The notes under the pieces are model-generated. The model saw only the letters and a list, made by a program, of their open reading frames with translations. It was not told the DNA's origin and made no database searches. Both the position numbers and the translations under genes were made by a program. Shown piece by piece: positions 1-55,660 of a DNA stretch of 55,660 bases. The stretch covers positions 1-55,660 of the forward strand of contig NZ_MXAV01000010.1 of the NCBI RefSeq assembly GCF_002847505.1, read 5' to 3'. Position 1 is the first letter of the stretch; each line of letters opens with the position of its first letter. Source of the stretch: Acidithiobacillus marinus (GTDB taxonomy: Bacteria > Pseudomonadota > Gammaproteobacteria > Acidithiobacillales > Acidithiobacillaceae).

Positions 1-64
1 CCCACTTGAAATGACGAGGAACCTTTTTTGTTTCATTATAAATAAATGGATTGGGGTGATTCAT
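1..64 (-). CDS. Partial CDS leaving the window, unidentified
   Basis: An ATG at 62-64 on the minus strand follows a very good Shine-Dalgarno (GAGGAGG, five to six bases upstream). About 21 codons are visible, starting MNHPNPFIYNETKKVP, before the window ends. The frame stays open. It is codirectional with the ABC exporter genes upstream (86 bp gap), so it is probably a later gene of the same surface-polysaccharide locus. The visible residues are not enough to assign a family. The gap between it and the ABC ATPase is AT-rich and holds a weak 5-bp hairpin (ATACC/GGTAT around 120-136). Confidence 0.55.
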   Translation of the reverse strand, partial: MNHPNPFIYNETKKVPRHFKW

Positions 65-149
65 TACAACCTCCTCTACAAAAGCCTCTTTCACTTTACT
101 TTTACGAAGTGATTTTTAATATACCTTTTGGTATCATGATTTTGCTTTT

Positions 150-851
150 TTATTTGGTACGATGAACAACTTGACCGTGATCTAATAGTAAGAATGCATC
201 ACAAAACATGTTCACCTGCTCCTGACTATGCGAAACCAAAATCAAAGACATCCCGTTCCTCCGCATTTCCGCAATCTTATTCAGGCACTTATCCTGAAAA
301 GCCTGGTCTCCCACCGCCAGTATTTCATCCGCCAGAAGGATATCCGGTTGCAGGTTCACAGCAACCGAAAAACCAAGGCGCATCTGCATACCAGAGGAGT
401 AGTTTTTCAGAGGCGCATCGATAAAATGCTCCAGCTCCGAAAATTCAATGATGCTTTTGACACGCCTTTTGATTTCCTTGTTGAGAAAGCCATAGAGGCT
501 GGCATTGAGAAATATATTTTCGTAGCCGGTCAATTCCGGGTTGAAGCCCACGCCTAATTGAATCAATGGCGCTACTCGTCCGTTGGTAATGACGCGGCCC
601 TTGCTGGGCTGCAAAATCCCGGCGATAATTTGCAGCAGGGTGCTCTTGCCAGATCCATTGTGGCCCAACAAGCCTAGGGCTTCCCCTTTCTCCAGAGTGA
701 AGCTGACATCATCCAGGGCCAGAAAATGCTCGCGCTTTTCCCGTTTGTTTTTGTGAAACACGCTCAGAAAGCGGGTTTTTAACCCCATGGCGCGGTTGTG
801 ACGGAGAATAAATTCCTTGCTGACGTGTTCCACAATAATGGCGGGTGGCAT
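150..851 (-). CDS. Polysaccharide ABC exporter, ATP-binding subunit (Wzt/KpsT-like, short form)
   Basis: A 233-residue cytoplasmic ATPase that would power export of an undecaprenyl-linked polysaccharide (O-antigen or capsule type) through the neighbouring permease. Visible motifs: Walker A GHNGSGKST, the family-typical signature YSSGMQMRLGFS, and Walker B ILLADEILAVGD, as in the KpsT/Wzt/TagH branch. The protein ends right after the nucleotide-binding domain (last residues VVHRTK), so it lacks the C-terminal carbohydrate-binding domain of long Wzt proteins. The ATG at 851 is chosen because it overlaps the permease stop (TGATG), implying translational coupling; an in-frame extension to 926 would lie inside the permease gene. 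Confidence 0.88.
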   Translation of the reverse strand: MPPAIIVEHVSKEFILRHNRAMGLKTRFLSVFHKNKREKREHFLALDDVSFTLEKGEALGLLGHNGSGKSTLLQIIAGILQPSKGRVITNGRVAPLIQLGVGFNPELTGYENIFLNASLYGFLNKEIKRRVKSIIEFSELEHFIDAPLKNYSSGMQMRLGFSVAVNLQPDILLADEILAVGDQAFQDKCLNKIAEMRRNGMSLILVSHSQEQVNMFCDAFLLLDHGQVVHRTK

Positions 852-1639
852 CAGAGGTCTTCCACCAGATGCCGAGCCTTGCGGCGGAACAAGACCATAC
901 CGACGCTCACCGCGCCGAGGGTCCAAGCACTGGCGATGAGCACATGATTCAGGGCGGGGAGAGTGCCCGCGTAGAGCAGGGCATGGAAGAGATCCATGAA
1001 CTGAGTCAGCGGATTCATGGAGATGATCTCCAGAAACGGCGGTTTGAGGACGTTAATGTCATAGACAATGGGAGCAGACCAGAAGCCAAACATCAGGGCA
1101 ATGTCCACCAAATGTTTGAGGTCTCGAAATTCCACTTGCAGCACCGAGAAAGCCAAGGCAATTCCCCAGATGAAAGCAACATACAACCCCAAGATCAATG
1201 GGTAGAGTAGCAAACCCCAATGGTAGATTCCGCCCAAAAATGGATAGAGCACCACCAGGATCAGAATGGCAACTACCCATAAGACAAGGGTGAACAGCAG
1301 ACTGGAGGTAGGCACCAGAATACGCGGAAAGTAGATTTTCTGAATGAGACCGGAGGCGCTGGTCAAGCTTTCGCAACTCTGGCTGACTGCCTGGGAAAAC
1401 AGATTGTAGTGCAAGACACCGACAACCAGATACAAAATATAGTTGGGCAGATCACTGCGAAACACATGAGTAAAGACAAAATCATAGAGCAGGATCAGGG
1501 CCAGAGGGTTGCCCAGGGACCAGAAAAATCCCAGCACGGCGCCTTGGTAACGTACCTTGAGATCCTTGATGACCAGATTGCGAACCAGGTCGCGATATTG
1601 CCAGTAGGGGCGGAATGTAGCGGCAATCGGGTTAGGCAC
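851..1639 (-). CDS. Polysaccharide ABC exporter, permease subunit (Wzm-like, ABC-2)
   Basis: A 262-residue inner-membrane ABC-2 transporter permease. It begins with a cytoplasmic stretch containing the family-typical block LVIKDLKVRYQGAVLGFFWS, followed by about six hydrophobic helices. It pairs with the overlapping ATPase gene downstream to export a lipid-linked glycan. The start codon is GTG at 1639; no in-frame ATG lies upstream before the glycosyltransferase gene ends. The gap to the upstream glycosyltransferase is 56 bp. Family assignment is firm; the exported polymer cannot be told from the sequence. Confidence 0.88.
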   Translation of the reverse strand: MPNPIAATFRPYWQYRDLVRNLVIKDLKVRYQGAVLGFFWSLGNPLALILLYDFVFTHVFRSDLPNYILYLVVGVLHYNLFSQAVSQSCESLTSASGLIQKIYFPRILVPTSSLLFTLVLWVVAILILVVLYPFLGGIYHWGLLLYPLILGLYVAFIWGIALAFSVLQVEFRDLKHLVDIALMFGFWSAPIVYDINVLKPPFLEIISMNPLTQFMDLFHALLYAGTLPALNHVLIASAWTLGAVSVGMVLFRRKARHLVEDL

Positions 1640-1695
1640 CAGGCGCTCTCATACGAAAAAAGGATGCAGAAACTTAGCCTTTATGACTAGACAGG

Positions 1696-3813
1696 TCAAG
1701 AACTGGCCCGCACTGCGGCATTGAGCAGGGCAGCGGTTTTGTCGCCCCGCCAGGTAAACCGGGCGGCATGGGCGCGGCCTTGTGCAGCCAGTTTTTGGCA
1801 GAGGGCGTCATCCTGCAACTGTAGAATGCCCCGACGGATGGATGCCTCGTCCAGAGGGTCACAATAAATGGCCGCATCGCCGCAGACTTCGGGCATGGCG
1901 GTGACCTGACTGACCAGTACAGGACAGCCGCAGGCCATAGCTTCGATGGGGGGTAGGCCAAAACCTTCGTAAAGGGAAGGGTAGAGCAATGCCTGGGCAC
2001 CCTGGTAGAGGGCCGGAAGGAGTTCGTCGCGCAGGTAACCGGGCATCAGCACTTCGCCGCGCTGGATGAGGGCGTCGAGCATGGGCGCGAAGCGCGACTC
2101 CTGCCAGCCCATTTGTCCGACCATCACCAGAGGGTGCTGACTTTTGACATTGTCGGGGAGCAGAGCATAGGCGCGGAGCAGGCGTTCCACGTTTTTGCGC
2201 GGTTCCAGGGTGGAAAGAAACAGAAAGTATCGGCGGGTTTCGCCGCCCAGTGCAGCGCGCAGGGCGCGTTGCTGTTCATCGGTGCTGGGCTGACGAAAGC
2301 GCTCGGCGATGCCGGGATAAATAACGCGGATGCGACCCGCCAGCTCGGGAAAATAGTGGAGCAATTCCTGTTTGCTGAATCGGGAGATGGTCAGGATGAC
2401 ATTGGTTCTGGCCAGAGTGGGACGCAAATGTTTTTGTAGAAAGCGTACGCGGCCTGGTGGGTGCATTTCAGGATGGCGCAGGTGCGAGAGATCGTGCACA
2501 ACCAGCACTGTGGGCCTTGCGGTTTTGGGGAGGATGTAATTGATGCCGAGGATCACGTCGGGGTGCCATTGCTGTGATAGTTTGCGCAACTGCCATTGTT
2601 GCAGGATTAATTGCAGGCTGCGGCCCATGGGAATCTTTTTTTTCCAGGTGCTGGCAAAGCGTTTGGGAATATGCAGGCCAGCCGGGGAGGGCATTCTTGT
2701 GGACCAGCCGTTAGCGGTAAAATAACTCAGGCGAACTTTAGGATTTTCAGCAAGGGCCGCGCAAAGCTGTTCGGCATAATGTCCTATTCCGGCGCGTTTG
2801 CCTTGCAGAGTATTGGCTTCGATGGCAATGCGTAATTGTTGACGGCGCTCCTGACGGGCTTCACGTTCTGCGTAATCTGTGTATTCTCCGGCATAATCCT
2901 GGCCTGTCCAGGCCTGATGGATAGCGGGCCAGTTGGCAGGCTGGAAACTGCAGAGGCGGCGGAACAGACGCAGGCTGGTGCCTATTGCCCAGGCTACGCG
3001 GGGGTAGCGTGTGTAACGCTGCAGAAAGGCTCCGGTGGAGCGGGTGACATAGTAGTCCTTGAGAGGATGTGCTCGCCCCAAGCTGGAGGAATGTTCATGC
3101 CAGATGCGGGACAGGGCGGCTACGGTCAGTTTCCAGCCCCTTCGCCGCAGGCGCAGGCAAAGGTCGGTATCTTCCCAGTACATGAAAAACTGATCTTCAT
3201 CAAAAAGCCCGACATCCTGCAGGGCCTGTCGGCGAAGCAGCAGGCTGGCGCCGGTAATGTAATCCAGGCGTGCAGCTGCGACCGGATGATGGAAGTGAGT
3301 AGCGAGACCCGCCCACAGTAATACCTGCCCACCGCCCCAGACCTCGACACTTTCCGGTTTGTGCAGGTCATAGATGACCGAACCAACAGCGCCGATCCGG
3401 GGGTCGCTATGCAAAGCTTCCTGCATGGACTGTAGGGCATGGGTGTCGGCGATGGCATCGTTATTGAGCAGCCAGAAGCTGTCGGCACCTGCTTCCATGG
3501 CCCGCTGGATGCCAATATTGCAGCCCCCGCCAAAGCCGAAATTCTGACCACTACGCACCAGGGTGGCGGACAGGGGTGATTTTTTCAGATAATTTTCCAG
3601 ACCGCTAGCACTGTTATCGGTGGAGCCATTGTCTATCACCCAGACATGATCAGGCGCTTGGGCCAGCTCCTCCAGAGAGCCGAGACAGCGACGGGTTTTG
3701 TCGAAGCTGTTCCAGTTGATGAGGATGATGTGGGTGTGTGCTGCTGAATCCAAAGGATGCTGGCCGTCAAAATGAATGGGCCGGATAATAACGAAATTAT
3801 CTGATGCCGTCAT
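1696..3813 (-). CDS. Two-domain glycosyltransferase, GT2 fused to GT4
   Basis: A 705-residue cytoplasmic glycosyltransferase for surface polysaccharide assembly. The N-terminal half is a GT-A fold GT2 (rhamnosyltransferase-like): IILINWNSFDKTRRCL, VIDNGSTDNS, LLNNDAIAD as the metal-binding region, and a later EDTDLCLRLRRRGW. After a linker of about 50 residues the C-terminal half is a GT-B fold GT4 with FLSTLEPRKNVERLL and the E-x7-E type nucleotide-sugar site YEGFGLPPIEAMACG. Two domains imply two consecutive sugar additions by one polypeptide. I chose ATG at 3813; a TTG at 3873 would add 20 residues unlike the family and overlap the coiled-coil gene. No strong Shine-Dalgarno is seen. Donor and acceptor sugars are unknown. 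Confidence 0.82.
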   Translation of the reverse strand: MTASDNFVIIRPIHFDGQHPLDSAAHTHIILINWNSFDKTRRCLGSLEELAQAPDHVWVIDNGSTDNSASGLENYLKKSPLSATLVRSGQNFGFGGGCNIGIQRAMEAGADSFWLLNNDAIADTHALQSMQEALHSDPRIGAVGSVIYDLHKPESVEVWGGGQVLLWAGLATHFHHPVAAARLDYITGASLLLRRQALQDVGLFDEDQFFMYWEDTDLCLRLRRRGWKLTVAALSRIWHEHSSSLGRAHPLKDYYVTRSTGAFLQRYTRYPRVAWAIGTSLRLFRRLCSFQPANWPAIHQAWTGQDYAGEYTDYAEREARQERRQQLRIAIEANTLQGKRAGIGHYAEQLCAALAENPKVRLSYFTANGWSTRMPSPAGLHIPKRFASTWKKKIPMGRSLQLILQQWQLRKLSQQWHPDVILGINYILPKTARPTVLVVHDLSHLRHPEMHPPGRVRFLQKHLRPTLARTNVILTISRFSKQELLHYFPELAGRIRVIYPGIAERFRQPSTDEQQRALRAALGGETRRYFLFLSTLEPRKNVERLLRAYALLPDNVKSQHPLVMVGQMGWQESRFAPMLDALIQRGEVLMPGYLRDELLPALYQGAQALLYPSLYEGFGLPPIEAMACGCPVLVSQVTAMPEVCGDAAIYCDPLDEASIRRGILQLQDDALCQKLAAQGRAHAARFTWRGDKTAALLNAAVRASS

Positions 3814-3847
3814 TGCCGTCGGAAGGATGACGCCGACTATTCCCTGT

Positions 3848-4100
3848 TCAGGAGAGCTCCAGGCGGCGCTCAATGTGTTCTATGCGTGTAATGATCTTAT
3901 CAATACGCGTTTGTTGCCGATAGGTATCTTCTTTGGGCGCCGACGACATCACGACGCAAACCGACGATTTGCTCTTCTACGCGCCCCAACCGATGTTTGA
4001 TATCGCTCAGTTCCGAGCGTGTTTCACTACGGAATGCAGTGAGATCATTACGTATGACTCGCAGATGCTCTAATACCAGATTTTCGACAGTTTCGGTCAT
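3848..4100 (-). pseudogene. Small coiled-coil protein gene broken by a frameshift
   Basis: The first frame (ATG at 4100) encodes 66 residues starting MTETVENLVLEHLRVIRNDL, a heptad-rich sequence that ends at TGA 3900-3902 with a non-helical tail (GAQRRYLSATNAY). In another frame over the same DNA (ATG at 3949 to stop at 3848) lies MSSAPKEDTYRQQTRIDKII followed by TRIEHIERRLELS. This is the charged helical C-terminus expected of short proteins with the ETVENLVLEHLR start, which usually end in an ERIERRL-like segment. The simplest reading is one ancestral gene of about 83 codons with an indel near 3935-3955. Two overlapping small genes or a sequencing error are alternatives. Function is unknown. 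Confidence 0.55.
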
Positions 4101-4120
4101 GTTACGGCTCCAAAAGTTAC

Positions 4121-4172
4121 TTTATGAGCATAAATTCAGTTTTGGAACAAAGATGTCACATGTGCTCATAAA
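4121..4172. repeat. Inverted decamer pair (TTTATGAGCA / TGCTCATAAA)
   Basis: TTTATGAGCA at 4121-4130 is repeated in inverted orientation as TGCTCATAAA at 4163-4172. The first copy is itself the left part of the palindrome TTTATGAGCATAAA (4121-4134). The pair sits 20-70 bp upstream of the coiled-coil gene start on the minus strand and downstream of tRNA-Glu. It could be an operator or the remnant of a small mobile element; nothing else is recognisable in 4101-4240. Confidence 0.4.
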
Positions 4173-4240
4173 TGAGTGCAGCATAACCGGAAGGTTTAAT
4201 CAAGCTAACCATGCGAAAAGTATTGGATTGCTGTTTAATT

Positions 4241-4316
4241 TGGCGTCCCCAGGGGGGTTCGAACCCCCGTTACCGCCGTGAAAGGGCGGTGTCCTAGGCC
4301 ACTAGACGATGGGGAC
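4241..4316 (-). tRNA. tRNA-Glu (anticodon TTC)
   Basis: Read on the minus strand, the acceptor stem GTCCCCA (4316-4310) pairs with TGGGGAC, followed by discriminator G and an encoded CCA (4243-4241). The anticodon loop CTTTCAC gives TTC, and the T-arm GGGGGTTCGAACCCCC is perfect. The length of 76 nt including CCA is standard. Since GatCAB is encoded in this window, misacylation of tRNA-Gln by a non-discriminating GluRS is likely in this organism, but that does not alter this gene. Confidence 0.95.
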
Positions 4317-4319
4317 CTG

Positions 4320-4355
4320 GACAGCGCTGTGCATCCTACACAGATGCACGCTGTC
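4320..4355. repeat. Inverted repeat with 3-nt bulge between tRNA-Glu and secB
   Basis: GACAGCGCTGTGCATC at 4320-4335 faces GATGCACGCTGTC at 4343-4355. The arms match except for three extra bases (CTG) in the left arm, giving a 13-bp stem with a short loop. No T-tract follows on either side, so it is not a classic terminator. It overlaps the tRNA-Glu promoter and could bind a regulator. The rest of 4356-4491, up to secB, shows no further recognisable element. Confidence 0.45.
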
Positions 4356-4361
4356 TGGCAA
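4333..4361 (-). promoter_or_regulatory. Sigma-70-type promoter of tRNA-Glu
   Basis: On the minus strand, TTGCCA (4361-4356) is followed after exactly 17 bp by TAGGAT (4338-4333), 16 bp upstream of the mature tRNA 5' end. Position and spacing are those of a housekeeping promoter. Its spacer and -10 lie inside an inverted repeat (4320-4355). Confidence 0.5.
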
Positions 4362-4491
4362 GTACGATCACGGTAAAACTCCGCGTTAGCCGGACAGGGC
4401 TTCAAGAACGCCATGGCGTAGCCCCGCAGGGGGAACTTCGGGTAGACTGGGCGGCGTATCATTTTCAGTCACTCCGGAAAAGAAGGGTCTT

Positions 4492-4941
4492 ATGGAAGAA
4501 CAAGAAGCAATATTCATGATTGAACGGATTTACGTTAAAGACATTTCCTTTGAGTCACCCAATGCGCCCCACAGTTTTGTGCAGACCGAGGCTCCGACGG
4601 TGGATGTGGGCCTGAATACCGCCAGCACCCAGGTCGAAAACATGGATGGGCTGACCGAGGTGACTTTGACTGTCACGGTCAAAGCCAAGGCCGGTGAGAG
4701 TACCTATTTTGCTGTTGAAGTGCAGCAGGCAGGCCTGTTCCGGATTCAGAACATTCCCGAAGAGCATATGCCGGCTCTGGTGGCGGTGCATTGCCCGACC
4801 ATTTTGTTCCCCTATGCCCGCGAAGTGGTGGCGGATCTGGTCGGACGGGGTGGCTTCCAGCCGCTGCATCTGCATCCGGTCAACTTTGAGGCGCTGTTTC
4901 AGCAGGCCCAGCAAGAACAGATGGGTCATACGACCCAGTAA
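4492..4941 (+). CDS. secB: Protein-export chaperone SecB
   Basis: A 149-residue cytosolic chaperone that keeps preproteins unfolded and delivers them to SecA. The sequence follows the SecB family along its length: IERIYVKDISFESPNAPHSF near the N-terminus, then LTVTVKAK, YFAVEVQQAGLF, and the conserved CPTILFPYAREVVADLVGRG and FQPLHLHPVNFEALF blocks. Length is normal. ATG at 4492 is kept although its Shine-Dalgarno (GAAGGG) is modest; an internal ATG at codon 9 (4516) is possible. It is the first gene of a long plus-strand run and is followed after 17 bp by gpsA, a pairing common in proteobacteria. Confidence 0.95.
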   Translation: MEEQEAIFMIERIYVKDISFESPNAPHSFVQTEAPTVDVGLNTASTQVENMDGLTEVTLTVTVKAKAGESTYFAVEVQQAGLFRIQNIPEEHMPALVAVHCPTILFPYAREVVADLVGRGGFQPLHLHPVNFEALFQQAQQEQMGHTTQ

Positions 4942-4958
4942 ATCATGAGCTGGAAGCC

Positions 4959-5999
4959 ATGAGCTGGGCGGTACTGGGGGCGGGGCACTGGGGTACTGCG
5001 CTGGCGGTACATTTGTGTCGGCAAGGGCAGGTCGTGCGACTTTGGGGGCGCAACCCGCAACGCTTGCCGGACGGAAGCAATCCCTCCCGATTGTCTCCGG
5101 TTTTTCCGGATTTGCCCTGGCCTGCGGGTTTAGGGGTAGAGCCGGACCTGGCCACTGCCGTGGCCGGGGCAGAGGGTATTGTCCTGGCGGTCCCGAGTCA
5201 TGCCTTGCGCAGTCTTCTGAACAGCTTGTCCTGTCTGGATTTGTCCAGCGAAACTGTGCTGGTGCTCGCTGCCAAGGGGCTGGAATTGCCCAGTGCCCTG
5301 CGTCTGGATCAGGTGGTTCAGGCAGAATGCCGCCAATTGCCTCTGGTGGTCCTTTCCGGCCCGAGTTTTGCCCACGATCTGGTGCTGGGCAAACCCTTGG
5401 CCATGACTGCTGCTTCCCACGATATGGTCCGGGCGCAGAGGGTGGCAGGGGTGTTTGTCAGTGATCAGATGCGGGTGTATCGCAGCGATGATGTGGCCGG
5501 GGTTTGTCTGGGCGGGGCCATCAAAAATGTACTGGCCATTGCGGCGGGTATTTCCGATGGCCTGGACAATGGCGATAGTGCCCGGGCAGCCCTGATTACC
5601 CGGGGTATCGCCGAGCTGCACCGCCTGGGAACAGCGCTGGGCGGGCGCACCGAAACCTTCATGGGCCTGACCGGGACGGGGGATCTGATTCTCACCGCGA
5701 GCAGTGATTTGTCGCGGAATCGACGAGTGGGCATTGGCTTGGGGCGTGGCGAGACCCTGGAAAAGGTGCTGGCGGATATCGGCCAGGAAGCCGAGGGGGT
5801 GCGCAGTGCCCAGGCGCTGTTTCGCTTGGCCCGGCGCCTGGGCGTGGAGATGCCCATTACTGAACAGGTCTATCGGGTGCTCTATACCGGAGCCGACGTG
5901 CGCCAGGCCAGCGAGCAATTGATGCGGCGGGCCGCCCGGGCCGAGCATCCTGCTGCGCTGTCCCCGGCTGATAGCGCCAGCCGGGAAGCAGGCGCCTAA
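4959..5999 (+). CDS. gpsA: Glycerol-3-phosphate dehydrogenase [NAD(P)+]
   Basis: A 346-residue cytosolic enzyme that reduces dihydroxyacetone phosphate to sn-glycerol 3-phosphate, the backbone precursor of phospholipids. Visible features: the N-terminal Rossmann motif VLGAGHWGTAL, LAAKGLE, LSGPSFAHDL, and the catalytic-lysine region GAIKNVLAIAAGISDGLDNG, then LTGTGDLILTASS. The C-terminus carries about 20 extra residues rich in Ala and Ser. It lies between secB and a histidine kinase gene 4 bp downstream, so it is probably cotranscribed with both. Confidence 0.95.
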   Translation: MSWAVLGAGHWGTALAVHLCRQGQVVRLWGRNPQRLPDGSNPSRLSPVFPDLPWPAGLGVEPDLATAVAGAEGIVLAVPSHALRSLLNSLSCLDLSSETVLVLAAKGLELPSALRLDQVVQAECRQLPLVVLSGPSFAHDLVLGKPLAMTAASHDMVRAQRVAGVFVSDQMRVYRSDDVAGVCLGGAIKNVLAIAAGISDGLDNGDSARAALITRGIAELHRLGTALGGRTETFMGLTGTGDLILTASSDLSRNRRVGIGLGRGETLEKVLADIGQEAEGVRSAQALFRLARRLGVEMPITEQVYRVLYTGADVRQASEQLMRRAARAEHPAALSPADSASREAGA

Positions 6000-6003
6000 G
6001 TTT

Positions 6004-7452
6004 ATGGCGATTTTGCGCTTACCTGGTGGTGCCGATGGTCGCACGCGCATACCTTTTGCGCCTTTTCGGACCCTCGGGGTGCTCCTGGTGCAGTTTGTGG
6101 TGCTGGCTTTTCTGCTTTTGGGGATATTGCTGGTACATACCAACCAGGACCTGCGCACCCTGGACGCCTATACCGCCTACATGGCGGATTTGTCCCGGAC
6201 CTCCCAAGATACGCTGCGTACCTGGCAGCAACAGGGTTCGGCCACGGCGCTATTGGTGCTCCGCAAGAACCTGCAGAAAATAGCGGCAACGCATCCGGAA
6301 AAAATCCGGGGTAATCCGCACTGGACAAAATTGCAGGCGCTGGTCCATCGCCAGGATGCGGGGCTATTACCCGAGGCTTTGCTGCAGCTTTCGGATATCA
6401 GCATGCAAGAGCATGCCAGCGGCCGGAGGCTGGTGTTGGCGGCCGGCCATGATGCCCGTTATACCCTGATCGGCACGGCGATAGCGCTGTTTTCCTTCAT
6501 GATTTTTGTGCTGGTGACCCTGGTTTTTTTTCGCCTGCGTATTCTCGGACCGTTGCGTCGCCTCCAGGATGCCATGCATTCCCTGGAAGTCGGCGCTTTC
6601 CGGCGGGTGTCAGAAGCCCATGCGGACCCCGGTATCAGCCCCTTGCTGCAATATTACAATCACATGATCGGGCGTCTGGAGGACCTGGAAAAAACCCGGC
6701 GTCAGTATTTGCAGGATTTGCAGCGGGAAGTGAATGAGGCCGCGCATACCCTGGTGGCACAACAGGCAGCGGTGGCCCGTTCCGAGCGGCTGGCGGCAGT
6801 TGGCGAAGCAGCTGCAGCTTTCGCCCATGAATTGCGCAATCCTCTGGCCGGATTGCAGGTGGGCTGCGCCAATATTCGTCGGGAAATTCGCGATCCCGAA
6901 CTGGCCGAGCGCCTGGGTTTGATGGAAGAGGAGCTGCGCCGGGTCAGCCGGCTCCTGGATCAGCAGTTGCGCGGTGCTCGGCAGGCCCATGAGAAGGGAC
7001 GCCGGGTGGCCCCCCGGGAAACCGTGGAAACCCTGCTGACTCTGCTGCGCTATCAAATGCCCGCCCAGGTCAAGCTGGAACTGTTGCCGGGAGAATGTCG
7101 CGATTGCCTGCTGCCCCTGGATCAGTTCCGCCAGGCACTGCTCAATCTCATTCTCAACAGCATGCAGGCTCTGGCGGGTGAGGGGGGCCAGATCAGTGTG
7201 GCTCTTGCCCAGGTCGACAAGCGGTTACAGGTGGTTGTCGCGGATAATGGTCCGGGCTTTCCCGATACCCTGTTGCGCGAAGGAATTCGTCCCTTTGCCA
7301 GCAGCAAGGAGCAGGGTACCGGACTGGGTTTGTCCATGGTTCGGCGTTTTGTGCGCAGCCTCGGTGGTGAGGTGCAATTACGTAACCGGGAACCGCACGG
7401 TGCCGAAGTGTGTCTTTTGTTACCCTGTCCTGAAATTGCCGGTAAGGAGTAG
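6004..7452 (+). CDS. Membrane sensor histidine kinase
   Basis: A 482-residue inner-membrane sensor. The order is: transmembrane helix about residues 22-44, a periplasmic domain of about 105 residues, a second helix about 153-178, HAMP about 179-230, coiled coil, HisKA with phosphoacceptor His275 in FAHELRNPLAGL, then HATPase with N-box NLILNSMQAL, G1 DNGPGFP and G2 GTGLGLSM. It is 6 bp upstream of a sigma-54-dependent response regulator, its probable partner. The pair resembles GlrK/GlrR (YfhK/YfhA) in architecture. The signal is unknown; the position ahead of the hopanoid genes suggests envelope or acid stress, but this is inference. Confidence 0.88.
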   Translation: MAILRLPGGADGRTRIPFAPFRTLGVLLVQFVVLAFLLLGILLVHTNQDLRTLDAYTAYMADLSRTSQDTLRTWQQQGSATALLVLRKNLQKIAATHPEKIRGNPHWTKLQALVHRQDAGLLPEALLQLSDISMQEHASGRRLVLAAGHDARYTLIGTAIALFSFMIFVLVTLVFFRLRILGPLRRLQDAMHSLEVGAFRRVSEAHADPGISPLLQYYNHMIGRLEDLEKTRRQYLQDLQREVNEAAHTLVAQQAAVARSERLAAVGEAAAAFAHELRNPLAGLQVGCANIRREIRDPELAERLGLMEEELRRVSRLLDQQLRGARQAHEKGRRVAPRETVETLLTLLRYQMPAQVKLELLPGECRDCLLPLDQFRQALLNLILNSMQALAGEGGQISVALAQVDKRLQVVVADNGPGFPDTLLREGIRPFASSKEQGTGLGLSMVRRFVRSLGGEVQLRNREPHGAEVCLLLPCPEIAGKE

Positions 7453-7458
7453 CAGATC

Positions 7459-8865
7459 ATGGCGGATGCTTTGCTGATCATTGAGGATGAGATTTTTCTG
7501 GGGCGGGAAATGTGCCGCTTTTTTGAAAAGGAAGGCTGGGAAGTGCATTGGGCGGAGCGCTTTGCCGATGCCGAGGAATTGCTGCTGAAGCAGGATCTCA
7601 GCCCGCTGGTGACTCTGGCTGACCTCAATTTGCCGGATGGGAACAGCCTCGATCTGCTGGAAAAAGTCCGGGCAAGGTCGGGTACGGGAGAATGGATTTT
7701 TCTGACGGCTTTCGGCAGCGTGCCCGATTCGGTCCGGGCCTTGCGCCTGGGGGCCTATGACTTTCTTGAAAAGCCCTGCGAGATGGAACGCCTGGAGATG
7801 GTGGTGCGTTCGGCGGGGCGGGGCGCCCGTGCCCAGCGCCGGGTGGCTGAGGATACTTCGTCCCAGCACCGCCGCTATCGCCCGGAAACCTATCTGGGTG
7901 AAAGTAGCGCCGCTGCCAGTGTGCGCAGCATGCTCGATCGTCTGGCACAGGTTCCCTACAGTGCCCTGGTGATTTCCGGCGAAACCGGGACCGGCAAGGG
8001 ACTGGCCGCACGCATCCTGCATTACAGCAGTGCCCAGGCGGGCGGGCCGATGGTGGAAATCAACTGCGCAGCCTTGCCCCGGGAATTGCTTGAATCCGAA
8101 CTGTTTGGCTATGAGCCGGGGGCATTTACCGGTGCGGCGGTACGTCATCGCGGACTGGTGGAACAGGCCAACGGGGGAACCCTGTTTCTCGATGAAATTT
8201 CCGAAATGGAGCTGGATCTGCAGGCCAAGTTGCTGAAGGTCATTGAAGATCACAACTTGCGACGGCTGGGTGGGGATCGCGCCATTAGCGTGGATGTACG
8301 CTTCATAGCCGCCAGTAATCGTGATCTCGAAGCCCAGGTCACTGCAGGTGATTTCCGCGCCGATCTTTATCATCGCTTGAGTGTGTTTCGTCTCGCTCTG
8401 CCTTCCCTGCGTGAGCGCAAGGACGATCTGCACGCGCTGGTGCCGCATTTTGTGGCTGAGTTCAATGCGCAGGCCGGAAAGCATGTGCATTATGTCAGTC
8501 CAGCAGTCTGGGCAGCACTGGAGGCTTATGACTGGCCGGGCAATGTCCGGGAACTCCGCAACGTGATTGAGCGAGCGGTATTGTTTTCCGAGACGGATGA
8601 GTTACCCATGGAGTGGTTGCAGTTGCCGGGTCAGCTCACTCATGCCTGTCCGGCGCCTGCAGGTTGCCCGGTGGACGGACAGCATATCATTTTGCCCATG
8701 GATGGCAGTATGGATCTGGAGGCCATGGAGCGGCAGATTTTGCAGCAGGTGCTCAGTTTGAGTGAGGGTAATGTCACTCGCGCTGCAAAAATGCTGGGGA
8801 TTACCCGGGAGACTTTGCGGTACCGGATTCGCAAGCATGGTCTGGGTGATGATGACGAATCCTGA
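7459..8865 (+). CDS. Sigma-54-dependent response regulator (NtrC family)
   Basis: A 468-residue transcription activator. The receiver domain (1-120) has acidic residues IIEDE and phosphoacceptor Asp55 in LADLNLPDG. The AAA+ domain (about 145-380) has Walker A GETGTGKG, the sigma-54 contact loop GAFTGA, Walker B GGTLFLDEISEM and a clear arginine-finger region. A Fis-type helix-turn-helix closes the protein (VTRAAKMLGITRETLRYRIR). It should bind upstream elements and open sigma-54 promoters when phosphorylated by the kinase encoded just before it. I found no convincing sigma-54 promoter in the 128 bp before the squalene synthase gene. Confidence 0.92.
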   Translation: MADALLIIEDEIFLGREMCRFFEKEGWEVHWAERFADAEELLLKQDLSPLVTLADLNLPDGNSLDLLEKVRARSGTGEWIFLTAFGSVPDSVRALRLGAYDFLEKPCEMERLEMVVRSAGRGARAQRRVAEDTSSQHRRYRPETYLGESSAAASVRSMLDRLAQVPYSALVISGETGTGKGLAARILHYSSAQAGGPMVEINCAALPRELLESELFGYEPGAFTGAAVRHRGLVEQANGGTLFLDEISEMELDLQAKLLKVIEDHNLRRLGGDRAISVDVRFIAASNRDLEAQVTAGDFRADLYHRLSVFRLALPSLRERKDDLHALVPHFVAEFNAQAGKHVHYVSPAVWAALEAYDWPGNVRELRNVIERAVLFSETDELPMEWLQLPGQLTHACPAPAGCPVDGQHIILPMDGSMDLEAMERQILQQVLSLSEGNVTRAAKMLGITRETLRYRIRKHGLGDDDES

Positions 8866-8970
8866 TTGGAGATGCATGGTCTATACTTGCAGAAATGTTG
8901 CGAGATAGTTACATTGCCGCGATGCAACGGGTCACTACAGGCACCCGGACAAATAGAACAAGGAGTTTGG

Positions 8971-9003
8971 ATGTCACCGGACAGGACCGCTGCATGTCGG
9001 TAG
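8971..9003 (+). other. Possible 10-codon leader ORF before squalene synthase
   Basis: ATG at 8971 lies 5 bases after AAGGAG (8960-8965), the best ribosome-binding site in this gap. It opens a frame of only ten codons (MSPDRTAACR) whose stop overlaps the squalene synthase ATG at 8994 by ten bases in another frame. This arrangement would allow translational coupling. It may equally be chance. Confidence 0.25.
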
Positions 9004-10034
9004 CCCTCGATCAGGCCTTGGCCTGGCAGCAACAACACCTGCAGCTTGTTTCGCGTACTTTTGCGTTGACCATTCCGCAGTTGCCGGAAGCCTTGCGGGC
9101 GACCGTGGGTAATGGGTATCTGCTTTGCCGTATTGCTGACACCATCGAAGATGATCCCGTCATGCTCTGGAAAGAAAAAGCCCACTGGCAGGAGATATTC
9201 CTGCAAGTCGTGGAAGGGCGGACAGTCCCCGCTGTTTTTGCCGAAGGCTTTGCAGCGGCAATGTCCGGGGAAATGCCTGCTGCCGAGCTGGATCTGGTGC
9301 GTCATACGGCCGACGTGGTGCAAATTACCCACAGTTTCAGTCCTGCTGAGCAGGCCGCCCTGGCGCGCTGTGTGCGGATCATGGGGGCAGGCATGGCCGA
9401 GTTCCAGCAGCATGCTTCCCGGCAGGGACTGGCGGATATTCCGGCCCTGGATCGCTACTGTTATGTGGTGGCGGGGGTAGTTGGTGAAATGCTGACCAGT
9501 CTCTTTGTGGAATACGAACCCCGTTTGCGTTCCCGGGAAGCGGAAATGCAGAAACTGGCTGTATCTTTTGGCCAGGGTTTGCAGATGACCAACATTCTCA
9601 AGGATATCTGGGATGACTGGGCTCGCGGCGTAAGCTGGATGCCCGCCAGCCTCTTTGCCCGGTACGGTTGCGATATTGCCAGCCTGCAGCCGGGCAGCCA
9701 GGATCCTGGCTTTCAAGAGGGACTGGAAATCTTGCTGGATATAGCGGCCAAACATCTGGAAAACGCGCTGCACTATACCCTGATGATTCCGGCAGCGCAG
9801 ACTGGCATGCGCGATTTTTGTCTTTGGGCGCTGGCTATGGCGGTGTTGACCTTGCGACGTATTGCCGAAAATCCGACTTTTGCCGCCGGGGCTGAGGTCA
9901 AAATCAGCCGCAACAGCGTACAGTGGGTCGTGCTCCTGTCCAAGCTCATGCACCGCTCGGATGCCCTGTTGCTGGCCAGTTTTCGGGCGGCGATCAAACC
10001 CCTGCGGTGCGCGCCGCTGGCTGCACAGGCATGA
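8994..10034 (+). CDS. Squalene synthase (squalene/phytoene synthase family)
   Basis: A 346-residue enzyme that condenses two farnesyl diphosphates, probably to squalene, the substrate of the next gene's cyclase. First Asp-rich motif: LLCRIADTIEDDP (Asp49-Asp54); second: LQMTNILKDIWDDW. SRTFALTIPQLP and YCYVVAGVVGEMLTSLF resemble the eukaryote-type squalene synthases more than the HpnC/HpnD pair. No HpnC, HpnD or HpnE homologue is seen, so this single enzyme probably does the whole conversion. ATG 8994 is chosen because upstream in-frame starts (8895, 8924) add residues unlike the family. It overlaps the cyclase gene by ATGA. Confidence 0.85.
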   Translation: MSVALDQALAWQQQHLQLVSRTFALTIPQLPEALRATVGNGYLLCRIADTIEDDPVMLWKEKAHWQEIFLQVVEGRTVPAVFAEGFAAAMSGEMPAAELDLVRHTADVVQITHSFSPAEQAALARCVRIMGAGMAEFQQHASRQGLADIPALDRYCYVVAGVVGEMLTSLFVEYEPRLRSREAEMQKLAVSFGQGLQMTNILKDIWDDWARGVSWMPASLFARYGCDIASLQPGSQDPGFQEGLEILLDIAAKHLENALHYTLMIPAAQTGMRDFCLWALAMAVLTLRRIAENPTFAAGAEVKISRNSVQWVVLLSKLMHRSDALLLASFRAAIKPLRCAPLAAQA

Positions 10035-11992
10035 ATCGCTTGTTGCAACCAATGCCTTTGGCCGGCGAGATGCTGCGTACATTTCGGACGCAAAGCCGCG
10101 AACAGACCCCCGCCGATGCCTTGGAGACTGCGCGGCGCTTGCTGCTTGAAAAGCAGGCGTCTGACGGACATTGGTGTTTTGAATTTGAAGCCGACTGCAC
10201 CATTCCTGCGGAATACATTCTGATGCAGCATTACATGGATGAGCGGGATCCGGCCCTGGAGGCCAAAATTGCCGTGTATTTGCGCAGTAAACAGGCGGAT
10301 CATGGCGGTTGGCCGCTGTATTACGGCGGGCATTTTGATCTGAGTGCTTCGGTGAAAGCCTACTATGCCCTGAAACTAGCGGGTGATGCCCCGGATCTGC
10401 CCCATATGCGCCGAGCCCGAGAGGCGATTCTCGCCCACGGCGGTGCCGAACACGCCAACGTGTTCACCCGGATTACCCTGGCCCTTTTTGCCCAGGTGCC
10501 GTGGCGGGCGGTGCCTTCCATCCCGGTGGAGATCATGCTCCTGCCGCGCTGGTTTCCCTTTCATATTTACAAAGTGGCGTCCTGGTCGCGGACCGTCATG
10601 GTACCGCTGTTTATTTTGTGCAGTCTCAAGGCCCAGGCCAAAAACCCTCTGAAAGTGCATATTCGTGAGTTGTTTCGTCGGCCACCCGAACAAATTCAGG
10701 ATTATTTTGCCTGTGCCCGTCAGGGGCTGGTAGCCCGGAGTTTTCTGGCCCTGGATCGTTTCTGGGAGGTGATCGAAAAGGGCATTCCCGCTGCGCTGCG
10801 CCGGATTGCCGTACGTCGGGCCGAGCAGTGGTTTACGGCGCGTATCAACGGAGAAGACGGTTTGAACGGGATTTTCCCGGCCATGGTCAATGCCCATGAG
10901 GCCCTGGAGCTGCTGGGTTATGCCCCGGAACATCCCTATCGTCAGGCAACCGCTGCGGCATTGCATAAACTGGTGGTGGAGCGAGCCGATGATGCTTACT
11001 GCCAGCCCTGCATGTCTCCGGTCTGGGATACTTGTCTGGCCCTCCATGCGCTGATCGAGGCTGATGGCCCCGAGAATCTGGGAGATGCGGCAGAAAAAGC
11101 CATTGCCTGGTTGAAGGCGCGGCAGATTCGTCAGGAGCCGGGAGACTGGCAGGTGCAGCGCCCCCATCTGGCGGGAGGCGGCTGGGCTTTTCAGTATGCC
11201 AACCCTTACTATCCTGACCTGGACGATACTGCAGCAGTGGCTTGGGCGCTGGCGCGGGCCGGACGCCCGGAGGATCAGGAGAGTATCGAAACAGCCGCCA
11301 ACTGGCTGGCGGGAATGCAGTCCCGCAATGGTGGGTTTGGTGCTTATGATGTGGATAATACCCATTATTATCTGAATGAAATTCCCTTTGCCGATCATAA
11401 GGCGCTGCTGGATCCTCCGACTGCGGATGTGACCGGCAGGGTCGTGGCCTTTCTCGGTTATCTGGGCCGGGCCCGGGATCGAGATGTGCTGCGCCGGGCG
11501 GTTGCCTATCTGCTCCGCGAACAGGAATCTTCCGGAGCCTGGTTTGGTCGCTGGGGCACCAATTATATTTACGGTACCTGGTCGGTGCTGATGGCGCTGG
11601 GAGAATTGCAGGATCCTTCCCTGCAACCGGCCATGGATCGGGCCGCCGACTGGCTGCGGGCCATGCAGCAGGCCGATGGTGGCTGGGGAGAAAACAACGA
11701 TTCCTACGCAGAACCCGGGCTGGCCGGTGCAGGACAGGATTCCACGGCCGCCCAGACCGCCTGGGCCTGTCTGGGCCTGATGGCGGCCGGTGATAAGGGC
11801 TCCAGGGCGCTGCGGCGCGGAATTCACTGGCTGGAGACTCATCAGGATAGCCATTCGGGCTGGCAGGATCCTTTTTTCAATGCCCCGGGATTCCCCAAGG
11901 TGTTCTATCTCATTTACCACGGTTACAGCGTGTATTTTCCCCTCTGGGCTCTGGCCCGATTCCGGAATCTGGGATGTCAGCCCCACGGATAG
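10031..11992 (+). CDS. shc: Squalene-hopene cyclase
   Basis: A 653-residue monotopic membrane enzyme (HpnF) that cyclises squalene to hopene and hopanol. The catalytic DXDDTA motif is PDLDDTAAVAW, near residue 396. Several QW repeats are visible, for example QADHGGWPLYY, MQSRNGGFGAYD, QESSGAWFGRWG and MQQADGGWGEN. A non-polar channel helix with VPWRAVPSIPVEIML fits the family. ATG 10031 overlaps the stop of the squalene synthase gene (ATGA), and the protein then has normal family length; longer in-frame starts lie inside the upstream gene. Confidence 0.96.
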   Translation: MNRLLQPMPLAGEMLRTFRTQSREQTPADALETARRLLLEKQASDGHWCFEFEADCTIPAEYILMQHYMDERDPALEAKIAVYLRSKQADHGGWPLYYGGHFDLSASVKAYYALKLAGDAPDLPHMRRAREAILAHGGAEHANVFTRITLALFAQVPWRAVPSIPVEIMLLPRWFPFHIYKVASWSRTVMVPLFILCSLKAQAKNPLKVHIRELFRRPPEQIQDYFACARQGLVARSFLALDRFWEVIEKGIPAALRRIAVRRAEQWFTARINGEDGLNGIFPAMVNAHEALELLGYAPEHPYRQATAAALHKLVVERADDAYCQPCMSPVWDTCLALHALIEADGPENLGDAAEKAIAWLKARQIRQEPGDWQVQRPHLAGGGWAFQYANPYYPDLDDTAAVAWALARAGRPEDQESIETAANWLAGMQSRNGGFGAYDVDNTHYYLNEIPFADHKALLDPPTADVTGRVVAFLGYLGRARDRDVLRRAVAYLLREQESSGAWFGRWGTNYIYGTWSVLMALGELQDPSLQPAMDRAADWLRAMQQADGGWGENNDSYAEPGLAGAGQDSTAAQTAWACLGLMAAGDKGSRALRRGIHWLETHQDSHSGWQDPFFNAPGFPKVFYLIYHGYSVYFPLWALARFRNLGCQPHG

Positions 11993-12681
11993 GTGTAGTG
12001 GTGGCCCTGGATGCCGAAGCCCAGACCCTTCATTCCGGCACCTTAAGCCATCAACGGATGATTGCGGTCAGTGATCAACTCAGCATGGTGATTTCGGGCA
12101 TGGGGCCTTTAGCTGCCAAGCAGGCCGCTGAACAATTACTGCAGTCTGGTGTTGCCGCTTTGCTCTCCTGGGGAACCGCCGGCGGGCTGAATCCGGATTG
12201 TCAGGCCGGAGATCTGCTGGTGCCGGAACAGGTGGTCTGGAATGGACGCCACTGGCCGGTGGACCCGGCCTGGCGTATGACCCTCTTGCACCAGCTTTCT
12301 TCCCGGGTGCCGGGTGGTGACCTGTGTTCCGTAAGTTTGCCCTGTGCTTCCATTGCCGCCAAGGCCCAACTTCGGGCAGAACATCCTGATGCCCAGGCAG
12401 TAGATATGGAGAGCGGGGCGGTAGCGGAGTGCTCTACCCGGGCAGGTCTGCCCTTTCTGGTAGTGCGCAGTGTGGTGGACCCTGCCAGCCAGGCGCTGCC
12501 AGCCACTGCCACCCGTAGTGTCGATGCCTATGGCCGGCCGCGCTGGCTGCCCTTGTTGGGGGGGCTGCTGCATCATCCCGGTGACCTGCCAGCCCTCATG
12601 GGGCTGGGCCGACAAATGCAGGCGGCCTTGCAGGGTTTGCGTCGGGTCCAGCCTTATCTCGAAACAGCGAGGCCGTCATGA
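11974..12681 (+). CDS. hpnG: Hopanoid-associated nucleoside phosphorylase HpnG
   Basis: A 235-residue enzyme of the purine nucleoside phosphorylase fold. In the known pathway HpnG removes adenine from adenosylhopane (made by HpnH) to give ribosylhopane. Visible: IGVVVALDAEAQTL, VISGMGPLAAKQAAEQLL, LLSWGTAGGLNP, and the substrate-binding VDMESGAVAECSTRAGLPF followed by VVRSVVDPA. It overlaps the cyclase gene by 19 bp and hpnA by 4 bp, so it is tightly coupled in the hopanoid operon. Confidence 0.9.
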   Translation: MSAPRIGVVVALDAEAQTLHSGTLSHQRMIAVSDQLSMVISGMGPLAAKQAAEQLLQSGVAALLSWGTAGGLNPDCQAGDLLVPEQVVWNGRHWPVDPAWRMTLLHQLSSRVPGGDLCSVSLPCASIAAKAQLRAEHPDAQAVDMESGAVAECSTRAGLPFLVVRSVVDPASQALPATATRSVDAYGRPRWLPLLGGLLHHPGDLPALMGLGRQMQAALQGLRRVQPYLETARPS

Positions 12682-13667
12682 AAGCCCTGCTGACCGGTGC
12701 ATCGGGTTTTGTGGGGGGGGCGGTACTCCGGCGTCTGCTCGCCGAAGGTCTGGAGGTCCGGGTCTTGTATCGTCCGGGGGCTGACAGCAGCAACTGGGAA
12801 GGGTTGGAGGTGGAGCCGTTTCCGGGGGATCTGGCGGATGGCCGGGCTCTGGATAAAGCCGTTGCCGGTTGCTCTCTGGTGTTTCATGTGGCCGCCGATT
12901 ATCGCCTGTGGGTACCCGATCCCCAATCCATGTACGCCGCTAATGTAGAAGGGAGCGAACGGCTGGCCCGGGCGGCCCTGGATGCGGGGGTGGAGCGCTT
13001 CATTTATACCAGCAGCGTGGCAGTACTCGGGCATTATACGGATGGCCGGGTGGCTGATGAAGCTGCCCCTTCCACGCTGGAGGACATGATCGGGCATTAC
13101 AAACGCTCCAAATTTCTGGCAGAGGAGGCGCTGCACAAACTCTGTCAGCATGAGGCCGCGCCGATTGTGATCGTCAATCCTTCCACACCCATTGGGCCTG
13201 CGGATCGCAAACCCACCCCGACCGGGCGCCTGGTGCGGGATGCCGCAGCTGGGAAAATGCCCGCTTATGTGGATACGGGCCTGAATGTGGTGCATGTGGA
13301 TGATGTGGCCATGGGACACTGGCAGGCTTTTCTGCATGGTGAGCCGGGGCAACGCTATATTCTCGGCGGCGACAATCTTTCCTTGCAGGCCATTCTGACC
13401 CGCATTGCCGGTCTTACCGGCAAACGTTCGCCGCTGCTGCGCATTCCGCGCAAGATGCTTTATCCTCTGGCCTGGACCGCCGAGAGTGTGGTGCGCCTGC
13501 AAGGGCGGGGGACGCCCCTGGTGACCCTGGATGAGCTGCGCATGGCCGCCCATAAAATGTATTTTTCCTCGCAGAAAGCTGAGGAGCAGCTGCATTATGT
13601 GCATCGTCCGGCCGAAGAAGCCTTGCGCGATGCGGTGAAATGGTTTGCCGAACATCATTATTTGTGA
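12678..13667 (+). CDS. hpnA: Hopanoid-associated sugar epimerase/dehydrogenase HpnA
   Basis: A 329-residue extended short-chain dehydrogenase. The NAD(P)-binding motif is LLTGASGFVGGAVLRRLL at the N-terminus, with FHVAADYRLWVPD, the YTSSVAVLG strand and catalytic Tyr-x3-Lys in HYKRSKFLAEE. VNPSTPIGPADRKPTPTG is typical of HpnA. Its reaction is not established; roles in side-chain sugar modification have been suggested. It overlaps hpnG by ATGA and is 2 bp before hpnI. Confidence 0.9.
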   Translation: MKALLTGASGFVGGAVLRRLLAEGLEVRVLYRPGADSSNWEGLEVEPFPGDLADGRALDKAVAGCSLVFHVAADYRLWVPDPQSMYAANVEGSERLARAALDAGVERFIYTSSVAVLGHYTDGRVADEAAPSTLEDMIGHYKRSKFLAEEALHKLCQHEAAPIVIVNPSTPIGPADRKPTPTGRLVRDAAAGKMPAYVDTGLNVVHVDDVAMGHWQAFLHGEPGQRYILGGDNLSLQAILTRIAGLTGKRSPLLRIPRKMLYPLAWTAESVVRLQGRGTPLVTLDELRMAAHKMYFSSQKAEEQLHYVHRPAEEALRDAVKWFAEHHYL

Positions 13668-13669
13668 TC

Positions 13670-14842
13670 ATGATGGATGAGATTCTGCAGGGACTGTTGT
13701 TCTTGCTGGCCATGGCGGCCCTGGGTTATCAGCTTCTCGCCATGTGGGTGCTGCGGGCCTGGCGGCCGGTGCTGACCGAGGCAGATGGTGTTTCCCTGCT
13801 TGCTGCCGATGAAACATTACCCGCCCTGAGCCTGCTCAAGCCCTTGCATGGCGATGATGGGCATTTGTATGCCTGCCTGCGCAGCTTTTGTCTGCAGGAT
13901 TATCCCTGCTATGAAATTGTTGCCGGGGTGCAGGATGCCGACGATGCGGCCATTGCCGTAGTGCAGCGCCTCCAACGAGAGTTTCCTGAGTTGGATCTGC
14001 GTTGGGTGCTGACAGAAGAAAAAACGGGGCGTAATCCCAAGGTCAACAATCTCACGGGTATTCTCGGCGCCTGTAAGTATGATCTGCTGCTGATCAGTGA
14101 TGCCGACATTGTGGTCGGACCCCATTATCTGCGCCAGCTGCTGCCGCAGTTGGCGGACCCGCACACGGGGGTGCTGACCTGCCTGTATCGGGGACTGGCC
14201 GAAGCGAACCTCGCTTCCCGGTTGCTGGCCAGTCAGATCAACAGTCTTTTTTTACCCTCGGTGCTGGTTTCGACCCGGCTGGGGCCCAATATTTTCTGTG
14301 GAGGCGCAACCATGGCCTTGCAGCGCTCTACCCTGCAGGCGCTTGGCGGATTGCAAAGGCTGGCCGATCAACTGGCTGATGATTACTGGCTGGGTGCCCA
14401 TGCCCGCCAGCTGGGTAAAGCTACGATCCTTGCCGATTATGTGGTGGATACCCGAGTGCAGGAAGCCAACTTTCGAGTATTTTATCAACATGCCTTACGT
14501 TGGGCGCGCACGACCCACAGCGTGCAGCCGATGGGCTACCGTTTGGCTTTTTTTAGTTATCCTTTGCCGCTGGTGACGCTGCTGACCCCCTGGCTCCTGC
14601 TGGGGTCGGGATGGGGAGGGATCATACCGCTGGGTATGGTCCTCTTGTTGCGCCTCGTGTACCATAGGCAAATTATGCACAAACTCAGTGCAACAGATAC
14701 TTGGGTAATAGCTCTGCTGGCAGATTTTGTGGGGCTGTGGATTTGGTTTCATGGACTCTTTGCCCGGCAGGTCGCCTGGCGGGGAGCACAATTTAAGGTC
14801 GGTGCTGACGGACGTCTGGGCGGCCAAGATGGAGCAAGATAA
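13670..14842 (+). CDS. hpnI: Hopanoid glycosyltransferase HpnI
   Basis: A 390-residue membrane-bound GT2 enzyme. It has an N-terminal helix (LQGLLFLLAMAALGYQLLAM), a GT-A domain with LSLLKPLHGDDGHLYACLRS, LISDADIVVG as metal-binding DxD, and QxxRW-like HALRWARTTHS, then two or three C-terminal helices. In Burkholderia, HpnI adds an N-acetylglucosamine-like sugar to bacteriohopanetetrol, the first step to the cyclitol ether. ATG 13670 (or 13673) directly follows the hpnA stop; the longer in-frame start at 13640 lies inside hpnA. Confidence 0.88.
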   Translation: MMDEILQGLLFLLAMAALGYQLLAMWVLRAWRPVLTEADGVSLLAADETLPALSLLKPLHGDDGHLYACLRSFCLQDYPCYEIVAGVQDADDAAIAVVQRLQREFPELDLRWVLTEEKTGRNPKVNNLTGILGACKYDLLLISDADIVVGPHYLRQLLPQLADPHTGVLTCLYRGLAEANLASRLLASQINSLFLPSVLVSTRLGPNIFCGGATMALQRSTLQALGGLQRLADQLADDYWLGAHARQLGKATILADYVVDTRVQEANFRVFYQHALRWARTTHSVQPMGYRLAFFSYPLPLVTLLTPWLLLGSGWGGIIPLGMVLLLRLVYHRQIMHKLSATDTWVIALLADFVGLWIWFHGLFARQVAWRGAQFKVGADGRLGGQDGAR

Positions 14843-16272
14843 TGACGATGAAAACCCTTTTCCTGCAGGCACCTTCTTTTGAAGGCTTTGACGGTGGTGC
14901 TGGTTCCCGTTATCAGGCCAAACGGGAAATTCGTTCTTTCTGGTTTCCCACCTGGCTGGCCCAGCCGGCCGCGATGATTCCCGGCAGTCGTCTGCTCGAT
15001 GCCCCGCCGGCTGATGTGAGTGTGGAAGAAACCCTGGAAGTGGCCGCTGCCTATGAATTGTGCATCATTCATACCAGTACGCCTTCCTTTTCTTCGGATG
15101 TGCGCATGGCGGAATTGCTCAAGGAGCATTATCCGAAAATGATGATCGGGATGGTTGGTGCCAAGGTCGCCGTCGAACCCGAGGAGTCCCTGCGCGATGC
15201 TGGCCATGCCGTGGACTTTGTGGCCCGTGAAGAATTTGACTACACCCTCAAGGAAATTGCCGAAGGCCGTCCCCTGAGTGAGGTGGATGGTATCAACTAT
15301 CGCGCTGAGGACGGGCAACTGATCCATAACCCCGACCGGGCTATGATTGAAGACATGGATGCCCTGCCTTTTGTGTCGGAAGTGTACAAGCGCGATCTGC
15401 ATATTGAAGATTATTTCATCGGCTACCTCAAGCACCCTTATATTTCCTTTTATACGGGTCGGGGATGTCGTTCCCAGTGTACCTTCTGCCTCTGGCCCCA
15501 GACTGTTGGCGGGCATCGTTACCGGACCCGCAGTGCTGCCAATGTCGTTGAAGAAGTGCGCTACATTCAGAAAAACTTTCCCCAGGTCAAGGAAATTTTC
15601 TTTGACGATGATACCTTTACGGATGATCGTCCACGCGCGGAGGAAATCGCCCGGGGTCTGGGCCAACTGGGGGTGACTTGGTCCTGCAATGCCAAGGCCA
15701 ATGTCCCCTATGAAACCCTCAAGGTATTGCGGGAAAACGGTCTGCGTTTGTTGCTGGTGGGTTATGAATCCGGTGACCAGCAGATTCTCAATAATATCAA
15801 AAAGGGCATCAAGGTGGAGGCAGCACGTAAATTTACGGCGGACTGCCACAAACTGGGTATTGTCATTCACGGCACCTTCATTCTCGGCCTGCCCGGAGAA
15901 ACCAAGGAAACCATTCAAAAAACCATCGAATTTGCCAAGGAAATCAATCCGCATACCATACAGGTGTCGCTGGCAGCCCCTTATCCCGGGACCTTTTTGT
16001 ACAATCAGGCCAAGGAGCAGGGCTGGCTGACCGAGGAAGATGAATCCCATCTGGTCAATGACCGGGGGGTGCAGATCAGCCCGATGAGTTATCCGCACCT
16101 GAATCACACGGAAATATTTGATTCCGTAGAAACCATGTACAAACGTTTCTACTTCCGTGCCGGGAAAATTGCTGAAATCACAGGTGAAATGCTGAAAAGC
16201 ACACAGATGATGAAGCGACGTTTGCGGGAGGGCGTTGAGTTTGTGCGCTTCCTGCGGCAGCGCCACGGCTGA
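14842..16272 (+). CDS. hpnJ: Hopanoid B12-binding radical SAM protein HpnJ
   Basis: A 476-residue enzyme with an N-terminal cobalamin-binding-like domain and a radical SAM core. The [4Fe-4S] cysteines are in GRGCRSQCTFC (Cys209, Cys213, Cys216). Other family blocks are FFDDDTFTDDRPRAEEIA and LVGYESGDQQILNNIKKG. HpnJ is proposed to contract the hexosamine ring to the cyclitol of bacteriohopane cyclitol ether, after HpnI and HpnK have acted. It starts within the hpnI stop (TAATG) and is followed almost without gap by hpnK. Confidence 0.92.
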   Translation: MTMKTLFLQAPSFEGFDGGAGSRYQAKREIRSFWFPTWLAQPAAMIPGSRLLDAPPADVSVEETLEVAAAYELCIIHTSTPSFSSDVRMAELLKEHYPKMMIGMVGAKVAVEPEESLRDAGHAVDFVAREEFDYTLKEIAEGRPLSEVDGINYRAEDGQLIHNPDRAMIEDMDALPFVSEVYKRDLHIEDYFIGYLKHPYISFYTGRGCRSQCTFCLWPQTVGGHRYRTRSAANVVEEVRYIQKNFPQVKEIFFDDDTFTDDRPRAEEIARGLGQLGVTWSCNAKANVPYETLKVLRENGLRLLLVGYESGDQQILNNIKKGIKVEAARKFTADCHKLGIVIHGTFILGLPGETKETIQKTIEFAKEINPHTIQVSLAAPYPGTFLYNQAKEQGWLTEEDESHLVNDRGVQISPMSYPHLNHTEIFDSVETMYKRFYFRAGKIAEITGEMLKSTQMMKRRLREGVEFVRFLRQRHG

Positions 16273-16273
16273 A

Positions 16274-17149
16274 GTGGGGCAGGCACCCACTCGGCGATTG
16301 ATTCTCAACGCCGACGACTTTGGTCTGGATCTGGCGGTCAATGCGGCGGTGGAATCAGCATACCAGCGAGGTGTGCTGACCACCGCCAGTCTTATGGTAG
16401 CGGCCCCTGCGGCGGCAGATGCCATTCAGCGGGCTAAAAAGCTTCCCGGCTTGGGCGTGGGCTTGCACCTGACTCTGGTGGATGGCACTCCGCTGTTGCC
16501 AGCGGAGCAGGTTCCAGATCTGGTGGATAGCAGCGGGCGTTTTGCGGCTGATTTATGGTTGCGTGGAGTACGCTATTTTTTTCTGCCCAAGGTGCGTCGC
16601 CAACTGGCCGCAGAAATTCGCGCCCAGTTTGCGGCCTTTGCCGACTCAGGCCTGGTTCTGGATCATGCCAATGCACACAAGCATCTGCATTTGCATCCCA
16701 CCGTGTTGAGCCTGATGTTGGACATTGGCAGAGATTTTGCCCTGCGAGCGGTGCGGCTACCCTGGGAATCCCTGACACTGGCCAGATGTGGCGGGGCACA
16801 GGGTTTTGCCCCGGCCTTCTGGGCTTTTTTTTTGCGCCCCTGGCTGGCCAGAATGCGCAGGCAGCTGGAAAATCGGGGGCTGCTTTATAATGACTTACTT
16901 TGTGGCCTGGATGCCACAGGGCATATGACCGAGCTGCGTTTGTTGCAATTGCTGAAATGCTTGCCCCGGCAAGGTTTGATCGAAATCTATTTTCATCCGG
17001 CGACGACACAAAGTCCGCTCCTGAAAAAGTTGATGCCGGACTATGAGCCTCAGGCAGAATATGCGGCATTATTGAGCCCCTTGGTTGGGGAGTATTTGCG
17101 TGAGCAGCAGATTATGAGAGGTCGATTCCGTGATTTTATCAGCGGCTGA
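16274..17149 (+). CDS. hpnK: Hopanoid-associated deacetylase HpnK (YdjC-like)
   Basis: A 291-residue metal-dependent carbohydrate deacetylase. The family signatures are RLILNADDFGLDLAVN at the N-terminus, GVGLHLTLVDGTPLLP and VLDHANAHKHLHLHP, with Asp and His metal ligands. It should remove the acetyl group from the sugar added by HpnI before HpnJ acts. The GTG at 16274, one base after the hpnJ stop, is my preferred start since it leaves only a few residues before the conserved strand; a TTG at 16235 inside hpnJ would add 13. It overlaps hpnN by 20 bp. Confidence 0.87.
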   Translation: MGQAPTRRLILNADDFGLDLAVNAAVESAYQRGVLTTASLMVAAPAAADAIQRAKKLPGLGVGLHLTLVDGTPLLPAEQVPDLVDSSGRFAADLWLRGVRYFFLPKVRRQLAAEIRAQFAAFADSGLVLDHANAHKHLHLHPTVLSLMLDIGRDFALRAVRLPWESLTLARCGGAQGFAPAFWAFFLRPWLARMRRQLENRGLLYNDLLCGLDATGHMTELRLLQLLKCLPRQGLIEIYFHPATTQSPLLKKLMPDYEPQAEYAALLSPLVGEYLREQQIMRGRFRDFISG

Positions 17150-19835
17150 ACGTTTCCTGGAACGCATGGGCCAAGGTATTGCCTATTTCATGGTTCAGGT
17201 GGTGGATTTTTCTGTGCGGCGCGCCATTTGGGTGATTGGAACCCTGCTGCTCCTTACCCTGTTGGCATTGTTTTACGCATTTACGCATTTTTCGGTAGAT
17301 ACCAACACCAGTAATGCCTTGTCCCGGGACCTTCCTTTTCAGAAGCGAGAAGTCGCTTACCATAAGGTGTTTTCCCAGGATCAACATACCATTGTGGTGG
17401 TACTGCAAGGGAAAAATCCCCAGAGTACGGCGGAGGCGGTCAAACGTCTGGAAGACTGGGTGCGGGCCCATCCCCAACATTTCCACAGTGTGTACGTGCC
17501 TGGTGGAGGCAGTTTTTTTGAGCGGAATGGGTTGCTGTATTTGTCGCCAGCACAGGTGCAGGCATTTGCCAATCGGATCACCAACGCCCAGCCCCTTATC
17601 GCGCGGCTGTCTGCTGATCCCAGTCTTGGTGGTTTGAGTGACCTGTTAAATCTGGCTATCAGTCAAAGGTTAAGTAACGGCGTGCAGTTGCCGGGAATGA
17701 CCGCTATTTTCACGGCCCTGGATGAGGCAGTGACAGCGCAACTGGAAGGCAAGCCATATCAGCTTTCCTGGAGCAAAATGATGGGTGGGAGTCTGGCCAA
17801 ACTTGGTCCTGCCCAACGTTTTGTCATTATTCAACCGGTCATGAATTTCCAGTCCTTGCAGCCAGCAGGCGCGGGGATTCATGCTTTGCGCGCGGGCTTA
17901 CAAAGTCTGCAGCTCAATGCCGCCCATGGTCTGAGTGTCGGGATAACCGGTGGTGCGGTACTGGATGCCGAACAGCTGAAAACGGTGAGTCAGGGGGCCG
18001 GATTCTCTCTGGCTTTGACCCTTGGTCTCGAAATCATCCTGCTCAGTATTGCCCTGCGCTCGGTCAAGCTGGTGTCAGGTGTGCTCATTGGGCTCGTATC
18101 CGGCATTATTTTGACGGCTGCCTGGGCCCTGTTTTTTATCGGTCCGTTCAATCTTATTTCTGTGGCCTTTGCCATTTTGTTTATTGGACTCGGCGTGGAT
18201 TTTGGCATTCAGTTTTGTCTACGCTATCGGGAAGAAATGTTTAACGGAGCCGTACATCGGGTGGCCATGCAAAGGGTCACCCAGGGAATGGGCGCGGCAT
18301 TGGGGCTGGCCGCCGTGGCGGCGGCGCTCAGCTTTTACGCCTTTGTGCCCACCAGCTATGCCGGCATTGTTGATCTGGGTCTGATTTCCGGCACCAGCAT
18401 GCTTATTGCCCTGTTACTCACCCTGACTTTTCTGCCAGCCTACCTGACCCTGTGGCCGATTGCTGTCCAGGGTTCAAAGAATACTGCCTATTATCCGCAT
18501 TTTCGGGTAATTCCAACCTTGGCGAAGCATCCAATTCATCGCTATGCCTACTGGATTCTGGGGTTGGTCACGTTGTTGGCATTGGGGGCGATTCCTCTGG
18601 CCATGCATGCCACTTTTGACTTCAATCCCTTGCACATGATTGATCAGCATGCCGAAGGGGTGAAGGTTTTTGAGAAGCTGCTGGCCAATCCGGATACGGC
18701 GCCTTACCGGATGGAAGTGCTGGCTCCTGATCTGGATGCCGCTCAGGCTGTGGCGCATCGTGTCAAACAGTTGCCAACGGTTGCCCGGGCGCTGACGGTG
18801 CAAAGCTATATCCCCAGCAAGCAAAAAGAAAAGCTGGCCATTTTACAGAATTTGCAAATTGTGGTGCCCCCCTTTTCGCTGATGATGCCGACCTCACTCA
18901 AGCCACCAGCGGCTGACACAGGCAAAAAACTCGAAAAGCTGGTTAAGGAATTACGTTCTCTGGCCAATAAAGATGGTCACGATTCTGCGCACGGTAAGGT
19001 GGCTACGCAACTGGCCGATCATTTGCAGCAGTTTTTGCGCCAGGAAGGCGGTCATCCCCACGCTATCGATGCGCTGCAAAACAGCGTGATGGGCACTTTA
19101 CCCGGCGAGCTGAAGGAGCTGGGAATGGCCTTGATGGCGGGACCGGTTACTTTGAAAACCTTGCCGGCAGCACTCCGGGAGCGTTATCTGGGTCCTTCCG
19201 GGCAGGCCAGGGTGGAAATTTTCCCCAAGGAAGATCTGAGCAGTAATGCGGCCATGTACCGTTTTGTGAAAAGCGTTCTCAAGGTCGAGCCGCAGGCTGT
19301 TGGAACTCCAGTGATGCTGGTTCAAGGGGGCGAGGCGGTACTCGGCGCTTTTCAGGAAGCTACCTATATTGCGCTGGCCAGCATCAGCATTTTGTTGTTA
19401 CTGGCTTTGCGGCGCTACCGCGATGTGCTGCTGATCATGATCCCCCTGTTGCTGGCAGCACTGTTTACCGTGGCGGCCATGAGTCTGCTGGGATTGAGTT
19501 TCAATCTGGGGAATATCATCGTTCTGCCCCTGCTCATCGGCCTGGGTGTGGCATTTGCCATTTATCTTGTGGTGCGCTGGCGCAATGGGGTGGACGTGGC
19601 CCATTTGCTGGGTACTTCAACACCGCTGGCTGTATTTTTCAGCGGACTGACCACCCTCAGCGCTTTTGGCAGCATGGCCATTTCTCGTGATCCGGGCATG
19701 GCCAGTCTTGGAGAGGCCTTAAGCCTGGCTCTGGCCATAGTGCTGTTGTGCATTTTGATCATTTTGCCGACGTTGATGCTGCTCTGTACGCCTTCACCCC
19801 GTGAAGAGGGAATTGAACAGGATGAGGGAAGCTAG
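17130..19835 (+). CDS. hpnN: Hopanoid transporter HpnN (RND family)
   Basis: A 901-residue inner-membrane RND-type protein with about twelve transmembrane helices. The first helix is near residues 32-54, followed by a large periplasmic loop (QDQHTIVVVLQG, SVYVPGGGSFFERNGLLYLS), a helix group from about 285 to 450 with LFIGLGVDFGIQFCLRYREE, a second periplasmic loop, and a final group with PLLIGLGVAFAIYLVVRWRN. HpnN carries hopanoids from inner to outer membrane in Rhodopseudomonas. The start is GTG at 17130 with AGAGG upstream. It is followed after 3 bp by hpnL. Confidence 0.92.
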   Translation: MILSAAERFLERMGQGIAYFMVQVVDFSVRRAIWVIGTLLLLTLLALFYAFTHFSVDTNTSNALSRDLPFQKREVAYHKVFSQDQHTIVVVLQGKNPQSTAEAVKRLEDWVRAHPQHFHSVYVPGGGSFFERNGLLYLSPAQVQAFANRITNAQPLIARLSADPSLGGLSDLLNLAISQRLSNGVQLPGMTAIFTALDEAVTAQLEGKPYQLSWSKMMGGSLAKLGPAQRFVIIQPVMNFQSLQPAGAGIHALRAGLQSLQLNAAHGLSVGITGGAVLDAEQLKTVSQGAGFSLALTLGLEIILLSIALRSVKLVSGVLIGLVSGIILTAAWALFFIGPFNLISVAFAILFIGLGVDFGIQFCLRYREEMFNGAVHRVAMQRVTQGMGAALGLAAVAAALSFYAFVPTSYAGIVDLGLISGTSMLIALLLTLTFLPAYLTLWPIAVQGSKNTAYYPHFRVIPTLAKHPIHRYAYWILGLVTLLALGAIPLAMHATFDFNPLHMIDQHAEGVKVFEKLLANPDTAPYRMEVLAPDLDAAQAVAHRVKQLPTVARALTVQSYIPSKQKEKLAILQNLQIVVPPFSLMMPTSLKPPAADTGKKLEKLVKELRSLANKDGHDSAHGKVATQLADHLQQFLRQEGGHPHAIDALQNSVMGTLPGELKELGMALMAGPVTLKTLPAALRERYLGPSGQARVEIFPKEDLSSNAAMYRFVKSVLKVEPQAVGTPVMLVQGGEAVLGAFQEATYIALASISILLLLALRRYRDVLLIMIPLLLAALFTVAAMSLLGLSFNLGNIIVLPLLIGLGVAFAIYLVVRWRNGVDVAHLLGTSTPLAVFFSGLTTLSAFGSMAISRDPGMASLGEALSLALAIVLLCILIILPTLMLLCTPSPREEGIEQDEGS

Positions 19836-19838
19836 GCC

Positions 19839-20852
19839 GTGAGGCAGATGGCTTTTATTTTGCTCTCAGGGGTATTGGGGCTGGCTCTCGCTGTATATCT
19901 GGTGCTCCATGCTGGCCTGATAGGGATCATGGCCTTGCTGGCTGTCGCTGGCTGGAGCTTGCTGTGGCTTGTACCCTTTCATTTGCTGCCCTTGGCACTG
20001 GATACCTTGAGCTGGAAATGGCTGCTCAGTAGCGAGTCCCGTGCCCGCTTTGGATTGCTGCTCTGGGTAGCATTAGTGCGTGAATCGGTGAATAGTCTGC
20101 TCCCCGTAGCCCGTGTCGGTGGTGAACTGCTGGGTATTCGTCTGCTTGCGCAACATGGGCTCTCTCCTTACGTGGCGGGTGCCAGTATCATGGTAGAGGT
20201 CACTCTGACCCTGTTGAGTCAGGTGCTGTTTACCTTGCTGGGCATCGTCGTCTTGATGGTTGCACTCACTAATCACTTGCTAGTTCTGGAGGTTTTGGGG
20301 GTATTGTTTCTGTCATTACCGGTGTTAGGTGTTTTTTACTGGTTACAAAAGCACAAGGGACTGTTCTGCTTGTTGCAGTTGATCGGAAAAAAACTACTGG
20401 GTGGCTATGATCTGTTGGGGAATATAACTGATCCGACATTGCTGGATGCTGAGATCCGGACCTTGTATGGCAGGGGATGGTCGCTGCTCGTGGCCAATTT
20501 CTGGCAACTGTCGAGTTTTCTGGCAGGAACCGCAGAGGTGTGGGTGACTTTCCAGTTGCTCCATCATCCCATCCCTTTCTGGGCAGCCTTGCTGCTGGAA
20601 AGTCTGGGACAGGCCTTGCGCAGTGCCGCTTTTTTGGTTCCTGGAGGCATAGGCGTTCAGGAAGGTGGGTTCGTCCTGCTAGGCAGCTTCATGGGCATCG
20701 GGCCGGACCTGGCCCTGGCCTACGCCTTGGCGCGGCGCTTGCGGGAACTGTTCCTGGGTATTCCGGTGCTCTTGTCATGGTCCATATCAGAGGGTCATTA
20801 TATGCGCCGGCGATGGTTGAGAATTCCAAGTGGTGAAGAGGGGGTTTCATGA
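19839..20852 (+). CDS. hpnL: Hopanoid-associated membrane protein HpnL
   Basis: A 337-residue polytopic inner-membrane protein of the lysylphosphatidylglycerol-synthase TM-region family (UPF0104-like). It has about eight hydrophobic segments, with the conserved blocks [17 protein letters not shown] and [20 protein letters not shown] before EGGFVLLG. HpnL is repeatedly found in hopanoid clusters and has no proven activity; a flippase or lipid-handling role is possible. The start is GTG at 19839; it overlaps the next gene by ATGA. Confidence 0.87.
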
Positions 20853-21691
20853 CGGCAGCAGCCTTAGAACTGGGTTCTGAGCAACATCGAGATTTGTTTT
20901 GTCAGTTCATGCATGACACGCATGTGCATTTTGATCCTAAAAACATGCCCTGGCCTGAACTGGATGCGGCTGCGGAACAGCGGGTCAAGTCCTTGCCTTT
21001 CTGGGGCGAGGCGGTGGCAACGGAAAGTGTGACTGCGCGTATGGTCCAGAGTATGGCCGAGCGGGAACCGGACCCGGTGGTGCGCGCTGCGGTGGCTCTG
21101 GATGGTCGTGAGGAGCAGCGCCATTCGGAACTGCTCCAGGCGTTGGTATCCCATTATAATATCCAGATTCCACCTTCCCCGCCGCCGCCGCCCCTGCGGG
21201 ATCCCTATTGGGAGTTTTTATACACGGGTTACGGGGAATGTCTGGACTCTTATTTTGCTTTTGGGTTGTTTGCCGCTGCGAAAAAATCCGGGTTTTTCCC
21301 TCCGGATTTGGTCGATATATTTGAGCCAGTGATGCAGGAAGAAGCCCGACATATTATTTTTTTCATCAACTGGTTGAAATGGCATCGCCGGCGCCTGCCC
21401 TTCTGGAAAAAAATCGTGCTGGAATATCAGCGTATTCAGGTAATTGCCATGCAAGCCTGGGCGCGTATTCAGACGGCTCGGGGGCTGAATGATCATCAGG
21501 AAGAAAATTTTACCATGACCGGTCATGAGCAGGTCAGCAGCGATATCAATCTGACCCAGTTACTGGCTTTGTGCCGGGCCGAAAATGAGCGGCGCTTTGC
21601 CGCTTATGATGCCCGTCTATTACGACCGAAGCTGGCGCCAAGGCTTGCCAATTTCCTGTTTTTCTTTCTTTCGCGCGGGAAAACCGCCTAA
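20849..21691 (+). CDS. Ferritin-like di-iron protein in the hopanoid operon, function unknown
   Basis: A 280-residue protein, apparently soluble, with a possible membrane-touching C-terminus ([10 protein letters not shown]). It carries the full four-helix di-iron signature: Glu59 ([10 protein letters not shown]), Glu89-x-x-His92 (EEQRH), Glu130 ([12 protein letters not shown]) and Glu165-x-x-His168 (EEARHIIFF). A proline run lies at 108-115. The arrangement is that of ferritin-like oxidases, hydroxylases or rubrerythrin relatives. It overlaps hpnL by 4 bp, so it is part of the operon. A role in oxidative modification of hopanoids or their side chain is inference; oxidative-stress protection is an alternative. 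It matches none of the standard Hpn proteins that I know. Confidence 0.75.
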
Positions 21692-21703
21692 TTTCTGTTG
21701 CGC

Positions 21704-21734
21704 TTGTCCCACATACGCTTTGGTATGTTATACT
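21704..21734 (+). promoter_or_regulatory. Candidate extended -10 promoter before hpnH
   Basis: TGTTATACT at 21726-21734 matches an extended -10 (TGnTATAAT-like). TTGTCC at 21704-21709 is a -35 candidate with a long 19-bp spacer. It lies in the only gap above 100 bp between the squalene synthase gene and gatB and would give hpnH-hpnM-mlaA-gatCAB their own transcript. Confidence 0.42.
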
Positions 21735-21797
21735 TGATGGAATTATGCGGTTTGTTGTTCACCAGTTTTAGGGCCGTCAGGCGGGGGTGTTAATATT

Positions 21798-22901
21798 ATG
21801 GGTGTTCCTTTGATTCAGAGCTATAAGGTCGGTCGCTACATCATTTCGCAAAAATTGCGGGGGCGTAAGCGTTACCCTTTGGTGCTGATGCTGGAGCCGC
21901 TGTTCCGTTGCAATCTGGCTTGTGCCGGTTGTGGAAAAATTGATTATCCGGATGATGTACTTGATAAGCGCCTGTCTGTGGAAGAATGCATTGGTGCTGC
22001 CGAAGAGTGTGGTGCGCCCATTATTTCCATTGCGGGTGGTGAGCCTCTGATTCACAAGGATATGCCGGAAGTCGTCAAAGGCCTGGTCGAACGTAAGCGC
22101 TTTGTTTACCTGTGTACCAATGCGCTGCTCCTGAAAAAGCGTATGGATGACTATGCACCGTCACCGTATCTGACCTTTTCCGTGCATCTGGATGGCAATG
22201 AACACCGGCATGATGATTCTGTGTGTCAGCCGGGTACCTACAAGCGTGCGGCGGCAGCTATCCAGGAAGCCGTTGAAAAGGGGTTTCGGGTGACGGTGAA
22301 CTGCACGCTGTTTCAGGGCGAAGGTGCGGAAGAAGTGGCCAACTTTTTGGACGATTGCAAGGCGCTCGGTGTAGAGGGGGTGACCATTTCTCCCGGATTC
22401 AACTATGAGCGCGCCCCTCAGCAGGAAGTGTTCATTCAACGCCGGGCCTCCCGGCAATTGTTCCGGGATATTTTCCGGATCGGCAAGGAACGCAAGGCCA
22501 AATGGACATTTAATCAGTCCAGTTTGTTCCTGGATTTTCTGGCCGGTAATCAGAACTATCAATGTACGCCTTGGGGGAATCCTACCCGCAATATTTTTGG
22601 TTGGCAGAAACCCTGTTATCTGCTGGTCAGTGAAGGGTATGCCCAAACTTATAAGGAAATGATGGAGACAACGCCCTGGGATCAGTACGGCGTGGGCGTG
22701 AACCGTAAGTGCGATCAGTGCCAGGTACATTCGGGTTTTGAGCCGACGGCGGTCAATGATACTTTTGCCCATCCATTGCGTGCTCTGAAAGTGGCTTTGC
22801 GCGGACCGCGTACGGAAGGACCGATGGCCCCGGATATGCCGACCATGCCACCCTCTCAAGGACCCAATCATCCGGTATTTCCGTTGCGGGTGGAACGATA
22901 A
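21798..22901 (+). CDS. hpnH: Hopanoid radical SAM enzyme HpnH (adenosylhopane synthase)
   Basis: A 367-residue cytosolic radical SAM enzyme that joins the 5'-deoxyadenosyl radical to diploptene, forming adenosylhopane, the first C35 hopanoid. The cluster cysteines are Cys38, Cys42 and Cys45 in RCNLACAGCGKI. Typical blocks are ISIAGGEPLIHKDMPEVV, YLCTNALLLKKRMDD, FSVHLDGNEHRHD and the C-terminal CTPWGNPTRNIFGWQKPCYL. It is separated from the preceding di-iron gene by 106 bp holding a promoter candidate. Confidence 0.95.
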   Translation: MGVPLIQSYKVGRYIISQKLRGRKRYPLVLMLEPLFRCNLACAGCGKIDYPDDVLDKRLSVEECIGAAEECGAPIISIAGGEPLIHKDMPEVVKGLVERKRFVYLCTNALLLKKRMDDYAPSPYLTFSVHLDGNEHRHDDSVCQPGTYKRAAAAIQEAVEKGFRVTVNCTLFQGEGAEEVANFLDDCKALGVEGVTISPGFNYERAPQQEVFIQRRASRQLFRDIFRIGKERKAKWTFNQSSLFLDFLAGNQNYQCTPWGNPTRNIFGWQKPCYLLVSEGYAQTYKEMMETTPWDQYGVGVNRKCDQCQVHSGFEPTAVNDTFAHPLRALKVALRGPRTEGPMAPDMPTMPPSQGPNHPVFPLRVER

Positions 22902-22911
22902 GTAGCAACTG

Positions 22912-22930
22912 ATGGTCTTTGTATGACCAT
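22912..22930 (+). repeat. Short hairpin between hpnH and hpnM
   Basis: ATGGTC (22912-22917) and GACCAT (22925-22930) form a 6-bp stem with a 7-nt loop just before the hpnM Shine-Dalgarno (AAAAGGAG). No T-tract follows, so it may serve mRNA processing or translation rather than termination. Confidence 0.35.
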
Positions 22931-22949
22931 ATAGAAAAGGAGAATCATA

Positions 22950-23606
22950 ATGTTCTTGAAAAAAAATGTGCTGCTTACCGCCGTTTTCGCCATGTCGATG
23001 GCTCCATTGTTGCCTGCCTGGGCAGGCACAGCGGCCGAGACTGCGCCCCATACTGCAGCAGTAAAGGCGATGACACCTCAAGCTACCATTGATTCCTTGG
23101 ACGCTGCTTTGCTCAAGGCGATGCATGGCGGAAGTAAAATTGGCTATCATGGCCGCTATGCCATCATTTCTCCGGTGGTTCGTCAGGTCTATGATTTCAC
23201 AAGAATTGCGCATCTGACCTTGGGAGACACTTGGACCAAACTGAGTTCGGCGCAGCAGAAAGCTTTTGTGGAGGTGCTGGCAGATTATACGGCGGCTACC
23301 TATGCAGCCCGTTTCAATAATTATGCCGGGGAGCATTTTGCGGTAGTGAGCAGCCAAAATATGCAGCCTGGCACCGAAGGGGTATTTAGCACGCTCACCA
23401 TGCACAATGGCAAGGTCCATCGCTTTGACTATTTGTTGCAGCAGCAGGATGGGCATTGGCGTATTGTCAATGTTGTGGCAGATGGCGTCAGTGATCTCTC
23501 CCTGAAGCGGGCAGAATATACAGAAACCATCAAAAGTAAGGGGTTTGCAGCTTTGGTAGCCCATTTGAAAGCGCAAATTGCCGGCTACGCTAACGGTAGG
23601 TCCTGA
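22950..23606 (+). CDS. hpnM: Periplasmic lipid-binding protein HpnM (MlaC/Ttg2D family)
   Basis: A 218-residue periplasmic protein with a signal peptide (MFLKKNVLLTAVFAMSMAPL, cleavage after AWA near residue 25). The mature part follows the MlaC family: YDFTRIAHLTLGDTWTKLS, FVEVLADYTAATYAARF, and a nuclear-transport-factor-like core with YLLQQQDGHWRIVNVVADGV. MlaC proteins shuttle phospholipids between the membranes; the version in hopanoid clusters is called HpnM. It has a strong Shine-Dalgarno and overlaps mlaA by one base (TGATG). Confidence 0.88.
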   Translation: MFLKKNVLLTAVFAMSMAPLLPAWAGTAAETAPHTAAVKAMTPQATIDSLDAALLKAMHGGSKIGYHGRYAIISPVVRQVYDFTRIAHLTLGDTWTKLSSAQQKAFVEVLADYTAATYAARFNNYAGEHFAVVSSQNMQPGTEGVFSTLTMHNGKVHRFDYLLQQQDGHWRIVNVVADGVSDLSLKRAEYTETIKSKGFAALVAHLKAQIAGYANGRS

Positions 23607-24415
23607 TGAGTCACCGGGGCTTTCTGCTGGGCACTGCTTTTGCCGCTGGGGTGTTGGCGATATCGGGTTGTGCCACCGTGCATGGTCCGGGTTCCGCAGC
23701 GTCGACGCCGAGTCGGCCCCCGCTGCAGGCCTTCAATCATACCATGTTCCACTTGAACATGGGTCTTTATGATTATGTGCTGGAGCCCGTTTCCACAGGC
23801 TACAAGGCGGTCACCCCGGGATTTGTACGCACGGGTGTCAGTAATGTATTTTCCAATGTCGGCATGCCCTATATTTTTATTAATGACTTCCTGCAAGGGC
23901 GGGTTCAGCAGGGCATGGAGGATATGAGCCGTTTTCTGGTGAACTCCGTGTTTGGTCTGGGTGGCTTGTTTGATGTGGCCGACAAGCTGGATCTCCCTAC
24001 GCACGATAACAGTCTGGGAGTAACGCTAGGCGTGTGGGGCGTGCCCCAGGGTCCCTATCTGGTATTGCCCTTTTATGGCCCCAGCTCCTTACGCAGCCTG
24101 CCCGGTCTCGCTATGGTCATGTTTACCGGACCCGCTTACTATGTCACCAGCACGCCGGCCAAATATGCACTGTCTGGTATGGGTATTATTAATACTGGCT
24201 ACGTGGATGGACCAAAAATTCGCATGGTTCAGGAAGCCGTTAATCCGTATCAGTTCATGCGCAATGCCTGGGAGCAGCATGAACAGTATCTGATCAGTGG
24301 TGGAATGGTGAGTAAAAGTCAGTTGCTGGAAGGCTTGTCCCTGCCTCCGGCGGCTTCTCCCGAAACTCCGTCTGCTGCGACTGAATCTTCACCCCAGAAG
24401 CAAGGGAAGCATTAA
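23606..24415 (+). CDS. mlaA: Outer-membrane lipoprotein MlaA (VacJ)
   Basis: A 269-residue lipoprotein with lipobox LAISGC (Cys22). The VacJ/MlaA core is clear: LQAFNHTMFHLNMGLYDYVL, FVRTGVSNVFSNVGMPYIFI, FLVNSVFGLGGLFDVADKL, SLGVTLGVWGVPQGPYLVLP and GPSSLRSLPGL. MlaA removes or exchanges lipids at the outer membrane and works with MlaC-like proteins. Here its partner is probably HpnM, directly upstream. A Pro/Ser-rich tail closes the protein. Only 2 bp separate it from gatC. Confidence 0.92.
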   Translation: MSHRGFLLGTAFAAGVLAISGCATVHGPGSAASTPSRPPLQAFNHTMFHLNMGLYDYVLEPVSTGYKAVTPGFVRTGVSNVFSNVGMPYIFINDFLQGRVQQGMEDMSRFLVNSVFGLGGLFDVADKLDLPTHDNSLGVTLGVWGVPQGPYLVLPFYGPSSLRSLPGLAMVMFTGPAYYVTSTPAKYALSGMGIINTGYVDGPKIRMVQEAVNPYQFMRNAWEQHEQYLISGGMVSKSQLLEGLSLPPAASPETPSAATESSPQKQGKH

Positions 24416-24417
24416 AT

Positions 24418-24705
24418 ATGGCATTTGATCAGGATGCGGTGCGCCGTACTGCCCATCTGGCGCGCATGGCCTTACCTCAAGAGGAGGTGCCTGCGGTGGC
24501 CGGACAGTTGGAAAAAATCATGACGATGGTAGAAGCGTTGCGTGCGATTCCTACCGAGGGAGTCATGCCCATGGCGCATCCTCTCGATCTGGAGCAAGCA
24601 CTGCGGCCCGATCAGATAGCCAACGCCGATCAACGGCAACGTCTGATGGCCAGTGCCCCCGCCGCTGAGCATGGGCTTTTTCTCGTCCCCAAAGTCATCG
24701 AATAA
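24418..24705 (+). CDS. gatC: Asp/Glu-tRNA(Asn/Gln) amidotransferase subunit C
   Basis: A 95-residue subunit that stabilises GatA in the GatCAB complex. The family pattern is present: VRRTAHLARMALPQEEV, LEKIMTMVEALRAIPTEGV and the end LRPDQ...FLVPKVIE. It sits 2 bp after mlaA and 12 bp before gatA, so the amidotransferase genes are probably read from the hopanoid transcript or from the promoter before hpnH. Confidence 0.93.
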   Translation: MAFDQDAVRRTAHLARMALPQEEVPAVAGQLEKIMTMVEALRAIPTEGVMPMAHPLDLEQALRPDQIANADQRQRLMASAPAAEHGLFLVPKVIE

Positions 24706-24717
24706 CAGGAGCCAGAC

Positions 24718-26190
24718 TTGGATCTCCACCATTTATCCCTGCGCCAACTCCGTGAGGGTCTTCATAACAAAGACTTCTCCGCCCTTGAACTGACCGAGAC
24801 GCTCTTGCAGCGTATTCGTGCCCTGAATCCGCAACTCAACGCATTTATTACGGTTACGGAAGCGGCGGCACTGGAATCTGCGACTCAAGCAGATGCCCGC
24901 CTGGCCAAAGGCGAAGCCGGTGCATTGTTGGGCTTGCCCATGGCCCACAAGGATATTTTTTGCACGGCCGATTTACCCACCACTTGCGGTTCCAAAATGC
25001 TGGAAAACTTTGTCGCTCCCTATAGTGCGACGGTTGTCGAGCGCTTGGCTGCGGCAGGGATGGTGATGCTGGGCAAGCTGAACATGGATGAATTTGCCAT
25101 GGGTTCTTCCAATGAAACCAGTTATTTCGGGCCGGTACGCAATCCCTGGAATGTGGATATGGTACCCGGAGGGTCTTCCGGTGGATCAGCGGCGGCGGTA
25201 GCGGCGGGATTGGTGCCGGTGGCAACGGGTACGGACACAGGTGGTTCCATTCGTCAACCTGCCGCCTTGTGTGGCATTACCGGAATCAAGCCGACTTACG
25301 GGCGGGTATCGCGCTATGGCATGATTGCCTTTGCCTCCAGTCTGGATCAGGGCGGACCGATGGCCCGTTCTGCGGAGGATTGTGCTTTACTGCTGGATGC
25401 CATGGCCGCCCATGATCCTCGGGATTCCACCAGTCATCCTGCGGCTGCCAGTGATTTCTTGCGCGGTCTGGACCGCCCTCTGCAGGGTTTGCGGGTGGGC
25501 GTTCCAGAGGAGTTTTTTGGTGAGGGGCTGGATCCAGAAGTGGCTGCTGCTGTGCAGTCGGGTATTGACCAGTTGGCGAAACAAGGGGCATCCATCCAGT
25601 CCATTCGCCTGCCCAATAATCCTCATGCCGTGAGCACCTACTATGTGTTGGCGCCGGCCGAAGCTTCCAGCAACTTGTCGCGTTTTGACGGAGTCCGCTA
25701 CACCCATCGCAGTCAGGCTGTGGAAAATCTGGATGACTTGTACCGCAAGAGTCGCTACGAGGGCTTTGGCGCGGAAGTCCGTCGCCGTATTCTGGTGGGA
25801 ACCTATGTGCTTTCCGCCGGCTATTACGACGCCTATTATCTCAAGGCCCAGCAGGTACGCAGTCTGATACGCGAAGATTTCCGCCGGGCTTTTGCCGAAG
25901 TGGATGTGATTGTTGGTCCGACTACCCCGAGCCCAGCGTTTGGCCTTGGGGCAAAAAACGCTGATCCTATCTCCATGTATCTAGCCGATATTTATACTAT
26001 AGCGGTCAATCTGGCAGGGATTCCGGCGCTCAGTCTGCCTTGTGGATTCACCCGGTCGGGGCTGCCTATCGGCATGCAATTGATGGGGGATTATTTTGCG
26101 GATGATCTGCTGCTCAATGTGGCGCATCGCTACCAGCAGGAAACCGACTGGCATCTGGCGCGACCGACCTTGCAGGCGGGGGAGGCATGA
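24718..26190 (+). CDS. gatA: Asp/Glu-tRNA(Asn/Gln) amidotransferase subunit A
   Basis: A 490-residue amidase that releases ammonia from glutamine for transamidation of misacylated Glu-tRNA(Gln) or Asp-tRNA(Asn). The Ser-cisSer-Lys triad is visible: Lys in [10 protein letters not shown], and the serines in [19 protein letters not shown] and [12 protein letters not shown]. The start is TTG at 24718, seven bases after GGAG; the product [14 protein letters not shown] matches the family N-terminus. It overlaps gatB by ATGA. Confidence 0.95.
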
Positions 26191-27626
26191 GTATGGATTG
26201 GGAAGTGGTGATTGGTCTTGAAGTCCATGCCCAACTGAATACAGCCACCAAAATTTTCTGTGGATGTTCTACAGCTTTTGGCGCGGAGCCCAACAGTCAT
26301 ACTTGTCCGGTTTGTCTGGCGATGCCGGGTGCTCTGCCGGTTTTGAATGCGGCGGCGGTGGACAAGGCGATTGCCCTGGGGTTGGCTATTGGGGCACAGC
26401 TCAACCGGAAAAGCATATTTGCCCGCAAAAATTATTTTTACCCCGATTTGCCCAAGGGTTATCAGATCAGTCAGTACGAGCTGCCGGTGGTCGGGCAGGG
26501 ACAGTTGATGGTGCAGATGGCCGATGGCACGGAAAAGGTCATCGGGGTGACCCGAGCCCATCTCGAAGAAGATGCCGGTAAATCCTTGCATGAAGCTTTT
26601 GTCGGTCAGTCGGGCATTGATCTGAATCGCGCCGGTACGCCTTTGCTGGAAATTGTCTCCGAGCCTGATATGCGTTCTTCGGCGGAAGCAGTGGCTTATC
26701 TGAAAAAGCTGCATGCCCTGGTGCGCTATCTGGAAATTTGTGACGGAAACATGCAGGAAGGCTCCTTTCGCTGCGATGCCAATGTTTCCTTGCGCCGTCC
26801 CGGCGCGCCTTTTGGGACCCGGGCGGAAATCAAAAATCTGAATTCTTTCCGCTTTCTGGAAAAAGCCATTGAATACGAAATCCTGCGGCAGAAGGATATT
26901 CTCGAAAGTGGTGGCAGTATTGTCCAGGAAACCCGCTTGTATGATGCCAACCGCGATGAAACCCGGTCCATGCGCAGCAAGGAAGAAGCCAACGATTACC
27001 GTTACTTTCCTGATCCTGATTTGTTGCCGCTGGTGCTGGATGAGGCACGCATTGAAAAGGTGCGGCAGGGTTTGCCGGAATTACCTGATGCCAAGCGTGC
27101 GCGTTTCATGGATCAGTATCAATTGTCTGCCTATGACGCTGGAGTGCTGACGGCCAGTCGTGATCTTGCTGACTACTTCGAAGTGGTGGCGGATGGTGTG
27201 GAAGGTAAACTGGCCGCGAACTGGGTCATGGGTGATTTGCTGGGTGCCCTGAACAAGGCGGGTATCGAGATTCAGGAATGTCCTGTGCCTGCCGATAAAC
27301 TGCGCTTGCTGGTGCAGCGGATTGAAGACAAAACCATTTCCGGGAAAATTGCCAAGGATATTTTCGAGGAAATTTTCCATCAGGGTGGTGAAGTGGATGC
27401 CATCATCGATAGCCGTGGGTTACGCCAGATTACCGACGTAACCGCTATTGCGGTGATGGTGGACGCCATTATTTCTGCCAATCCCCAACAGGTAGCGGGT
27501 TACCGGGCCGGAAAAGATAAATTGTTGGGCTTTTTTGTAGGGCAGGTGATGAAAGCCAGCCAGGGCAAGGCCAATCCAGACCAGGTCAATGCCTTGTTGC
27601 TGGAGCGTCTTCAGAAACCGGATTGA
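26187..27626 (+). CDS. gatB: Asp/Glu-tRNA(Asn/Gln) amidotransferase subunit B
   Basis: A 479-residue subunit that binds the misacylated tRNA and activates the acyl group. N-terminal [20 protein letters not shown] and the zinc-type cysteines (FCGC and CPVC) are in place, as are [16 protein letters not shown], the [17 protein letters not shown] block and the C-terminal YqeY-like helical domain (VNALLLERL). It is the last gene of the plus-strand run and ends 30 bp before a strong terminator. Confidence 0.96.
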
Positions 27627-27655
27627 GCTGTTGTCAGGAGATATCCGCTCAAGCA

Positions 27656-27684
27656 AAAAGGGCGCCTGCAACAGGCGCCCTTTT
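27656..27684. terminator. Bidirectional intrinsic terminator between gatB and the SCP2-like gene
   Basis: AAAAGGGCGCCTG (27656-27668) and CAGGCGCCCTTTT (27672-27684) form a perfect stem with loop CAA. The flanking A and T tracts make it work on both strands, ending gatB (plus) and the convergent SCP2-like gene (minus). Confidence 0.9.
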
Positions 27685-27705
27685 CAGTATCTTGAATCAG
27701 TGTGT

Positions 27706-28257
27706 TCAGGAAGCCGGAACCGTAGCTGGCACTTCCTTGACCAGTTTCAGGAATTCAGAAAAAGGTCCCATGTTTTCCATGGCTTCCATTTTCGGACCCT
27801 TGAAGTTGAGACGACCAAACATCATGGCCATCATGGGTGAACCCATGTGATGCCAGTCGTGGGTAGTAGCCCACATTTTGTAATCATAGTTGTAGTTCAG
27901 GTCTGTCACCTTGACGGCTCCGCCATAAATACATTCGGCCTTGCCTTCCTTGGCAGCGATTTCGAGCTGAATGGGAGGGGTGCTTTTCATGCTGGAATCG
28001 GAAACTTCCATGACTTTATAACCCTTGCCACCGTTGTTCTTGACCCAGGATCCGGCCAGCTTTTCTGTCAATGTCGGATTGTTGTTCCAGGCGGTACAAA
28101 GTTCCTTAGCCCAGGCCGGGGACATGAAAGCTGGGGTTGTTGTCGCGCTTGCAGCGCTACTCTCTGTCGCAGCGGTGTTGGAATCTGCAGCCATTGCCAT
28201 TGTTGAACCTGCGAGACCCAGTCCCAGAATAGCCACCATCGTCATTTTTTTAAACAT
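27706..28257 (-). CDS. Secreted SCP2-like lipid/sterol-binding protein
   Basis: A 183-residue protein with a signal peptide (MFKKMTMVAILGLGLAGSTM, cleavage after AMA near residue 23) and an Ala/Ser/Thr-rich linker. The mature part resembles the SCP2 sterol-carrier fold: a middle strand region with GKAECIYGGAVKVTD and the typical end SPMMAMMFGRLNFKGPKMEA before EFLKLVKEVP. Most SCP2 proteins are cytosolic, so a periplasmic one converging on a hopanoid operon suggests a hopanoid carrier; this is inference. ATG 28257 has a very strong Shine-Dalgarno (GGAGGAGAGG). Two cysteines (in KELCTAW and AECIYGG) could form a disulfide. An MlaC- or DUF-type lipid binder is the alternative. Confidence 0.65.
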   Translation of the reverse strand: MFKKMTMVAILGLGLAGSTMAMAADSNTAATESSAASATTTPAFMSPAWAKELCTAWNNNPTLTEKLAGSWVKNNGGKGYKVMEVSDSSMKSTPPIQLEIAAKEGKAECIYGGAVKVTDLNYNYDYKMWATTHDWHHMGSPMMAMMFGRLNFKGPKMEAMENMGPFSEFLKLVKEVPATVPAS

Positions 28258-28310
28258 CGACCTCTCCTCCGCCATATGATTGCAGCGCTCCCAGTGAGCG
28301 TTTCTGGAGT

Positions 28311-28330
28311 ATAGACCGATTTTAGTCTAT
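28311..28330. promoter_or_regulatory. Inverted repeat overlapping the -10 of the SCP2-like gene
   Basis: ATAGAC (28311-28316) and GTCTAT (28325-28330) flank CGATTTTA. On the minus strand the left half completes TATACT, a good -10 about 53 bp upstream of the SCP2-like start. An operator over the promoter is the natural reading. No regulator can be named. Confidence 0.35.
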
Positions 28331-28427
28331 GGGAACCAAGGTATTTTTAATTTGGTGATAAACAAGTAGAAATTCAGTATATAAGGAATTTTTATTTTTA
28401 GCCGTTTCTGCACTGTCATTTCTGCCA

Positions 28428-28456
28428 TTCACATTTTTACAGGCTTTGGGTACACT
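28428..28456 (+). promoter_or_regulatory. Sigma-70-type promoter of tRNA-Ser
   Basis: TTCACA (28428-28433), exactly 17 bp, TACACT (28451-28456), then 10 bp to the mature tRNA 5' end. Spacing and place suit a tRNA promoter. Confidence 0.5.
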
Positions 28457-28466
28457 CCACTGGCAC

Positions 28467-28556
28467 GGAGGTGTGGCAGAGCGGTTGAATGCACCGGTCT
28501 TGAAAACCGGCAGGGGTTTACGCCCCTCGTGAGTTCGAATCTCACCGCCTCCGCCA
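28467..28556 (+). tRNA. tRNA-Ser (anticodon TGA)
   Basis: The acceptor stem GGAGGTG pairs with CACCGCCTCC-type 3' sequence, the anticodon loop CTTGAAA gives TGA, a long variable arm (CAGGGGTTTACGCCCCTC) marks a class II tRNA, and the T-arm is GTGAGTTCGAATCTCAC. Discriminator G and CCA (28554-28556) are encoded. At 90 nt the length is typical for tRNA-Ser. Confidence 0.95.
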
Positions 28557-28610
28557 ATAAATGAAAGTAACTGTTTGATATATAATATTGGTCTCGAGAT
28601 TGCCATAGCA

Positions 28611-28651
28611 AACCGCACCTGGTGTTGATTTATCGCCAGGGAGATGCGGTT
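28611..28651. repeat. Long imperfect inverted repeat after tRNA-Ser
   Basis: AACCGCACCTGG (28611-28622) faces CCAGGGAGATGCGGTT (28636-28651): the outer seven and inner five base pairs match, with four unpaired bases in the right arm. No T-tract follows on either strand. It lies between tRNA-Ser and the convergent HxlR gene and may be a weak terminator or a small structured RNA. Confidence 0.4.
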
Positions 28652-28687
28652 CTCATGCTGAACTCGAACGGTCCGTCAACCTGAGCC

Positions 28688-29032
28688 TCAGCTATCGTTT
28701 TGAGGGGCATCCTCGGCAGCCCATTGGCGGGCCAGGGCATCGAGGCCATCCAGAACGCTGCCCAATTGCCGGCCTCTTTCCGTGAGACCGTAACTCACTT
28801 CGGGCGGAACCGTCGGACGATAATCCCGGTAGAGGATACCGGCGTCTTCCAGCAAGCGCAGGCGCTGGGTCAGCACCCGTGCCGAAATCTGTCCCAACTG
28901 ACGTTGCAAGGCGCCGAAACGTAGAGCCCCTTGCGTTCGTAACACCCAAAGGATCTGCGTTGTCCAGGGGCCCATAATCAGGCGTAGCAGGGCATCCATG
29001 GGGCATGGATTTTCTTCTCGGGTTTTTCTCAT
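28688..29032 (-). CDS. HxlR-family transcriptional regulator
   Basis: A 114-residue winged-helix DNA-binding protein. The family pattern is clear: NPCPMDALLRLIMGPWTTQILWVL, then LRFGALQRQLGQISARVLTQRL, and the wing LLEDAGILYRDYRPTVPPEVSYGLTERGR split over the recognition region. Cys10 is at the place of the redox-sensing cysteine of YodB/HypR-type members. It is divergent from pirin and wrbA genes, so it probably represses them and responds to quinones or other electrophiles; that response is inference from known HxlR-quinone reductase pairs. Confidence 0.88.
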   Translation of the reverse strand: MRKTREENPCPMDALLRLIMGPWTTQILWVLRTQGALRFGALQRQLGQISARVLTQRLRLLEDAGILYRDYRPTVPPEVSYGLTERGRQLGSVLDGLDALARQWAAEDAPQNDS

Positions 29033-29125
29033 GGTTACTAATCAGTACCTACTTTTATTAAACAAGCAAAGCCCATATTATAAGAAAAACAGGGGGCAAT
29101 CCATACCAGCCCCAAGGAGCTAAGC
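29033..29125. promoter_or_regulatory. Divergent promoter region between HxlR and pirin genes
   Basis: This 93-bp AT-rich stretch holds AATCAGTACCTACTTTTA (29039-29056), similar in style to HxlR-family operators (GTAC-T-ACTT half-sites), and TATAAG near 29080 as a -10 candidate for pirin. An AAGGAG Shine-Dalgarno precedes the pirin ATG. The operator assignment is tentative. Confidence 0.3.
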
Positions 29126-29965
29126 ATGAAAGAAAATTCTCTGCGTGCCATCGAACGTATTGTTCACGGCCGCCCTACCAGTGACGGTGCAGGCGTTCGG
29201 TTGATTCGCCTTTTTGATCGGGATTTGCAACGCCGCCTCGATCCCTTTCTGATGCTGGATTTTTTTGGCAGCGAAACGCCCGACGATTACATCGCCGGCT
29301 TTCCCGACCATCCGCACCGGGGTTTCGAGACCATTACCTATATGCTGGAGGGTCGCATGCGTCATCGCGACAGCGCCGGCCATGAAGGCCTTCTGGAAAC
29401 AGGCGGAGTGCAATGGATGACCACCGGACGCGGGGTTATCCATTCCGAGATACCGGAACAGCAGGAAGGGCGGATGGCCGGTTTTCAGCTCTGGCTGAAT
29501 CTGCCCGCAGCCGACAAGCTCTGTGAACCCTGGTATCAGGACTTCACGGCGGCAGAATTGCCTCACTTTACTTTGAGCAACGGCATCACCGGCATTGTCA
29601 TTGCCGGAGACAGTCAAGGCGTTATCGGTGCGGTGCAACGACCCATCACCGAGCCTCTGATCCTGGATTTGCACTTGCCTGCCGGGGCACGCTTCGAGCA
29701 GGAAATCCCCGCCGATCGCCATGCCTTTCTGGTTCCTTATACCGGCCAGATTCAGGTCTTGGGAAAAAGCCTTTCGGCAGTGCAGCTGGGTATTCTTGGG
29801 CCAGGTGAAGCCGTCGCGCTGGAAAGCACCGAAGCCAGCCGGGTATTTCTGGTAGCCGGCAAGGCGCTGGACGAACCTATCGTCCAGCACGGGCCTTTCG
29901 TGATGAACGACGAGCAGGGTATCCGGACGGCTCTGGAAGATTTTCGTGCAGGCCGTCTGGCCTGA
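29126..29965 (+). CDS. Pirin family protein (bicupin)
   Basis: A 279-residue cytosolic bicupin. The N-terminal cupin has the metal-binding pattern FPDHPHRGFETITYMLEG and later HRDSAGHEG, then QWMTTGRGVIHSEIPE, all typical of pirin and YhhW. Some bacterial pirins act as quercetinase-like dioxygenases, others as regulators. Context (HxlR regulator, WrbA) suggests quinone or electrophile stress. It is 27 bp upstream of wrbA with a good Shine-Dalgarno between. Confidence 0.92.
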   Translation: MKENSLRAIERIVHGRPTSDGAGVRLIRLFDRDLQRRLDPFLMLDFFGSETPDDYIAGFPDHPHRGFETITYMLEGRMRHRDSAGHEGLLETGGVQWMTTGRGVIHSEIPEQQEGRMAGFQLWLNLPAADKLCEPWYQDFTAAELPHFTLSNGITGIVIAGDSQGVIGAVQRPITEPLILDLHLPAGARFEQEIPADRHAFLVPYTGQIQVLGKSLSAVQLGILGPGEAVALESTEASRVFLVAGKALDEPIVQHGPFVMNDEQGIRTALEDFRAGRLA

Positions 29966-29992
29966 GTCTTTTCCATTCACAAGGAGTCGAAT

Positions 29993-30598
29993 ATGAGCAA
30001 GATTTTGGTGCTGTATCATAGTCTTTGGGGGCATGTGGAAAGCCTGGCCGAGGCTGAGGCCGAAGGGGCCCGATCCGTAGCCGGTGTAGAGGTGATCGTT
30101 AAACGGATTCCGGAATCCCTGGAAGCAGAGAAACAGGCCGCCATGCACGTCAAGGCCCAGTTGGCGCCCGAAGCCCATCCCCACGAGCTGGGGGACTACG
30201 ATGCCATACTGTTTGGCACGCCTACCCGTTTTGGCAACATGAGCGGGCAGATGCGTAATTTTCTCGACCGCACCGGCGAGCTTTGGCAAAAGGGCGCTCT
30301 GGTGGGCAAAGTGGGCAGCGTTTTCGTCAGCACCGCCACCCAGCATGGCGGGCAGGAGAGTACTATCCTGAGCTTCCATCCCTTCCTGTTCCATCAGGGG
30401 ATGGTGGTCGTGGGCGTTCCGTACAGTTGCCCGGAACTCAGCAACATGGACGAAATCACCGGGGGCACGCCCTATGGTGCCAGCACCTTGGCCAAGGCCG
30501 ATGGGAGCCGGCAACCCTCGGCCAATGAGCTGGCCATCGCCCGCTTCCAGGGCCAGCATGTGGCGGAGATTACCCGCAAACTCCATCCTGGGAACTAA
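29993..30598 (+). CDS. wrbA: NAD(P)H:quinone oxidoreductase WrbA
   Basis: A 201-residue flavodoxin-like FMN enzyme for two-electron reduction of quinones, avoiding semiquinone radicals. Visible: [20 protein letters not shown] (phosphate loop region), [40 protein letters not shown] and [13 protein letters not shown]. Length and order are those of WrbA. It is in an operon with the pirin gene. Confidence 0.95.
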
Positions 30599-30618
30599 AG
30601 CCCCCATCAAGTACTGAC

Positions 30619-30658
30619 GGCAGCATCATCCATGGAGCACAATCAGAATGATGCTGCC
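30619..30658. repeat. Perfect 11-bp inverted repeat after wrbA
   Basis: GGCAGCATCAT (30619-30629) and ATGATGCTGCC (30648-30658) form a perfect stem with an 18-nt loop, 20 bp after the wrbA stop. No T-tract follows. It may be a weak terminator for wrbA. The remaining gap (30659-30864) shows no gene or motif I can support. Confidence 0.45.
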
Positions 30659-30864
30659 ATTCCAGAGCAGGTACTGCAAGCGGCCTGCATTTATGATGGC
30701 ACCTGATTTTTCCTCTGAAATTACAGTAATGTTTCAAGCTTTCAGCGGTAATTAGCCGTAGGCTGCCAAAACGCAAGGGCCGACTGTGGAATTCTTCTCG
30801 CTAACGGGTTATGGGGCTGACGACGGGTATGCTGGTACTTTGTGGAGGAATGCTGGACGGACTT

Positions 30865-31398
30865 TCAGTGCCTGTCACGTAAGGCTTTTTCTATGACCTG
30901 GCGCAGCTTCTCGGGCTTTTTGGACGAAGCATAGCGGCCGATGATCTTGCCCTTGCGGTCCAGCAGAAATTTAGTGAAATTCCAGCGAATTTTAGGGCCT
31001 AGCAGTCCCGGGCGGGATTTGCTCAGCCATTGATAAAGTGGATGAGCAAGTGGTCCATTGACGTCGATTTTTTCGAACAGTGGGAATTGCACATCAAAAC
31101 GCTGGGTACAAAATTGCAGAATGTCGGAGTTATCTGCTGGTTCCTGATGTCCGAACTGGTCGCAGGGAAAGGCCAGTACCGTAAATCCCCGGGACGCATA
31201 ATCACGGTATAAGTCATTCAATCCCGCATATTGGGGCGTAAAACCGCAGGCGCTGGCGGTGTTGACAATTAAAACCACTTGCCCCTGAAATTGAGAAAAG
31301 GGGATGATTTCGCCACTGATGCTCCGTCCTTGCATGGCATAAAATGGGCTCATTGTGGTGTTTTGCTCCAGATCGATAAATCCCGAATGATTGCTCAT
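30865..31398 (-). CDS. Glutathione peroxidase-like thiol peroxidase
   Basis: A 177-residue peroxidase of the GPx/BtuE family with a cysteine (Cys51) in place of selenocysteine: NTASACGFTPQYAGLNDLY. The other active-site residues are present: Gln in FPCDQFGHQEP, Trp and Asn in IRWNFTKFLLD. A second Cys in FPCDQF could be resolving. It has a 15-20-residue N-terminal extension. It overlaps the upstream PilZ gene by ATGA. Electron donor (thioredoxin or glutathione) is not known. Confidence 0.9.
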   Translation of the reverse strand: MSNHSGFIDLEQNTTMSPFYAMQGRSISGEIIPFSQFQGQVVLIVNTASACGFTPQYAGLNDLYRDYASRGFTVLAFPCDQFGHQEPADNSDILQFCTQRFDVQFPLFEKIDVNGPLAHPLYQWLSKSRPGLLGPKIRWNFTKFLLDRKGKIIGRYASSKKPEKLRQVIEKALRDRH

Positions 31399-32210
31399 TG
31401 AATGGCTTCTATACTGCCCTCCAAAAAATGCGCCAGACTTTGGGCATGTTCGGCATCAGTGAAAATGAAGGCAAAGCCCAGTAGGGCAAATCCTTTGCCG
31501 GGCACGCTGACACTGTCGGAATTTTCAGGATCCTGGGTGATGAGTGCCGAGCGCCGCAATTCCGCCAGGCCGCGCCAGCGGGTGTGGTCAGATTTGAGCA
31601 GGATGATATCTCCCTGTTCATGCAGGCGCAGGTCGAGGCTGCCGTCATCATAAGCGGCCATATGCATTCCCCCCAGAAATCCTCCATAACTGATATCCAT
31701 GACCTGTCCATAGATGGGTTCATTTTTTTGCGCATTGGTCCAGAAGGCCGTCATATTCACCGTCAGACCGAAGCGTTCATTTTTTCTGGCATTGCGGATC
31801 CATACTTGTTGGGGATAGTCAATATGCATGCCAGTGGCATCCAACAAGCGGATGGTAGAGAGAAAGCCCAGAGACTGGTCAGGCCCGTAATAGACGCAGA
31901 GCACTTTTTCGCCGATTTGACCGATCAGCATGCGAGATTCAGCGGCTTTGATCAGTATGGCGCTGGCTGTCATTTTGCCCAGCAGGATCTGATGGGTGAG
32001 GGCGCTTTGTTCGCGAAAAAGGGTCAGACGTTTTTTTTGCAGCCGTAAATCAATCAACAGCTCCGGTATTTCTTTGGCTTCTACCTGGATCCAGGATAGA
32101 AACAGTTCCTGGGCATGCTCGTAAAGTGGTTTTTTGATCATGGCCAACCCTTTTTTGTAGTGATCAGCATACCATGATTTGCAGGTTTGGGGATGCGTTA
32201 GTTCAGACAT
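31395..32210 (-). CDS. PilZ-domain protein, likely c-di-GMP receptor
   Basis: A 271-residue soluble protein. The N-terminal part (about 35-135) looks like a YcgR-type flagellar-brake-like beta domain; it is followed by a PilZ domain starting near 138 with the c-di-GMP-binding motifs RKNER (Arg142, Arg146) and DISYGG (Asp172, Ser174, Gly177). Such proteins couple c-di-GMP to motility, attachment or polysaccharide output. It is the first gene of a two-gene unit with the peroxidase and divergent from cyoA. What it controls is unknown; attachment to sulfur is a possibility, by inference only. Confidence 0.72.
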   Translation of the reverse strand: MSELTHPQTCKSWYADHYKKGLAMIKKPLYEHAQELFLSWIQVEAKEIPELLIDLRLQKKRLTLFREQSALTHQILLGKMTASAILIKAAESRMLIGQIGEKVLCVYYGPDQSLGFLSTIRLLDATGMHIDYPQQVWIRNARKNERFGLTVNMTAFWTNAQKNEPIYGQVMDISYGGFLGGMHMAAYDDGSLDLRLHEQGDIILLKSDHTRWRGLAELRRSALITQDPENSDSVSVPGKGFALLGFAFIFTDAEHAQSLAHFLEGSIEAIQ

Positions 32211-32457
32211 TAATAATATAACTAATCAATAATATTAAATTTATCCATCTTTTATAAATCATAGAGCCTCATAGATTTTTTATTGTTGTTCTACAGTAGA
32301 TAGTAATGTATATATCGCATAACACTATCCAATATAAAAGAGATGGTGTCGGAAGTATCGGATAATGATTTGCACAATCCGTTGATAATAATAATTTTTA
32401 TGGAATATCAATTCATTATCGTCTGCTAATAAATGCCTCATTGAAGGAGAGGTGCAT
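32211..32457. promoter_or_regulatory. AT-rich divergent intergenic region (PilZ gene / cyoA)
   Basis: The 247-bp gap is markedly AT-rich. For cyoA, TTGCAC (32370-32375) with TAATTT at 32392-32397 (16-bp spacer) is the best promoter candidate; AAGGAG (32444-32449) is the cyoA Shine-Dalgarno. No perfect palindrome is seen. Regulation cannot be assigned. Confidence 0.35.
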
Positions 32458-33426
32458 ATGTTGCATAAAATGAAATACATCCGCTGGCGGTACTGGATGT
32501 TTGCTCCCTTGCTACTGTTATTGAATGGCTGCGCAAAACATTCAGCCTGGTGGATTTTTGATCCCAAGGGTATTGGTGCCCATGCGAGCTTCATCTACAT
32601 GATGGTTGACGTGGGAGTCATGCTCAGCATCGTTGGTATTACGGCAATTTTGATTGTCTGGTTCATGTGGAGGTATCAGAAAGGAAAAAATCGGGGTGCC
32701 TATGATGGCAAATGGGAGCATTCCAACAAGCTGGAGTTGGCTTTCTGGGGTATTCCCATTGTGGCTGTGGCTTTCTTGTCGTGGGCGGTGGCCGTGCATG
32801 GCAGCTTTGCGGTCAATCCCTACAATCCTACGGTCATTACCAAGCATATGAAATCCAAAGGTGATCCCATTGATATTGATGTGATTGCTACGGATTGGCA
32901 GTGGTTATTCATCTATCCCCAGTTTCATAACATGGCGATAGCGAATGAGCTGGTGGTGCCTGCGCATACGCCGGTATTTTTCAAGCTGACGTCTACGGCA
33001 GTGACAACTGATTTTTTTGTACCGCAACTGGTGGGCATGATTGATGTCATGCCGGGCATGCGTACCAAGGATGCGTTGGAAAGCGATCATCTTGGCACCT
33101 ATCAGGGAATCGCCGCCGATTATTGTGGGGCGGGTATGTCCTGGATGCTTTTCAAAACCCATGTGGTCAGCATGGCGGACTTCCAGAAATGGGCCAAAGG
33201 CGTCGAAAGTAGCCCTCATACCATGGATTACGCGCAATTTAATCGTTTTGCGAAGCCCTATATTAATGTTCATAACAAAACCCCGGTTTATGGGCATGTG
33301 GAAAAAGGTCTGTTTAATCATCTGCTACTGGAAGTCATGAATGGTAAGAAGTGGCCGCTACCCATGTTTATGACAGAAAACATGTTCCACTACTTAAAGT
33401 TGCAGGCAGCTGAACATCGCGCCTGA
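32458..33426 (+). CDS. cyoA: Cytochrome bo3-type quinol oxidase subunit II
   Basis: A 322-residue membrane-anchored lipoprotein subunit. Lipobox LLLLLNGC puts the acylated Cys at residue 25 of the ATG 32458 form. Two transmembrane helices follow (about 45-67 and 90-112), then a periplasmic cupredoxin domain with DWQWLFIYP and TTDFFVPQLVGMIDVMPGM. The CuA ligand set of cytochrome c oxidases (CxxxC) is absent, as expected for a quinol oxidase. ATG 32458 is preferred over GTG 32452 by Shine-Dalgarno spacing. First gene of the cyo operon. Confidence 0.92.
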   Translation: MLHKMKYIRWRYWMFAPLLLLLNGCAKHSAWWIFDPKGIGAHASFIYMMVDVGVMLSIVGITAILIVWFMWRYQKGKNRGAYDGKWEHSNKLELAFWGIPIVAVAFLSWAVAVHGSFAVNPYNPTVITKHMKSKGDPIDIDVIATDWQWLFIYPQFHNMAIANELVVPAHTPVFFKLTSTAVTTDFFVPQLVGMIDVMPGMRTKDALESDHLGTYQGIAADYCGAGMSWMLFKTHVVSMADFQKWAKGVESSPHTMDYAQFNRFAKPYINVHNKTPVYGHVEKGLFNHLLLEVMNGKKWPLPMFMTENMFHYLKLQAAEHRA

Positions 33427-33455
33427 AATAAACTGAGCTGCAATGGAGAACTGCT

Positions 33456-35606
33456 ATGCTGGTTAATTTACCTGGACCATGGAGTCCATTTCTGGGACGT
33501 CTCGCGCTCTCCGAGATCCCTTATACCAATCCCATTCTGGCGCCCCTGTTTGTGGTGATTGTGCTTGCTGGTATCGCGCTGGTGGCGGGTATTACTTATT
33601 ACGGCAAGTGGGGATATCTCTGGAAGGAATGGTTTACCACGGTAGATCATAAAAAACTCGGAATTATGTATATCATTCTTGGTTTGATTATGCTGTTTCG
33701 AGGATTTATTGATGGTCTGATGATGCGGACGCAGCAGACCCTGGCGGTGGGATCCGGCCATAATGGAATGCCGGTTATGGGGGCCATTCATGGCTACCTG
33801 GCGCCCTTTCACTTTGGGCAGATTTACAGTGCCCACGGGTTGATCATGATTCTGCTGGCGGCCACCCCGCTGCTGGTGGGCTTAATGAATATCATCGTTC
33901 CCCTGCAGATTGGCGCTCGGGATATGGCTTATCCCTATCTGAATGCTTTGGGTTTGTGGATTACCGCAGCTGCCGTATTCCTGATCATGATTTCCCTGTT
34001 TGTAGGAGATTTTTCTCATAATGGTTGGTTTGGCTATGCACCGATTTTCGAGCTGGCTTACAGTCCCGGGGTGGGCGTGGACTACTGGATATGGACCCTG
34101 GAGCTGGTGGCCCTGGGCACAACCTTGGGAAGTATCAATTTTCTGGCAACGGTAGTGAAAATGCGGGCGCCCGGCGTGACCTGGACGCGCTTGCCGGTTT
34201 TTACCTGGACAGCGGTTTCCGCCAATATTATTGCTTTGACTTCTTTTCCTTGTTTGCAGGTGGCCCTGGCTTTGGTCGGCGCTGATCGTTATCTGGGCAC
34301 CCATTTTTTCACGGCCGGGTTTGGTGGTAATTTGATGCTTTACACCAATCTGTTCTGGCTGTGGGGTCATCCCGAAGTATATTTTGTGATCTTGCCGGCT
34401 TTCGGCATGATTTCAGAGGTGATCCCCACTTTTTCCGAAAAACCCATTTTTGGTTATATCACCATGGTACTGGCTTCTTTTGCCATTGCCGGGGTGTCCT
34501 GGATCGTCTGGTTACATCACTTTTTTACCATGGGTATGGGGCCTTATGTCAGTACCGAGTTCAGCGTGGCGACCATGCTGGTAGGTATCCCGACGGGAGT
34601 GAAAGTGTTTAACTGGACTTTCACCATGTATCGTGGACGACTGACGTTTTCCTCGGCCATGATCTGGTCTATTGGTGCACTATTTCTGCTCTTGATTGGT
34701 GGTTTGACCGGCATGATGTTATCCATTCCGGCCATCAATTATATGGTCCATAACAGTGTATTTGTGGTGGCCCATTTCCACATGATGTTGCTGTGCATTG
34801 TGTATGCCGTGTTCAGTGCCATTATTTTCTGGTTTCCCAAGGTGTTTGGTTTCAAACTCAACGAAGCCTGGGGAAAAATCATGTTCTGGTTATTCAGTGC
34901 GGGAACTTTTCTGGTGTTTTTCCCGATGTTCATGCTCGGCTTCATGGGTGAAACCCGGCGTCTGGATTGGCCGTTCAATCTGCAGTGGGCACCCTGGTTT
35001 GATGTTCAGGAAGTGGGTATTGCGGTGTATGTGCTTTCAGTACTGGCATTTCTCTGGTTGATTTATGTCAGTATTCGGGATCGCGCTGAGAATCGCGTGG
35101 GCGCAGATGCCTGGGGTACTTCCCGTAGTCTGGAATGGATTACCGATTCTCCAGTGCCTTTCTACAATTTTGCCATGGTCCCGCATGTGAATCATCGCGA
35201 CGAAGCGGCCTGGCGGAGAGAAAACGGGTTTTCCGATAAACGTCCGGAAAAATTTGTAGATATCCATATGCCTAACAATACTCCGGTGGCGATCATTATA
35301 GGCGCACTGACTTTTGTGGTCGGGTTCGGTTTAACCTGGCGGATATGGTGGCTGACCGTATTGGCCCTGGTGGTAACGGTGCTGGTCATGATTTACCGTT
35401 CGGGTAAGGGCGATCCCGGTTACATCATTTCGGCGGAAGAAATGGCAAAAATGGACCGTGAATCTCGACAGAAAATGGATGACGGTCATGCACATCTTCC
35501 CAAGGGCGGTGGTTATACCGGTGGTACGGTAACTGCCTATTCCGCTGGAGCAGGTGACTCTGGATCGTCAGGCACCCCGCCTGGAAATTCCCGGCCGCTA
35601 TCCTGA
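33456..35606 (+). CDS. cyoB: Cytochrome bo3-type quinol oxidase subunit I
   Basis: A 716-residue catalytic subunit of a proton-pumping heme-copper oxidase, reducing O2 with quinol. Quinol-site residues known from E. coli CyoB are conserved: Arg82 and Asp86 (RGFIDGLMMR), His119 and Gln122 (PFHFGQIYSAHG), with heme-ligand His127. CuB/heme region: WGHPEVYFVILPAFGM (His, Glu, cross-linked Tyr), HHFFTMG, and VAHFHMML with the heme b and heme o/a ligands. The C-terminus is longer than usual, with a Gly/Ser-rich tail after residue 680. It lies 29 bp after cyoA. Confidence 0.95.
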   Translation: MLVNLPGPWSPFLGRLALSEIPYTNPILAPLFVVIVLAGIALVAGITYYGKWGYLWKEWFTTVDHKKLGIMYIILGLIMLFRGFIDGLMMRTQQTLAVGSGHNGMPVMGAIHGYLAPFHFGQIYSAHGLIMILLAATPLLVGLMNIIVPLQIGARDMAYPYLNALGLWITAAAVFLIMISLFVGDFSHNGWFGYAPIFELAYSPGVGVDYWIWTLELVALGTTLGSINFLATVVKMRAPGVTWTRLPVFTWTAVSANIIALTSFPCLQVALALVGADRYLGTHFFTAGFGGNLMLYTNLFWLWGHPEVYFVILPAFGMISEVIPTFSEKPIFGYITMVLASFAIAGVSWIVWLHHFFTMGMGPYVSTEFSVATMLVGIPTGVKVFNWTFTMYRGRLTFSSAMIWSIGALFLLLIGGLTGMMLSIPAINYMVHNSVFVVAHFHMMLLCIVYAVFSAIIFWFPKVFGFKLNEAWGKIMFWLFSAGTFLVFFPMFMLGFMGETRRLDWPFNLQWAPWFDVQEVGIAVYVLSVLAFLWLIYVSIRDRAENRVGADAWGTSRSLEWITDSPVPFYNFAMVPHVNHRDEAAWRRENGFSDKRPEKFVDIHMPNNTPVAIIIGALTFVVGFGLTWRIWWLTVLALVVTVLVMIYRSGKGDPGYIISAEEMAKMDRESRQKMDDGHAHLPKGGGYTGGTVTAYSAGAGDSGSSGTPPGNSRPLS

Positions 35607-35673
35607 ATTGTCGACTTGGCGTGACGGCGTTCGTTGCTGTCACGCGTATTTCTCCATTAAAAAGGAGTTGTTT

Positions 35674-36312
35674 ATGAGCTCTGCGCATGACAAGCCCGTG
35701 AATCCAGATCAGGTGGTACTGTGGTCGGATGATTATGAGGGGCATGATGTTATTTCGACGCGGACCTTCGGGTTCTGGATGTATATTCTCAGTGACGGGA
35801 TGTTGTTTGCGACGCTGTTTGCCGCTTACGGCGTGCTGAGTTATTCCCATAGTTATTATACGGGGCCAACGCCTGCCCAGTTTGTGGCGCCCTGGTATAC
35901 CTTTATCCAAACCATGGCCTTGTTTTTGAGTGTCTTGGCCTATGGCTTTTCCATGGCATCCATGAAAACCGGCAGTAAAGCCGGGGTGATCAATGGGATG
36001 ATAGCTTCCATGGTTTTAGGGGGCGTGTTTCTTGGTCTCAATATTCATGACGTACTACGCATGATCAGCATGGGGATAACCCCCGAAGTCAGTGGCGGGT
36101 TGTCGGCCTTTTATGCGCTGACTCAGGTCCATGCCGCCCATATATTTGTCGGGCTCATCTGGATGCTGGTGATGTTGTATCAAATCCTGAAAAAAGGCTT
36201 CACCGAGGATGTGGTGGGCAGACTCATCAGCCTGCGCATGTTCTGGCAATTTCAGGCGGTGATGTGGGTATTTATTTATGTGTTTGTTTATTTGTGGGGG
36301 TATATGTCATGA
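35674..36312 (+). CDS. cyoC: Quinol oxidase subunit III
   Basis: A 212-residue membrane subunit with five helices, stabilising subunit I. STRTFGFWMYILSDGMLFATLF and YALTQVHAAHIFVGLIWMLV are typical of CyoC. ATG 35674 follows AAAGGAG by a good distance; a longer in-frame version would run back into cyoB. It overlaps cyoD by ATGA. Confidence 0.93.
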   Translation: MSSAHDKPVNPDQVVLWSDDYEGHDVISTRTFGFWMYILSDGMLFATLFAAYGVLSYSHSYYTGPTPAQFVAPWYTFIQTMALFLSVLAYGFSMASMKTGSKAGVINGMIASMVLGGVFLGLNIHDVLRMISMGITPEVSGGLSAFYALTQVHAAHIFVGLIWMLVMLYQILKKGFTEDVVGRLISLRMFWQFQAVMWVFIYVFVYLWGYMS

Positions 36313-36674
36313 GTCATGGTCACAGCAATCCGCTGCAACATCCGGAAGTACAGATGGCGAGTCGTAGCAGTTATCTGGCAGGATTTGTCATTGCCTCCCT
36401 ATTGATGCTGGCTGCCACCATTCTGGTAAGTGGCCAGGTACTTGCGCCCTTTGCGCTGTTATTAACCATCATGGGTTGTGCCGGTCTGGCGGCCATCGCC
36501 CAGATGTATTTCCTGCTCCACATCGATATTTCTGAACACAATATCTGGAATACGGTGGCTCTGGTCATGTTCATCCCGCTGTTTGTCATTACCATCGGTT
36601 TGACCTGGTGGATGTTTTCTCAGTTGTATATGCGGACCATGCCCATGATTCCGGGTATGCCCGGCATGCATTGA
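36309..36674 (+). CDS. cyoD: Quinol oxidase subunit IV
   Basis: A 121-residue small membrane subunit with three helices (SYLAGFVIASLLMLAATILV, LTIMGCAGLAAIAQMYFLLH, VALVMFIPLFVITIGLTWWM). FLLHIDISEHNIWN fits the CyoD consensus. The C-terminal tail is Met-rich (MRTMPMIPGMPGMH), which might touch copper, but this is unproven. It overlaps cyoC and is 10 bp before the CtaA-like gene. Confidence 0.9.
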   Translation: MSHGHSNPLQHPEVQMASRSSYLAGFVIASLLMLAATILVSGQVLAPFALLLTIMGCAGLAAIAQMYFLLHIDISEHNIWNTVALVMFIPLFVITIGLTWWMFSQLYMRTMPMIPGMPGMH

Positions 36675-36684
36675 GGCGGATCCC

Positions 36685-37635
36685 ATGGACGAGCGCATCG
36701 TAAGACAAACTGCCGAACTGGGCGGAGCAGGTGGGGCAGAGCATATTCCCCACGCCATAGAAGGAGAGCTGACCCCGGCGGTACGGCTGATCGGGCGGCT
36801 GATCACGCTGCTGCTGCTGTTGTCGGTAGCGGCGGGGCTGTGGCAAGGGTTCAGCAGTCACAGCCTGTTGAACGGGGTGGTGAACGGCCTCAAGGCCAGT
36901 GAAGTCGGCTTTGCCATGGTGCTGATCCTGCTGGGCAGTATTGTCGAAGGCTTTGGTTATGGACTGTCTCTAGGGACCAAATGGCCCTACACTCGCAACA
37001 TTGTGCTATTGATGGTCCGGGGAGACCCTGAAGCCGCCCACCGGGTGGTCGCCACCCTGGTCGGCCTGGTCGCCCTGGCTCTGGTCATTCTTGCCCCCGG
37101 CATCAGCACCATCAGCGGTCTGATCCTGATCGTGGTCACCGCCCTTTTTGGCATGGGCACCCTCTACGTCCTCGCCGGCCGGGCCCCGGCCTTTGTGCAT
37201 GGCACCCATGGCCTGCTGGCCTACGGCGTATTTCTCATCTACCTCACCGGCCTCGCCTATCCCGGCCTCGACTTCTGGACCTATCTTGGCGCCATGGGCG
37301 CGCTGCACGCCCTGCTGCTCGCCGTCTTTCTGGGCGGCATGACCACCGGACAACGGGGATTCGGGACCGCCATCGGCGCCTTCGTGCAACCGAAGAAAGT
37401 GTCACAGTGGACTGTCGCCGCGCACATCACGGCCGGCCTGCTCCTGGTGGCGACCCTGGGCTACCTGATGCCCGCCTATCCCATCGCCTTTTACCTCGCG
37501 GTCGGCCAGTTCGCGGTCGGATTTTTACTTTTTCACGCCGTTAGCCTCAAACCCAAAGACCCCGGCATCATGGTCGCCTTTCACCAGAGCATGGTATTGC
37601 TCATGGCCCTGGCCATCGTCCTGGTCTGGCGCTGA
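36685..37635 (+). CDS. CtaA/COX15-like membrane protein
   Basis: A 316-residue protein with a charged N-terminus of about 35 residues and eight hydrophobic helices in two similar halves. Histidines occur at positions like the heme ligands of heme A synthases: EAAHRVVATLVGL and VHGTHGLLAYGVF in the first half, VAAHITAGLLLVATL and VAFHQSMVLLMAL in the second. It lies 10 bp after cyoD and 6 to 21 bp before the heme O synthase gene. It is therefore either a heme A synthase (heme O to heme A) or an assembly factor derived from it. The DNA here and in the next gene is GC-richer than cyoA-D. An unrelated 8-helix protein cannot be excluded. Confidence 0.6.
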   Translation: MDERIVRQTAELGGAGGAEHIPHAIEGELTPAVRLIGRLITLLLLLSVAAGLWQGFSSHSLLNGVVNGLKASEVGFAMVLILLGSIVEGFGYGLSLGTKWPYTRNIVLLMVRGDPEAAHRVVATLVGLVALALVILAPGISTISGLILIVVTALFGMGTLYVLAGRAPAFVHGTHGLLAYGVFLIYLTGLAYPGLDFWTYLGAMGALHALLLAVFLGGMTTGQRGFGTAIGAFVQPKKVSQWTVAAHITAGLLLVATLGYLMPAYPIAFYLAVGQFAVGFLLFHAVSLKPKDPGIMVAFHQSMVLLMALAIVLVWR

Positions 37636-37656
37636 GGCACGGTGACAGGAACCCCC

Positions 37657-38655
37657 ATGAAAAGTCACATGATTGCCTCCCCCCCCAACGACCCCGACGG
37701 CCTGTTACCCGCCGCCAGCGCTTCCCTGACGGGCACGGTAACCGGCAAGCTGGACCGCCGCAGCGGCAACGGCTTTCAACCCGGTCTCCTGCTCCACGAC
37801 CTCTGGGTACTGGCCAAAGCCCGGGTCGTCTCCCTGCTGGTATTCACCGCCGCCGTCGGCGAGATTCTCGCCCCCCACGCCCTGATTCACTGGCAGGCCG
37901 CCCTGGCCGGACTGCTGGGCATTGCCCTCGCCGGCGGGGCCGGCGGTGTCCTCAACCAGATCGTCGAACCGGACCTCGACCAGCACATGCGCCGCACCCT
38001 GCACCGGCCCCTGGCCGAAGGCCGCATCAGCCGCCGGGGCGCCATGCTTTACGCCATGGTACTGATGAGTGCCGCCATTGCCATTCTCGCCTGGGGCACC
38101 AACCCCCTGACCCTGGTGCTCACCCTGGCGGGTACCGTCGGCTACGGCGTGGTCTACACCCTCTACCTCAAGCCCAGTACCCCCTGGAACATTGTCTGGG
38201 GTGGCCTGGCCGGCGCCTTGCCACCGCTGATTGGCTGGACCGCCATCACCGGCAGCATCGCCGCCCTTCCGGTAGTGCTGGTACTGCTGGTTTTTGTCTG
38301 GACCCCCGCGCACTTCTGGCCCCTGGCCATCAACTGCCGGCGCGACTACGCCAAGGCCTGCATTCCCATGCTGCCCTGTACCCACGGCATCGACCGCACC
38401 CGCAAGGAAGTACTGAATTACGCCATCCTCACCTGGGGGGTGAGTCTGATCCCGGCCTTGCTCACCGGCGACTGGATTTATGGCGGCATTGCCTGGCTCT
38501 CGGGGGCCTGGTTTGTCGGGATGGCCCTGCGCCTCAAGGCCCTGCCCGAAGGCCCGGAAATGGATCAATATGCCCGCAGCATGTTCGCTTATTCCATCTC
38601 TTACCTGTTTTTGCTTTATACCGGGCTTATTCTGGGCCGATTGCTGATCGGATGA
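37657..38655 (+). CDS. cyoE: Protoheme IX farnesyltransferase (heme O synthase)
   Basis: A 332-residue UbiA-family membrane enzyme that adds farnesyl to heme B, giving heme O. Asp-rich motif: LNQIVEPDLDQHMRRTLHRP (Asp ligands in place of NxxxDxxxD); others are KPSTPWNIVWGGLAGALPPL and FVWTPAHFWPLAINCRRDYA. About eight or nine helices are seen. A hydrophilic N-terminus of about 40 residues is longer than usual. ATG 37657 has AGGA six bases upstream; GTG 37642 is an alternative. CtaB is the synonymous name in operons with CtaA. Codons prefer C and G in third position far more than the cyoA-D genes. Confidence 0.92.
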   Translation: MKSHMIASPPNDPDGLLPAASASLTGTVTGKLDRRSGNGFQPGLLLHDLWVLAKARVVSLLVFTAAVGEILAPHALIHWQAALAGLLGIALAGGAGGVLNQIVEPDLDQHMRRTLHRPLAEGRISRRGAMLYAMVLMSAAIAILAWGTNPLTLVLTLAGTVGYGVVYTLYLKPSTPWNIVWGGLAGALPPLIGWTAITGSIAALPVVLVLLVFVWTPAHFWPLAINCRRDYAKACIPMLPCTHGIDRTRKEVLNYAILTWGVSLIPALLTGDWIYGGIAWLSGAWFVGMALRLKALPEGPEMDQYARSMFAYSISYLFLLYTGLILGRLLIG

Positions 38656-38678
38656 AGGCCGAGACCGTGCACCTGGCT

Positions 38679-38709
38679 TGTGCCTCCTGTCTGTGCCCCC
38701 TGTCTGTGC
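38679..38709. repeat. 13-bp tandem repeat downstream of cyoE
   Basis: TGTGCCTCCTGTC is followed directly by TGTGCCCCCTGTC and a partial third unit TGTGC. One base differs between the two full units. It is a short tandem duplication in the tail of the cyo operon, with no evident function. Confidence 0.7.
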
Positions 38710-38952
38710 ATTTAGCGGGACCAAGCCTGACATGCGCTGTGCCATCTGGACCAGGCGATCCTTCAGCCCGGAGGCTATCCCGCATGAGAGGGATGAACCG
38801 GGTCTGAACTAGGTCTTGACCAACTCTTTTTTGCTGATTATGTATAACGCAACATCCTGTTTAAAATAACAAAAAAATAAGCAGATGGTATTATCAAGAG
38901 TTTTTGGGCTGAGATGAGAATATTCTCGGTTTCTAGGCATACAGTTTGCTAC

Positions 38953-38966
38953 AAACTAATTAGTTT
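38953..38966. promoter_or_regulatory. Perfect palindrome, candidate operator of the sox operon
   Basis: AAACTAATTAGTTT is self-complementary over 14 bp. It is 69 bp upstream of the first sox-cluster ATG and its right end abuts TATACA (38966-38971), a -10 candidate with TTTGCT as a poor -35. A dimeric repressor binding here would block that promoter. The Rrf2 regulator downstream of the cluster is one candidate, by proximity only. Confidence 0.4.
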
Positions 38967-39034
38967 ATACATGAAGGCCGTTGTAAAAAGTTCTGGGAAA
39001 TAATGGTCGAGGTTTTGGAAAGGGGTCCCCAATA

Positions 39035-39547
39035 ATGAAATTTCGTGGAGTAGTTGCGCTGGGTGTGAGTCTGTGCGCAAGTCTGTGGGTCACAGCGGTG
39101 GCAAGCCCGGTATATGTGGAAAAAGTAGACATGCCTATGCAAGCCACCATGACGGAAGTGAAAAACGTGCTGCATGATGGCGGTTATAAAATTGTACTTC
39201 ATCTCAACATCTTGAAGTTGATCAAGGCGCAACAGAAGCAACTTAAAATACCCGATTTCAATGCCCGCAAGTTTACCGACGTGCAGGCGCTGGTGTTTTG
39301 TAATCCCTATGACTTCAGCAAACTGCTGAATGCGGACTGGCCTGCTGCTGCAGGTTGTCCGCTCACGCTGGATGTGTTCTCAAAAGGTTCGAACAGCTAC
39401 ATCGTCTATGGGTTACGTGCAGATTTTGCAAATACGCCAGCCTCCAAAAAAATCACCCAATCTTTTGATCAAGCAGTGATCAAGGTGCTTCAGGGAATCC
39501 CCATGTCAAGAGAGATCAGCAAAATCCCGGACTTGTCCGGTAAATAA
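39035..39547 (+). CDS. Periplasmic DUF302-like protein of the sox cluster
   Basis: A 170-residue protein with a signal peptide (MKFRGVVALGVSLCASLWVT, cleavage after AVA near residue 23). The mature part has the features of DUF302 (TT1751 fold): an opening helix segment MTEVKNVLHDGGYKIVLHL, then the strand ALVFCNPYDFSKLL and the later PLTLDVFSKGSNSYIVYG. Two cysteines (FCNP and AGCPL) may form a disulfide. It is 35 bp upstream of soxY and probably the first gene of the sox transcript. Function is unknown; a sulfur-carrier or protein-stabilising role is only a guess. Confidence 0.62.
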   Translation: MKFRGVVALGVSLCASLWVTAVASPVYVEKVDMPMQATMTEVKNVLHDGGYKIVLHLNILKLIKAQQKQLKIPDFNARKFTDVQALVFCNPYDFSKLLNADWPAAAGCPLTLDVFSKGSNSYIVYGLRADFANTPASKKITQSFDQAVIKVLQGIPMSREISKIPDLSGK

Positions 39548-39582
39548 TGGAATTGGCTTAAGGCTGCAAAAAGGAGATGTCA

Positions 39583-40086
39583 ATGGAACAAATGAAGAGA
39601 AGAAAGTTTTTGGGAATATCCGCAGCGGGTATGGCTGCAGTGGCAGGTTCAAGTGTTCTGATGCCTGCCATTGCCAATGCGGCTAATGTCGCCGGTTGGC
39701 CGGCAGCAGCCTTTGATGCCAAGGCGCTGGATGCCGCCATGAAGGACAGTATTGATACGACCTCAGTCAAAGTTTCAACGAAAGTGCATCTGACTGCGCC
39801 GACTATTGCCGAGAACGGTGCGGCTGTACCGGTTACTGTCGATGTGGATCATCCGATGACGGCCGATGATTATATTGAGACCGTTTATTTGTATGTGGAC
39901 CATAATCCTACCCCCTTGGCCAGTGCATTTCATTTCACCGCAAACAGTGGTCAGGCTTATTTCCAGGAACGCATAAAAATGGCTAAAACCGATATGGTCA
40001 GAGCGGTCGCTAAAACCAATAAAGGGGTGTTGATGGCCTCCAAACCCCAGGAAGTCAAAGTCACTATCGGTGGGTGTGGCGGTTAA
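39583..40086 (+). CDS. soxY: Sulfur carrier protein SoxY
   Basis: A 167-residue periplasmic carrier. The N-terminus is a Tat signal (MKRRKFLGISAAGMAAVAG). The C-terminus ends in the defining swinging arm GGCGG, whose Cys carries the sulfur substrate for SoxXA and SoxB. Immunoglobulin-like strands such as ETVYLYVDHNPTPLASAFHF precede it. ATG 39583 is six bases after GGAG; an in-frame ATG at 39577 is too close to it. SoxZ, its partner, follows after 44 bp. Confidence 0.95.
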   Translation: MEQMKRRKFLGISAAGMAAVAGSSVLMPAIANAANVAGWPAAAFDAKALDAAMKDSIDTTSVKVSTKVHLTAPTIAENGAAVPVTVDVDHPMTADDYIETVYLYVDHNPTPLASAFHFTANSGQAYFQERIKMAKTDMVRAVAKTNKGVLMASKPQEVKVTIGGCGG

Positions 40087-40130
40087 AGCAAAGTTTCTGG
40101 CAATAATGATTTGAAGAAGGAGAGTTTATT

Positions 40131-40460
40131 ATGGCAGCAATAGGTAACCCGATGGTTCGGATGGCTTCACATGCCAAAAAGGGACAAGTTGTAGAGGTGC
40201 GTTCTTTGATCATGAATCCAATGACGACCGGACTCAGTAAAAACAAGGCAGGCAAATTGATTCCTGCCCATTTTATCCAGACCGTTACGGTCACTTTCAA
40301 TAAAAAGCCATTATGTAGTGTGGACTGGAGTACTGCGATTAGCGCTAATCCTTATTTGGCTTTCAAAATGCGTGCTGACGAAAGTGGCACTCTGGAAATG
40401 ACCTGGAAGGACAATACTAATGGTGTCTGGTCCAGCAAGGCGTCCATTACCGTGGCCTAA
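40131..40460 (+). CDS. soxZ: Sulfur carrier complex protein SoxZ
   Basis: A 109-residue protein without signal peptide, exported with SoxY. Family blocks: AKKGQVVEVRSLIMNPMTTG, IPAHFIQTVTVTFNKKPL, VDWSTAISANPYLAFKMRA and TLEMTWKDNTNGVW. It forms the SoxYZ heterodimer that holds the growing sulfur chain in the periplasm. It has a strong Shine-Dalgarno (GAAGGAG). Confidence 0.95.
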   Translation: MAAIGNPMVRMASHAKKGQVVEVRSLIMNPMTTGLSKNKAGKLIPAHFIQTVTVTFNKKPLCSVDWSTAISANPYLAFKMRADESGTLEMTWKDNTNGVWSSKASITVA

Positions 40461-40493
40461 ACGATAGTTTCACAAAAAACATGCGAGGTGAGT

Positions 40494-42227
40494 ATGAATC
40501 TGACACGTAGAGATTTCATGGCCATGATGGGGATTGCCGGTGCAACCGGATTTCTATCACCGTCCGCTATTGCTTCTTCCTGGGGTTCAGGAAAAGACCC
40601 TTATGAAATAGATGATTATGGTAATGTTACATTGCTACATCTTACCGATAGCCATGCCCAGTTACTGCCCGTATGGTGGCGTGAACCGGGAACCAATATC
40701 GGAACCCGGAAACAGAAAGAATGGGGAGTGACCCCGCATCTGGTCGGTGATCACAAGCTGGAATACTACGGCATCAAGGCTGGTACGCCCGAAGGGTATG
40801 CCTTGTCCTGCATGGACTTCGATACTCTCGCGCATAAATACGGAAAAATCGGCGGTTATGCCCATATTGCCACTCTGGTGAAGCGTTATCGTGAACAGGT
40901 GGGCAAAAAAGCCATTCTCTTGGATGGTGGCGATGCCTGGCAGGGCTCTGCCACTAGTCTATGGACCAAAGCCGAAGACATGGTGGGAGCCCAGAACCTG
41001 CTCAAGGAAGATTATTTTGTTGGTCATTGGGAATTTACCTATGGTGCAGATCGGGTCGAGTACCTGCTGAAACACAAACTCAAGGCCAAATTCCTTTCTC
41101 AGAATGTGTTTACCATTCCCTGGGATGAGCTGGTATTTGATCCCTATGATATTCGGGAGATCAACGGTCGCAAAGTCGCCATTATTGGTCAGTCCTTTCC
41201 TTTTACGCCCATTGCCAATCCCGCCTACTTTGTACCGAAATGGGCTTTTGGTATTCATCCCGGACACATGCAGAAAATGGTGGATGAATGTCGTGAGAAA
41301 CATCATGCAGATATTGTCGTGGTGCTCTCCCATAACGGGGCTGACGTGGACAAGAAAATGGCCTCGCAGGTCAAAGGCATTGATATTATTCTGGGCGGGC
41401 ATACCCATGAAATCATGGGCCCACGTCCGGTTAAAATCAACAATACCTTGGTTATTAATACCAGTACTAATGGCAAGTTCCTGGCTCGTTTTGATCTGGA
41501 TGTGGGCAAGGGCAAACTCAAGGGCTGGCGTTTCCATTATCTCCCGATTATATCCAATATGATTCCGGAAGATAAGGAAATGGTAGATTACATTACCAAG
41601 GTCCGCGCACCTTACGCTAAAAAACTGGCAGAGCCTTTGGCGGTCACGGAAAGTCTTTTGTATCGCCGCGATAATTTCAATGGCACTTTTGACCAGATTC
41701 TCTGCGACGCTTTGCGTGAGGAAATGGATTGTGAAGCCGCCTTCTCTCCGGGCTTCCGCTGGGGTTACTGCAAACTTCCTGGTGAAACCATCACCATGGA
41801 AGATGTCATGGGCCAGACGGCCATTACTTATCCTCAGGTAACCGTTACGGAATATACCGGTGCTGAGCTGAAAAATGTCATGGAACAGGTAGCCGATAAT
41901 TTGTTCAACCCGAATCCTTATTATATTCAGGGCGGAGACATGATTCGCGTCGGGAATATCCAGTACACCATGGATCCGGGCGAAACCATTGACAAGCGCA
42001 TCACCGATTTGCGCATCGGCGGGAAAATGGTGCAAGCCAACAAACGCTATAAGGTGGCGGGTTGGGGCGCCATGCAGCGCGTCGAAGGGACTCCGGTTTG
42101 GGATATTTTTGCCAAATGGTTGCGGTCCAAAAAGACGGTGTCGGCCAAAACCCGGGATTTACCGGTGCTGACCAAAAACATGGCAGGTAATCCCGGTATT
42201 GCCTATCCCAAGGATTATGACCTTTAG
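40494..42227 (+). CDS. soxB: Thiosulfohydrolase SoxB
   Basis: A 577-residue periplasmic, dinuclear-manganese enzyme that hydrolyses the sulfonate from SoxY-S-thiosulfonate, releasing sulfate. Tat signal MNLTRRDFMAMMGIAGATGF. Metal and active-site blocks: LLHLTDSHAQLLPVWWREPG, ILLDGGDAWQGSATSLWT, the SoxB-typical VGHWEFTYG (in place of GNHE of 5'-nucleotidases), VVLSHNGADVD and ILGGHTHEIM. ATG 40494 is preferred to GTG 40488 since GAGG lies five bases upstream. soxYZ precede it; no soxCD follows. Confidence 0.96.
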   Translation: MNLTRRDFMAMMGIAGATGFLSPSAIASSWGSGKDPYEIDDYGNVTLLHLTDSHAQLLPVWWREPGTNIGTRKQKEWGVTPHLVGDHKLEYYGIKAGTPEGYALSCMDFDTLAHKYGKIGGYAHIATLVKRYREQVGKKAILLDGGDAWQGSATSLWTKAEDMVGAQNLLKEDYFVGHWEFTYGADRVEYLLKHKLKAKFLSQNVFTIPWDELVFDPYDIREINGRKVAIIGQSFPFTPIANPAYFVPKWAFGIHPGHMQKMVDECREKHHADIVVVLSHNGADVDKKMASQVKGIDIILGGHTHEIMGPRPVKINNTLVINTSTNGKFLARFDLDVGKGKLKGWRFHYLPIISNMIPEDKEMVDYITKVRAPYAKKLAEPLAVTESLLYRRDNFNGTFDQILCDALREEMDCEAAFSPGFRWGYCKLPGETITMEDVMGQTAITYPQVTVTEYTGAELKNVMEQVADNLFNPNPYYIQGGDMIRVGNIQYTMDPGETIDKRITDLRIGGKMVQANKRYKVAGWGAMQRVEGTPVWDIFAKWLRSKKTVSAKTRDLPVLTKNMAGNPGIAYPKDYDL

Positions 42228-42263
42228 GCAAAAACTGCCGCTCAATCGGGAGACAGAAAAGTG

Positions 42264-42995
42264 ATGCGCACCCTGGCAAATCTCAGCATGTCAGAAAAAA
42301 TCATGCACACCGGATTTATTTTTCTGGTGGGCTTAGGCCTCTTGGTGGCCGAGGCTTACACTTATACCGTGATTCAAGGACTTGATGGTAAGCCGGGTAT
42401 ATCCATGCAGGATCTGGTTGTTCATTACTATGGCAATCGCAAGTCCAGCAAGCTGCAGGAAATGCTCCCGGCCATGATGCCCATGGCCCATGTGCCTGCC
42501 AGTGAGCGGCCGAAAATGTTGCAGGCGGTCAATCACTGGATTGCCAACGGGGAAACCCGCAATGACTACGAGCAGGAAGTAAAGCCGTTGATTAATGGTT
42601 CCTGTTTGAAATGTCATACCATGGGTATGCCCAATATTGGCAGCTACAAATTGCTCAAGACCCAGGCGCATGTGGATATGGGCATGCCTTATTCGCAGAT
42701 GCTGATGATGGGCATGATTCATTTGACCACATTAGGTGTCATTTTCTGGATTGCGGGCTGGATTTTCAGTAAAGCACGATTCCCGCGTATTCCTAAATAT
42801 CTGATGATAGGCGTGCCATTTTTCGCCTTTTTCCTGGATTTTGCCGGTTGGTTTCTCACCAAGCAGGACCCCCACTGGGTGTGGCTGGTATTGATCGGGG
42901 GTATTTTGTCCTGCCCATTGGTGCTCATCGGCATGGCCATCAGTCTCTATCAAATCTGGTTGTATCCCCGCCAGGAGGAAGTCCAGCCATCGTGA
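42264..42995 (+). CDS. Membrane-anchored monoheme c-type protein of the sox cluster, unnamed
   Basis: A 243-residue membrane protein. It has one N-terminal helix (about 14-32), then a periplasmic segment of about 110 residues with a single heme-binding motif SCLKCHT (Cys114, Cys117, His118), and three C-terminal helices (about 145-168, 180-200, 206-228). The segment with many Met and His residues (MLPAMMPMAHVP, MPYSQMLMMGMIH) could supply the sixth heme ligand. It lies between soxB and resB, so it may take electrons from SoxXA or pass them to the quinone pool. This is inference; I know no family name. GTG 42261 is a close alternative start with better Shine-Dalgarno spacing. Confidence 0.75.
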   Translation: MRTLANLSMSEKIMHTGFIFLVGLGLLVAEAYTYTVIQGLDGKPGISMQDLVVHYYGNRKSSKLQEMLPAMMPMAHVPASERPKMLQAVNHWIANGETRNDYEQEVKPLINGSCLKCHTMGMPNIGSYKLLKTQAHVDMGMPYSQMLMMGMIHLTTLGVIFWIAGWIFSKARFPRIPKYLMIGVPFFAFFLDFAGWFLTKQDPHWVWLVLIGGILSCPLVLIGMAISLYQIWLYPRQEEVQPS

Positions 42996-43005
42996 GTAAA
43001 GAGCC

Positions 43006-44817
43006 ATGTTAGAAGCCCATGCCCCTGTTTATACAGAGCCCTTAAGCATCCGGATAGTTGTTCGGGTGCTTGGTTCCATGCGTTTGGCAGTGCATTTGCT
43101 GCTCTTTGTCGCCATTGCTTCCATCATCGGAACGATTCTACCGCAGCAGGAAGTTTACACGGACTATCTGCACCAGTTCGGTCCATTCTGGTTCACCGTA
43201 TTGGGTCATCTGGATTTGTATGATGTGTATCGTTGCGGGTGGTACATGGGGATTGTCGCTTTTTTGATTACCTCCACAACCGTCTGTGTATTGCGTAATG
43301 CGCCTCCTATGGTTCGGGAAATGCGTCATGTGCCGTCCAGTCCATCAGCACATTTTTTAAAGAAAAGACCTGAGCATTTTACTTCCATTTCAGCAAAAGC
43401 TCATGGCGAAATCCTTCAGTCTGCTGTCGCCGCCTTGCGCGATTTTGGTTATCAGGCCAGGTCTGTCCAGGATACTGCAGGGAAAACACAGCTTTTTGCA
43501 CAAAAAGGACGATTTTATCGTATCGGTTATCTGTTGACCCATGTCGGTATCATCCTGTTTTGTGTCGGTGCCATCTATAACGCCAATTTGCCGCTGAAAT
43601 GGGCGGAGTGGACGGGAACGGTGCATCCCGAAAAGAATTTTGATCTTCCTCTTTCCAAAATTCCCCAGTCCAGTTGGTTGTCATCTTCCAGCTCAGCATT
43701 TCGGGGGATTATCACTATTCCGGTAGGACAAACTGTTAATGCCATGTTTGAGCTGGTAGGCGATGGTTTTCTGGTACAGCATCTACCCTTCATGCTGCGT
43801 CTGGACGCCTTCAAGGTTACCCATTATTCTAATGGGTTAGCCAAGGATTTTGTTTCAAAAGTATCGATTTATCATCATAATGGAAAGTTGTTTAAGACAG
43901 GGATTGTCCGTGTCAATCATCCGTTGTCAGTAGATGGTGTACAGATTTATCAATCCAGTTATTCGGATAGCGCCTCAAAGTTGCAACTGCATAATTATCT
44001 GCTGTCTGATCCGGGATTGCCCCCGGCTCATATAGTGACCGGGGTTGGTGAACAACTGAAAACTTTTGGCGCGAAATACGCTATATCCATCAGTGACTTC
44101 AAAACTCAGAATGTCATTCCACGCAAGGCGGTAGGTCTTTCTTCCGGGCCGAATCAAGGGATGATCAATATGGGACCGACCATCAGTTATCAGGTGACTA
44201 ATCATCGGAATGGCATGCAGGTGCTGATCAAATCCTATCTAAAGCCTTTTTCCAGAAATGGGGAAGAATACCGTTTGATCGGGTTTCGAGAGAAGGGATC
44301 CACTGCTTATCATTACCTGACTATTCCACAGGGTCCTGAACATGGCATTAGACTGTTTATGGCTTACCTGGGTGATCTGGAACAGGCTGCGAGCAATGGA
44401 GATGATGCGACTAAAGCCATTTTTATCCGTAATCTGGACAAGGCTCAAGCGCAAACCAAGATTTATCTGGCGCCGCAATATAAGGATCTTTTTCTTCAGT
44501 CCAGCTTGAAAGTCATGCAAGAGTTGCGCAGCTACCCTTTACCTTTTCTGACTATTTTTCATCATTATGATTTGCACTGGTCTGCTGGTCTTGAAATCAC
44601 CCGTTATCCAGGGATGAAAGTTATTTATACTGCCTGCTTCGCGCTGGTTTTCGGGATATTCATATTGTTTTATGTACCTCGGCGGCGCATTTGGATACAG
44701 ATTGATGACAGCAAGGAGAAAAAGAAAATTCAATTATTTGCAGATACTTCTCGAAATGAGGAAGATTTTCATCGAGATATGGAGGAACTGAATGAGCAGT
44801 TGCAGGAAAGGCTATAA
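43006..44817 (+). CDS. resB: Cytochrome c biogenesis protein ResB (System II)
   Basis: A 603-residue inner-membrane protein with helices near 30-48, 80-100 and 170-190, a large periplasmic domain and a C-terminal helix (TACFALVFGIFILFYVPRRR). Family blocks: VLGSMRLAVHLLLFVAIASI, IGTILPQQEVYTDYLHQFGP, RIGYLLTHVGIILFCVGAIY and the late HHYDLHWSAGLEITRYPGMK. ResB and CcsA together move heme outwards and ligate it to CxxCH motifs. Its place among sox genes suggests a dedicated machine for SoxX, SoxA and the monoheme protein. Confidence 0.93.
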   Translation: MLEAHAPVYTEPLSIRIVVRVLGSMRLAVHLLLFVAIASIIGTILPQQEVYTDYLHQFGPFWFTVLGHLDLYDVYRCGWYMGIVAFLITSTTVCVLRNAPPMVREMRHVPSSPSAHFLKKRPEHFTSISAKAHGEILQSAVAALRDFGYQARSVQDTAGKTQLFAQKGRFYRIGYLLTHVGIILFCVGAIYNANLPLKWAEWTGTVHPEKNFDLPLSKIPQSSWLSSSSSAFRGIITIPVGQTVNAMFELVGDGFLVQHLPFMLRLDAFKVTHYSNGLAKDFVSKVSIYHHNGKLFKTGIVRVNHPLSVDGVQIYQSSYSDSASKLQLHNYLLSDPGLPPAHIVTGVGEQLKTFGAKYAISISDFKTQNVIPRKAVGLSSGPNQGMINMGPTISYQVTNHRNGMQVLIKSYLKPFSRNGEEYRLIGFREKGSTAYHYLTIPQGPEHGIRLFMAYLGDLEQAASNGDDATKAIFIRNLDKAQAQTKIYLAPQYKDLFLQSSLKVMQELRSYPLPFLTIFHHYDLHWSAGLEITRYPGMKVIYTACFALVFGIFILFYVPRRRIWIQIDDSKEKKKIQLFADTSRNEEDFHRDMEELNEQLQERL

Positions 44818-44862
44818 ACAAAAAATTTTAACTGAGTTTCAAATTTTTAACAGGAGGTTGTC

Positions 44863-45246
44863 ATGAAAAAATCTCAATGGTTAGTCATGGCTGCAATCAT
44901 TGGTGCCGCTGCATTTGCAGGACTTGATACTGCTGCCATGGCTGCACCGATGACAAAAGCACAGGATATCGCTGCAGGAAAATCCATTGCGTTCAATCGT
45001 ACGCAAGGTAACTGCCTGGCTTGTCACGTATTACCAGGCGGAAAAATGGCTGGGAATGTGGGGCCAGATCTCTCGGTGTTACCGCTCAAAGCCATTTTCA
45101 AGACCAAAGAAAAGCTGGTGGATTTTTTGTATGATCCGGAAAAAGTGATTCCCCATATCAATATGCCCCAGTTTGGTAAAAACAAGGTATTGACGCATCA
45201 CCAGATGGAATTAGTGGCAGATTATCTCTGGTCACTGAAGGGCTGA
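44863..45246 (+). CDS. soxX: Sulfur oxidation c-type cytochrome SoxX
   Basis: A 127-residue periplasmic monoheme cytochrome with signal peptide (cleavage near AMA, residue 27). Heme motif CLACH (Cys51, Cys54, His55) and the probable axial Met in INMPQFGKNK. It is the electron-accepting subunit of SoxXA, which attaches thiosulfate to SoxY oxidatively. A strong AGGAGG Shine-Dalgarno precedes it; soxA follows after 31 bp. Confidence 0.93.
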   Translation: MKKSQWLVMAAIIGAAAFAGLDTAAMAAPMTKAQDIAAGKSIAFNRTQGNCLACHVLPGGKMAGNVGPDLSVLPLKAIFKTKEKLVDFLYDPEKVIPHINMPQFGKNKVLTHHQMELVADYLWSLKG

Positions 45247-45277
45247 GAGGCTTTTCCAGAAAATAAGGAGTGCAAAC

Positions 45278-46141
45278 ATGAAAAAGTTCATTATTGTGGC
45301 TGCCGCGCTGAGCCTGGTCGGAATAGCTGGCAGTGCTGAAGCCATCGACTGGTGGAATCTGGGTAATACCAAAGTTGGTCCTGAACAGACTCTCAAGGAT
45401 TTTCACCAGTATTTCAAGGAACAGTTTCCGAAAATGTCGCTGCAGAAATACGCTCTGGGCAGTTATGCTTTTAGCCCGGAAATGTATCAACAATATCAGC
45501 AGGCTATTCAATTTAATCCCGGTGACCTGACGCTCAGTCAGGGTAAAACCGCCTGGGATAAAAAATTCCCTGACGGTAAAAGCTACGCCTCCTGTTTTCA
45601 GAATGGCGGGAAAGGCGTGGCGGCCAGTTATCCCTATTTTGATAATCAGACCGGACAGGTGGTCACCAAGCAGATGCGTTTGAACAGCTGCCGGGTTAAA
45701 AATCATTTGCAACCCCTGAAATATGGTAGCGCCACCATGATTGCTCTGGATACCTACTTCACTTCGCTGTCCAATGGCATGCCGGTGGATATCAAAGTGC
45801 AGGGGCCGGGTGCGGTCAAAGCTTTTGAAGAAGGTAAAGCCAATTATTTCATGAAACGTGGGCAACTCAACTTCAGTTGCGCGACCTGCCATGTCGCCTA
45901 TGCTGGCAAATATTTGCGCGCCCAGATTATTTCGCCTTTACTGGGACAGAGCGCGCATTATCCGACCTATCGGTCGGCATGGGGCGCAGTCAACACCTTT
46001 GAGAAACGCTTCAAAGGCTGTGACAAAAAAGTGGGTGCGGTTCCACAAAAGCTCGAAAGCGTTAATTATCGTAATCTGGATTATTTCATGTCGTACATCA
46101 GTAATGGCATAAAAATCAATGTCCCAGGTTATCGTCCCTGA
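45278..46141 (+). CDS. soxA: Sulfur oxidation c-type cytochrome SoxA, monoheme type
   Basis: A 287-residue periplasmic cytochrome with signal peptide (cleavage after AEA near residue 22). Only one heme motif is present, SCATCHVAYAG (Cys201, Cys204, His205), with the catalytic, persulfide-bearing Cys248 in RFKGCDK. The region of the first heme in di-heme SoxA proteins keeps only Cys106 (YASCFQNG) and Cys138 (LNSCRVKN), likely a disulfide. This is the type with one heme in SoxA and one in SoxX, as in Starkeya. It joins thiosulfate to the SoxY cysteine. Confidence 0.95.
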   Translation: MKKFIIVAAALSLVGIAGSAEAIDWWNLGNTKVGPEQTLKDFHQYFKEQFPKMSLQKYALGSYAFSPEMYQQYQQAIQFNPGDLTLSQGKTAWDKKFPDGKSYASCFQNGGKGVAASYPYFDNQTGQVVTKQMRLNSCRVKNHLQPLKYGSATMIALDTYFTSLSNGMPVDIKVQGPGAVKAFEEGKANYFMKRGQLNFSCATCHVAYAGKYLRAQIISPLLGQSAHYPTYRSAWGAVNTFEKRFKGCDKKVGAVPQKLESVNYRNLDYFMSYISNGIKINVPGYRP

Positions 46142-46168
46142 TCATGTATTCATCATGGGAGTCTCCTT

Positions 46169-47350
46169 ATGTCTATTGAAACCTCGGAAATACGCCATCT
46201 GCTGACCTTTGGCGGAATGCGTGTCGAAGGGCGTCTGGCCGCCCAGCTTTGGGCCGCTTTCCTGACGATTGGTGCTTTTTTGGTCTGGTATCTGTTTCGG
46301 GCCGACTTCTGGATGTGGCAGTTTATTGTACTGGGCTTGTGGTACGCAGGTCTGATGTGGTTTGGCATCCGCTGGCCCGCCTTCCGGATTTTATTTCTGG
46401 TGGTGATTGGCATCGCCGCCATTGGTGTGGGGCTTTATCAATCGGGATATACAGCGGCCAATAGCGCGGCGTTGTATTATGTCTTCCAGAGTACCTCCAT
46501 GTTTTACTGGATGAGTGCCGCAATTCTGATCAGTGCCATCGGGTATTATCGTTATTTGTTCAGTGGTCATCAGTCGGCAGGAGACTGGGGGCATCGCTTT
46601 GCCTGGGTTACCGTGGCTCTGGGCTTTGCGGGCTTGGCCATCCGTTGGCAGCAGTCCTATATTGGCCATCCTTCCTGGGGACATATCCCGGTGACCAATA
46701 TGTACGATGCCATGGTGCTGCTGTGCACGACCACGGCACTCTTCTACTTGTATTACGAAGGTCAGGGTAAAAATCGCGGGCTGGGTGCTTTTGCCATGCC
46801 CATGATTCTGGTGGCGGATATCTTCCTGGTCTGGGTCGGGGTGGCTTATCACCAAAACCAGATTCAGCCGGTGATTCCCGCCTTGCAGAGCTTCTGGATT
46901 AAACTGCATGTACCCTGTGAATTTATTGCCTATGCCAATTTTTACCTGGCAGCCATGGTTGGCGTGGCTTATCTGCTCAAGGAAAAGGCGGAACGTACGG
47001 GTGGAGCCCTGGTCAGCCGTCTGCCCGACCTCAATAAACTGGAACGCATCATGGGGTCCATGGTGATGTTCGGGTTTTTGTTTTTTACCGCCGGGACCAT
47101 TCTGGGCGCGGTATGGGCCGCCAAGGCCTGGGGCGGTTTCTGGTCCTGGGATCCCAAGGAAACCTGGGCACTCATTGTATGGCTGAATTATGCGGCCTAT
47201 TTGCATATGCGCAGCAACAAGTCTTTTGGACAACAACACAAGGGGCGTAAGCTCGCCTGGTGGGCGGCCATCAGCCTGGTAACCGTCACTTTTTGTTTTA
47301 TTGGTGTGGATTTGTTTTTAGGCGGGCTTCATTCTTACGCCAAGCTGTAG
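46169..47350 (+). CDS. ccsA: Cytochrome c biogenesis protein CcsA (ResC, System II)
   Basis: A 393-residue polytopic membrane protein, the heme-handling half of System II. The WWD heme domain is GGFWSWDPKETWALIVWLNY; flanking His residues suited to heme binding lie in KLHVPCEFIAYANFYLAA and LNYAAYLHMRSN. HPSWGHIPVTNMYDAMVLL is also typical. It is the last gene of the sox cluster, preceded by a GGGAG Shine-Dalgarno. With ResB it should mature the cluster's own cytochromes. Confidence 0.93.
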   Translation: MSIETSEIRHLLTFGGMRVEGRLAAQLWAAFLTIGAFLVWYLFRADFWMWQFIVLGLWYAGLMWFGIRWPAFRILFLVVIGIAAIGVGLYQSGYTAANSAALYYVFQSTSMFYWMSAAILISAIGYYRYLFSGHQSAGDWGHRFAWVTVALGFAGLAIRWQQSYIGHPSWGHIPVTNMYDAMVLLCTTTALFYLYYEGQGKNRGLGAFAMPMILVADIFLVWVGVAYHQNQIQPVIPALQSFWIKLHVPCEFIAYANFYLAAMVGVAYLLKEKAERTGGALVSRLPDLNKLERIMGSMVMFGFLFFTAGTILGAVWAAKAWGGFWSWDPKETWALIVWLNYAAYLHMRSNKSFGQQHKGRKLAWWAAISLVTVTFCFIGVDLFLGGLHSYAKL

Positions 47351-47644
47351 CGTTAGAAAAGATGGATACAGGTTGTGGTGTAAGATGCTGCAGCCTGTGC
47401 TAGTCTTAATAAATTCAAAGTGATATGTAAATCATGGAAGCTTCTGTTAACCACTATATTATAATAAAAAAATATACTTTTTATGCTCCATTCATATATT
47501 CTCGATGTAATTAAAAATTTCTTTGTTGTCATTAATCGAGGTATAAGCTATAAATTAGATAACAGTATCTCATGTGAATTGTTAAGTAATTCATCATGGA
47601 TTGTAAGATGCTGAGCAATAGTGCTGATAAAAAGAGGTGTCGAT
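47351..47644. other. AT-rich gap after the sox cluster with a 12-bp direct repeat
   Basis: This 294-bp stretch has no gene. TGTAAGATGCTG occurs at 47379-47390 and again at 47602-47613, bracketing about 210 bp of strongly AT-rich DNA. TGAATT/AATTCA (around 47576-47594) forms a small inverted repeat. A deleted insertion or regulatory region is possible. No clear terminator follows ccsA. Confidence 0.35.
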
Positions 47645-48259
47645 ATGAGTTCACAAGCATCAACAAATCAACCCCGCCTGACCCTGTTCTCCTGGCCATT
47701 ACTCGCTGCGAGAGGGGTTGCCGCCTTACTATTCGTGATTGCTTCACTGATTGCCTTTGGTGAAACCATGACTTTGCTGGTATGGTTTTTTGCCATTTAC
47801 GTGTTTTTTGATGGGGGTTATTCTGCCATGCGTCTCGCCCAGAAAGGGAGTGGCGCCTGTCCCAAGGTGTTGGTTGCCATCAAAGCGGTCATTGGGATTG
47901 CTGCCGGTATTGCCGTTATTGTCCTTTCCCAAAATGCGCATTTGCTACCGACGCTGCTGACCATTTTTGCCTGGGTGGCCATTGTTGGGGTCATTGAAGG
48001 GATATGGGTACTGCGTAATGTCCGCAATAAAGAAGCGGTGATGATCATTGGTTCAACGGCTTATCTGGCCCTTGCGGTAGCGCTGCAATTCATTTTTGCA
48101 CTGGCGCCCGATGCCGGCCCCTCAGTTTACAACTGGATTATTATCGGATTCTCTGCTGCCTTTGCGGCCGCCATGTTCGGCATGGCTTGGGCAATGCGCC
48201 GCAATCTGTTGAAAATGGGTGGAGGTAACTCCACTGTTGCTCAAGCTAACTCTGTTTGA
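47645..48259 (+). CDS. HdeD-family membrane protein (DUF308-like)
   Basis: A 204-residue inner-membrane protein with about six helices. The opening PLLAARGVAALLFVIASLIA and VWFFAIYVFFDGGYSAMRLA, then VKAVIGIAAGIAVIVLSQN-type segments, match the HdeD/DUF308 family, linked in E. coli to acid resistance at high density. ATG 47645 follows AGAGGTG. Its neighbours are the sox cluster and an Rrf2 regulator. An acid-related role would suit the organism but is inferred from the family. Confidence 0.75.
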   Translation: MSSQASTNQPRLTLFSWPLLAARGVAALLFVIASLIAFGETMTLLVWFFAIYVFFDGGYSAMRLAQKGSGACPKVLVAIKAVIGIAAGIAVIVLSQNAHLLPTLLTIFAWVAIVGVIEGIWVLRNVRNKEAVMIIGSTAYLALAVALQFIFALAPDAGPSVYNWIIIGFSAAFAAAMFGMAWAMRRNLLKMGGGNSTVAQANSV

Positions 48260-48324
48260 ATGACAGATTTGGTGGACAGATTCCTGTTGCTACATTTCTT
48301 TCAGTAATCACCATCTATTATCAG

Positions 48325-48346
48325 AGCCACACCGGATGGTGTGGCT
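48325..48346. repeat. Perfect 9-bp hairpin between the HdeD-like and Rrf2 genes
   Basis: AGCCACACC (48325-48333), loop GGAT, GGTGTGGCT (48338-48346). No T-tract follows directly. It lies 66 bp after the HdeD-like stop and 37 bp before the Rrf2 ATG: a terminator for the first or a leader element of the second. Confidence 0.5.
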
Positions 48347-48382
48347 TAGCTATATCCATAAAAAAAACGATAGGGGAATCCT

Positions 48383-48808
48383 ATGGTATTGGGCAAAGCC
48401 ACAGAACAAGCATTGCGCGGTCTCATTTATATTGCTGCACAGCCGCGTGGAGAACCGGTACTGAGTCGTGAGATTGCGGATTATTTGGGTGTTCCCGTCC
48501 AGTGTATCACCAAGCTTATGCGTAATCTGGCCAAGCGCGGATTTCTGGAGTCGGTTAAAGGCCGGGGCGGGGGGTTCGTTCTTCTCCCCGCTGCAGAAAC
48601 CCTGAACATCATCGACGTCGCGGAGGCCGTGGAGGGACATCCCCTGTCTCCACACTGTGTTTTGGGGCTGAAAGTCTGTGCCGATGAAACAGCCTGTCCT
48701 TTACACCGGCAATGGTCAGTTTTACGCCGACAGGAGATTGATTGGTTACGCACCCAGACCATCTGTGAAATGGCTAAAATGTGTTTCTCCGGTATGCAAG
48801 TAGCGTGA
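48383..48808 (+). CDS. Rrf2-family transcriptional regulator with three conserved cysteines
   Basis: A 141-residue winged-helix regulator. N-terminal part: KATEQALRGLIYIAAQPRGE, VLSREIADYLGVPVQCITKL (recognition helix) and the wing VKGRGGGFVLL. C-terminal part: CVLGLKVCADETACPLHRQW, with cysteines spaced C-x6-C-x5-C, the pattern of members that bind an iron-sulfur cluster (IscR/NsrR branch). It probably senses redox state, NO or cluster supply. Its targets are unknown; the adjacent sox cluster is a candidate. Confidence 0.88.
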   Translation: MVLGKATEQALRGLIYIAAQPRGEPVLSREIADYLGVPVQCITKLMRNLAKRGFLESVKGRGGGFVLLPAAETLNIIDVAEAVEGHPLSPHCVLGLKVCADETACPLHRQWSVLRRQEIDWLRTQTICEMAKMCFSGMQVA

Positions 48809-48847
48809 ATTCAATGGTCATCACTACGGATGTTTCGACGTCAACGA

Positions 48848-48867
48848 TCCGCTTAAGCGGAATTTTT
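48848..48867 (+). terminator. Intrinsic terminator after the Rrf2 gene
   Basis: The perfect palindrome TCCGCTTAAGCGGA (48848-48861) is followed by ATTTTT. The stem is short (about 5 bp with TTAA loop), but the T-tract and the location between two convergent genes support termination of the Rrf2 transcript. Confidence 0.6.
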
Positions 48868-48878
48868 GACATCGGTGT

Positions 48879-50405
48879 TCAGGTGTCGCGGCGTATCCGT
48901 ATGGTCTGAAAATGACGGTAGATGACCTGGCCCGGTCCACCACCGGGCTTCCGTTGTACATGACGAATTTCGGTCCAGTCCACTTCCGCACTCAAGGCCC
49001 GTGATTGGCTGTGTTGCAGTGCCAGACGTGCCGCCGTCGCGATGACGGTTTCCGGGACTGCAAGCTGGGCATGGCTGCGCCGTAAAACGACATGACTCCC
49101 GCTCAGATCCTGCACATGAAACCAGAGATCCCAAGGCTTGGCATGACGAAAGGTAAGGCGATCATTTTCGCGGGCATTGTTTCCCCAGAGGATGCTGAAT
49201 CCGGCCACAAGGGCCTCGTGGAAAGATTCTGTGGGGGGCTGCGAAAAGCGTCCGGAAGTTTTTCGCAGCCCCTGAATAGGGGGCTTGGGATATAGTTCTC
49301 GGGCCCGGGATAATGCTTCTACCCCTTTTGTATTCAAGGCGTCGAGCATTTTTTCGCTATCCTCCAGGCGTTGGTGAATTTTTTGCGTGGCCCGCTGACT
49401 TTTGAGGGCTTTTTGCATATATTGCTGGGCCTGTTGATGCAGCGTCTTACCGGGAGTCACAGTGATTTCCAGCACGGGGCCATCCTGATGGGTATGATCT
49501 GTAGCCTGAATGGGGGATTTTCGGCAGATGGCATCGGGCAGGGCAAAAAGAGCAAAGGCGAGCGTCCGGTAATGCTCGGGGGCTTCCCATTGTTGCAGGT
49601 CCAGACGCATTTTGTGGATGCGTTGCTCCAGACGTTTTTTTTCAGCCGACAATATCTGTTCAGCTATGGAGGGTGCTTGAGAAACGCTCGCCATTGGCAG
49701 CTGGAGCGCTGTTTCTGGAGATATCTCCGCCATGGGCGATGTATCCGTTAAGCGCAGGGGATACACCATTGGGTGGGGGGGGCTGCTTTGCCACCAGGAA
49801 TCCGTGGCGTTGCGGGCTGCCCATTGTTCCTGCAAATAATTTTGTGCGGACAGGGTTGCAGGCCGATAGCGCGGCGCCATGAGTGTTAACCAGAGCGCAG
49901 AATCGACTGCAGCAGTGACAAACTGGCGAGCTGGTGCTGGTGCTTGGTACCTGATGCCCGGCAGAAAGCGCGGCGCTGCAGGAGCGTCAAGACTATCCCA
50001 GCGCATGGCCCAGCGGATTTTTTCCTCGGCATCGAGCAGGGCGAGATTGCCCCGACCACCGAAACACTCGGCAATCAGACTCCAGCGGTCGACTCTTTTG
50101 CTGATATGTATCCGGCTGAAGTCCAGACGCACAATCCGATCTGCCCACGGTACACTGATATTGCTTATCACAAAGCCTTTAAGTCGCTGCTGGAGCTGTT
50201 GGCTGGGCGCAGCAGCTTCCTGAAATATCGTACTTTCAGTCGTCAGCCACAGCCCCAGGGGCGCGCGCTGAACGATGCAGGCCAGAATTTGCCTGCCAGC
50301 TTGCAGATAAATACCACCAGTAGCCAGCGCGATTTTTTGCACATTTTGTCCGGCCAGTTGCTGCTGAAAAAACGGCGCTGCAGCAGCAAGCTGGAGGGTA
50401 TCCAT
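48879..50405 (-). CDS. RqcH-like NFACT protein
   Basis: A 508-residue protein of the NFACT family (NEMF/Tae2/RqcH, formerly fibronectin-binding-protein-A-like). NFACT-N: residues 1-190, with the functionally important Asp89-Arg90 in VPWADRIVRLDF. Helical coiled-coil part: about 250-380 (AEKKRLEQRIHKMRLDLQQW). NFACT-R: about 390-500, with KPWDLWFHVQDLSGSHVVLR and VDWTEIRHVQRKPGGGPGQV. RqcH binds obstructed 50S subunits and recruits tRNA-Ala to add alanine tails to stalled chains. Length is slightly under that of Bacillus RqcH. It is 10 bp after sat/cysC. Confidence 0.85.
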   Translation of the reverse strand: MDTLQLAAAAPFFQQQLAGQNVQKIALATGGIYLQAGRQILACIVQRAPLGLWLTTESTIFQEAAAPSQQLQQRLKGFVISNISVPWADRIVRLDFSRIHISKRVDRWSLIAECFGGRGNLALLDAEEKIRWAMRWDSLDAPAAPRFLPGIRYQAPAPARQFVTAAVDSALWLTLMAPRYRPATLSAQNYLQEQWAARNATDSWWQSSPPHPMVYPLRLTDTSPMAEISPETALQLPMASVSQAPSIAEQILSAEKKRLEQRIHKMRLDLQQWEAPEHYRTLAFALFALPDAICRKSPIQATDHTHQDGPVLEITVTPGKTLHQQAQQYMQKALKSQRATQKIHQRLEDSEKMLDALNTKGVEALSRARELYPKPPIQGLRKTSGRFSQPPTESFHEALVAGFSILWGNNARENDRLTFRHAKPWDLWFHVQDLSGSHVVLRRSHAQLAVPETVIATAARLALQHSQSRALSAEVDWTEIRHVQRKPGGGPGQVIYRHFQTIRIRRDT

Positions 50406-50415
50406 GAGGGATGGT

Positions 50416-52071
50416 TCAGCGTTTGATCATGGGATCGTTCACGGCTCCCGAACGATGCAGTAAATCCATCAGACTCCCCAGAGCCGCTGCCGGTGCTTGC
50501 TGGGCATGATTCACGACGCAATCCGGATGTTCCGGTTCCTCATAGGGATCATCTACGCCGGTGAATCCGGTGATTTCGCCACGCAGCGCTTTTGCGTAAA
50601 GACCCTTGGGATCGCGTTCGGCACAAACTGCAAGGGGGGTCGCCACATGCACTTCCAGAAAAAGACCCCCTGCTTCTTCTACCAGACGGCGTGCCTCGGC
50701 CCGAGCCTGCCGGTAGGGAGAAATGGCAGCCACTACGGCAATACCGCCATGGCGGGCTACCAGGCTGGCCACAAAGCCAATGCGGCGGATGTTCTCGTCC
50801 CGATCTTCGCGGCTGAAACTCAAACCTTTGGACAGGAAGCGACGGATGATATCGCCGTCCAACAGGGTCACGGCGCGCTCATCATCTGCTTCCAATTGGC
50901 GTACCAGCATCCCGGCCAGCGTACTTTTGCCACTGGCGGACAGCCCTGTAAACCAGATGACCAGACCGCGGCGATCTGCGCCACGGTAAGCCTGCCGCAG
51001 TATCCGGATGACCTCCGATGGGGAAAACCACTCGGGGATCTCTTCCCGATTAGCCAGTCGACGGCGGAGTTCCGTACCAGAGATGCCTGCAAGAGCTTCG
51101 CCGTTGGCTTCACTGACCGGCACATATTGCTGGCGGACCGGAGAATAGGCATATTCCGGCAGAAAAATCCCGGTAATCCCCATTTCCTCTGCGTGTTGGG
51201 CAAACAGTTCCTGAGCAGCGAAGGCGGGATAAAAAAGACCGCCGCTGCTGGCGCCGGGATCGGCATGACCACGTCCGACAATAAAATGTGTTGCGCCAAA
51301 GTTACGACGAATCAGGGCATGCCAGAGGGCTTCGCGAGGACCAGCCATGCGCATGGCCAGGGGCAGGGGAGACAATAGTGCTTGATCCTGGGGATAATGA
51401 TTCAGTACCGCGCGATAGACCCGCATCCGATAAGCAGCTTCAATATCACCGGGTTTGGTCGGACCTATGGCGGGGTGCAGTAGCAATTTAGCACCCGCCC
51501 CGGCCTGTTCCAGTCCTGCCCGGGTGACAGCAATGTGGGCATGATGCAGCGGATTGCGCGTCTGAAAAGCCACCACCGGATATTGTCCAGACCACTGTTC
51601 GCGCAGTTGCGCGGGAGTGCGATATTCCGGGGGAAACTCTACGGCTGCAGCGCGGCTAAGACTATGGGTATCCCAGGCGCTAATGGTGCCTCCCACGTAC
51701 CAGGGACCCCGGGCCAGCAACTCCGCCACCCCGGGATGGGTGCTGTCGGTGCTGCCATAAACCGCTGCGGCCTCCTGCATTTTGTCGGGCTGGTATAGAT
51801 CGGCAACCGTCAGGGCCGCTAGGGGCGTTCCATCACTGCGCTCCAGGCGCAGACAGTCTCCCGGGTGCAAGGATTTGCCCAGCGCGTCACTGACATCCAG
51901 AACAATGGGAATAGGCCAGAGGGTACCATCGGTCAGGCGCATGGACTGCAGCACCGATTCCCAATCTGCTTGGGTCAAAAAGCCGGTCAAGGGCGCAAAA
52001 GCCCCCGTCAACAGCAGTTCCAGATCGCAACGCTGGCGTTGCGTCAAAACATGAACAGCAGCATCTTTCAT
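50416..52071 (-). CDS. Bifunctional sulfate adenylyltransferase / APS kinase
   Basis: A 551-residue fusion. The N-terminal ATP sulfurylase (about 1-375) has [17 protein letters not shown], the nucleotide motif [10 protein letters not shown] and [14 protein letters not shown], where most relatives have GRDHAGxG. The C-terminal APS kinase (about 380-545) has Walker [48 protein letters not shown] and [13 protein letters not shown]. Together they make PAPS from sulfate; in sulfur oxidisers the first domain may also run from APS to ATP and sulfate. ATG 52071 is chosen; a longer frame runs into apt. It is 10 bp after apt. Confidence 0.92.
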
Positions 52072-52081
52072 AAGCAGTGCT

Positions 52082-52651
52082 TCAAGCGTCAATAGGGAAA
52101 ACGGGCAGGTGCGCCAGAGCGATAACCTCCGCCCATTGCTCGGGATCACCTTCAGTGCAAATGGCGGCAACGGCGGCGACTTCGGCCTCGGCTTCAGCCA
52201 TCAGGGTGCGCATGGCCGCCAGGGTGGACCCGGTACTGACCACATCATCCACCAGAGCCACCTTTTTGCCCTGAAGGGCGGCACGATCCTTGGCATCCAG
52301 ATAGAGGGTCTGGGTTTTGCCGGTGGTAATGGACAACGTCTCAGTGGACAAGGCTTCGCCCATGTAGGATTTGTAATTTTTGCGCAATACCACATAAGGG
52401 CGGGCACTATGTACGGACAGGGCATAGGCCAGTGGAATGCTCTTGGCCTCGGCGGTAACAATGACATCAAAGGTAATATCCGCCATGCGCTGCTGGAGGG
52501 CAGTGGCAGCGGCCTCGGTGAGTTCGGTATCGCCAAGAATATTCAGCACCGCAATGGCCAGATCCGGCTGCACTTTGAACAGCGGAAGATCGCGTTGCAC
52601 GCCATTGATATGGAGGGGGTGACTACGGGGTGGCAAATGTGTGGGATTCAT
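52082..52651 (-). CDS. apt: Adenine phosphoribosyltransferase-like protein
   Basis: A 189-residue type I phosphoribosyltransferase. The PRPP loop is [38 protein letters not shown] and [15 protein letters not shown] match Apt relatives. It should salvage adenine to AMP with PRPP, though related enzymes that act on other purines cannot be excluded. It is first in a three-gene minus-strand unit with sat/cysC and rqcH. Shine-Dalgarno AGGAG is seven bases from ATG. The upstream gap (52652-52844) shows TTGACT at about 52703-52708 (minus) as a -35 candidate but no convincing -10. Confidence 0.85.
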
Positions 52652-52844
52652 TAAAACTCCTTTTCTGGTATTTTGCCACAGGGGAAAGGGAGTGGATAGT
52701 TTTAGTCAAGCGCAAGGCGCCGGCTGGTGCGGATGTCCACCGTGACAGTCATTCCCGCGCTCTTCGAGTGCTTAGTTCCATCCACCCACAAGCAGTCCTG
52801 TCTGGGTTGTACATGCACCTGATTGCGGCCAATGGCATGCGCTT

Positions 52845-53291
52845 CTATGAATATACTCTTAAGCATAGGTGAATAAATGCCTGCCAGGTTGGATTTGGTA
52901 TCCAAATCGCCCGCATGGGATAAAGCGCAGCATCCTCACACTCAGCCAGGCATAACCTTCTGTAAAGATAGATAAAAACGGACACTCGCTTGTTCTTTGC
53001 ACAATGCACCCAAATATCACGACCCTTAAACGCTTTCAATGTGCAAAAAAATTGTTCCAACTGATAGGGCTCAGGCCGTTCCCAACGTACAGGAATATGG
53101 ACATAAGCAATACCCTGCCGAGTAATCATTTCAGATTCACCAAGCAGGGCATTGGCTGAAGTGGGTAGTGCCAAGTTAATAACTGCAGCGATGTTATACT
53201 CAGGCAAGCGTCCTATGTCACTTTCAGACAATTGCCCGGAAGTCCAAAGCCAGTCAAATACTTGATAAACATTTTCAGCATCCAAGATCAT
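52845..53291 (-). CDS. Protein tyrosine phosphatase-like protein with CX4R loop
   Basis: A 148-residue protein of the dual-specificity-phosphatase-like fold: VFDWLWTSGQLSESDIGRLP at the start, AAVINLALPTS, and the P-loop-like DIWVHCAKNKRVSVFIYLYR. The loop is Cys97-AKNK-Arg102, one residue shorter than canonical CX5R, as in a subgroup of bacterial homologues; activity is uncertain. ATG 53291 follows AAGGTG. It is 24 bp after the SDR gene, in the same direction. Codons are more AT-rich than in the preceding operon. Confidence 0.7.
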   Translation of the reverse strand: MILDAENVYQVFDWLWTSGQLSESDIGRLPEYNIAAVINLALPTSANALLGESEMITRQGIAYVHIPVRWERPEPYQLEQFFCTLKAFKGRDIWVHCAKNKRVSVFIYLYRRLCLAECEDAALYPMRAIWIPNPTWQAFIHLCLRVYS

Positions 53292-53315
53292 ATCACCTTA
53301 ACAGCACATACCGTC

Positions 53316-54299
53316 TTATGAATGCACACACCTGTAGTGTAACAAGCCCCGGTCCCGAGGGTCCTGAGAGGCCTTTCCAACATAGCCCAGTTCTTGGCGT
53401 GCGGCGATATCACTTATACAGAATTCTCTACCGATCATGCGCACCAGAGAGCGCGATAATGGCGGATCATCGTTTCTACGAAGTATAGTCCAAGCGACAT
53501 CCATGAATCGCCCAGTAGCTGAGGCCAGCCAATAGGGTATTGAAAAAAAGTGTTCAAGAGGTAAATCATTTGTGCTGGCAATTGACGCGACAAATTCCCG
53601 GAAGGTTTGCACTTTTTGATCAGCGATAAAAAAAACACGGCCACCCTTCGGATATCTTAGAGCACACTGAACGGCTTCAACCAGGTTTTCTACGTGGCAA
53701 GTTGAGAATATATAATCACCACGATCAATAAAGACAAACTTCCGTGAACGAATCGCATGCAGTATGCCACTGCTGAATTGATCACCCGGTCCCCAGAGAG
53801 CTGTTGGACGTAAAATAATAGTACGAAAAACAGGTTTGTTAGCTTGCAGAACAAGTTTCTCGGCCTGCGCCTTGCTCGCCAGATACGCAGAAAAATGTCG
53901 TGAATAAGTGGGGGTACTTTCATCCGCGCAGCGGATAGGTGAACCGGACTCATCCATAATGACACCTGCTGCACTGATATGAACAAAATGTGCAATGCCA
54001 GCACATTCAGCGGCAGCCAAAATTTTGGCAGTGCCATCTACATTGGTGCGGTAAAACGGCTGGATTGATCCAGAGAAGCGAAACATCGCCGCAGCGTGAA
54101 CAACAGCATCAAGCTTCGGCAACATCAGTGGCGTATCATCGTCCAGATCGCCCTCAATCGGCTGTGCGCCTAGATCCCAAACTTTTTCAAGAGCAGACGC
54201 CGAACGGACCAGCGCAAAGACCTGATGACCAGATTTTATTAACTGAGGAATCAGGCTCGTTCCGAGTAAACCTGAGCCTCCAGTAACAAGAATTTTCAT
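53316..54299 (-). CDS. NAD(P)-dependent epimerase/dehydrogenase (extended SDR)
   Basis: A 327-residue extended short-chain dehydrogenase. Cofactor motif VTGGSGLLGTSLIPQL; VVHAAAMFRFSGSIQPFYRT; the Ser-Tyr-Lys active site in HISAAGV and AYLASKAQAEKL; then RPTALWGPGDQFSSGILHAI. It resembles 3-beta-hydroxysteroid dehydrogenase/isomerase and NAD-epimerase relatives; the substrate cannot be read. It is between the DJ-1-like and phosphatase-like genes, all on the minus strand, as an accessory cassette next to an IS element. Confidence 0.82.
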   Translation of the reverse strand: MKILVTGGSGLLGTSLIPQLIKSGHQVFALVRSASALEKVWDLGAQPIEGDLDDDTPLMLPKLDAVVHAAAMFRFSGSIQPFYRTNVDGTAKILAAAECAGIAHFVHISAAGVIMDESGSPIRCADESTPTYSRHFSAYLASKAQAEKLVLQANKPVFRTIILRPTALWGPGDQFSSGILHAIRSRKFVFIDRGDYIFSTCHVENLVEAVQCALRYPKGGRVFFIADQKVQTFREFVASIASTNDLPLEHFFSIPYWLASATGRFMDVAWTILRRNDDPPLSRSLVRMIGREFCISDIAARQELGYVGKASQDPRDRGLLHYRCVHS

Positions 54300-54346
54300 G
54301 GTGAATATTCCTTCTTTGCCAGCTACTCATTTTCTAAAAAGCCATT

Positions 54347-55072
54347 TCACAAATCATCCTGCTGCAATGGAACCAATGTCATGCTGGCGTACTTACGGGC
54401 ACTAGCCAAACGTCGTTCCGTTATTTTTTGGGCCTGTACGCGGACAGCGTCCAAAACATCAGCCGAAGCCTTCATTGGTGACCCTGAGTCAAATGGTGGT
54501 TGCGGATCGTATGCCAGATAAAGTTGGAGTTCTTTGGCTACCTGATCACTACGAAGAAGCGCTGCCAGAACGAGAGCACCATCAAGCCCTGAAGTCACCC
54601 CTCCCACACTAATGAATTTCCCGTCAATGACCACACGATCGTCTCTGGGAAAAACCCCATAGAAAGGTAATACCTCCATTGCCGTCCAGTGCGTCGTGGC
54701 TTTTCGATCATGGAGCAACCCCGCAGCAGCGCAGATAAGCGTGCCAGTACATACCATGAAAACATATAAAGCAGATTCCGCCTGCTGACGAATAAAGGTG
54801 AGCACATCATCATCCAGTGCTGCCTGCTCCTGCCCATATCCTCCAGGAATAAGGAGCACGTCAAGTGGGGGTACATCATCAAAGGATGTGTCTGCAACTA
54901 TTTGTAGGCCCTGCATGTCTCGAACAATACCTCTATCCTTAGAAACAATATGGATAGTTGAATTCGGAATGCGCGATAAGATCTCAAAAGGGCCAGTGAA
55001 ATCAAACTGATCTATATCGTTAAAAATCAAAGCGCCAATATTCAAATGTTTTTCATAACAATTTTCAGACAT
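54347..55072 (-). CDS. DJ-1/PfpI family protein (isonitrile hydratase-like)
   Basis: A 241-residue protein of the class I glutamine-amidotransferase-like superfamily. IGALIFNDIDQFDFTGPFEI and DVLLIPGGYGQEQA are typical of the AraC-like/InhA branch. The nucleophilic elbow is FMVCTGTLICAAAGLL with the catalytic-type Cys; TTHWTAMEVLPFYGVF follows. No DNA-binding domain is present, so it is an enzyme rather than a regulator; isonitrile hydratase is the nearest characterised activity. Shine-Dalgarno AAGGA precedes ATG 55072. It ends the accessory cassette before the IS. Confidence 0.82.
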   Translation of the reverse strand: MSENCYEKHLNIGALIFNDIDQFDFTGPFEILSRIPNSTIHIVSKDRGIVRDMQGLQIVADTSFDDVPPLDVLLIPGGYGQEQAALDDDVLTFIRQQAESALYVFMVCTGTLICAAAGLLHDRKATTHWTAMEVLPFYGVFPRDDRVVIDGKFISVGGVTSGLDGALVLAALLRSDQVAKELQLYLAYDPQPPFDSGSPMKASADVLDAVRVQAQKITERRLASARKYASMTLVPLQQDDL

Positions 55073-55121
55073 TTTAATTCCTTGAGTGGATAATGAGTTA
55101 TGTTTTATTACAATGTAATGT

Positions 55122-55660
55122 GGCTCTTCGTCAGATTGAGTGGGTAGGGGGTAGAATGCTGTGGAGCGGTCGTGCCCTGAATTGGAGTTAGCTGATGGTC
55201 CCTGAAGAGCTGTTTTCTCTCGCGTTAGGATTGGTTCCGCCGTGGTTGGTGGATCATGTGACTTTCACGGTGGAGGAGAAACGCCTGGATCTGCACATCA
55301 ACTTTCCCAAGGGTAGTCGCTTTGCTTGCTCCGTCTGTGGTGAGGAGTGTCCGGTACATGATACCCGTGACCATACTTGGCGGCACATGGATTTCTTCCA
55401 GCATGAAGCCTATCTCCATGCCCGCGTACCTCGTGTGAAGTGCCAGGAGCATGGAGTGCATCAGATATCTGTTCCCTGGGCACGGGAAGGCTCGCATTTC
55501 ACCCTGCTCTTCGAAGCGCTGATCATGACCCTGGTGCGGGAGATGCCGGTATTGACCGTAGCCCGCCTAGTCGGCGAGACCGACACGCTCCTGTGGCGGG
55601 TGATTGACCACTATGTGCCAGAAGCCCGTACCAGAGTGGATATGGCCCATGTCCATGCCG
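55122..55660 (+). mobile_element. ISL3-family insertion sequence, left part (continues beyond the window)
   Basis: The element appears to begin with the terminal inverted repeat GGCTCTTCGTCAGATTGAGT (from 55122), which has the GGCTCTT start common in ISL3 elements, and contains the transposase start at 55195. The right end and target duplication lie outside. The eight bases before it (TGTAATGT at 55114-55121) would be one copy of the expected 8-bp duplication. Confidence 0.7.
55195..55660 (+). CDS. ISL3-family transposase, N-terminal part
   Basis: 155 codons are visible, open to the window end. The translation starts MVPEELFSLALGLVPPWLVD and contains the N-terminal zinc-finger of ISL3 transposases: FACSVCGEECPVHD, WRHMDFFQHEAYLHARVPRV and KCQEHG. 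The helix-turn-helix region follows (LVREMPVLTVARLVGETDT). The DDE catalytic domain would lie beyond the window. The N-terminal part looks intact. Confidence 0.88.
   Translation, partial: MVPEELFSLALGLVPPWLVDHVTFTVEEKRLDLHINFPKGSRFACSVCGEECPVHDTRDHTWRHMDFFQHEAYLHARVPRVKCQEHGVHQISVPWAREGSHFTLLFEALIMTLVREMPVLTVARLVGETDTLLWRVIDHYVPEARTRVDMAHVHA

Follow-up and report, generated by a model that had tools for sequence, protein, structure and literature searches.

In the R2 proteins of ribonucleotide reductase the metal ligands follow the order E, ExxH, E, ExxH, and the R2-like ligand-binding oxidases (R2lox) are marked by a Mn/Fe cofactor, a bound fatty acid and a Tyr-Val cross-link. Soluble acyl-ACP desaturases are R2-like di-iron enzymes that desaturate unactivated carbons and use this chemistry on fatty acids. 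R2-like di-iron enzymes often hydroxylate their substrates. The AurF/CmlI-type N-oxygenases and the azoxy synthase VlmB act on amines, not triterpenoids, and the substrate of the tRNA hydroxylase MiaE is a modified tRNA base.

Hopanoids are sterol-like lipids of bacteria. Bacteriohopanepolyols (BHPs) that are unsaturated (delta-6, delta-11) or extra-hydroxylated have a literature going back decades and serve as biomarkers. According to the available part of a 2025 survey of alphaproteobacteria, neither BHP desaturation nor the formation of bacteriohopanepentols and -hexols has a known gene, and no obvious further candidates turned up near hpn clusters (PMC12583986). Membrane "sterol desaturases" of the fatty acid hydroxylase superfamily have been proposed for the same hopanoid desaturation (PMC12583986, PMC6460317, as far as their available text goes). 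These proteins, integral to the membrane and with histidine motifs, do not belong to the family described here, and in the available survey text their presence does not match phenotype one to one, Afipia being without the gene (PMC12583986). For Acidithiobacillaceae, a figure legend prints the gene order sqs-hpnFGAIJKNL-ferritin-hpnHM (PMC8886135). The "ferritin" has the same position as our gene, and in the available part of that paper it is a label only, without function, family or distribution.

We analysed a window (the whole stretch of DNA studied, 55,660 nucleotides) from Acidithiobacillus marinus that contains a hopanoid operon with a di-iron protein gene; FERR is our shorthand for this gene and its family. 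The gene order is squalene synthase, Shc, HpnG, HpnA, HpnI, HpnJ, HpnK, HpnN, HpnL, FERR, HpnH, MlaC-type, MlaA (Table 1). NCBIfam models above their cut-offs name Shc and all the Hpn proteins listed, whilst the upstream squalene synthase and the downstream MlaC-type and MlaA genes were identified by Pfam. The stop codon of hpnL and the start codon of FERR share the sequence ATGA (20849-20852), and a gap of 106 bp separates FERR from hpnH. The coordinates, this overlap and the flanking HpnL and HpnH models agree with the earlier note, which had described an open reading frame overlapping hpnL by 4 bp and preceding hpnH. A scan for promoters and terminators gave results at chance level. A genome search found a single FERR copy in the source genome. 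Eleven close relatives in named genomes (71-95% identity) belong to Acidithiobacillus, Igneacidithiobacillus and one MAG named only Proteobacteria, and FERR lies between hpnL and hpnH in 11/11 of their loci. Elsewhere in the window, a 189-aa ORF adjoining gatCAB genes (27706-28275, minus strand) matches nothing in Pfam at E<=0.01.

Table 1. Hopanoid operon genes and predicted di-iron ligand codons in the window
Feature	Position	Strand	Details
Upstream operon part: squalene synthase, shc, hpnG, hpnA, hpnI, hpnJ, hpnK, hpnN	8895..19835	+	NCBIfam, Pfam
hpnL	19839..20852	+	TIGR03476, 346.7 bits (cut-off 195.65)
FERR, di-iron protein gene	20849..21691	+	280 aa, ATG start
Codon Glu59, predicted ligand	21023..21025	+	Invariant, 96/96 rows
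Codons 89-92, first ExxH (Glu89, His92), within EExRH 88-92	21113..21124	+	E88, E89, R91, H92 invariant, 96/96 rows
Codon Glu130, predicted ligand	21236..21238	+	Invariant, 96/96 rows
Codons 165-168, second ExxH (Glu165, His168), within EExRH 164-168	21341..21352	+	E164, E165, R167, H168 invariant, 96/96 rows
hpnH, adenosylhopane-forming radical SAM gene	21798..22901	+	TIGR03470, 531.9 bits (cut-off 225.05)
MlaC-type gene (hpnM position) and MlaA gene	22950..24415	+	PF05494, PF04333

All six di-iron ligands proposed in the earlier note are at the positions claimed. Predicted ligands Glu59, Glu89, His92, Glu130, Glu165 and His168 are invariant in 12/12 close relatives, in 24/24 diverse relatives and in every row of the full alignment (96 rows, 95 distinct). 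Their order, E, ExxH, E, ExxH, is that of R2, and both sequence and model thus give the site expected of the R2-like superfamily. The remaining charged residues of the two EExRH motifs (E88, R91, E164, R167) are equally invariant, as are W35, P36, W52, Y103, G127, C131, N174 and R249. The C-terminal helix is moderately hydrophobic.

Sequence comparison assigns FERR to no known family, NCBIfam, Pfam and PDB giving nothing above cut-off. An NCBIfam search of the FERR protein returned 0 families, so no Hpn model reaches its curated cut-off, and 24 relatives yielded only one weak EncB_fam match, in one member; the earlier view that this is not one of the usual Hpn proteins is borne out. The AurF family PF11583 matches the FERR protein weakly and in part (20.9 bits against a gathering cut-off of 29.6) and is matched by 5/24 relatives at E<=0.01. 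At the same threshold the FERR protein matches no ferritin or rubrerythrin family of Pfam, and neither it nor the 24 relatives match the acyl-ACP desaturase family. The top match of the family profile among PDB sequences is a MiaE-like chain, 5ux1, but it is weak (E 0.0053); no R2 or R2lox chain is among the PDB matches listed (phmmer E<=10; profile E<=1).

An AlphaFold2 model of the FERR protein (22 alignment rows; mean pLDDT 86.4, pTM 0.85; pLDDT <50 at residues 212-219 and 222-224) is all helical, with ten helices. The ligands sit on four consecutive long helices (51-72, 76-102, 119-147, 152-181). Foldseek against the PDB gave R2 subunits as top matches, the lowest E value being 4.2e-3 and no match reaching 0.001. 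In VIA-align the top rank goes to 6qrz, one of the R2-like ligand-binding oxidases (Z 15.3, rmsd 3.6 over 211 residues); R2 proteins lie no more than 1 Z below it (Z 14-15 over 211-238 residues) and VlmB reaches Z 14.1. Such values are modest and can be common for helical bundles. Acyl-ACP desaturases are absent from the best 50 VIA-align rows, which excludes nothing. The top-ranked R2lox and R2 proteins are thus like FERR in their all-helical fold, as modelled, but they show no kinship to it in the PDB sequence searches and it is FERR that is tied to hopanoid genes. The AurF/CmlI-type enzymes and VlmB share with FERR the partial sequence match and, for VlmB, the fold, but the FERR score lies under the curated cut-off. 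The earlier description of the protein as ferritin-like holds at superfamily level only; the best-ranked solved folds are of R2 type.

That FERR serves iron storage, or acts as a peroxidase or rubrerythrin-type stress protein, and merely happens to lie in the operon is very improbable. The "ferritin" label in the figure legend (PMC8886135, seen in part) would fit such a protein, as would the weak matches of two of the 24 relatives to Ferritin_2 and of two to Rubrerythrin. Against it are the length of 280 aa and the ten helices of the model, compared with a bare four-helix bundle, the R2-type folds at the top of the ranking, and co-inheritance with shc even where FERR is distant from it.

This co-inheritance was assessed in a sample of 398 genomes of the phylum, searched with the FERR family profile and the Shc model. 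Homologues scattered with no link to hopanoid genes had been named beforehand as the finding that would count against the earlier note, and the distribution is of the opposite kind. Strong FERR matches (below 1e-50) occur in 14 genomes from eight families, and shc is present in 14/14, compared with 50/398 genomes overall (47 above cut-off); the association has a Fisher P of 3e-13 without the window's genome, uncorrected for kinship. As 36 of the 50 shc-positive genomes have no strong FERR homologue, the family is confined to some of the hopanoid producers. Within the order of the source genome, FERR is found in 22/31 genomes and shc in 27/30 besides the window's; 21 of the 22 FERR genomes have shc, the exception (G027) being 69% complete. 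One family, f218, has FERR in 65/130 genomes. Here shc is present in 58/58 FERR-positive genomes tested, the seven left out each being <90% complete, and in 16 of the 20 FERR-negative genomes listed (20 of 65). Both outliers with FERR in the class sample, G165 and G185, are shc-positive. In five genomes with weak profile matches (E 2e-4 to 9e-4: G204, G310, G459, G597, G636) no shc was found. Besides its shc and a clade III FERR (clades are described below), G165 encodes a further cyclase of lower similarity at C1:1494686-1496620. It scores 253 bits, below the cut-off for Shc, and is possibly an oxidosqualene cyclase.

Two further groups define the limits of the distribution. In family f216, ten of whose members in the sample have shc, FERR was found in 0/248 genomes; an empty search alone shows little, though the same profile had detected the 14 strong matches in the phylum sample. 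The order around G165 has FERR in 7/231 genomes and 2/48 genera; of these seven genomes, G165 itself was covered by the shc test.

The gene neighbourhood points the same way in several lineages. FERR adjoins hpnL in G185, lies between hpnL and hpnK in G600 (beside hpnK/hpnJ), is near hpnA in G670 and stands at both sides of the hpn cluster in G518. In Cupriavidus it precedes a family-2 glycosyltransferase, hpnA and hpnH (4/4 records), and no HpnI, HpnJ or HpnK was seen within the 20 kb read. Five f218 genomes have FERR beside hpnA and hpnL, or near hpnH; these loci (L161-L165) were chosen because shc is nearby, and for f218 only the count of 5/58 given below is unselected. In Caballeronia zhejiangensis p3 (L094:10001-10830) the FERR match is in two pieces, with no annotated CDS, between an hpnL-type gene and hpnJ, and represents either a broken gene or a sequencing frameshift. 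FERR lies away from hpn clusters in 8/8 records of Burkholderia, Paraburkholderia and other Caballeronia, in G165 and in most f218 regions read. Among these neighbours outside hpn clusters Pfam identifies no recurrent redox partner (L050, a 3.5-kb contig, was left out of the assessment). Without selection, FERR is <=20 kb from shc in 3/13 phylum-sample genomes (P 2e-4) and in 5/58 f218 genomes (P 6e-4), draft contigs making both counts lower bounds. That 53/58 f218 genomes have no shc within 20 kb on the same contig, drafts included, would explain why FERR was overlooked earlier. HpnL is the most recurrent neighbour; its function is not established according to the available text of PMC12583986.

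Because the neighbours vary across lineages (HpnL, HpnK, HpnJ, HpnA, HpnH), they indicate no single step. This would suit a hopanoid-linked oxidase with some other product, arising, for example, by oxidation or ketone formation in the side chain or by modification of the glycosyl or cyclitol head group. A 32-oxo intermediate is described as a possible route to pentols in the part of PMC12583986 available, whereas the Cupriavidus clusters, with FERR and no HpnI/J/K within the 20 kb read, speak against a role confined to making the cyclitol ether. We consider a product of this kind improbable, if less so than a stress protein.

A tree of 96 FERR rows shows three groups, clades I, II and III; it is midpoint rooted for drawing only, and several of its deep branches are long. 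It leaves out the two-piece L094 match and 16 other f218 rows whose loci were not retrieved. Clade I (15 rows) holds Acidithiobacillaceae and G185. Clade II (59 rows) holds Burkholderiaceae, f218, G600, G670, one G518 copy and, on deep branches, G401 and G747. Clade III (22 rows) combines f137 (G165 and its kin) with the second copy of f218 and the remaining one of G518. A lower-scoring second FERR copy occurs in 18 of the 65 f218 genomes; 14 of these 18 are in the tree, all in clade III, and the two genes are adjacent in 15/18. In G721 and G1251 a single open frame holds the two domains, one of clade II and one of clade III. The G721 frame (L047:8973-10922) reads as a protein of ~650 aa; the G1251 frame is at C1:2326598-2328292. 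Two equal-scoring copies 13.5 kb apart at locus L150 (G1267:C1:1001000-1020900) suggest a recent duplication. The FERR match of G1361 (C1:1480903-1481751), a 2.0-Mb genome, contains one in-frame TGA and is a possible pseudogene.

We propose that FERR is very probably a dedicated hopanoid oxidase of some kind, an R2-like di-iron oxidase devoted to hopanoid tailoring. The intact di-iron site and the ties of its relatives to hopanoid producers still favour the earlier formulation, in which it may oxidise a hopanoid by hydroxylation, desaturation or some other route. A reduced di-iron centre at the predicted E59/E89/H92/E130/E165/H168 site would activate O2, and the resulting high-valent centre would abstract hydrogen from an unactivated C-H bond of the presumed hopanoid substrate. 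The product would most likely be a ring double bond (delta-6 in clades I and II), leading to unsaturated BHPs. Desaturation of the hopane rings, with delta-6 as first choice, is our tentative preference, held with slightly less than even confidence. It is ranked ahead of side-chain hydroxylation because of the survey data (PMC12583986), the Burkholderia cenocepacia data (PMC8560942) and the chemical precedent of the soluble acyl-ACP desaturases.

The BHP record can be set against this proposal. In the available part of the survey, seven acetic acid bacteria contain 49-82% unsaturated BHPs (PMC12583986, Table 3); f218, which may correspond to acetic acid bacteria, is rich in FERR, frequently with copies from two clades in tandem. 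The unsaturated BHT cyclitol ether made by B. cenocepacia carries a delta-6 annotation owing to earlier B. cepacia work (PMC8560942, in the text available); the clade II FERR encoded in a record of this species agrees with that compound. Other lineages do not seem to match. Afipia broomeae has 43% unsaturated BHPs (PMC12583986, available text), and f216, with no FERR in 248 genomes, is probably the family of Afipia; this weakens FERR as the only delta-6 desaturase. Delta-11 hopanoids occur in Methylovulum and Methylocaldum and unsaturated aminopentol in Methylobacter strains (PMC6460317, available text), yet FERR is rare in the order around G165, which presumably holds these genera; this weakens clade III as a universal delta-11 desaturase. 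In the parts available, none of the Acidithiobacillus BHPs in PMC8886135 is unsaturated, and the Sphingomonadales in PMC12583986 have 0-1% unsaturated BHPs, most of them making none and several making pentols (up to 90%). G600, perhaps Sphingomonas-like on weak grounds, has FERR and counts against a desaturase. In comparisons with named plasmid records the secA of G600 came closest to Sphingomonas (79%), but so did the recA of an f218 genome; for three f218 regions the matches at 95-99% or >=99% identity (11) are as many as the Acetobacter records. Matches to 16S rRNA were obtained in 6/22 and 4/19 genomes, two of the latter being only 35 bases long, and our case does not depend on naming these genomes. 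Methylovulum and Afipia are reported to be unsaturated and seemingly lack FERR; therefore FERR cannot be the only desaturase. If it is one, then either different enzymes must take its role elsewhere or the family must vary in regiochemistry.

The same di-iron chemistry could instead place an extra hydroxyl at C-31 or C-30 of the side chain, as R2-like di-iron enzymes commonly hydroxylate, which would make FERR the hydroxylase for bacteriohopanepentols and -hexols. We regard this as possible though unlikely. The pentol and hexol genes are, in the survey text available, just as unassigned as those for desaturation, and the same seven acetic acid bacteria make both kinds of compound, with 6-50% pentol plus hexol (PMC12583986, Table 3). 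Unsaturation nevertheless exceeds pentols in these strains. B. cenocepacia has a pentol cyclitol ether too, but in the available data the saturated pentol is found in 1/3 strains and the unsaturated compound in 3/3 (PMC8560942). The position of FERR beside hpnK/hpnJ in the perhaps Sphingomonas-like G600 suits a hydroxylase; the methanotrophs do not, since aminopentol is common in them (PMC5100885, available text) and FERR is found in 7/231 genomes of the order around G165.

Returning to ring desaturation, a more specific version would make FERR a family of regiospecific enzymes, with clades I and II acting at delta-6, clade III at delta-11, and the tandem or fused II-III pairs giving delta-6,11 BHPs. 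Such di-unsaturated BHPs are known from some Rhodospirillales. We rate this version as doubtful, and marked it down slightly because the methanotroph result weighs on its delta-11 part. If it is true, a soluble R2-like di-iron family would act on a pentacyclic triterpenoid ring, and other, unrelated desaturases would do so in Afipia and Methylovulum.

FERR is, on this evidence, a good candidate for an enzyme that adds double bonds or hydroxyls to hopanoids, and if this is true O2-dependent hopanoid modification gains a genetic marker. The literature searched, which took in few subscription journals, yielded no title or opening of an abstract with a functional assignment for the family. The gene position was already in print, as "ferritin"; new here is an R2-like di-iron family tied to hopanoids.

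The earlier note had also considered a role in the incompletely assigned steps around ribosylhopane and BHT. We reject a core step from ribosylhopane to BHT because of the 36 shc genomes without a strong homologue and a same-genus operon that lacks exactly FERR; for the same two reasons we take FERR to be an accessory tailoring step, and the data fit a dispensable hopanoid tailoring gene. Six genomes of the genus have shc and no FERR (G004, G005, G011-G014). The G014 operon lies on a single contig and is complete but for FERR, hpnH beginning about 140-150 bp after hpnL; its flanks align to 20590-20806 and 21703-21848 of the window. The contigs of the other five end earlier, so absence there rests on whole-genome searches of drafts, and these FERR-less drafts are 81-100% complete, one being 7% contaminated. 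The operon minus exactly FERR, the tandem and fused paralogues and the same-genus genomes with and without the gene offer natural controls for a single-gene hypothesis. A 32-base block 5' of hpnH (CTTGTCC...TATACT, 21703-21734) recurs unchanged in the G014 operon without FERR (L159), where the flanking DNA is only ~72% identical to that of the window, suggesting a promoter or regulator site for hpnH.
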